From Granulosicoccus sp. (lineage in GTDB: Bacteria > Pseudomonadota > Gammaproteobacteria > Granulosicoccales > Granulosicoccaceae), in NCBI GenBank assembly GCA_013002205.1, contig JABDKN010000097.1, positions 1 to 37,738 on the forward strand: a DNA stretch of 37,738 nt, read 5' to 3'. Position 1 is the stretch's first letter. Each line of letters begins with the position of its first letter. Position numbers and translations under genes: made by a program. The notes under the pieces are model-generated. The model had not been told where the DNA came from. It did no database searches and worked only from the letters and a program-made list of their open reading frames with translations. Positions 1 to 37,738 of this stretch are shown piece by piece.

Positions 1-2
1 GT

Positions 3-83
3 GTGCGAACGCCTATCCGCTTCAGTGATGCAAAGTTGAAACTTGATCGACGTGCACCGACGCTGGGTGAACATGATCTTTGA
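3..83 (+). CDS. CaiB/BaiF-type (family III) CoA-transferase, C-terminal fragment
   Basis: Only the last 26 codons are inside the window, in frame 3, ending at TGA 81-83. The residues read TPIRFSDAKLKLDRRAPTLG, then EHDL. A C-terminus of the form 'P-(V/I)-(K/R)-x-S ... R-x-x-P-x-LGEH' is typical of family III CoA-transferases (formyl-CoA:oxalate, carnitine, racemase-like enzymes), where it packs near the CoA site. Substrate cannot be told from this fragment. The gene faces the M32 carboxypeptidase, so the two converge on the repeat-bearing gap. The family call rests on a short but characteristic tail. Confidence 0.6.
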   Translation: MRTPIRFSDAKLKLDRRAPTLGEHDL

Positions 84-397
84 GGCCAGCGTTGCCAATG
101 TTGCGCCGACAACACCTTCATTTCCCATCACTACGGTGACGGAAGTGCGAAGGATGATCTCATCCGCGTAGTGATATTGCAGGGAACTGAACCTGCGATC
201 TCGTCGGTCATGCCGGTCATGCCGGTCATGCCAGTGATGCCAGTGATACCGGTAATGCCAGTGATGCTGATAGCGTCGCTGGGGTCACTCGGCAACCATC
301 GCATTACCGGTGCCTGTGACCTGAAAGGTCAAGTGTCATTGACATGTAGTTTACCGATCAGGACTCGCTGGCCACAGGTCGATCCCCGTGTACCCGG
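84..397. other. Convergent intergenic region with repeats and small hairpins, no gene
   Basis: This 314-bp gap separates two convergent genes. It holds the 9-bp tandem array at 206-268. A small hairpin lies at 317-331 (TGACCT, loop GAA, AGGTCA). An 11-bp inverted pair, ACCGGTAATGC at 248-258 and GCATTACCGGT at 301-311, has a 42-base loop. No U-rich tract follows the hairpin, so a classical terminator is not supported, although transcription from both sides must end here. No convincing coding frame is present. Confidence 0.5.
206..268. repeat. Tandem 9-bp repeat, seven copies
   Basis: Seven contiguous 9-mers: GGTCATGCC three times (206-232), then AGTGATGCC, AGTGATACC, GGTAATGCC and AGTGATGCT (233-268). 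Variation is limited to positions 1, 3-4, 7 and 9 of the unit. Read as protein it would give a Met-Pro-Val series, but no ribosome binding site or domain supports translation. It looks like a slippage-generated noncoding microsatellite between two convergent genes. Confidence 0.8.
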
Positions 398-1912
398 TCA
401 GTCTCGCTCATCCAGATACCGACGGCGCAAATGATCTATCAGGTATCGCGCATTACTGCCCTCACCCGTTGCCGCGACCATAAGCTCCTGGGACTCAAGT
501 TCGCAACCATGTTGCCAGATATTTCGTGACAACCAGTGCCGCAAGTGACTGATGTCACCTGATGCAAACTGATCCTGCCAGTCAGCATGCGTCTGCCTGA
601 ATGATGCCGCCAGCTGCGCCGCATTGATAGCACCCATGGTATAGGAGGGGAAATAACCAAAGGAGCCATCGCTCCAGTGGATATCCTGCAGGCAACCCGC
701 GGCATGATTGCCATTCACGGACAATCCCAGGTATTCCTGCATCGATGCCTCCCAGGCCTCCGGAATGTCTTCCGCCTCCATCGCACCATTGATCAATGCA
801 CTCTCGATGTCGTAGCGCAGCATTATGTGCAAGGGGTACGTCACTTCATCAGCCTCTACGCGAATGAAACTGGGTTTGACACGCGTCTGCGCAATCCACA
901 GATCGTCACTGTCCACGTTGCTCGTGGTGGGCAGATGGGTATGCAACGGCTCCACCATGGCCTTACCAAATGCACGCGACAGAAATACCTGCTTTTCGAA
1001 CATCAGGCTCTGGCTCTCGTGAATACACATATTGCGCGCGCGGCCAACCGGAAAGGATTGCAGTGCATCGGGAAGACCGGCCTCGTAGCTGGCGTGCCCC
1101 GTCTCATGTGCCGTTGCCTGCAATGCATCGGCAAAATCCGCTTCCCGGTATCGTGTGGTAATTCGCTGATCCCCTTTGACGCCCGTGCTGAACGGATGCA
1201 TGCTGACATCCAGTCGGCCAGCACTGAAGTCGAACCCGAGCATGCGCATCAACGCTTCGCTGAGTGCCTGTTGCCTGGCTATGGGGTAGTGTCCCGTCAG
1301 ATCCGGCACACGCACAGTCGACTGCTGGTCCATGACCGCTTGCAACAGAGCCGGCAACTCTTGCCTGAGCTCTCCGAACACATCACTGATCAGCGCCTGA
1401 CTGTCCCCGGTACAGTGCACATCCAGCATCGCATCGTACGGGGTTGCATATTGCCCTGACGCATGCGCCTGACGACACTGTGCCTCCTCCCGGGAGAGTG
1501 CGACCACCGTACGGAAGTTGTTCAGGAATCCGGCCCAGTCGTTGGCAGCACGCTGAGTTCGCCAATCATGCTCACAACGTGACCCGGCCAGCACCCTGGC
1601 ATGTACCAGCTCAGCCGGTATCGCTATATCCTGTTGCCAGGTCCGCCGCATTTCCCTGACGTGCGCTGTTGAGGCTACCGGTAGCGTACCTGCCTGCAGT
1701 TCAGCATCCACCGAGTCCAGCCAGTCGAGCATCGCAGGTGCCGTTAACAGCTCGTGCCGCAGACTCGCCAATTCGGCCATCGCCGTAGCACGAGGCGCGG
1801 AACCTCCATCAGGCATCACCACCATCTGGTCCCAGCCAAGAAAGGTCAGGGCGTGATCTATCTGGGCTATCCGGTGGAATTGCTCCTCCAGATTCTTCAA
1901 AGAGCGACTCAT
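398..1912 (-). CDS. Thermostable carboxypeptidase 1 family (M32) metallocarboxypeptidase
   Basis: A cytosolic zinc metallopeptidase predicted to remove C-terminal residues from peptides, broadly excluding proline. The M32 signatures are all visible: HETGH (HExxH) at residues 269-273, HPF at 239-241, a following IHESQS segment that supplies the distal zinc glutamate, and a GSFGYFPSYTMGA block near the C-terminus. At 504 residues it has the usual family length. The frame is open further upstream, but the ATG at 1912 was chosen because a GGAG lies 8 bases before it and the family N-terminus (L-x-x-LE-x-F) begins there. There is no signal peptide. It lies 94 bp downstream of the SET-domain gene on the same strand. 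Confidence 0.92.
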   Translation of the reverse strand: MSRSLKNLEEQFHRIAQIDHALTFLGWDQMVVMPDGGSAPRATAMAELASLRHELLTAPAMLDWLDSVDAELQAGTLPVASTAHVREMRRTWQQDIAIPAELVHARVLAGSRCEHDWRTQRAANDWAGFLNNFRTVVALSREEAQCRQAHASGQYATPYDAMLDVHCTGDSQALISDVFGELRQELPALLQAVMDQQSTVRVPDLTGHYPIARQQALSEALMRMLGFDFSAGRLDVSMHPFSTGVKGDQRITTRYREADFADALQATAHETGHASYEAGLPDALQSFPVGRARNMCIHESQSLMFEKQVFLSRAFGKAMVEPLHTHLPTTSNVDSDDLWIAQTRVKPSFIRVEADEVTYPLHIMLRYDIESALINGAMEAEDIPEAWEASMQEYLGLSVNGNHAAGCLQDIHWSDGSFGYFPSYTMGAINAAQLAASFRQTHADWQDQFASGDISHLRHWLSRNIWQHGCELESQELMVAATGEGSNARYLIDHLRRRYLDERD

Positions 1913-2006
1913 GAAATGCTCCGGGACACAGTTACAGGACGACGGACCAAGGTACCTGGCAGGCGCTGATGACGATTCGCGATCATCGGGGTCAGTCCTG
2001 AATGCG

Positions 2007-2375
2007 CTACCACCCGTAGTCGTGCAGGAGTTCTTCCCCGGCTTCAACGTCACGCAGCACGGTGACATCGAGATCGGAATAGACCACGTTCGGGTTCTTG
2101 TCGTGATTGATATATTTCAGATCGTTGGTTAATTCCAGTCCAAGCTCATCGGAGATCCACAACACGTAGATGCCATCGTCAAACGTCGGCATTCCGTGCA
2201 ATCGAGCGATGACCGTGTCCGCCTTGATCCGCCTGGCGGCGAACAACCCCTTGCCGTGCACGGGACTGGTGGCGACGAACACCTTGTTGGAGACATCACT
2301 GGGCCGGGCATCACTGAACCTGGCCATGACCTTTCCTCTGCCGGACTTTTTGACCTTCTTTTTGACCGCAGACAT
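2007..2375 (-). CDS. Small SET-domain protein (putative protein-lysine methyltransferase)
   Basis: A 122-residue protein that is essentially one SET fold. GKGLFAARRI is the AdoMet-binding opening segment, INHDKNPN corresponds to the NHxxxPN pseudoknot motif, and GEELLHDYGW at the extreme C-terminus is the GEEL-x-xDYG motif. SET enzymes methylate protein lysines; the target here is unknown. The start is uncertain. ATG 2405 has little ribosome binding site. ATG 2375 (used here) gives a lysine-rich leader, MSAVKKKVKKSGRGK. ATG 2327 has the strongest Shine-Dalgarno (AGAGGA, inside the leader codons) and would remove it. There is no post-SET cysteine cluster. The protein is not linked functionally to its neighbours. 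Confidence 0.75.
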   Translation of the reverse strand: MSAVKKKVKKSGRGKVMARFSDARPSDVSNKVFVATSPVHGKGLFAARRIKADTVIARLHGMPTFDDGIYVLWISDELGLELTNDLKYINHDKNPNVVYSDLDVTVLRDVEAGEELLHDYGW

Positions 2376-2478
2376 CGATACAGACTCATTGTAGAAAACA
2401 GCCATAGCCTACCGGAGCCATCGCAATCACTCCAGTAAAAGCCTCGTTTACCGAATCATGCAGGGCTTGCCTGTTTTA

Positions 2479-2562
2479 ATCAGTACACCTGCATCAGTAC
2501 ACCTGCATCGGAATACTCGTTTCGGAATACTCGCATCGGTATATCCACATCGGTACACCCGC
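2479..2562. repeat. Imperfect 14-bp tandem repeat, six copies
   Basis: Six head-to-tail 14-mers with consensus ATCGGTACACCYGC. Two identical ATCAGTACACCTGC copies (2479-2506) are followed by ATCGGAATACTCGT, TTCGGAATACTCGC, ATCGGTATATCCAC and ATCGGTACACCCGC. The array ends 6 bases beyond the pilZ stop codon, on its 3' side. The unit is not a multiple of three and no gene reads through, so it is noncoding. Confidence 0.8.
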
Positions 2563-2568
2563 TGCAGA

Positions 2569-2916
2569 TTACATCGTCTGGGTCGGACGTTCACCCTGCA
2601 CGGCCGCAGCCAGGTGCTGTTCGATGGAATTCTTCGTCTCCCCGTTGTCATCCTCCGCGAACTGAACACCGATTCCGGGCACCTTGTTACCCTGGGCTCC
2701 CGCCGGTGTAACCCAGACGACAGATCCGCTGACCGGCACGATACTGTGGTCGTCCATCAGCTTGAGCAGCATAAATACCTTGTCACCGAGCTCGTAGTTC
2801 CGCGCAGTCGGCACAAACACCCCGCCGTTCTGCACGAAGGACATGTACGAGGAGTACAGGGCACCGCGATCGGTGATGGAAAAAGCGATGATTCCTTTTC
2901 TTGTGTCGGTAGTCAT
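2569..2916 (-). CDS. pilZ: Type IV pilus assembly protein PilZ
   Basis: A 115-residue cytosolic protein needed for type IV pilus biogenesis; in Pseudomonas and Xanthomonas the orthologue works with PilB and FimX. The sequence follows PilZ closely: an early YSSYMSFVQNGGVFVPT segment, YELGDKVFMLLKLMD, a VSGSVVWVTPAGAQGN core, GIGVQF, and the C-terminal RPTQTM. As in Pseudomonas PilZ itself, the RxxxR c-di-GMP motif is absent, so it probably does not bind the second messenger. It begins 11 bases after holB and continues the tmk-holB-pilZ order known from other gammaproteobacteria. No strong Shine-Dalgarno is visible, which suggests coupling to holB. Confidence 0.93.
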   Translation of the reverse strand: MTTDTRKGIIAFSITDRGALYSSYMSFVQNGGVFVPTARNYELGDKVFMLLKLMDDHSIVPVSGSVVWVTPAGAQGNKVPGIGVQFAEDDNGETKNSIEQHLAAAVQGERPTQTM

Positions 2917-2927
2917 ATGCAGGTCTG

Positions 2928-3902
2928 TCAGCGGTTGGTCATGAGACGGATATCGGCAAAGATTCCCTCCAGCACAGTCTGTGTCTTGAAGCTGGTACTG
3001 TCAGACCGGTGTAATTGCAGCAAACGATCGTGAACTGTGAACCATTGCTCCTTTTCGAGCTGTTCATGAGTCGCCGATATCGCCGTTACCACGGCAGGAT
3101 CCGCGCCAATTGGCAGGTTTTCCAGTTGTCTGACTGCAAGCAGTGTCCATCGACTGAAGGTTGACAGGCACAACGCGGTATCCAGTCTGGACAGGGAGGT
3201 GCTGATACGGCCAACGCTGCCCTTGTGCAAAAACAGGTCATTCCAGGCCTGCAGCAGCAAGGTCCGGGCAGCCACATGCTCCTCATCGCGCCGGGTCATC
3301 GCCGCATACGGAGCCCCTCCGGCATCCAGCAGCGCCGTTTCCGGATCATCAAGCATTTCCGCCAGCCAGACGATGGCGGCTGCACGATCGTGCATCCCCA
3401 GGGTAATCTTCTGGCAGCGACTGCGAATGGTGGCAGGCAGTGCACCGGTACGTGTGGCTGTCAGTATGAGCACTGCCTGAGCACCCGGTTCCTCGAGCGT
3501 CTTGAGCAAACTGTTGGCGGCACTATGATTCAAGGAATCAGCCTGTTCCAGCAGTGCCACCCGGTAGCTGCCCTGACCGGCCGTCAGCTGGATCCACTCA
3601 GTCAGTTCACGCACTGCATCGACCTTGATGACAGCACTTGCCCCTTCAGGTGCGAGCATAAGAAAATCCGGGTGCGAACCGGCTGTCAACTGGTGACAGG
3701 CATCACAGCCGCCACAGGCACCAGCCTCGGAGCGGCGTCGGCACAGCAGCGCTTCAGCCAGCCAGCGTGCAAACCGGCGCTTGCCAATTCCGTCGATACC
3801 ACTGAGCAGCAGGGCATGTGGCAGCTGGTCCCTGGCCGCTCGGGCCATCAGGGCAGCGCCGTCCTTAAGCAGCCACGGCGGACAGGGTGTCAGTGGCGCC
3901 AT
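2928..3902 (-). CDS. holB: DNA polymerase III subunit delta'
   Basis: Clamp-loader stator subunit that, with delta and tau/gamma, loads the sliding clamp. Seen in a 324-residue frame: a P-loop-like SGIDGIGKR at about residues 34-42; a zinc-binding set C54, C63, C66, C69 (C-x8-C-x2-C-x2-C); and a sensor/SRC region reading TIRSRCQ. The frame stays open to 3977, overlapping tmk. The ATG at 3902 is preferred over 3911 because PilZ-cluster HolB proteins usually start about 25-30 residues before the HALLL strand; neither start has a clear Shine-Dalgarno. It lies 40 bases after tmk. The C-terminal collar domain is poorly conserved, as is normal for the family. Confidence 0.9.
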   Translation of the reverse strand: MAPLTPCPPWLLKDGAALMARAARDQLPHALLLSGIDGIGKRRFARWLAEALLCRRRSEAGACGGCDACHQLTAGSHPDFLMLAPEGASAVIKVDAVRELTEWIQLTAGQGSYRVALLEQADSLNHSAANSLLKTLEEPGAQAVLILTATRTGALPATIRSRCQKITLGMHDRAAAIVWLAEMLDDPETALLDAGGAPYAAMTRRDEEHVAARTLLLQAWNDLFLHKGSVGRISTSLSRLDTALCLSTFSRWTLLAVRQLENLPIGADPAVVTAISATHEQLEKEQWFTVHDRLLQLHRSDSTSFKTQTVLEGIFADIRLMTNR

Positions 3903-3942
3903 TTCAGGCATTGCCCAGAAGTTCGTGCAGTGCGCTGCGCAC

Positions 3943-4539
3943 CTATGCCTGGACAGTCTCAAGCGGCTGGGCGGCATCCACCACTTTCACGCGCTCTGGT
4001 GCCGCACCGGCACACCGCAGGTAGGCCTCACGTACGCGTTCGAAGAACGCCAGCGTTTCACGCTCTATCCTGTCCGGTGAACCGCGCTGCGCCATTCTTG
4101 CCAGACCGTCCGCTACCGGCATATCCAGCAGCAGGGTCAGGTCCGGCTCCAGTGTCACACCCATCAGGCGATGGAGCTCGGCAACACGTTCGACTCCCAG
4201 TTGCCGTCCGGCGCCCTGATAGGCAATGCTGGCATCCAGGAAACGATCGCATAACACCCATCGACCGGACGCCAGTGCCGGTTCGATAACCCGCGCCACA
4301 TGCTCGACCCGCGATGCAGCCATCAGCAGCAGTTCGGTTTCGCCCTGCATCTGTCCCTCGGCTGACAGGACCAGCTGGCGCAGGGATTCACCCAGTGGCG
4401 TCCCCCCCGGCTCACGCGTGACGACGAACTCGATGCCGCACTCCGCCAGCCAGTCTGCCACACACTGCCGGTTGGTGGTCTTCCCCACCCCTTCGAGTCC
4501 TTCCAGCGTAATGAATCTGCCGCGCACCGTCGATTTCAT
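3943..4539 (-). CDS. tmk: Thymidylate kinase
   Basis: Phosphorylates dTMP to dTDP with ATP in dTTP synthesis. The P-loop GLEGVGKT is at residues 14-21, TREPGGT at 41-47, the nucleoside-binding CDRFLDASIAYQG at 97-109, and a LID stretch around QRGSPDRIERE at 151-161. The protein has 198 residues and stops just after VDAAQPLETVQA, so it is roughly ten residues shorter than most bacterial Tmk proteins and lacks the end of the last helix. That could be a natural short form. It sits between mltG and holB, the usual gammaproteobacterial order. The start ATG has only a weak ribosome binding site. Confidence 0.93.
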   Translation of the reverse strand: MKSTVRGRFITLEGLEGVGKTTNRQCVADWLAECGIEFVVTREPGGTPLGESLRQLVLSAEGQMQGETELLLMAASRVEHVARVIEPALASGRWVLCDRFLDASIAYQGAGRQLGVERVAELHRLMGVTLEPDLTLLLDMPVADGLARMAQRGSPDRIERETLAFFERVREAYLRCAGAAPERVKVVDAAQPLETVQA

Positions 4540-4565
4540 GGCAGATTTCTGTCGAGGGATGACCG

Positions 4566-4589
4566 CAGCCTGTCCTGCAGCCTGTCCTG
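4566..4589. repeat. 12-bp tandem duplication
   Basis: CAGCCTGTCCTG occurs twice in perfect tandem (4566-4577 and 4578-4589), followed by a partial third unit (GAGCCTGG). It lies in the 91-bp gap between mltG and tmk and is too short to code for anything. Confidence 0.65.
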
Positions 4590-4630
4590 GAGCCTGGTGA
4601 GTCCCGTCCGTTCTGAGGCCGTATGCCGCT

Positions 4631-5641
4631 TCATCGACGCCTGAGCTGGTACTTTCTTACAGCGGCGTTATGCGCCTCCAGCGTATCGGAAAACTGGTGG
4701 GTGCCATCACCTCGAGCCACGAAATACAGCGACGTGGTGGATTCGGGTTGCATGACCGCCCGGATGGCCTCGCGACCCACCATGGCAATGGGCGTCGGTG
4801 GCAGTCCCGCGCGGGTATAGGTGTTATACGGAGTATCCGTAGTGAGATCCTTTCGCCGGATATTCCCGTCATAGCTCTCACCCATGCCATAGATGACCGT
4901 CGGGTCCGTCTGCAGCCGCATGTTCTTGCGCAAGCGGGACAGGAAGACACCGGCAATTCGAGGTCGTTCTGCAGCCACGGCCGTTTCCTTTTCGACGATG
5001 GATGCCAGAATCAGTGCCTGATAGGGATCATCCAGCGGCAGGTCGTCCTGACGGGTCTGCCACTCCTCTTGCAGCACCTTGTCGAGAGTCTGCTTGGCGC
5101 GCCTGAGGTAATCCAGGTCAGTGGTGCCTTTGGGAAACGCATAGGTATCGGCGAAGAACTGGCCCTCCGGATGCAGGCCGGGAAAGCCCAGTTTCTCCAT
5201 GATGGCCTGGGGTGAATCGAGTACGTCATCTGCCAGTGTGTGCCGTAGCGATGTCGATGCACGAACCGACTTCAATGCCTGGCGCCAGTTGGATCCCTCA
5301 ATAATGCTCTGGGTATACTGGATCGTCTGGCCTGCAATGAAAGTGTCGAACAGTTCGGGTACGGTCATGGGACCCGTGAGACTGAACTCTCCGGACTTGA
5401 GACCGCCTGCCTGTTTACTCAGGCGTGCAAACAGGTCGAACCAGTATCGCTGTTCGATGATGCCCTGCTTTTCCAGCTCAGCAGCCAGTCGTTTTGCAGA
5501 CCAGCCACGCTGGATAGTGAAGGTCCGGCCCTCTTCAGGCAGGTTGACGGGGGTCGTCAGGTAGCGGTTGTAGTCATGCCAACCCAGCCAGCCGATCCCA
5601 GCCGCGGAGAGCAGCAGCAGTACCAGCAGGAAACGAATCAC
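4631..5641 (-). CDS. mltG: Endolytic murein transglycosylase MltG (YceG-like)
   Basis: Inner-membrane lytic transglycosylase that cleaves nascent glycan strands and is proposed to act as a terminase of polymerisation. It has 336 residues: one N-terminal membrane anchor (about 2-20), a LysM-like region, then the YceG catalytic domain. That domain carries [10 protein letters not shown] at 212-221, with the family's catalytic glutamate in VEKET, followed by [10 protein letters not shown] and the [18 protein letters not shown] block. The start is a GTG overlapping the fabF stop (GTGTGA), indicating translational coupling. In many relatives pabC lies between fabF and mltG; here it is absent. Confidence 0.94.
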
Positions 5642-6885
5642 ACGCCGTCTTTCGCGAAAACCAGGGTACCGTTGGTGCCACCAAAACCAAAGGAATTGGA
5701 CATCGACACTTGCAGATCTGCTGATCGCTTCACGTGGGCGACATAATCGAGATCACACCCGTCTCCCGGGTTGTCCAGATTGATGGTGGGCGGAGCCATC
5801 CCATCGCGCAGGGCCAGGATCGAAAATACCGCCTCGATACCACCCGCTGCTCCCAGCAGGTGTCCCGTCATGCTCTTGGTGGAACTCACCAGCAATGCTT
5901 GTGCATGCGCACCGAACGCGGATTTGATGGCATCGGTTTCGGCAACGTCACCGGCAGGCGTCGATGTACCATGTGCATTGACGTAGTCAATGTCCTCGGG
6001 TGCCAGCCCGGCATTGCGAAGCGCTGCATGCATACATCGCGCGGCACCTTCGCCATTCTCTGATGGCAGGGTCATATGATAAGCATCGCCACTCATGCCA
6101 TATCCCACAAGCTCGCAGTAAATCGTCGCCCCGCGCGCCCTGGCATGCTCAAATTCTTCGAGCACCACGACACCTGCACCGTCACCGAGCACGAAACCAT
6201 CCCGATCCCGGTCCCAGGGTCGGCTGGCCGCAGCGGGATCATCATTTCGTGTTGACAGCGCACGTGCAGCGCCAAACCCTGCCAGACCCAACGGGCAGGT
6301 TGCCATCTCCGCTCCCCCGGCAACCATGACGTCGGCATCTCCGTACTCGATGAATCTCGCCGCGTCGCCGATATTATGCGTACCCGTCGTACAGGCCGTG
6401 ACCGTACACAGGTTCGGTCCCTTGTAACCGTACTTGATGGACAGATTGCCACTGATCATGTTGATGATGGTAGAGGGTACGAAAAATGGTGATACCTTGC
6501 GCGGCCCACCCTCCAGCAGCGCCTTGTGCTGGACTTCGATGTTCGGCAGGCCACCGATCCCGGAGCCGATAGATACACCGATCCGTTCCAGATCCAGGCC
6601 ATCGGCCTCTTCCAGGCCGGCATCACGAATTGCCTGCATACCGGCGGCAACGCCGAAATGGACGAAGATATCCATCTTGCGCGCTTCTTTCGTGGAGAAA
6701 TACGCAGCGGTATCGAATTCCTTTACGGAGGCGCCGAAACGGGTATTGAAGGCAGACACATCGAATTGCTGGATATTCGACACGCCGGACACACCGGCGA
6801 GGATGTTTCCCCAGCTTTCCTCGACATCGTTGCCTACTGGAGTTACCAGACCCAGTCCGGTAACCGCTACTCGTCTACGCGTCAA
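5638..6885 (-). CDS. fabF: 3-oxoacyl-[acyl-carrier-protein] synthase II
   Basis: Condensing enzyme that elongates acyl-ACP with malonyl-ACP, and is important for cis-vaccenate formation. At 415 residues it is full length. The catalytic triad is C165 (TVTACTTG), H305 (NAHGTSTP) and H342 ([10 protein letters not shown]); the C-terminal glycine-rich SFGFGGTNG is intact. The start is TTG, with GGAG ten bases upstream. It is separated from acpP by 249 bases without a convincing gene and overlaps the mltG start. It is likely co-transcribed with acpP and downstream genes. Confidence 0.96.
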
Positions 6886-7134
6886 CTCTGTTCAACTCCG
6901 TTAAACCTGCACTCGCGGATCCAGCGCGAAAAAGAAGGCAGCGGCAGATACCAGGCTGCCGCCCGGATTCGTCGCGGCGCGCGGACCTTCCCCGGCACCG
7001 TTGCGAATCGCCCGGCAATCGTGGACCCTGAGGTGATGCACTTATCTCACCTGAGCAGTCCAGACCTGTTCTCTGCTGCCCTGTTGCCAATAATCTCTCT
7101 ACGAGGGCCACACTCCCTTGCAGCCCGCTGCGGT

Positions 7135-7377
7135 TCAGGACTGGTCGATGTGTTTGGCGACGTAATCAATTGCCTGTTCGACAGTGGTAATTTTCTCGGC
7201 CTCTTCATCGGGGATCTCGCACTCGAATTCTTCCTCCAGTGCCATCACTAGCTCGACCGTATCGAGAGAATCTGCGCCTAGATCTTCGACAAATGAAGCT
7301 TTGATCGTTACTTCTTCCTCTTTAACGCCAAGCTGCTCTACGACTATCTTTTTGACGCGTTCGTCAATACTGCTCAT
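7135..7377 (-). CDS. acpP: Acyl carrier protein
   Basis: An 80-residue acidic carrier of fatty acyl intermediates. The phosphopantetheine attachment serine is S37 in [13 protein letters not shown]. The frame extends 26 codons upstream, but the ATG at 7377 is right: it has GGAGG 12 bases before it, the N-terminus [12 protein letters not shown] matches the family, and the promoter lies inside the upstream extension. It is placed between fabG and fabF as usual and is probably expressed from its own promoter in addition to read-through. Confidence 0.97.
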
Positions 7378-7425
7378 TGTGGGATAAACCTCCGAAAAAG
7401 AATAAGCGGCCTCGGCCGTGGCTCC

Positions 7426-7455
7426 ATTGTAGTGAGTTCCATTCAAACGTGCCAA
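7426..7455 (-). promoter_or_regulatory. Sigma70-like promoter of acpP
   Basis: On the minus strand, TTGGCA (-35, 7450-7455) and TACAAT (-10, 7426-7431) are 18 bases apart. Transcription would begin near 7419 and leave a leader of about 40 bases containing the GGAGG of acpP. This is the best promoter match seen in the window, and acpP is known to need high expression in other bacteria. Confidence 0.65.
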
Positions 7456-7502
7456 CTCTTGGGCAAATTCTTCTGGTAATACTCTGGACAGCCTGAGGAT
7501 TA

Positions 7503-7539
7503 AACGTCATTGAACGTCATTGATCGTCAAGAACGTCAC
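7503..7539. repeat. Short AACGTCATTG repeats upstream of acpP promoter
   Basis: Two perfect tandem copies of AACGTCATTG (7503-7522) are followed by two degenerate copies (ATCGTCAAG, AACGTCACC). On the minus strand these give TGACGTT or TGACGAT steps about 10 bases apart, one helical turn, roughly 50-90 bases upstream of the acpP -35 box. They could be protein-binding half-sites or a slippage repeat. Confidence 0.4.
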
Positions 7540-7599
7540 CAGATCGACAACCCGGCCTCTGGCGTCGCCGGTGACTGACATTGCCAGGACCGACCCGGT

Positions 7600-8352
7600 T
7601 CAGGTCATGACCATGCCACCGTTGACGCTGATGGTCTGGCCTGTGATGTACGCCGCTGCCGGAGAAGCCAGGAACAGACAGGTCTGGGCTATGTCCTCTG
7701 GAGTCCCCAACCGACCCAAAGCGATCTCGCTCATGAGTTTCGCTTTCTGTTGCTCCGGCAACGCATCGGTCATGTCCGATTCGATGAAACCGGGTGCTAC
7801 TGCATTCACGGTTATGGAACGCGATCCGAGTTCGCGGGCCAGGGATCTGGTCATGCCCAGCACACCTGCTTTCGATGCAGAATAGTTCACCTGCCCGGCG
7901 TTGCCCGTGATTCCCACTACCGAGCTGATGTTGATGATTCGCCCTTGGCGCGCCTTGACCATGGGCTTGACGACCAGTCGGCAGAGCCGGAATACGCTGG
8001 TCAGATTGGTCGCAATGACGTCGTCCCATTCCGCATCCTTCATGCGCATAAAGAGATTGTCCCGGGTGATGCCGGCATTGTTGACCAGGATGCTGACAGG
8101 GCCGAAAGTACTGCTGATGTGATCGATTGCCGAGGCCGTACTGTCAGCATCGGTCACATCGAGACACAGACCGGTTCCGGCGATTCCCGCCTCCTTGAAC
8201 CGGGTCGATATTGCTTCTGCCCCCTGGTCCGAGGTTGCCGTGCCGATGACGGAAGCGCCGTGGGCACCGAGCAGGTCGCTGATGGCGGCACCGATACCGC
8301 GGCTGGCTCCGGTGACCAGGGCAATCTGCTTGTCGAGCAATTTATCTGTCAC
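7600..8352 (-). CDS. fabG: 3-oxoacyl-[acyl-carrier-protein] reductase
   Basis: NADPH-dependent ketoreductase of type II fatty acid synthesis, 250 residues, in the short-chain dehydrogenase fold. The cofactor loop TGASRGIG is at 14-21, NNAG at 91-94, and the catalytic S144, Y157 and K161 are present. The C-terminal ITGQTISVNGGM matches FabG rather than generic SDR enzymes, as does the fab-cluster context. The start is GTG with a weak ribosome binding site, 54 bases after fabD. Confidence 0.95.
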   Translation of the reverse strand: MTDKLLDKQIALVTGASRGIGAAISDLLGAHGASVIGTATSDQGAEAISTRFKEAGIAGTGLCLDVTDADSTASAIDHISSTFGPVSILVNNAGITRDNLFMRMKDAEWDDVIATNLTSVFRLCRLVVKPMVKARQGRIINISSVVGITGNAGQVNYSASKAGVLGMTRSLARELGSRSITVNAVAPGFIESDMTDALPEQQKAKLMSEIALGRLGTPEDIAQTCLFLASPAAAYITGQTISVNGGMVMT

Positions 8353-8406
8353 GTCCGATCTCGAAGGTAGTTGGGTTGATGTTGGTGGCCACTGAACAGG
8401 CTGTCG

Positions 8407-9348
8407 TCAGCTGTTGCCCAGGGCACTCTGGACTGCAGCCAGATCCGCCGGGGAATCCACCGGCAACGTAGGCAGTGAGCGGTCGATGCGCTTGCCAAGT
8501 CCGGTCAGTACCTTGCCCGGACCCGCCTCGACCACGGTGGACACCTCGTATACGTCGCGCAGTGTCTCGATGGTACGAGTCCAGTAAACCGGTCGAAAGA
8601 CGTGCGCCTTGAGATGATCCAGCAGCGCCGCAAGGCTCGGCGCAGCACTCGCCGTGGCATTCTGCACCAGTGGGACCGCAGGTTCCGAGAAACTAATGGT
8701 ATCAATGACCCTGGCCAGCTCAGCCCCGGCATCACGCATAAGCGACGAGTGATTCGGTACGCTGACAGCCAGCATCAGCGCCTTGCGACATCCCCGTTCC
8801 CTGGCCAGCGACAGCGCCTTCTCCAGCGCATCCAGATGACCGGATATGGCCACCTGCCCCGGTGCATTGAAATTCACCGCTTCGCAGACCCGTTCACCGG
8901 TGACCGCAGCACACACATCGACGACTGCCTGGTCATCCATGCCGATCAGGGCTGCCATGCCCCCTTCTCCGGCGGGTACGGCGGATGCCATCAACTCGGC
9001 CCTGCGCCTGACCAGGGAGAGTCCGTCGGTAAAGCTCAGAACGTCAGCCGCCACCATGGCAGCAAACTCTCCCAGGCTGTGACCCGCCACGACAGCTGGC
9101 ATCGGCATGCCGGCGTCTCGCAATGCCCGCCACACGGCGACATCGGCACAGAACATCAGCGGCTGTGTCACGCGGGTATCACTCAGGGCGTCGGCCGGTC
9201 CATCCTGGGAAAGCTGCCACAAATCCTGACCCAGTATGTCAGCCGCTTCGGCAAATGTGGATCCAATAGCAGCATGCTCCGCGGCAAGCGCAGCCAGCAT
9301 GCCGACACTCTGAGAGCCCTGGCCCGGAAAAACGACAGCAAACGTCAC
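8407..9348 (-). CDS. fabD: Malonyl CoA-acyl carrier protein transacylase
   Basis: Transfers malonyl groups from CoA to ACP to supply extender units. The protein has 313 residues. FPGQGSQ is near the N-terminus, the nucleophile S91 is in AGHSLGEF, and catalytic H200 is in SVPNHSSLM, where an asparagine precedes the histidine in place of the more common aromatic residue. The start is GTG, with AAGGAG seven bases upstream. It is the first fab gene of this run; plsX and fabH, which usually precede it, are missing, and dapB lies immediately upstream instead. Confidence 0.95.
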   Translation of the reverse strand: MTFAVVFPGQGSQSVGMLAALAAEHAAIGSTFAEAADILGQDLWQLSQDGPADALSDTRVTQPLMFCADVAVWRALRDAGMPMPAVVAGHSLGEFAAMVAADVLSFTDGLSLVRRRAELMASAVPAGEGGMAALIGMDDQAVVDVCAAVTGERVCEAVNFNAPGQVAISGHLDALEKALSLARERGCRKALMLAVSVPNHSSLMRDAGAELARVIDTISFSEPAVPLVQNATASAAPSLAALLDHLKAHVFRPVYWTRTIETLRDVYEVSTVVEAGPGKVLTGLGKRIDRSLPTLPVDSPADLAAVQSALGNS

Positions 9349-9409
9349 GATGCACTCCTTGAGTTGGTCCTTACTGGCACTGTTGAAGTGTAGTCAATCT
9401 GCGGGAAAG

Positions 9410-13161
<3,752 letters not shown>

Positions 13162-13235
13162 AGGCGATTCCTCTTGAAAAAGGCTTGACTCAGGTAATGA
13201 CTCAGGCGGCAGATGGCGTGGAGCCAGCCATGCAC

Positions 13236-16200
13236 TCAGGCGCCTGCCAGTTCGACAGCTTCATGAACATCGACAGTAACCAGCCGCGAAACACCGGGCT
13301 CGTTCATGGTGACACCCATCAGCTGCTGTGCCATCTCCATGGTCACTTTGTTGTGCGTGATAATAATAAATTGTACACGCTCTGACATTTCTTTGACCAG
13401 CTCGCAGAAACGTCCGACATTAGCATCGTCCAGCGGTGCATCCACTTCATCGAGCATGCAGAATGGCGACGGATTGAGCTCAAAGAAGGCAAACACCAGC
13501 GCCACCGCCGTCAGCGCCTTTTCACCGCCCGAGAGTAGCTGTATGTTACTCACCCGCTTGCCCGGTGGCTGGGCATTGACACTGACACCGGTACTGAGCA
13601 GGTCATCACCGGTCATCTGCAGACAACCGTGTCCGCCACCGAACAGTCGGGGGAAGAACTCCTCCACCTTGGCATTGACCTTCTCGAAGGTGTCCTTGAA
13701 GCGTGAACGCGTTTCGCGATCGATCTTGGCAATGGCCCGCTCAAGCGTTGCCAGCGCCTCGGTGACATCCAGATGCTGATCGTCCAGATACTGCTTGCGC
13801 TGTGACTGTTCAGCCAGTTCATCGATCGCCGCCAGGTTGATGGGGCCGAGACGCTGGATCTGGCGCTCCAGCCTGTCCAGTGCCTCGGCCCAGGTGGCTA
13901 CGTCCGCCTCCTGTCCCAGAGTCTGGAGAATCTCCCTGATATCGTAGTCGTGCTCGGCGAGTTGCTCATCGAGCGTCTTGAGTCGCACCAGCACTTCCTG
14001 CGCTGCCATGCGTTCGTTCTGGACCGTCTCACGCATGGATTGTGCACGGGAATCGTGTCGCTGCCGGGCCTGTTCGTGCTCGCGCAGCCGATTCTCGATG
14101 CCATCGAGCTGCTCCCGTGCCGCACGCAAGGCGTTGTCGCTGGAGAGCTTGTCTGCCAGATGTTGCTGCAGGCCTGCTTCCAATGCCACCAGCGGGTCTT
14201 CCTCCTCGGTGGCCAGCATGGCATTGAGCATGCGCTGGCGCTCGCCGAGCTGGGTGATGCGCGCCTGCATGCGTGTCAGGTTCTGCTCTGTCGCCACGCG
14301 TGCACTGCGCATGGATTCCACGCGTATGGCCAGCTCCTGACCGGCGTCCCGATCAGCATCACGCTGTTCACGTGCACGGACGAGGTTGCTGCGCAGCGTG
14401 GCCTGCTCCTCGGTTATCCGCGCTTTCTCCTGTTCGAGTGCTGCGAGTTGTTCCAGGGCTTCAAGCTTGCGCCCCTGCGCATCGTCAAGCTGCAGTTTTT
14501 CCTGTTCCCGTGCCTGTTCTATCTCAGCCAGTTCTTCGTCCAGCATACGCAGTCGCCGCTCGCCCTGATCAAGCCGCTGGCGCTCGGCCGCAATCGCCGA
14601 TTTGATTCCGGCATGATTCCGCACGGCATCATTGAAGGCATGTAACAGGGTTTCCCGGCGCGTTTCCGCCTCGTCCTGCTGACGGTTGAGCTCGGCAAGT
14701 TCTTCACTCAGGCTGGACGCCTGGCTGTCCAGCCCGGCCAGCTCGACTTTCAGCTCGGCAATTTCGGCTTCCCGAACGAGTACGCTGTCCTGCGACTCGG
14801 CGCGAGCCACACGCAGCCACGACCTGCCGATCCACAGTCCGTCCCGGGTCACCACCGACTCACCTTCATCCAGGCTGTCCCGGAGGCGCAGCGCTGCGCC
14901 CAGGTCCTCGGCCACCCGGATGCCTGCCAGCAGATCGGCCAGCGGCAGTTCGCCGCGCACCTTTGCTGCCAGAGACCCGGCGTGTGCGGCGGATTGCCGG
15001 GAAGAGGCATTCACCAGTGTCAGCGACATCGCCGGCAGCTCGTTCAGGCAACGTTCGATCAGTGCATCACCGTCGACGCACACAGCCTCCAGCCTCTGAC
15101 CCAGCACAAGCTCCACGGCACGCTCCCAGCCCGGTTCAGTGGTAATTACCTGTGCCAGACGGGGACGCTCGTCCAGCGCATTCACCTGCAGCCAGTTGTC
15201 CTGTACATGATTGTCCGGCTCAAGCGCGGCCTGCTGCAATGCTTCGAGCGATGCCAGCCTGCCCAGACCGGTCTGCAGCCGTGAACGGGTCTCATCCAGT
15301 TGCCCGGCGCGCTGGCGAATGATTTCCTTATGTGCCTGCTGCTTTTCGCCGGCCACACCCAGCGCCTGATGCAAACGCGTCTCCTCCTGCGCAGCGTCCA
15401 TCTGCTCGGCAACCAGCTCCTCGATGCTTTCGCGCAGAGGCGCCAGATCGATACCCTGGCGTTCCTCGCGCAGTTTGCCGAGTCGCGCCTCGGCGCTGGC
15501 CAGACTGCGTTCGAACTGTTCGATACGGGATCGCTCGACCTGTGCTGTCTGCGAGGTTTCCGAGAAGCGTCGGTTGAAGGCGTCATGGCGTGACTGCCAT
15601 TCATGCAGCTCGGCCTCGGCGCGCAGCAGCAGCTCCGCGGAGTGTTTCTGACTGTCCTGCAGCAGATCGAACGCCGGCTGATCGGTTTCCAGTGCCGTTG
15701 CGATCTCGGCAATGCGCGTCGTGTCGTCGCGTAGATGAGCCATTGACTCTTCGAGTGACTTGTCCACCTCGGCCAGTTCCTGACTCTGCTGATGGCGGGT
15801 GTCCCGGGTGTGTTCGATAGTCTGTTCGAGTCGTGCGACCTCGCCACCGATTCGATAGAATTCGGCCTGCACCGTGGAAAACGCTGCCGCAGCCTCACTT
15901 TGCTGCCCACGTGCCAGCTCGATTGCGCTTTCCGCGGCCCTGAGTTCTGCGACGATTCCTTCGAGCTCCTTTTCCAGCTCGCCGGTCTTTCGCGCCTGAC
16001 TGTCACGAGAGCGCTCGAACTCCCTGCGTCTGAGCACCAGCAGTTCGCCATGCTTCTGGCGCTCTTCAGCCTTCAGAGCCTGATAACGCTCGGCGGTACT
16101 GGCCTGCCTCTGCAGGTGAGTCAGCTGCTTGTCCACTTCCTCACGCAGATCGTCCAGCCGGTCCAGGTTGTCGCGGGTGTGGCGAATACGGGTTTCCGTC

Positions 16201-16736
16201 TCCCTGCGCCGTTCCTTGTACTTCGATATGCCGGCCGCCTCTTCCAGGTAGACACGCAGTTCCTCGGGCTTGGCTTCGATCAATCTTGAAATCATGCCCT
16301 GCTCGATGATGGCGTAGCTGCGGGGACCCAGCCCGGTACCAAGAAAGATATCGCGGATATCACGCCGCCGGCAGCGGGCATTGTTCAACGCGTACTTCGA
16401 CTGACCGTCACGCGCGACCTCGCGGCGGATGGAGATCTCCGCATACTGTGCATACTCTCCCCCCAGGGATCCGTCTGCATTGTCGAATACCAGCTCTACC
16501 GACGCCTGTCCTACCGGCTTTCTGCTGCTGGATCCGACGAAAATGACATCGTCCATCGACTCGCCGCGCAGATGCTTGGCAGATGACTCACCCATGACCC
16601 AGCGTACGGCGTCGATGGTATTGGACTTGCCACAACCGTTGGGACCAACGATGGCGACGAGCGAACCGGGTAGCTTCAGGTCAGTGGGATCGACGAAGGA
16701 TTTGAATCCGGCGATCTTGATACGGCTCAGACGCAT
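13236..16736 (-). CDS. smc: Chromosome partition protein Smc
   Basis: A 1166-residue condensin ATPase that organises and segregates the chromosome, usually with ScpA and ScpB (not in this window). Walker A is GPNGCGKS at 31-38. It is followed by a long coiled coil rich in E, R, Q and A, a central hinge, a second coil, then the LSGGEKALTAVAL signature and Walker B FCMLDEVDAPLDDANV. The frame extends 16 codons upstream, but MRLSRIKIAGFKSF is the standard SMC N-terminus. Its presence implies no reliance on MukBEF. It heads the long minus-strand run and is divergent from cysZ. Confidence 0.97.
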   Translation of the reverse strand: MRLSRIKIAGFKSFVDPTDLKLPGSLVAIVGPNGCGKSNTIDAVRWVMGESSAKHLRGESMDDVIFVGSSSRKPVGQASVELVFDNADGSLGGEYAQYAEISIRREVARDGQSKYALNNARCRRRDIRDIFLGTGLGPRSYAIIEQGMISRLIEAKPEELRVYLEEAAGISKYKERRRETETRIRHTRDNLDRLDDLREEVDKQLTHLQRQASTAERYQALKAEERQKHGELLVLRRREFERSRDSQARKTGELEKELEGIVAELRAAESAIELARGQQSEAAAAFSTVQAEFYRIGGEVARLEQTIEHTRDTRHQQSQELAEVDKSLEESMAHLRDDTTRIAEIATALETDQPAFDLLQDSQKHSAELLLRAEAELHEWQSRHDAFNRRFSETSQTAQVERSRIEQFERSLASAEARLGKLREERQGIDLAPLRESIEELVAEQMDAAQEETRLHQALGVAGEKQQAHKEIIRQRAGQLDETRSRLQTGLGRLASLEALQQAALEPDNHVQDNWLQVNALDERPRLAQVITTEPGWERAVELVLGQRLEAVCVDGDALIERCLNELPAMSLTLVNASSRQSAAHAGSLAAKVRGELPLADLLAGIRVAEDLGAALRLRDSLDEGESVVTRDGLWIGRSWLRVARAESQDSVLVREAEIAELKVELAGLDSQASSLSEELAELNRQQDEAETRRETLLHAFNDAVRNHAGIKSAIAAERQRLDQGERRLRMLDEELAEIEQAREQEKLQLDDAQGRKLEALEQLAALEQEKARITEEQATLRSNLVRAREQRDADRDAGQELAIRVESMRSARVATEQNLTRMQARITQLGERQRMLNAMLATEEEDPLVALEAGLQQHLADKLSSDNALRAAREQLDGIENRLREHEQARQRHDSRAQSMRETVQNERMAAQEVLVRLKTLDEQLAEHDYDIREILQTLGQEADVATWAEALDRLERQIQRLGPINLAAIDELAEQSQRKQYLDDQHLDVTEALATLERAIAKIDRETRSRFKDTFEKVNAKVEEFFPRLFGGGHGCLQMTGDDLLSTGVSVNAQPPGKRVSNIQLLSGGEKALTAVALVFAFFELNPSPFCMLDEVDAPLDDANVGRFCELVKEMSERVQFIIITHNKVTMEMAQQLMGVTMNEPGVSRLVTVDVHEAVELAGA

Positions 16737-16815
16737 AGGGTAGAAAGCGTGTCGGGCAATGGGCCGTTGAGACTTGCCAGGCACCCTGCAACCGGATGCC
16801 TGCCTGCGATCGCGT

Positions 16816-16821
16816 ATTGTA
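16816..16821 (-). promoter_or_regulatory. Possible -10 element upstream of smc
   Basis: TACAAT on the minus strand, about 80 bases before the smc start, in the 135-bp divergent gap with cysZ. No good -35 hexamer lies at 16-18 bases, so this is a weak call based on position and the -10 match only. Confidence 0.25.
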
Positions 16822-16871
16822 CTGCCTTTGAACGCGGCACGACAGTCTTGTGCAGCAGCTATGCTTCGGGT

Positions 16872-17648
16872 ATGACATCTATCGGATTTACACAGTCGCT
16901 GAGTTACATCGGCGTAGGCTGGCGCCTCCTGCGCACCCCCGGGCTGCGACGCTTCGTGTGGATGCCGCTGCTGATCAACCTGGCCGTATTCGGCGCGCTG
17001 GGGTGGTGGCTGAATGCCTGGGCAAGCGAGTGGCTCGGGTCCCTGTCCCTGTTCACTTCGCTGGCAGACTGGTGGATCGTCAGGGCACTGGAAACGGTTC
17101 TGCGCTGGTTGATGACCATCGTGCTGCTGTTCTCGCTGGCATTTCTATTCACCTTGCTGGCAAACCTGGTCGGCGCACCATTCAACGGCCTGCTGGCCGA
17201 ACGAGTCGAGGCGCACCTGACCGGCAGTTCGACAGACGCCGCGCCGTCATGGCTGACGCTGGTACGGAGTGTGCCGCGTCTGCTGGGCTCTGAGATGGCT
17301 AAACTGATCTATCTGGTCATCTGCCTGGTCCCCCTGCTGATCCTGCAGTTCATTCCCGGCATCAACCTGTTGGCACCGGCCCTGCTGTTCCTGTTCGGTG
17401 CGTGGATGTTCGCTCTTGAATACATGGACTACCCCATGGGTAATCACGGTGCCCTGTTCCGCGACGTCAGAAAGACCTTGCGTACGCGTCGCCGGATAGC
17501 CTACGGATTCGGCTCCGGGGTTGCCGTGTTGAGTACGGTGCCAGTGATCAACCTGTTCATCATGCCGGTTGCCGTTGCCGGTGCCACCGCCCTGTATGTC
17601 GACCATCTGCGCGACGAGCATCTGGATTCGCTGAGTCATCGCGCGTAG
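16872..17648 (+). CDS. cysZ: CysZ-like inner membrane protein (sulfate transport)
   Basis: A 258-residue membrane protein of the CysZ/EI24 family, which in E. coli supports sulfate uptake for cysteine synthesis. Several hydrophobic segments are clear: MPLLINLAVFGALGWWL, TIVLLFSLAFLFTLLANLV, LIYLVICLVPLLILQF and LLAPALLFLFGAW. Family-typical features include the N-terminal 'G...Y...G...L..PGLRRFVWMPLLIN', the 'GAPFNGLLAERVE' loop and the 'ALEYMDYPMGNHG' motif. The ATG at 16872 is chosen because upstream codons are not family-like. In E. coli cysZ also neighbours zipA, so the locus is consistent. Confidence 0.9.
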   Translation: MTSIGFTQSLSYIGVGWRLLRTPGLRRFVWMPLLINLAVFGALGWWLNAWASEWLGSLSLFTSLADWWIVRALETVLRWLMTIVLLFSLAFLFTLLANLVGAPFNGLLAERVEAHLTGSSTDAAPSWLTLVRSVPRLLGSEMAKLIYLVICLVPLLILQFIPGINLLAPALLFLFGAWMFALEYMDYPMGNHGALFRDVRKTLRTRRRIAYGFGSGVAVLSTVPVINLFIMPVAVAGATALYVDHLRDEHLDSLSHRA

Positions 17649-17681
17649 GGTATGCAGCGCAAACCGTCGCAGGAACCAGTC

Positions 17682-18620
17682 ATGTCAATCAGCTACCAAC
17701 TCGCCACGATGATCCGTCAATGTGCGCGCTCAGCATCATTTGTTCTATTGTCAGCCGGCTTGTTCCTGCCAGCCTTCACGGGCGCGGCCGGCTTCATGGA
17801 TTTCATCGAGGCATCGCCGGTTCCCGGTGGTATCGCGATCATCGACCTGGGGCCCGCACCTGCGTCCGATACGCAGGGCCAATCCAGTACTCAAATGAGC
17901 GCTACGTGGAATGATCGTCCCGTGGCGCTGGTCGAGCAGGCGGGCGTGCTCAAGGCTGTGGTCGGCATTCCCCTGTCCGTGACACCGGGCATGCAAAGCG
18001 TGACCTTGACTCACCCGGACGGTTCGAGGGTCACCGCGCACTTCGAGGTTCTTCCCTTTGCCTACGCAGAGCAGCGCCTGACCATTACCGACAAGCGCAA
18101 GGTCAATCCGGAGCCGCTTGACATGGAACGCATCACGGCGGAAAACAAGCGTCTGCAAGTGGTCAAGAGTTACCGCGCGGAGCGGGCGATTGCTGATGGT
18201 TTCGACTGGCCTCTGGCGGGACCGGTGTCCAGCCCGTTCGGTTTGCGCCGCTTCTTCAATGACCAGGCCAGGCGACCACATGGCGGCATCGATATTGCCG
18301 CCGCCGAGGGTGCGCCCATTCTGGCACCCGCGGATGGCATCGTGATCGACAGTGGAGAGTATTTCTTCAACGGCAAATCCGTATTTCTCGAACATGGTCT
18401 CGGCCTGCAGACCTTCTATGCTCACATGAGCCGGATCGATGTCCGAGAAGGTGAGCGCGTCAGTCGCGGCCAGGTACTGGGGGCCGTGGGCCAGACCGGC
18501 CGGGTCACCGGGCCACACTTGCATTGGTCCGTCGGACTCAATGGAACCTGGGTCAATCCCCTGCTGGTGCTCTCTACCGACAGCCCACCGGCAGCGGAGA
18601 ACCTGGAGCCTGCACGTTAG
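17682..18620 (+). CDS. Exported M23 (LytM-fold) peptidoglycan endopeptidase
   Basis: A 312-residue predicted periplasmic zinc endopeptidase acting on peptide cross-links. An N-terminal signal sequence (hydrophobic about 19-36, ending near AFTGAAG) is followed by an Ig-like or beta-rich region and the LytM domain (about 175-300). The four expected metal/catalytic positions are intact: H200 and D204 in HGGID, H248 in YAHMS, and H279/H281 in GPHLHW. It should therefore be active, unlike EnvC/NlpD-type activators. The ATG at 17682 has AGGAA upstream and gives a proper signal peptide. It begins 33 bases after cysZ and may be co-transcribed. Confidence 0.9.
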   Translation: MSISYQLATMIRQCARSASFVLLSAGLFLPAFTGAAGFMDFIEASPVPGGIAIIDLGPAPASDTQGQSSTQMSATWNDRPVALVEQAGVLKAVVGIPLSVTPGMQSVTLTHPDGSRVTAHFEVLPFAYAEQRLTITDKRKVNPEPLDMERITAENKRLQVVKSYRAERAIADGFDWPLAGPVSSPFGLRRFFNDQARRPHGGIDIAAAEGAPILAPADGIVIDSGEYFFNGKSVFLEHGLGLQTFYAHMSRIDVREGERVSRGQVLGAVGQTGRVTGPHLHWSVGLNGTWVNPLLVLSTDSPPAAENLEPAR

Positions 18621-18662
18621 GAATACGCTGATGCCAGTAACGGACACCTGCTGCACCGGCAG

Positions 18663-20234
18663 CTAACCCTGGCGTTTGACGGAACTCTTTTTCTTGACCC
18701 GGCCATTGTTCGCCGTTGCACGCCGCTTGTCCCGGCCATCGTCCTTGCGCCGTTTTCCATCGGGCTTTTCCCGGGCCGGTTTCACCCGGCCGGTTTCCCG
18801 GTAGGGGTTGTCATCCTGCCGGAACTCGATACGCAGCGGCGTTCCGAACAGGCGCAGCGCCCGGGTGAAATGATTCATCAGATAGCGCTGGTAGCTTTGC
18901 GGGACCTTCAAAGCCTGCTTGCCATGAATCACGATGATCGGTGGATTCTGGCCACCCTGGTGCGCGTAGCGTAACTTGATGCGCCTGCCGTTGACCATCG
19001 GCGGCTGGTGCTGGGTCGTCACCACCTCCAGCATGCGGGTCAGGCGCGGCGTCGACAAATCGATGAAAGCCGATGCGTAGGCGCGATTGATGGACTTGAA
19101 CAGATCTCCGACACCTGAGCCCTGCAAGGCACTGATGAAGTGGATCCGGGTGAACTTCAGGAATTCCACGCGCCGCTCCAGATCATCACGAACCGCGTCG
19201 CGCTGCTGCTCATCCAGGCTGTCCCACTTGTTGACCGCGACGATCAGCGCCCGCCCCTTGTCTATGATATAGCCGAGCAATGAGAGATCCTGGTCGGTAA
19301 TGCCATCGGAGCCATCGAGCAGCATGACGCAGACATTGCTGCGGTCGATGGTCTGCAATGTCTTGATGATGCTGAAGATCTCGACCTTTTCACTGACCTT
19401 TCCACGACGACGGACACCGGCAGTATCGATCAGTGTGTATTCCCTGCCCGCACGTTCGAAGGGAATGGACACCGAGTCACGGGTAGTGCCCGGTTGGTCA
19501 TAGGCAATTACCCGCTCCTCGCCCAGCAGGCGGTTGATCAGGGTGGACTTGCCCACATTCGGACGACCGACGAAGCTGATGCGAATCTCAGCCGCTGCTG
19601 CAGTCTCGACATCCGCGGCGATTTCCGTTTCCGCGCTGGCTCCCTGATCGCTGAGTACACCCGCAACTGTCGAGCTGCTGCCCGCTTTGTTCTTCTTGCG
19701 GGATCGGCGCTTGCGTGAGGGCTCGATACGCTCCTCTTCGGGTATCTGGAAGTAATCAGCCAGCTCCTCGACCAGTTGCTGAACGCCGCGATTGTGCGAC
19801 GCGGCGATGGGTACCATGGTCTCGAAGCCGAGTTGATGGAACTCCAGTTGCGCCTTGTCTTCACCGATGCCATCGATCTTGTTCACGCACAGAATGACGT
19901 GCCTGGCCTGACGGCGCAGGATATCGGCGATCTCCTCGTCGATCGCCACCAGGCCGGAACGCCCATCCACCATGAAGACGACCAGATCGGCCTCACGTAC
20001 AGCGCCGAGCGTCTGGCCGGCCATGGCTGCATCCAGCGAATCCGGTGCACCGCTCAAACCACCGGTATCCACCAGGAGGTAGGGCCAGCCACCGACCTTG
20101 CCCTCACCGTACTGCCGATCGCGGGTCAGACCAGGCAGGTCTGCGACCAGTGCATCCTGTGTGCGCGTCAGTTTGTTGAACAACGTGGACTTACCGACAT
20201 TGGGTCGGCCCACCAGGGCGATGGTGGGTTTCAT
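18663..20234 (-). CDS. der: Ribosome-associated GTPase Der (EngA)
   Basis: Double-GTPase needed for 50S subunit assembly. The 523-residue protein has two G domains: GRPNVGKS at 9-16 with DTGG and NKID, and a second GRPNVGKS at 223-230 with DTAG and NKWD, then the C-terminal KH-like domain. The inter-domain linker is long (about 170-216), basic then acidic. The C-terminus ends in a highly basic tail of about 40 residues, so the protein is longer than E. coli Der (490). Start ATG 20234 is 7 bases after bamB. The order bamB-der is conserved. Confidence 0.96.
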   Translation of the reverse strand: MKPTIALVGRPNVGKSTLFNKLTRTQDALVADLPGLTRDRQYGEGKVGGWPYLLVDTGGLSGAPDSLDAAMAGQTLGAVREADLVVFMVDGRSGLVAIDEEIADILRRQARHVILCVNKIDGIGEDKAQLEFHQLGFETMVPIAASHNRGVQQLVEELADYFQIPEEERIEPSRKRRSRKKNKAGSSSTVAGVLSDQGASAETEIAADVETAAAAEIRISFVGRPNVGKSTLINRLLGEERVIAYDQPGTTRDSVSIPFERAGREYTLIDTAGVRRRGKVSEKVEIFSIIKTLQTIDRSNVCVMLLDGSDGITDQDLSLLGYIIDKGRALIVAVNKWDSLDEQQRDAVRDDLERRVEFLKFTRIHFISALQGSGVGDLFKSINRAYASAFIDLSTPRLTRMLEVVTTQHQPPMVNGRRIKLRYAHQGGQNPPIIVIHGKQALKVPQSYQRYLMNHFTRALRLFGTPLRIEFRQDDNPYRETGRVKPAREKPDGKRRKDDGRDKRRATANNGRVKKKSSVKRQG

Positions 20235-20241
20235 GGGTGTC

Positions 20242-21381
20242 TCAACGTGCAAACCGGTAGGCGGCAATCAAACCATCAGTCGCCTGCACGACGACTGCAT
20301 CCCGGGTCGTCACCGGACGGGCCTTGATCGGTTCTTCGCTCAGACGGGTTCGACCGATGGACCGTCCGGAGGATAGATCCAGTACATGCACATAGCCTTC
20401 GACATCACCTGCCACGATATCGCCAGCCGGCGTGAACGAGGGTGGACTCAGGCGTCGCCCGGGCATGGTCTCGTTGGACCACAGGATCCGGCCGGTCTGC
20501 TTGTCCAGGCGATGCACCGTATCGTTGTCGTCGACCAGGATCAGGCTGTCATCATTTAACGCAATGCCGGCACCGGTCGAAACCGGGTTCGACCATACGA
20601 TCTGCCCGCGCCTGGGTTCGATGCGGGCGACCTTACCCTGGTAGTTAGCCACATAGATTCCTTCATCATCGAGCATGATGTCCGCATCGATGTCCACCAG
20701 GCGCTCAACTTCAGAACGACCGGAAGGCACACTGACAACCGTCTCCCAGATGAGCTTGCCGTTGTCGAGATTCAGCGCCAGCAAGCGCCCGTCATCCAGA
20801 CCGACGAGCACGCCACCAGCGAGTAATGCCGGACGACTGTAGCCATTCAATGTCAGCGCCGGCGGCGTATTGGACACACTCCAGCGCTCACTGCCATCCT
20901 GCGGCTCGAGGGCCACTATCCGACCATCAGTACTGCGCACCAGGACAGACCCGTAGCCTGCCGACACCGGGACGAGTATCTCCGAGGAGGCCTGGCTCTG
21001 CCAGAGCAGTTGCCCGGTGCGACCATCCAGCGCATGCACGGTACCATCGATATCACTGACATAGACCCGGGCATCATCACCACCCACACCACTGTTCAAG
21101 CGAACATCCAGTTCGGACGCCCACAAACGCATACCATTGTCGCGAGAAAAGCTGCTCACCTTGCCGCGACGATCGGCCACGACGACCTGTTCCTCGGTGA
21201 CCAGAGGCTCAAATCGGCCACGACCGACCTCACCCACCCGGGAGGACCACAGACGCAGCAGTTCGACTTCGGTGGTTATCGGGACCAGTTTCGCCGGTGG
21301 AACCGGAGGCGGTTCCGACGCGCAGCCAGCCATGAACAGCAGAGCGCACAGGCCTGCTGACAAACTGCCGGCCTTCAGCAT
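20242..21381 (-). CDS. bamB: Outer membrane protein assembly factor BamB (lipoprotein)
   Basis: Beta-propeller lipoprotein of the BAM complex that helps insert outer membrane proteins. In the 379-residue form, a lipoprotein signal (hydrophobic 8-19, lipobox FMAGC, C20) is followed by repeated PQQ-like blades (for example DGTVHALDGRTGQLLW and DGRLLALNLDNGKLIWE). ATG 21381 is chosen because it places the lipobox correctly and has GAGGTGG just upstream; the frame is open further into yfgM but is not family-like there. It starts 7 bases after the yfgM stop. Confidence 0.95.
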   Translation of the reverse strand: MLKAGSLSAGLCALLFMAGCASEPPPVPPAKLVPITTEVELLRLWSSRVGEVGRGRFEPLVTEEQVVVADRRGKVSSFSRDNGMRLWASELDVRLNSGVGGDDARVYVSDIDGTVHALDGRTGQLLWQSQASSEILVPVSAGYGSVLVRSTDGRIVALEPQDGSERWSVSNTPPALTLNGYSRPALLAGGVLVGLDDGRLLALNLDNGKLIWETVVSVPSGRSEVERLVDIDADIMLDDEGIYVANYQGKVARIEPRRGQIVWSNPVSTGAGIALNDDSLILVDDNDTVHRLDKQTGRILWSNETMPGRRLSPPSFTPAGDIVAGDVEGYVHVLDLSSGRSIGRTRLSEEPIKARPVTTRDAVVVQATDGLIAAYRFAR

Positions 21382-21388
21382 TGCCACC

Positions 21389-22048
21389 TCAGCTGGTGCT
21401 CTCGGCAGAGTCGCCTGCCGTATCACCGGGAAGTGCCAACTCATTGAGCTTCATGGTCAGTCCTTCACGATTGGCGACGTACTGACTGGCCTGGGCGGTT
21501 TTGTAGGCATCGCGCGCTGCCTGCAGATCGCCAGTCATCATCAGCAAATCGCCCCGCGCCTCTTCAACCAGGCCGGTGAAGGACTCCGGATACGTGCCAG
21601 GCAGACTGGCAAGCCCTGCAGCGGCATCGCCACTGGCACCCTGCACTCTGGCCAGACGCACCCTGGCGATCAACTGCACATCTTCCTGGGGTGCATGGCT
21701 GCTTACCCATTCCAGTCGCCGCATCGCATCGGCAAGATTACCGGCTTCGACGGCTGCCCGCGCTGCTGCCATGTTCGCATACGCACTGTAGAGTTTGCCC
21801 GGTTGGTCATCCGTCAACTCATCAGCCAACGAGGCGGCAGCAGCGGCATCGCCGCCATCCAGCGCTTCGATGGTGCGACTGTAGATATCACTGGCGATGA
21901 CCGCCTGTTTCTCCTGATAGCCTGTCCAGAATGTCCAGCCACCGATGAGACCAGCACCCAGCACCACTCCCGTGATCACGGCTCTGCCGTTCTCTGCCCA
22001 CCACGCTTTCAGCGCTTCGACCTGCTGCTCTTCTGTTTCGTAATCCAC
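21389..22048 (-). CDS. yfgM: YfgM/RcsB-interacting TPR inner membrane protein
   Basis: A 219-residue membrane-tethered tetratricopeptide protein; in E. coli YfgM associates with PpiD at the Sec translocon and influences envelope stress. The N-terminus (EEQQVEALKAWWAENG) and the single membrane segment (about 22-41) match the family, and the remainder is alpha-helical with TPR-like ASLADELTDD and MAAARAAVEAGN repeats. The GTG start has GGAG eight bases upstream. It lies between hisS and bamB as in E. coli. Confidence 0.9.
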   Translation of the reverse strand: MDYETEEQQVEALKAWWAENGRAVITGVVLGAGLIGGWTFWTGYQEKQAVIASDIYSRTIEALDGGDAAAAASLADELTDDQPGKLYSAYANMAAARAAVEAGNLADAMRRLEWVSSHAPQEDVQLIARVRLARVQGASGDAAAGLASLPGTYPESFTGLVEEARGDLLMMTGDLQAARDAYKTAQASQYVANREGLTMKLNELALPGDTAGDSAESTS

Positions 22049-22127
22049 GTATTTTCTCCACGCGCTGTGGGCGTCAAACCAGTCCGCTTGACCTTGTGCT
22101 CGTCGCCCGATTCAAATCATTTTTCCA

Positions 22128-22147
22128 GTGCTGCGTTGTTGCAGCAC
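22128..22147. repeat. Perfect 7-bp hairpin between hisS and yfgM
   Basis: GTGCTGC, loop GTTGTT, GCAGCAC. In the minus-strand transcript it follows the hisS stop within a few bases and is followed by an A-rich stretch, not U-rich, so it is not a standard intrinsic terminator. It may protect the 3' end of hisS mRNA or adjust expression of the distal genes. Confidence 0.45.
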
Positions 22148-22151
22148 CGAT

Positions 22152-23438
22152 TCAGTCAATCTGCTCCAGCAGCCGTTGCAGCGTCTCACCCAATTGCAGC
22201 GCAGGCACACTGGTCTGCTCATGAGGTCCCCGCAATGGCTTGACGGTCACGTATCCATTCGCCAGTTCATCACTGCCAATGATGGCAGCCAGCGATGCGC
22301 CACTCTTGTCTGCCTTGCGAAACTGGCTCTTCAGGCTGCCCGCTGCCGTATTGTGCACCACCGCGCAATCAGGCAACAATGCGCGAATCGTTTCGGCCAG
22401 TGCCAGCGAATCCGCAGCAGCCACTTCGTCGGTACCGATGACGAACACATCAGGTGCGTGCTGTGCGGGGCTGACGCCAAGTTTGTCCATCAGGGCAATC
22501 ACGCGTTCCATGCCCAGGGCCCAGCCGACACCCGGCATGGCCTTGGCACCCAGCTCGGTCAACAACCCGTCATATCGTCCACCGGCACACACCGCAGACT
22601 GGGCCCCGAGTTCACTGGTGGTCCATTCGAAAACCGTATGACTGTAGTAGTCCAGACCGCGAACCAGGCGTGGATTGACGACGGCGTCTATACCGCTACC
22701 CTGCAGCAGCGCCTGCAACTGCTCGAAGTGCATCAGAGATGCCTCGCTCAGACTTTCCCGAAGCGCGGGCGCCGCCTCGATCACGGCCTGCATCGCCGGG
22801 TTCTTGCTGTCCAGGATTCGCAGCGGATTCCGCTCCAGCCGCCGCAGACTGTCCTCGTCCAGTGTCTCACGATGCGACTCGAAATAGGCAACCAGTGTGT
22901 CACGATAACGTGTCCGATCCTCATTATCGCCCAGCGTGTTGATCTCCAGTTGCATGCCCTTGTCGATGCCCAGCTCGCGCCAGAGCCGCGCACTGAGCAA
23001 TATCAGCTCCGCCTCGATGGCCGGACCTGCCAGGCCATAGACTTCAGCACCCACCTGGAAGAATTGTCGCTGCCGGCCCAGTTGCGGCCGTTCATAACGA
23101 AACATCGGCCCGGTATACCAGATCCGGTTGACACTGCCCGGCTGTAACAGGCCGTTCTCGATCGCTGCGCGGACACAGCCGGCCGTATTCTCGGGTCGCA
23201 GCGATATCGACTCGCCTTTCCGGTCGGAGAATGTGTACATCTCCTTTTCGACGATATCCGTCGCTTCGCCGATCGAGCGCGTGAACAGGCTGGTTCGTTC
23301 CAGCAGCGGCGTACGAATCTCCCCGTAGCCATAGGCACACATGGCATGGCGCACGGCGGACTCCAGCTGCTGCCATGGAGCAATGGCCTGTGGCAGCAGA
23401 TCCGGCATGCCACGCAAGCGAGTGAACTGGGTTTTCAT
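22152..23438 (-). CDS. hisS: Histidyl-tRNA synthetase
   Basis: Class II synthetase charging tRNA-His. In 428 residues: motif 1 region at the N-terminus, RPENTAG at 81-87, motif 2 FRYERPQLGR at 113-122, the histidine-specific LVRGLDYYSHTVFE at 258-271, motif 3 near GWALGMERV, and the C-terminal anticodon-binding domain. ATG 23438 lies 24 bases after pilF. The usual rodZ and ispG genes between pilF and hisS are absent. Confidence 0.97.
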   Translation of the reverse strand: MKTQFTRLRGMPDLLPQAIAPWQQLESAVRHAMCAYGYGEIRTPLLERTSLFTRSIGEATDIVEKEMYTFSDRKGESISLRPENTAGCVRAAIENGLLQPGSVNRIWYTGPMFRYERPQLGRQRQFFQVGAEVYGLAGPAIEAELILLSARLWRELGIDKGMQLEINTLGDNEDRTRYRDTLVAYFESHRETLDEDSLRRLERNPLRILDSKNPAMQAVIEAAPALRESLSEASLMHFEQLQALLQGSGIDAVVNPRLVRGLDYYSHTVFEWTTSELGAQSAVCAGGRYDGLLTELGAKAMPGVGWALGMERVIALMDKLGVSPAQHAPDVFVIGTDEVAAADSLALAETIRALLPDCAVVHNTAAGSLKSQFRKADKSGASLAAIIGSDELANGYVTVKPLRGPHEQTSVPALQLGETLQRLLEQID

Positions 23439-23462
23439 GATGTCGGCAACCGGTGCTGCAGG

Positions 23463-24227
23463 CTAGCGAATCGGCCGCGACAGGTATTCGCCGGCTTCCT
23501 GCGAGGCGGGGAACTGATTGAGAAGCCTGCTGGCAAAGGCCTCTGCGCTGGACAGATCACCGGCATCACGTTTGATCTTGAGGCCCAGCCACAGACTTTC
23601 CGCAGTCTCGGGCCCGTAGGCCTTGTAACGCTGGTAATAGGCATCAGCCACCGTCAGACGCTGCTTGCGATGCATCAGGTCAGCCATGTGCAGGTAGGCG
23701 TTGGCAAACTGCGGATTGACCCGCAATGCTTCGCGCAGGTAGCCCTCGGCATCATCCAGGCGATTCCCATCCAGCATGCACAGGCCGGCGTTGTCCAGGG
23801 CAAACTCCGGCGTCCGGTAATACGGATTGTCGGCAGCTGCACGAAACTGCTTTTGCGCATCGTCAAACCGGGCTATCTCACACAGGTAGATACCATAGCT
23901 GTTGCGGTGTTCTGCCTCATCAGGTTCGAGTTCCAGCGCACGCTTGAAATGCACATCGGCACTGGTCGGGTTCTGCACGCGAAACTGCAGCTTGGCGTAG
24001 GTAACATGTGCCAGGGCGTTGCTGTCGTCCTGATCCAAGGCCTTCAGTAGTTTTTCCCGCGCCTGATCCAGCTCACCACGCTGCAGATACTGTGCGCCCA
24101 ACTGAGCGTTGTACTGCGCGGCATCCCGGCGTTTCTCGAGACTGGTTTCCCCACTGCCGGCACATCCCTGCAGCATGAGCAGCAGGCCAGCCAACGCCAG
24201 ACTCGTAAACTTAGCTGTCATGTTCAT
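23463..24227 (-). CDS. pilF: Type IV pilus biogenesis/stability lipoprotein PilF (PilW)
   Basis: Outer-membrane TPR lipoprotein that acts as the pilotin for the PilQ secretin. The 254-residue protein has a lipoprotein signal with lipobox LMLQGC (C22) and about six TPR units (for example YNAQLGAQYLQRGELDQARE, HVTYAKLQ, NSYGIYLCE, ALDNAGLCMLDG). The NSYG and NAG-C patterns are typical of PilF. The start ATG overlaps the rlmN stop (ATGA). Together with pilZ at 2569 it indicates that the organism makes type IV pili. Confidence 0.93.
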   Translation of the reverse strand: MNMTAKFTSLALAGLLLMLQGCAGSGETSLEKRRDAAQYNAQLGAQYLQRGELDQAREKLLKALDQDDSNALAHVTYAKLQFRVQNPTSADVHFKRALELEPDEAEHRNSYGIYLCEIARFDDAQKQFRAAADNPYYRTPEFALDNAGLCMLDGNRLDDAEGYLREALRVNPQFANAYLHMADLMHRKQRLTVADAYYQRYKAYGPETAESLWLGLKIKRDAGDLSSAEAFASRLLNQFPASQEAGEYLSRPIR

Positions 24228-25351
24228 CGAACCTGTTCTCCAAATCGTGGCTCCATGAATTTCACGTGCCGTTTGCTGCGGTCGTCGATATCCCCGGCCA
24301 GCTGCCCGCAGGCAGCATCGATGTCATCGCCACGCGTGGTTCGCTTGAGCGTGAGAATACCGGCATCAGTCAGGATCCGGGCGAACCGTTCCACCGCATT
24401 TCTCGAGGATCGCTGGTAGCCGGATTGCGGAAACGGATTGAATGGAATCAAGTTGACCTTTGCGGGGAAGCCACGCAACAGCTCTGCCAATTCGTAGGCC
24501 TGAGCCGCCTGATCATTGACGCCTGCGAGCATGACATATTCAAACAGTACGTGTTTTCGGCGCTGTGACGCGGCTTCCTCGCCGTCCACATAGCGCCAGC
24601 AGGCCTCCATCAGGGCCTTGATCGGGTACTTGCGGTTGATGGGCACCAGCTCGTTGCGCAGTGCATCGTTTGGCGCGTGCAGCGATACCGCCAGTGACAC
24701 ATCTACCTCGGCAGTCAGTTTGTCCATGGCCGGAATGACACCGGATGTGCTGACGGTGACTCGCCGCTTGCTCAGTCCATACGCAAGATCATCCATCATC
24801 AGATTCAGTGAGCAGACCAGCTGTCGGTAGTTCAGCAGTGGTTCACCCATGCCCATCATCACGATATTGGTAATGCGCTGATGACGTGTAGCCGGCTCCT
24901 GCGCCAGCAGGTTGGTGGCGAGCCAGACCTGTCCGATGATTTCGGAGACGCTGAGGTTGCGATTGAATCCCTGTCGTCCCGTGGAGCAGAACGAGCAGTC
25001 CAGTGCACACCCGACCTGCGAAGAGACGCACAGCGTGCCGCGCTCACTCTCCGGGATATAAACCGTCTCGATGCAGTTTCCGTCGTGCAGTTCGAACAGC
25101 CATTTTGCGGTACCGTCGCGACTGAGCTGCGACTGCTGCACAGTCGGCAAGCGCGTACTTGCCCGCTCCTGCAGCATGGCCCGGGTGGCCCTCGAGATGT
25201 CCGTCATCTCACTGAAATCACGCACATTGTGCTGATACAGCCACTTGAGAATCTGCCTGGCACGGAACGGCTTCTCGCCCTCACTCACCAGAAATTCGGT
25301 GAGTGCCAGGCGATCCATGTCGAACAGGTTGACAAGCGCTGTATTGGTCAT
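24224..25351 (-). CDS. rlmN: Dual-specificity RNA methyltransferase RlmN
   Basis: Radical-SAM enzyme that methylates C2 of A2503 in 23S rRNA and A37 in some tRNAs. In 375 residues the [4Fe-4S] ligands are C115, C119 and C122 (C-x3-C-x2-C), with the GEPLLNY SAM motif. The methyl-carrying cysteine region AACGQL (C348) is near the C-terminus. The ndk-rlmN-pilF order is conserved in gammaproteobacteria. The gene is 54 bases downstream of ndk and translationally coupled to pilF. Confidence 0.96.
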   Translation of the reverse strand: MTNTALVNLFDMDRLALTEFLVSEGEKPFRARQILKWLYQHNVRDFSEMTDISRATRAMLQERASTRLPTVQQSQLSRDGTAKWLFELHDGNCIETVYIPESERGTLCVSSQVGCALDCSFCSTGRQGFNRNLSVSEIIGQVWLATNLLAQEPATRHQRITNIVMMGMGEPLLNYRQLVCSLNLMMDDLAYGLSKRRVTVSTSGVIPAMDKLTAEVDVSLAVSLHAPNDALRNELVPINRKYPIKALMEACWRYVDGEEAASQRRKHVLFEYVMLAGVNDQAAQAYELAELLRGFPAKVNLIPFNPFPQSGYQRSSRNAVERFARILTDAGILTLKRTTRGDDIDAACGQLAGDIDDRSKRHVKFMEPRFGEQVR

Positions 25352-25405
25352 GACCAGAGCGGTCCGTGGTCTATCAGGCGGTGCGGCAATGCCGTGGCCT
25401 GGCTA

Positions 25406-25837
25406 TCAGCGAGTGCGCGGGCACACACCGTCGTCACCGAAGAAGAAGGCAATCTCCTGGGCGGCAGTTTCCGGTGCGTCCGAGCCATGACAGGCATTTT
25501 CATCGATGGACGTGGCAAAACGCTGGCGAATGGTGCCTTCGGCGGCTTCCGCCGGATTGGTTGCACCCATGACATCACGATGAGCCAGTACGGCATTCTC
25601 ACCCTCGAGTACCTGGACCATCACCGGACCGGACGTCATGAAGCTGACCAGGTCATTGTAGAACGGACGTTCCTTGTGCACCGCATAGAACTCACCAGCC
25701 TGCTCCCGGGAGAGGTGCATCATGCGCGCAGCAACGATCTGCAGGCCTGCTGTCTCGAAGGCTGTGTAGATCTCACCAATGACGTTTTTTGCCACGGCAT
25801 CCGGTTTGATGATGGATAGGGTGCGTTCGACAGCCAT
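25406..25837 (-). CDS. ndk: Nucleoside diphosphate kinase
   Basis: Equilibrates nucleoside triphosphate pools through a phosphohistidine intermediate. The protein has 143 residues. The active-site H117 lies in [11 protein letters not shown], where Cys replaces the usual Val before the histidine. IIKPDAV is near the N-terminus. ATG 25837 has AGGAG seven bases upstream. A TATAAT box lies about 45 bases before the start. Confidence 0.97.
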
Positions 25838-25881
25838 GCGGCTCTCCTGAAGGGATTGAAATGGAATTCGGTCAACCCACC

Positions 25882-25887
25882 ATTATA
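25882..25887 (-). promoter_or_regulatory. Consensus -10 element (TATAAT) upstream of ndk
   Basis: On the minus strand, a perfect TATAAT sits between the proteasome-like gene and ndk; GACAGT at 17 bases is a poor -35. It would drive ndk-rlmN-pilF with a leader of about 35 bases and would overlap the end of the upstream gene. Confidence 0.45.
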
Positions 25888-25902
25888 GCGGAATTGATGT
25901 CC

Positions 25903-26487
25903 CTACTGTCTTTCGGAATGCGTCAACTTGACCGTCTTGAAGGTCAATGGCAACTGTGAAGAGGTATCGAAGGCGGCACCGGCCTCCGCCCCTGCACGGG
26001 CGATGTCCTTTGCCGACTTGAACCGATCGTACACGGCATGCATGGCGCCAAGCGCGTAACACGCCCCGGAACCTACGGCCCAGAACCGTGTGTATTCGTA
26101 CACCTCGCGCAGGGAAAACAGCGCAAAGATCCCGTTGGGATTGACGAATACGGCGTCTATCTGACTGGTTTCGTACGGATCCTCGTCCGCATCCTTCGAA
26201 TTCAGGAAATAATGCTCCTTGAGCACCGGGTGCAGACGAATCAGCGTGTCGAACGTCGAGTCACGGGTTGAAAAATCGGCAGCCACATCCTTGTTGTTGA
26301 AGGCTCGTTCAGCGACCAGCGTATGTGCAGCGCTGCCCACGATGCCCATTTGTGTCTTGCCGAATGTCTGGATCTTGGAGTGATGGAAGTCCATCGAACT
26401 GTCCAGACGGACATCGCCGAAGGTGGTCAGCGTATCAGCGGCAATACAAGCGGTTCGACCTTTGCGAGCCACGACGATGGTAGACAA
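25903..26487 (-). CDS. Proteasome-family (HslV/BPH-like) N-terminal nucleophile hydrolase
   Basis: A 194-residue protein with the proteasome beta-subunit fold signature: STIVVARKG, then CIAADTLTTFGD, HHSKI and MGIVGSAAH. With translation from the TTG at 26487 (AAGAG eight bases upstream) and removal of fMet, the first residue is Ser, and the aspartate of AAD falls exactly at position 17, as in HslV and 20S beta subunits; a lysine lies at 37. This suggests a Ser-1 in place of Thr-1 nucleophile. The sequence is closer in style to bacterial proteasome homologues outside HslV (BPH/Anbu-type groups) than to HslV, and no hslU lies nearby. The frame is open to ATG 26586, which would add a 33-residue extension, but that start has no support. 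Confidence 0.75.
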   Translation of the reverse strand: MSTIVVARKGRTACIAADTLTTFGDVRLDSSMDFHHSKIQTFGKTQMGIVGSAAHTLVAERAFNNKDVAADFSTRDSTFDTLIRLHPVLKEHYFLNSKDADEDPYETSQIDAVFVNPNGIFALFSLREVYEYTRFWAVGSGACYALGAMHAVYDRFKSAKDIARAGAEAGAAFDTSSQLPLTFKTVKLTHSERQ

Positions 26488-26644
26488 GGCAATTTTCTCT
26501 TCGATTAAGTGATTGAAACGTAATAAGTGGTTGACACAACAGTGGGCGATCGCGAATTTGTCGATCGTGTTGTCCGCTCCCGACATGATGCGGGCAAAAC
26601 ACGGACAGGGGACGGGAGACGCTCACATTTCCTACGCCAAACGC

Positions 26645-27166
26645 TCAGGAATCGTCGTTTCTGCCGGGTACATCAGTGCCGGGCAGCAGTGAGAGCTGAT
26701 TGGCCGCCTGCCCGGGCGATCTTTCCAGCGTGTCGATTGCCTCACGAAATGCGGCCGCATCCTCAAACTGCCGATACACCGACGCAAACCGTATATAGGC
26801 AACCTCGTCCAGCTGCTTCAATTCTTCCATCACCCATTCTCCGATGCGACGGGCATCGATCTCGCGTTCTCCCGCCACCAGGCAGCGGTGTTTGACTCGC
26901 GCGACGGCATCGTCGATGCGTCCAACGCTAACCGGGCGTTTCTCCAGGGATTTCTGGAATCCCGCCTGCAATTTGATATCGGAAAACGGCTCCCTGTTGC
27001 CTCGCGACTTGACGACCCGGGGAAGGTTGAGTTCGGCCGTCTCGTAGGTCGTGAACCGCTCTTCACACTCGGTGCATTCCCGTCGCCGGCGCACCTGATC
27101 GTTGTCCCCGACAAGTCTTGAATCCACAACGCGCGTATCGATAGCGCCACAGAACGGGCACCGCAT
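26645..27166 (-). CDS. nrdR: Transcriptional repressor NrdR
   Basis: Zinc-ribbon/ATP-cone regulator that represses ribonucleotide reductase genes according to ATP/dATP levels. In 173 residues the zinc ligands C3, C6, C31 and C34 frame the DNA-binding ribbon, and the ATP-cone follows (about 49-139, [16 protein letters not shown] onward). Start ATG 27166 has GGAGG nine bases upstream and gives the invariant MRCPFCG; longer frames are not family-like. It is divergent from mdh, and the proteasome-like gene follows 157 bases downstream. Confidence 0.96.
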
Positions 27167-27214
27167 GCGTGCAAACCTCCAGATGATGGGCGTCAGACAG
27201 TTGCCGCAGGGTAT

Positions 27215-27228
27215 CACAGGCGCCTGTG
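27215..27228. promoter_or_regulatory. Palindrome between nrdR and mdh (CACAGGCGCCTGTG)
   Basis: A perfect 14-bp palindrome in the divergent nrdR/mdh gap, about 50 bases before the nrdR start. It shares the core GGCGCCTGT with the inverted repeat at 27323-27338. It does not match the NrdR box. A dimeric regulator site is possible but untested. Confidence 0.35.
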
Positions 27229-27322
27229 TTAACATGCTGCCGCGCCCAATCCTGCTGGCTGCGACCGAACACTGGACGGCCTGTCTTCTGACACACCGCC
27301 CCGACGCCGCCAACACGACGGC

Positions 27323-27338
27323 GCCTGTATCGACAGGC
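27323..27338. promoter_or_regulatory. Inverted repeat upstream of mdh (GCCTGT-ATCG-ACAGGC)
   Basis: Six-base perfect arms with a four-base spacer, about 70 bases before the mdh start. The arm sequence is the same as in the palindrome at 27215-27228, which favours two sites for one factor over two chance hairpins. Confidence 0.35.
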
Positions 27339-27405
27339 ATGCTTGTACACCGTCACTGGCTTGTCCTGACGAACCTATCGCGAATCATTAAAGGATGCAT
27401 TGACC

Positions 27406-28389
27406 ATGAGCCAGCCGAAACGCGTCGCCATTACCGGCGCTGCCGGACAGATCTGCTATTCCATGTTATTTCGTATTGCTGCGGGCGATATCTACGGACC
27501 TGACCAGCCCGTCAGCCTTCACCTGCTGGAGATTACACCCGCACTGGGCATGCTGGAAGCTGTCAAGATGGAGCTGGATGACTGCGCCTTCCCCTTGCTC
27601 AATGATGTCATTGTCACCGATGACCCCAAAGTGGCTCTCAACAAGGTGGATGCTGCCCTGTTCGTCGGTGCCAAACCTCGTGGACCGGGTATGGAACGCA
27701 GTGATCTGATCACCGACAATGGCAAGATATTCAGCGCGCTGGGAGCGGTACTCAATGAGGTAGGCTCCCCGGACTGCAAGGTGTGTGTGGTGGGTAACCC
27801 GGCCAATACCAACGCCTACATCCTGAAAGCCAATGCGCCGAACATCGACCCGCGTAATATCACCGCATTGACGCGTCTGGATCACAATCGTGCATTGTCG
27901 CAACTGGCAAACAAGACGGGTTCACGTGTCGCGGAGATCAATCGCATGGTCATCTGGGGAAATCACTCGACCACGCAGGTGCCGGATATCTCCTATGCCA
28001 CCATCAATGGCAAGGCTGCCAGCGACCTGGTAGACACTGACTGGTCACAGAATGAGTTTATCCCGACGGTCGCCAAGCGAGGCGCTGCCGTCATCAATGC
28101 CCGCGGCAGTTCCAGCGCCGCCTCTGCTGCCAATGGTGTAATCGATCATATGGCCAGCTGGATCGGCGGCACTCCCGATGGTGACTGGGTCAGCATGGCC
28201 GTTCCCAGCGACGGCAGTTATGGCATCGACGAGGGGATGATCTACTCGTTTCCGGTCGAATGCAGGAACGGCGACTACAGTATCGTCAGCGACCTGGACG
28301 TCAGCGATTTCATTCGCGAAAAGATGATGGCCAGCCAGCAGGAGCTGCGCGAAGAACGTGACACAGTAGCTGCCCTGCTACCCGCTTAG
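27406..28389 (+). CDS. mdh: Malate dehydrogenase (type 2, LDH/MDH superfamily)
   Basis: NAD-dependent oxidation of malate to oxaloacetate in the TCA cycle. The 327-residue protein has GAAGQICYS at 11-19 (cofactor loop; C17 replaces the usual glycine), substrate arginines near R92 and R98, the catalytic pair D159/H187 ([19 protein letters not shown]), and R162. The length and motifs fit the group found in many proteobacteria and in plant chloroplasts/cytosol, not the E. coli type. ATG 27406 is preferred over the in-frame TTG six bases earlier; AAGGA lies upstream. It converges with msrQ. Confidence 0.96.
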
Positions 28390-28412
28390 GCAGTACCCGG
28401 CCAGGTCTGCCA

Positions 28413-28454
28413 CCCTTTCTCCAAAGGGCAAACAGGCCTGGCCCTGCAAGGGCC
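28413..28454. terminator. Pair of GC-rich hairpins between convergent mdh and msrQ
   Basis: Hairpin 1: CCCTTT-CTCC-AAAGGG (28413-28428). Hairpin 2: GGCCCT-GCA-AGGGCC (28440-28454), extendable on each side. They fill most of the 79-bp convergent gap, where both transcripts must stop. No U-tract follows in either direction, so a bidirectional terminator is inferred from position and structure only. Confidence 0.4.
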
Positions 28455-28468
28455 GGCATGACAGAGGC

Positions 28469-29083
28469 TCATGTCTGGCGCAGCAGTCGCATGAAGCGCA
28501 TTGTGAAAAGACCCAGTAACAGCGCCAGATACACCAGGGGTTCGAGTAGATCCCCTTTGGCCAGCCACACGTAGTGCACCACCGCTGCCGCACCTGCCAG
28601 ATAGACACCGCGGTGCAGAATGCTCCAGCGTCGGCCCAGACGCCGCACCATCTTCCGGGTCGAGGTCGCGGCCAGCGGAACCAGAATCAGGAACGCCAGC
28701 GTACCGGCCACGATGTAGGGTCGTTCGGAGAGGTCTTCCCAGATGGCTGCCAGATCAAGCTGTTGATCCAGAAACAGATAGATCGACACGTGCAGGACGG
28801 CGTAGAAAAAAGCGAACAGACCGAGCATGCGCCGCAGCCTGATGGGCCAGGTGTCTTTCAATAACCAGCGCAGGGGGGTCAGGGACAGACTGATCAGCAG
28901 CAGTCTTATCGCCAGCGTGCCGGTCTGGTCAGTCAGTGATTCAATCGGATTGGGCCCCAGGGCACCTGTGAACAGGGCGTGCAACAGATACACGAATGGC
29001 GTCAGAGCCAGCACGAAGACAACCGGTTTGAGCCAGGACGACCAGCGCACTCCCGGCGCGATTCTCACAACGATGCTGTGCAC
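28469..29083 (-). CDS. msrQ: Heme-binding membrane subunit MsrQ of methionine sulfoxide reductase
   Basis: Inner-membrane cytochrome b-type protein (204 residues, about five to six hydrophobic segments) passing electrons from the quinone pool to MsrP for repair of oxidised periplasmic proteins. Family features: a GPNPIESL-type loop with TG after it, the LLLISLSLTPLRWL helix, RRMLGLFAFFYAVLHVSIY with a heme-ligand histidine, and WSILHRGVYLAGAAAVVHYVW with further histidines. The start is GTG, 11 bases after msrP, giving the standard msrPQ operon. Confidence 0.94.
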   Translation of the reverse strand: MHSIVVRIAPGVRWSSWLKPVVFVLALTPFVYLLHALFTGALGPNPIESLTDQTGTLAIRLLLISLSLTPLRWLLKDTWPIRLRRMLGLFAFFYAVLHVSIYLFLDQQLDLAAIWEDLSERPYIVAGTLAFLILVPLAATSTRKMVRRLGRRWSILHRGVYLAGAAAVVHYVWLAKGDLLEPLVYLALLLGLFTMRFMRLLRQT

Positions 29084-29094
29084 GAACTGAATCG

Positions 29095-30060
29095 TCAGTG
29101 AAATTTCTGCAGATCCATCCCGTCGTACAGACCAGCGACTTCGTCGGCGTAGCCGTTCATGAACAGGGTATCGATCTTGGATGCAAACAATGCAGCCAGA
29201 GCACTGGTGTCACCTGAGAGTCGCCTTTCCTTTGCCTGGCTCCAGCGTGGATGTCTGCGACCCGGATTGACGTTGCTGTAGAAACCGTATTCCTGCGGTG
29301 CAGACATGTTCCAGCTGGTTGGCGGCTGTTCCTCCACGAAACTGATGCGCACGATCGACTTGATGCTCTTGTAGCCGTACTTCCATGGCACGACCAGTCT
29401 CAGCGGCGCGCCATTCTGGTTCGGCAGCACCTCGCCGTACATGCCGATGGTCACCAGCGTCAGGGGATGCATGGCTTCATCCATTCGCAGTCCCTCGCGA
29501 TACGGCCATTGCAGCACATTGCGGCGGATACCGGGCAGGTCATCCTGCACCACCGTTTCGAAAGCGACATACTTCGCCCTGGATGTCGGCTCGAAGCGCT
29601 TGAGCAGTTGCGCCAGGGAAAACCCGTTCCAGGGAATCACCATGGACCACGCTTCGACACACCGCATGCGATAGATACGTTCCTCGATGGCATGTGGCTT
29701 GAGCACGTCCTCCAGCGTATAGGTACCCGGCTTGCTGCATTCCCCGTCGATGACCACACTCCACGGCTCCGTCTTGAGCCGATTGGCGTACCGGACAGGA
29801 TCACCCTTGTCGGTACCCAGTTCATAGAAGTTGTTATAGGTGGTGGCCGTCTCCCTGGACGTGAGCTGTTCATCGGTACTGAACGCACTCCTGGCAATCG
29901 GCCCCGGCAGGCTGGCAGCTTGCGCGGCGGCTTGATGAGTGAGCACCGAAGCCACCCCGGCGGCGAGCGAGGCCTGAATCAGCTGGCGACGTTGCCTGAA
30001 GAGCCGCTGATCCGTAATTTCGCTGCTGCGTATACCCGCCATTTTCATCCAGTCGCGCAT
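29095..30060 (-). CDS. msrP: Periplasmic methionine sulfoxide reductase catalytic subunit MsrP
   Basis: Tat-exported molybdoenzyme that reduces methionine sulfoxide in periplasmic proteins. The 321-residue protein has a twin-arginine signal ([10 protein letters not shown]24-R25, then a hydrophobic stretch), [11 protein letters not shown], and the molybdopterin-ligand C134 in [10 protein letters not shown]. It also shows [28 protein letters not shown] and a conserved C-terminal [16 protein letters not shown] block. ATG 30060 has GAGG seven to eight bases upstream; longer frames lie before the Tat signal. Confidence 0.96.
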
Positions 30061-30354
30061 GATTGCCCTCGTTGAAGCCGTGTCAAAACGATTGTTCACT
30101 TGCCTTGCCTGCCTGCAGACGGAAACTGTCATCCTGTCGGTGGGACCGCATTCAGCCGTGTTAATTCCCGGCCGACAACAGGTAACAGCTGAAAGCGCAT
30201 ACACATCGCTGCATTAGTGCTTGAAAGAACCAGCAGTTCACGTAGATTGGCCATACTGTGAATTGGTCTTGGCCCGATTCCTGAATTGAGGTAAGCAATC
30301 GGTCGAGTACCTGTCGTCCTACCCAACTGACCAGCCCAGGCAAACCCTATACCA
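30061..30354. other. Divergent intergenic region, no gene or clear promoter seen
   Basis: This gap lies between msrP (minus) and the DUF4011-like gene (plus). It must hold both start regions, but no sigma70-like pair with acceptable spacing was found on either strand. A short minus-strand frame at 30129-30326 has no family features or ribosome binding site and is not called. Confidence 0.4.
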
Positions 30355-32400
30355 GTGGAAGTCTTGCACGGAAATCAATCAGGCTCCAGGCACTCCCGAC
30401 GCCGTTCGGACAAGATTGCCCTGGGTGAGAATCGGGCACTTGACTGGGGACGCCAGGATTCAGACATCGACCTGCTGCCGCACTCGCCGCTGGCTATCGC
30501 TGACGTACTGTCGAAACAGGGCGGTTTTCTGGACCTGGTGCCTCTGAATGTCGGGCAGAGTACGGTCTCACCTGAGGAGGGTGAGCATTCGACGCCGCCC
30601 GTGACGGAGAGTGGTTCGCGAAAGACGCGCCGACAGCGATGCAATCTCCTGACCCGTTATGACGCTGCCGAGCTGTGGCGGCAGTGCAAGAAGATTCTGG
30701 TGGAGAATGCACTGATCAAGGACAAGGGAGACAGGCAACTGTACCTTGCCGCAGGATTCATCAGCTGGCCAGATGCCAAGGACAACGCCGTCCGCCAGCG
30801 CGCACCACTGCTGCTCTATCCTGCCCTGCTGGTACGCATACCCGATGAACAACGCTACGAGATAAGACTGGCCGGCGACACGCCGGAGTTCAATCAGGCA
30901 CTGGTGCTGCACGCCGAACAGCGATTTGCCACAAAACTGCCCGTTCACGAGGATCAGCAGCCACTGGACGAATTCTTTGCGCAGGTCGCGCAATCCATCA
31001 ATGACTCACCGTCCCTGCAGCTGGAGTTCGATATTGCCCTGGGCAGCGCGGCGCTGTTTCACACCGGAGCTCACTCAGGTAAAGCCGTACAATTGCCCAA
31101 CCTGCCACGGTATTTCGATGTCGGACTGGCGATGAGCATTACCGGTAACAAAAGTCTCAGTCAGTTGAATGCCGTGCTGCAACTGATCCCGGATTACAGC
31201 CGGCCTGATACCACCATCAGTCCTGAGCCCGCGCCCATGACTCCCTCGACCAGTGTTGCCGCTCTGCGAAAGTACGCTGCCCGGCTGGCTGCGGAAGGCC
31301 TGGACCATGTGGAATTCAGGCAACTGCCCGCACTACCGGCAAAGATCGATCGCTGGACGGCCTCGATCAGGACGGCGCTGGAGAGCCAGACGATTCACCG
31401 CGTATTACAGATGCCGGAACTGTCGGCTCGTGAACTGATCCGGCTGGCCAGCATCATCGAGCTGGTTGATAAAGCCCCGGCCAGTATAGAGCAGTTCGGT
31501 CACGGCGATTTGAGCTTCGCCAGCAGCACGATCCTGCTGCGTCGGGCACAACATCAGGCCAGGCTGATCGAGGACGAACTGGCCGCACTGCAGGAGCATT
31601 TCGTGCTGGAAAAGGTGCCGGGCAAGTCCCAGTTACTGACCCTCATGGCCGAGCTTGGTAGCAGCATCGAACAAGGCCCTGACTTCGTCGACGCCGACTA
31701 CTTCAATGCGCGACGCCAGTTCATGGAGTTCAGCACACATAAGCCTGCCAACCTCACCAGCGAACACCGCCGATCGCTCTCGCAACTGGCCAAGGTGCTG
31801 CGCTTCCGCGAGTTGTTTGTCAACAACACGGAATACCGGGCAGCCCTGGGACCCGCTTACCGGGGTCTGCGTACCGATTGGACCATACTGAACCAGACCA
31901 GCGACTACGCCCGGGAACTTGCCGAAGTGCTGCAATCGGAAACGCTTGCCGCTCAGTTACTGCGAAGCTGGTCGGACTTCCGCTCGGCCTACAGTGTCGA
32001 ATTGGATACGCTGCAGTCTGCCGCCGATGCCTGTCGACGACTGCTGGGAACGGTTGGCACACGCTGGCAATCGCAGACCGCCACCTCGCTGGCCGACCAT
32101 GCACAACTGATTGCCTCGCGTCTGACAGACTGGGGTTGTGCCTACGGCCCGGTCGATAATCATGCGCACAAGACGCCAGCCATGGTCCTGTCCAGTTTCT
32201 CCGGTCGATCTCGCGACGACATGCTGGTGGAAACCCAGGTGGACGAGACGCGCATGCGCATCAACCGCCAATTGCAGACCGGGGAAATCCAGCGCGAGCA
32301 GATTACCGATACATTGAAGTGGCTGTCAGCCGCTGGCCAGACTGCCGCCGAAAACGACTCCGACATCGACACCATCGTGGAACATCTGCAGATAGCCTGA
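30355..32400 (+). CDS. Uncharacterised 681-residue protein with a DUF4011-like N-terminal region
   Basis: I do not know its function. Residues about 105-255 resemble the DUF4011 module at the N-terminus of large SF1 helicase/nuclease proteins: a LLTRYDA-type opening, RQLYLAAGFISW, RAPLLLYPALLVRI, RYEIRLAGDTPEFNQALV, and FATKLP. The rest is mostly helical with no family I recognise. There is no Walker A or other ATPase motif, so the helicase part of DUF4011 proteins is absent. There is no signal peptide or membrane segment. The start GTG 30355 has no good ribosome binding site; the first about 90 residues are poorly defined and the true start could be downstream. It is a single gene on its strand, flanked by msrPQ and the VOC gene, both on the other strand. 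Confidence 0.7.
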   Translation: MEVLHGNQSGSRHSRRRSDKIALGENRALDWGRQDSDIDLLPHSPLAIADVLSKQGGFLDLVPLNVGQSTVSPEEGEHSTPPVTESGSRKTRRQRCNLLTRYDAAELWRQCKKILVENALIKDKGDRQLYLAAGFISWPDAKDNAVRQRAPLLLYPALLVRIPDEQRYEIRLAGDTPEFNQALVLHAEQRFATKLPVHEDQQPLDEFFAQVAQSINDSPSLQLEFDIALGSAALFHTGAHSGKAVQLPNLPRYFDVGLAMSITGNKSLSQLNAVLQLIPDYSRPDTTISPEPAPMTPSTSVAALRKYAARLAAEGLDHVEFRQLPALPAKIDRWTASIRTALESQTIHRVLQMPELSARELIRLASIIELVDKAPASIEQFGHGDLSFASSTILLRRAQHQARLIEDELAALQEHFVLEKVPGKSQLLTLMAELGSSIEQGPDFVDADYFNARRQFMEFSTHKPANLTSEHRRSLSQLAKVLRFRELFVNNTEYRAALGPAYRGLRTDWTILNQTSDYARELAEVLQSETLAAQLLRSWSDFRSAYSVELDTLQSAADACRRLLGTVGTRWQSQTATSLADHAQLIASRLTDWGCAYGPVDNHAHKTPAMVLSSFSGRSRDDMLVETQVDETRMRINRQLQTGEIQREQITDTLKWLSAAGQTAAENDSDIDTIVEHLQIA

Positions 32401-32466
32401 AACTACCGCTGCGAGCCTGTCCACCGGAACTGGATTGGCCACTTGCCCACCGTGCGGGCCGGGCTG

Positions 32467-32838
32467 TCAACGGTGCTGGTCGATCAGAATCTGGTTGCCA
32501 TCCGGATCAATCAAGCTGATGCTGGCCGGCCCGGAGGTCGACTCTTCGGCTACGCTGGCCAGCTCAGCACCCTTTTCCCTGAGCATACTCTGCAACTGGC
32601 GAACATCGGTGAAGGAATCCAGGTCCTCGCACTGCTGGTTCCATCCCGGGTTGAAGGTCAGGATATTGCGCTCGAACATGCCCTGAAACAAACCCAGCAC
32701 GTGCTCACCGTTCCTGAGCATCAGCCAGCCCTGATCGGCATCGCCGGCGAAGGGCAGAAAGCCCAGTTGCTCGTAAAAAAGTCTGGATCGCTCCAGATCC
32801 TGCACGGCCAGGCTGACCGAGAATGCGCCAAGCTGCAT
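32467..32838 (-). CDS. VOC (glyoxalase/bleomycin-resistance fold) family protein
   Basis: A 123-residue single VOC module pair: [22 protein letters not shown] at the start, an [10 protein letters not shown] segment in the middle, and [17 protein letters not shown] at the end. VOC proteins bind a metal and act on small molecules or bind drugs; the function here is unknown. The usual first metal histidine position is occupied by serine. ATG 32838 is chosen because GGAGGA sits just upstream; the ATG four codons earlier includes that Shine-Dalgarno. It follows the HAD gene by 59 bases on the same strand. Confidence 0.85.
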
Positions 32839-32897
32839 AGACTCCTCCATTGTCCGAGTGTCTGGTGGACTGCCGGATCAGCATAACATTCGGACGG

Positions 32898-33806
32898 TCA
32901 GGTCGTCGGTACGATGAAGTCCGGCCGGATGCCACTGCGGGCTATGGCACCCTCCACGTCCAGCCCCTTGAGCAGGCCGTGATCGGTAACCAGTACGGTT
33001 CTCCAGCCAGCCCGGGCACCGCCCAGTATGTCCGTGTGCAGGGTGTCGCCGACCATCGCGATGCGCTGCGGATCGATGCCGGACAGGGTTTCCCGGACAA
33101 TGTCAAATGCATTGTCGAACGGCTTGCCGTAAAACTCCGGGCTGGCCAGCGCATCGTCCGCCAGGTCATGGGCGTACAGTCCGGGTTCTCTGGACAAACC
33201 CGCTGGATGCGGGGCCACCAGATCCGGATTGCCCACCAGCACAGGCCTTTGTCGTGCCTGCAGCGACGCCTTCAGCAGCTGTTGTCGCCGCCATGACCAG
33301 TTGCCCGTTCCGAGCAATACGAATCCATCGCAGGCATCATAGGCCTCAACATCATCCTGCAACAGGCGGTAGCGTGGCGAGAGCCCGTCGAGCGCGGACT
33401 GTTCAAGCGCAGCAAATCCCAGGCACTGAAAGCTTCGCGTTGCCAGTGCACGCACCAGCGCGTCTCTGCTCGAGATGACCTCATCGTGCAGGAATTCGAT
33501 GCCCCAGCGCAGGTACTTGGCTCTGGTATGCGATGCCGGGAAACTGGCCCCGTTGGTCAACACACGCACCTGCTTGCCCATTGCCCGCAGGGCGTTGACC
33601 CGGTCGACGGCACCCGGCACTGTCGAATTACCCACATTGAGCACGCCGAAGCCGTCCAGGACGAAACAGTCGATCTCGTCGCACAGCTCCTGCAGGTTTG
33701 CCCGATGTAGGCTCTGCGCCGGGAACGTCGCTGTCGGCAGGCGCGGCTGAATGGCCTCATACCGGGCCACGGCCATCGCCGCAGTTGGTGCATCACCCTT
33801 CAACAT
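32898..33806 (-). CDS. HAD-IIA family hydrolase
   Basis: A 302-residue cytosolic HAD phosphatase-like protein. The nucleophile D51 is in FVLDGFGVLN. Motif II T84 is in LTNGAS, K228 is in YGKP, and the metal residues D254/D259 are in VGDTLHTDI; the cap sits between motifs II and III, as in NagD-type enzymes. The second position of the usual DxD is Phe (D51-G-F53), as in a HAD-IIA subgroup whose activity is unclear. It lies 83 bases after phnE on the same strand, which suggests a link to imported phosphorus compounds, but no phosphonate-cleaving enzyme is present here. Confidence 0.88.
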   Translation of the reverse strand: MLKGDAPTAAMAVARYEAIQPRLPTATFPAQSLHRANLQELCDEIDCFVLDGFGVLNVGNSTVPGAVDRVNALRAMGKQVRVLTNGASFPASHTRAKYLRWGIEFLHDEVISSRDALVRALATRSFQCLGFAALEQSALDGLSPRYRLLQDDVEAYDACDGFVLLGTGNWSWRRQQLLKASLQARQRPVLVGNPDLVAPHPAGLSREPGLYAHDLADDALASPEFYGKPFDNAFDIVRETLSGIDPQRIAMVGDTLHTDILGGARAGWRTVLVTDHGLLKGLDVEGAIARSGIRPDFIVPTT

Positions 33807-33889
33807 GGTTCAATTCGATTCGGTGTGGAGGACATGCACGGTGCCGGATACAGAGCCTGCGGCGGATGGTGACATGGCAACGTACAGTG

Positions 33890-34696
33890 TCAGATGATGG
33901 CATGCCGGACTCGGGCCGAGACCCATTCGCTGACCACCACCGTGCCCAGAATGACCACGAAGATCATGGTGACCTGCGGCCATGCCAGGGTGTTCAGCGA
34001 GGCCTGCAACTGCACACCGATGCCACCCGCGCCTACCAGCCCGAGTATGGTGGACTCGCGGATGTTGATATCCCAGCGAAACACGGAAATGCCATAGAAC
34101 GCTGGCAGAATCTGCGGAACGATAGCGTAGTTGAGAATCTGCGCGCGAGATGCCCCGGTTGCCGTCACCGCTTCTATCTGCATCACGTCCGTCTCCTCGA
34201 TTGCCTCGTATAGCAGCTTGGCCACGAAGCCGATGGAGCGCAGGCCAATGGCGACGATTCCGGCCAGCAGCCCGGGACCGATGATGGAGACCAGCAACAG
34301 GGCCCAGATCAGCGAATTGATGGAGCGTGATGCAACGATGATGAACAGCGCCACTGGTCGGACGAAGAGCCTGCTGGGGGTGGTGTTGCTGGCGGCCAGA
34401 AACGCAACAGGGATGGCAAACAGGATACCGAGCAACGTGCCCAGGGTTGCAATATTCAGTGTATCCCACAGCGGTATCCAGAGTTTCTCGATGTAACTCC
34501 AGCGCGGTGGAAACATCCGGCCGCCCAGGTCTGCCGCCTGTCGTGGCGCATCCGACACGAACGCCCAGATGGTGTCCCGGGTCATCACCTGCCAGCAGAA
34601 CAGGAACAGAGCCACCAGGATCAGCCAGCCGACCCAGAGCAGCAGTCGCATGCGATTGCTGCGGTGCTGCCAGAGCGGTGTCGCTTCGTTATTCAT
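33890..34696 (-). CDS. phnE: Phosphonate/phosphite ABC transporter permease PhnE (second copy)
   Basis: A 268-residue inner-membrane permease with about six hydrophobic segments and the ABC-coupling EAA loop EAVTATGASRAQILNYAIVP. This is followed by the PhnE signature FRWDINIRESTILGLVGAGGIG. ATG 34696 is chosen because it overlaps the stop of the preceding permease (ATGA); an ATG three codons earlier is also possible. It pairs with the adjacent PhnE to form a heteromeric channel. Confidence 0.94.
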   Translation of the reverse strand: MNNEATPLWQHRSNRMRLLLWVGWLILVALFLFCWQVMTRDTIWAFVSDAPRQAADLGGRMFPPRWSYIEKLWIPLWDTLNIATLGTLLGILFAIPVAFLAASNTTPSRLFVRPVALFIIVASRSINSLIWALLLVSIIGPGLLAGIVAIGLRSIGFVAKLLYEAIEETDVMQIEAVTATGASRAQILNYAIVPQILPAFYGISVFRWDINIRESTILGLVGAGGIGVQLQASLNTLAWPQVTMIFVVILGTVVVSEWVSARVRHAII

Positions 34697-35541
34697 TGGA
34701 CCCATTTGCGGACGAAGCCCGACGAATACTCTGCCAGCATGACGATCAGGATGATGATCAGCAGTATGGCGCCGGCCGAATCGAACTCATAGCGATCGAT
34801 CGCGGTATTCAGCGTGGCACCGATACCACCGGCACCCACGATGCCGATGACAGCCGACTCTCGAAAGTTGATGTCCAGGCGATACAGCGACAGACCGATC
34901 AGGCGGGGCATGACCTGAGGCTGGACTGCGTAGTTGATCAGTTGCAGCCAGGAGGCACCGGTCGCCCGGATTGCCTCGGTCTGGCTTTCATCGATGTCCT
35001 CGATATCCTCGGCCAGCAGTTTGGCGAGAAACCCGATGGTGGCGAAGCTCAGGGTCAGGTAACCGGCGAATGGGCCAAAGCCGAACATGGCCACGAACAG
35101 AATGGCAATGATGATCTCCTGCAGTGATCGGGAAACCGCAACGATGGACCGACAGACGTAATAGATGAACCTGGGAGCCACATTGCGCGCCGCGCCTATG
35201 CCGACAGGTACCGACAACAGGACTCCGGTCACGGTGGAGGTGAAGGTCATGGTCAGGCTCTCCACCAATCCGGCATAGATGTCCTTCCAGCGTGAGATGA
35301 AATCCGGTGTCAGAAAGCCCTTGACAAAGCGCCAGCCGCGATCAAGCCCCTCAGCCACCCGGGTCCAGTTGACCTCGATCGTGCTGATCGCCAATACAAA
35401 CCAGACCAGCGCCAGCGTCCACAATACCCAGCGCAGCCAGGCGCGCTGGATGAACATCGGTGGTCTCTTGAAGGTCGCCGGATAGGCAGCACCGGACTTG
35501 CTGCCTGCCAGCAGGCCTGAATCATCCGCAGAGTTCACCAC
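34693..35541 (-). CDS. phnE: Phosphonate/phosphite ABC transporter permease PhnE (first copy)
   Basis: A 282-residue permease with an N-terminal cytoplasmic extension, then membrane segments beginning at about residue 38. EAA loop: EAIRATGASWLQLINYAVQP. Signature: YRLDINFRESAVIGIVGAGGIG. The start is GTG, three bases after the phnC stop (two adjacent GTG codons, the first used). It is clearly related to, but well diverged from, its partner, so the duplication is not recent. Confidence 0.94.
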   Translation of the reverse strand: MVNSADDSGLLAGSKSGAAYPATFKRPPMFIQRAWLRWVLWTLALVWFVLAISTIEVNWTRVAEGLDRGWRFVKGFLTPDFISRWKDIYAGLVESLTMTFTSTVTGVLLSVPVGIGAARNVAPRFIYYVCRSIVAVSRSLQEIIIAILFVAMFGFGPFAGYLTLSFATIGFLAKLLAEDIEDIDESQTEAIRATGASWLQLINYAVQPQVMPRLIGLSLYRLDINFRESAVIGIVGAGGIGATLNTAIDRYEFDSAGAILLIIILIVMLAEYSSGFVRKWVQ

Positions 35542-35544
35542 GCG

Positions 35545-36318
35545 TCAGGCCGCTTCCGCCTCATTATCCAGTGTCGTCCAGTCCTCTTCCCCGTAGATGC
35601 GCGTCAGCACCGCTTCGGTCAACTCGGCGGGTGATCCGTCGAACACGATCCGACCCGCCTGCAGACCGATCAGCCGTTCAGTGAACTGACGGGCCAACAC
35701 CACGTCGTGAATGTTGATGATGGCCGGCAGGTGACGTTCGCTACAGATCTCGATCAGCAGTCGCATGATTTGCCGGGACGTCTTGGGGTCCAGTGAGGCC
35801 GTCGGTTCGTCGATCAGCAGCAGTTCCGGATCCTGCGCCAGCGCGCGGGCGATGCCGACTCGCTGGCGCTGACCACCGGACAGCGCATCGGCACGCTTTC
35901 TGGCGTGCTCGAGCAGGCCGACCCTATCCAGCAGGGCATACGCCTTGCGCACATCGGCAGCAGGATAGCGGCGCAGGAAACTTCGCCAGAATGAGACGTA
36001 ACCCAGTCGCCCCGACAGGACGTTCTCCATGACGCTCAGGCGTTCTACCAGGGCGTATTCCTGGAAGATCATGCCTATTCGCCGACGCACCGCACGCAGC
36101 TCACCGCTCGACATGCCGGTGATCACCGTCCCCCCCAGACTGACACTGCCACTGCTGGGTTCCACCAGGCGGTTGATGCAGCGAATCAGGGTCGATTTGC
36201 CCGCTCCGGATGGACCGATCAGTCCAACCACCTGGCCTGCCGGTATATCGAAGCTGACATCATCGAGCGCCTTGTCACCGGCGGCGTAGGTCTTGGATAG
36301 GTGGCTGACTTTCAGCAA
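35545..36318 (-). CDS. phnC: Phosphonate/phosphite ABC transporter ATP-binding protein PhnC
   Basis: Drives import through the PhnE channel. The 257-residue protein has Walker A GPSGAGKS at 35-42, Q-loop [12 protein letters not shown], signature [15 protein letters not shown] at 146-160, Walker B LLLIDE at 167-171 and a switch histidine region NIHDV. The start is TTG with GGAG about ten bases upstream. It is 64 bases after phnD. Confidence 0.95.
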
Positions 36319-36382
36319 GAGTCTGTTCTCCGTTGGGGGCAGGCCCGCGAAACCTCAGGCCCGACCGGATGGCGTCTGCCAG

Positions 36383-37339
36383 TTACTGACAGCTGTATTC
36401 GACTCCATTGGCTTCATCGATCTTGAGGATGACCGCCCACTGCTCCTGAAAGGTGATCGGGATGAACTGTGCTTCACCGGATTTGCTGAACTCGGCCTCC
36501 AGAGCACTGCCCGCCCATTCGAATGTGTCGAATGCCTCCTTGATCTTGTCCTGCAGATCGGCCTTGAGGTTGTGTGCGACACCATAGCCGGTGGTGGGAA
36601 ACGTCTGCGACTTGTACAGGGACTTTATCTGATCGGCCGAGATGACATCGCGGCTGAGCATACGCTTCAGCACCGAGTTGGCAACGGCGGCGGCCGGATA
36701 GTCCTTGTTGGCTACGCCAAGAATGGAATTATCGTGCTTGCCGGAGAATACCGGCTCGAAGTCGGTTTCCGCTTCCATGTCGTAGTCGGCCTTGAGAATT
36801 GCCGATGGTGCCTTGAAACCGGAATTGGACGTCTCGGAGGTAAACGCAAGTTTGCCTCCCTTGATGTCTTCCACCTTCTCGATGCCGGAACCCGGATAGG
36901 TGATGATCTCCATTTCATAACCGAATGAGCCATCAGCTCCGGCCATCATGGTGAACGGACGGAAGCCTGCGCAGGCCACCGCCAGCGGGTTGGACCCGGT
37001 ATTGAATCCGGCCACATGCAGTCTGCCCGCACGCATGGCTTCGATCTGGGCCGCATTGGATTGCACCGGGAAAAACTGTGCTTTTTTGCCGGTGAGTTCC
37101 GTCATGTGTGCCAGGAATTCAGACCACACGTCGGCGTAGACAGCGGGATCTTCTACCGGTGTATAGGCGAATATGAGCGTGTCCGGATCCACCTGTTCGG
37201 CGGCATCCGGAATGTCGGCGATCAGATCGCCATCGTTATCGGTGTAGCGTGCATCGAGGCTGAATGCTGCGGTTGCCGGCAGACTGAGCGCGGCAGCCAG
37301 CATGGCAGCCACTATAGCGAGGACAGGTCGTTTCATCAT
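36383..37339 (-). CDS. phnD: Phosphonate/phosphite-type substrate-binding protein PhnD
   Basis: Periplasmic receptor for the importer. The 318-residue protein has a cleavable signal (hydrophobic about 6-24, ending near PATAAFS). After it come FAYTPVEDPAVY, a VAGFNTGSNP loop and TSETSNSGFKAPSAIL, which carries the S/T residues that grip the phosphonate-like oxyanion in this family. Substrate cannot be assigned: phosphonates, phosphite and related compounds are all known for the family. Two adjacent ATGs exist (37339, 37336). No Pho box or clear promoter was found in the 182-bp gap before purL. Confidence 0.93.
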   Translation of the reverse strand: MMKRPVLAIVAAMLAAALSLPATAAFSLDARYTDNDGDLIADIPDAAEQVDPDTLIFAYTPVEDPAVYADVWSEFLAHMTELTGKKAQFFPVQSNAAQIEAMRAGRLHVAGFNTGSNPLAVACAGFRPFTMMAGADGSFGYEMEIITYPGSGIEKVEDIKGGKLAFTSETSNSGFKAPSAILKADYDMEAETDFEPVFSGKHDNSILGVANKDYPAAAVANSVLKRMLSRDVISADQIKSLYKSQTFPTTGYGVAHNLKADLQDKIKEAFDTFEWAGSALEAEFSKSGEAQFIPITFQEQWAVILKIDEANGVEYSCQ

Positions 37340-37521
37340 CTATTGCGTTCTCTGGAATGGGGTGAAAGGGCTTTACCTGCTGGTGATTATTCCTCAAACC
37401 AGCCACTAACGCCATGCCTTTGCACTCGGGCGGTGCGAGACAGCCCCTGCTCCCTTCCTTCTTTGCAGAGGATGCATTAGTCTGCAACAGCCCCGCGGAC
37501 GATGCACGCAGCGATGCCGGA

Positions 37522-37738
37522 CTAGCCTACCCAGATACGTGCATTTTCGAACATTCGCAGCCATGGTCCGTTCTCGCCCCAGCTGCGTGGCGCCCAGGAG
37601 TTGGTCACGCTGCGGAAGACGCGCTCCGGGTGTGGCATCATGATGCTGACTCGCCCATCGTCATTGCACAGGCCGGTGATACCGAACGGAGATCCGTTGG
37701 GATTCATCGGATAGGCCTCGGTCATGGCGCCGTGATTG
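37522..37738 (-). CDS. purL: Phosphoribosylformylglycinamidine synthase, C-terminal fragment
   Basis: The last 71 residues of the large single-chain PurL of purine synthesis, open at the right edge. The fragment carries the end of the glutaminase domain: [14 protein letters not shown], then [16 protein letters not shown] with the catalytic His and Glu, then [11 protein letters not shown]. These match the C-terminus of gammaproteobacterial PurL closely. Confidence 0.95.

Follow-up and report, generated by a model that had tools for sequence, protein, structure and literature searches.

A motor-less DUF4011 protein, conserved at the msrPQ locus of Granulosicoccaceae and probably derived from an Upf1-like helicase

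Introduction

DUF4011 is a domain found within very large helicases, some of which take part in anti-phage systems. The Hhe protein has been classed as SF1_Upf1 (PMC10925250), and a large DUF4011 gene is a conserved flank of a defence hotspot in Pseudomonas aeruginosa (PMC10250203). In a contig of Granulosicoccus sp. (37,738 nucleotides, hereafter the window), a gene was predicted from the sequence alone to encode a DUF4011-like protein of 681 residues with no helicase attached. What, then, is this module without its motor? The original prediction left the choice between a remnant whose helicase was lost and a module that works alone, and considered the location of the gene uninformative. We addressed this question by examining the protein, its relatives, its locus and its selective regime.

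Results

A DUF4011 domain without a motor

The predicted DUF4011 match is real: PF13195 scored 56.6 bits in a Pfam profile search, for a cut-off of 22.2 (Table 1). The module had been rightly recognised, but the limits proposed for it (residues 105-255) leave out its first part, given the Pfam match; the family alignment places the domain at about residues 85-235. DUF4011 was the sole Pfam family matched by the 681-aa protein, none other appearing even at E 10, and helicase, ATPase and nuclease families were absent at this threshold, as predicted. The orthologues follow the same pattern, with a DUF4011 match in 30 out of 31 (Pfam, E 0.01) and an ATPase core or nuclease family in none of the 31 (Pfam). 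Indeed, the RecA core typical of the Hhe/ProA class (Walker A, DExx, AAA_11/AAA_12) is missing from the window protein (Pfam, E 10) and from all 31 members, and the C-terminal MTES_1575 nuclease domain is likewise missing from the protein and its orthologues. The alignment of 31 sequences, at 20-71% identity to the window protein, contains 21 invariant columns, and the V/MEVLxGNQ motif at the start of the protein is conserved among close orthologues.

Table 1. Features of the locus (positions in the window)
Feature	Position	Strand	Remarks
msrQ (Ferric_reduct)	28469..29083	-	PF01794, E 5.9e-19
msrP (Oxidored_molyb)	29095..30204	-	PF00174, E 1.7e-32; divergent neighbour
Motor-less DUF4011 gene	30355..32400	+	GTG at 30355, stop at 32400; complete frame, 681 aa
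DUF4011 Pfam match	30430..30906	+	residues 26-184; PF13195, E 3.8e-15
Helicase-stalk homologous region	31090..32349	+	residues ~246-665; profile alignment to L159
Best-conserved stalk core	31477..31914	+	residues 375-520; YFxAR and LGxxYxGLxTxW-type motifs conserved
Small glyoxalase-like gene	32467..32850	-	between the DUF4011 gene and a HAD hydrolase gene

The C-terminal half resembles a helicase insertion

The original prediction was right about the missing motor but overlooked that the C-terminal half also appears to derive from a helicase, namely from an insertion between motifs I and II. Compared by BLAST with full-length DUF4011 helicases, the window protein aligned in two blocks, one being DUF4011 and the other lying between Walker A and DExx. 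Residues 284-508 aligned with residues 663-883 of one such helicase, L081 (E 7.9e-7), in which Walker A is found at 372 and DExx at 1302. The family profile was colinear and unbroken from 246 to 665 with residues 375-800 of L159 (E 5.5e-13); since the latter has its P-loop at 142 and its DExx at 1046, the stalk match falls between them. In L159, an AAA_12 domain and an MTES_1575 nuclease domain form the C-terminal end.

A profile of the C-terminal half also matched L156, an apparent further family copy in genome G031, which was rejected because it is a histidine kinase matched through its helical composition. Taking this match as a warning, we re-tested the stalk homology with a narrower profile, restricted to the best-conserved stretch (residues 375-520), and with reversed and shuffled controls. 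This profile matched full-length DUF4011 helicases, and in those with both Walker A and DExx identified the match invariably fell between them. It gave zero matches in reversed or shuffled sequences or in unrelated ORFs, and its matches among the other ORFs searched were confined to family members and their tandem paralogues. As judged by sequence comparison, the 681-aa protein consists of DUF4011 together with the greater part of the inter-motif insertion (the "stalk"), without the RecA motor and the nuclease.

In Upf1-like SF1 helicases, motifs I and II are separated by a stalk and a 1B domain, which help to grip the nucleic acid and to link it with the motor. On the basis of its position, the insertion described here would be the equivalent of this stalk/1B region. 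In a viral Upf1-like helicase, the stalk and 1B domains are reported to be needed to separate double-stranded nucleic acid (PMC11939599).

Comparison with known DUF4011 systems

Hhe (PADLOC PDLC02194; NCBIfam NF042953), an Upf1-like SF1 helicase belonging to candidate defence systems, has DUF4011 in common with the window protein, whose stalk also matches positions 866-973 of the Hhe profile (E 2.2e-5 for the whole protein). However, Hhe proteins reach about 1700-1900 aa, against 681 aa for the window protein with neither RecA core nor MTES_1575 nuclease, and Hhe is an accessory gene whereas the gene studied here is a core one. With the anti-phage protein ProA (NCBIfam NF058533) and with PADLOC PDC-S37, the best stretch was in both cases residues 26-230 of the window protein (E 2.2e-21 and 3.6e-31, respectively). 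The NCBIfam ProA and Hhe models gave 75.1 and 63.8 bits, far under their cut-offs of 1500-2000 (1500 for ProA), with best stretches at the N-terminus; most of the ProA-like parent protein is gone from the window copy. Within the genus, the full-length helicases L081, L082 and L083 contain DUF4011 and the insertion in the same order as the window protein, but they keep Walker A and DExx, the two that were scanned (L081 and L083) carry a C-terminal MTES_1575 nuclease, and their loci are elsewhere in the genome.

A core gene of the family at a conserved locus

Stand-alone orthologues were found in 45 of the 48 Granulosicoccaceae genomes (23/26 other genomes of the genus and 21/21 other genomes of the family; 95 genomes searched), as expected from the original prediction if the module is an independent family. 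Their frames measure about 640-760 aa, except in G004, where the copy is cut by the contig end, and identity falls to 20-25% between distant genera. Two findings named beforehand as speaking against the prediction, the lack of a DUF4011 profile match and full-length helicases as the orthologues in close relatives, were both looked for and neither was encountered. In GTDB genome contigs, the carriers are Granulosicoccus and Granulosicoccaceae, a few being deposited as "Chromatiales bacterium". The gene was not detected in three assemblies of the genus (G003, G008 and G022, 82-94% complete), but the block is probably missing from these assemblies or bins rather than lost, because msrP and a clear mdh match are missing there too.

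Outside the family, the class (369 genomes searched) and the phylum (398 genomes) yielded no stand-alone gene of the same type with the family profile. The matches there were nearly all in long frames and mostly covered the DUF4011 part, the exceptions being a 333-aa DUF4011-only gene (G296), a 553-aa frame at a contig end (G388) and a weak match in a 128-aa frame (G442). The first of these (L157:2951-3952, plus strand), from another gammaproteobacterial family, follows a type I restriction HsdR gene and precedes an AAA ATPase gene. It resembles the window protein in having DUF4011 without a motor, but it lacks the stalk, lies in another neighbourhood and falls on the helicase side of the tree, and thus represents a separate case. 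No relative was confirmed in viral contigs and none was found in phages; no plasmid record covered 80% of the query, and the plasmid matches listed cover the DUF4011 region only. As far as tested, the motor-less offshoot is apparently confined to Granulosicoccaceae.

As predicted, no helicase gene follows: the 3' neighbours, on the opposite strand, are the glyoxalase-like gene and a HAD hydrolase gene, and then comes a phosphonate importer. The gene order mdh > msrQ < msrP < stand-alone gene > is kept across most of the family, msrP giving a strong match in 41 of the 48 genomes. On the opposite strand after the stand-alone gene, either a HAD hydrolase gene or purL directly is found; purL adjoins in most relatives, and the phosphonate importer intervenes in the window and in some of them. 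Far from being uninformative, this conserved synteny with msrPQ and, mostly, purL points to a vertically inherited core chromosomal gene and not to a defence-island passenger.

These observations bear on two other explanations. DUF4011 helicases belong to candidate defence systems (PADLOC PDC-S37, Hhe), and the 333-aa gene mentioned above adjoins HsdR; one could therefore imagine a stand-alone defence or anti-phage sensor, in which the DUF4011-stalk unit reads a phage nucleic acid or protein and signals via a putative effector. We judge this improbable, given that no defence gene surrounds the stand-alone gene within the window and that, unlike accessory defence genes, it is nearly universal at a fixed locus. 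A second explanation would be a redox or stress protein functionally tied to methionine sulfoxide repair by msrPQ, with a divergent promoter region in common. The genes are indeed adjoining, divergent and conserved as neighbours across most of the family, and the stand-alone gene and msrP are jointly missing in the three assemblies discussed above; however, these joint absences are probably assembly gaps, and G031 and G034 keep the stand-alone gene while msrP is missing. A functional tie to msrPQ thus seems unlikely to us, if slightly less so than a defence sensor.

One relative has an insertion just downstream of the stand-alone gene, which encodes a hybrid histidine kinase and a small protein with a molybdopterin domain (L071:5977-7785 and 7800-8345, minus strand). 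Genes similar to this insertion are present in L070 and L072, making three relatives in all.

Selection and origin

The catalytic core is gone and the distant genera have diverged as far as described above, which could be expected if a helicase had been inactivated and what is left of it were slowly decaying, without function. The selection test refutes this explanation, to which we give very little credit. No internal stop was found in any orthologue copy, and pairwise dN/dS between near relatives ranged from 0.05 to 0.16 wherever dS was unsaturated, like that of msrQ; the invariant columns point the same way. The gene is not a pseudogene, with neither a broken frame nor relaxed selection, and the earlier argument that an intact frame speaks against simple decay was sound.

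Phylogenetic analysis of the DUF4011 domain placed all 27 stand-alone sequences on one side of a branch with support 100/99. This topology is consistent with a common origin of the stand-alone genes, bearing in mind that long branches meet at that point. Three close relatives (G001, G012 and G024) possess full-length DUF4011 helicases at separate accessory loci, and these group with other helicases, apart from the stand-alone genes. Because the insertion is located inside the first RecA domain of the helicases, we infer that loss of the motor is far likelier than the reverse route. One old loss of the helicase, followed by retention under purifying selection, is the likely history; loss of the helicase and a module working alone, opposed in the original prediction, would each be true and are not alternatives.

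No helicase partner in the host genome

A search for AAA_12, which is the second RecA domain in helicases of this class, gave no match in the host genome (98.7% complete) and matches in only 13 of the 48 family genomes. Within this completeness, an obligate trans partner of the AAA_12 type is excluded for the genome of the window. A missing helicase partner, or a helicase split over two genes, was rejected by the same search, and the DUF4011-stalk protein would not make up half of a two-gene helicase of this class.

The stand-alone protein might still act as an adaptor, competitor or dominant-negative regulator, sharing a substrate or partner with accessory Hhe-like defence helicases and tuning them. 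Such helicases exist, since the full-length proteins of G001, G012 and G024 are encoded at second loci and the two that were scanned match PADLOC Hhe (E about 0). We nevertheless hold this role to be as improbable as that of a defence sensor, because the stand-alone gene is inherited at a fixed locus and is nearly universal in the family, whereas AAA_12 helicases have the restricted distribution given above.

A DUF4011 helicase split over two overlapping genes was observed in L088 (1689-5219 and 5137-7353, plus strand). Its first gene encodes DUF4011 and the first RecA part, and its second gene the second RecA part, the nuclease and a WGR domain.

Structural models

The AlphaFold2 model of the DUF4011 part (residues 88-264) was good (pTM 0.72). 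In the full model (mean pLDDT 82, pTM 0.53), the domains were confident and the arrangement between them was uncertain. Compared with the PDB, the DUF4011-part model gave a best Foldseek E of 0.5 and a best VIA Z of 2.8, neither of them convincing; a PDB sequence search with the 681-aa protein gave zero matches, and no BFVD match was found at E 0.001. The full model retrieved pore-forming toxins, SMC/MukB coiled coils, flagellins and transporters with Foldseek and VIA-align, which were set aside as generic helical bundles. The family profile matched the leucine-rich-repeat protein YopM over 71 profile positions (E 9.6e-5), likely by chance; this match was rejected because the matched stretch is predicted to be helical.

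Discussion

We consider, with moderate confidence, that the gene product derives from a DUF4011 Upf1-like SF1 helicase of the Hhe/ProA type, lacks its motor and now acts as an ATP-independent binding or scaffold protein. According to this scenario, DUF4011 and the stalk would have been the clamp by which the parent enzyme bound its substrate or partner, and the motor would have been lost once, in the ancestor of Granulosicoccaceae or earlier. The retained DUF4011-stalk unit may then serve in housekeeping physiology, binding or scaffolding without ATP, its target being probably a nucleic acid or a nucleic-acid complex. Two observations argue against parts of this proposal. First, the window protein is mildly acidic (pI 5.9, net -13), which does not favour strong nucleic-acid binding. 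Most family members are likewise acidic but, unlike this majority, one genus has a mostly basic DUF4011 domain, and charge is therefore indecisive on this point. Second, the confidence between domains is low in the full model, and neither part is convincingly matched by a solved structure, so that the clamp idea comes without a structural template.

More tentatively, the protein could be regarded as a domesticated immune-helicase sensor, that is, a family-wide core protein made from two non-catalytic helicase parts and devoted to ATP-free recognition of a nucleic acid or partner in a housekeeping context; we see this as possible, but with doubts.

The gene is a new, helicase-free variant of the already known DUF4011 family. 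No helicase-free family combining DUF4011 and the stalk was described in the open-access literature searched, a scope outside which most subscription journals lie. The gene shows that selection can maintain DUF4011 and the insertion in a protein that has no ATPase core of its own. Moreover, a conserved motor-free version of about 680 aa is a smaller object for studying what DUF4011 and the inter-motif insertion do and how they are built, and should interest helicase and phage-defence specialists chiefly as a manageable way into DUF4011.

The stalk also occurs by itself. Two genera of the family have, immediately upstream of the full stand-alone gene, a tandem paralogue consisting of the stalk alone (L075:10028-11092 and L090:8654-9766, both on the minus strand). 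These two proteins of 354-370 aa, which have no Pfam match, are 28% identical to each other.
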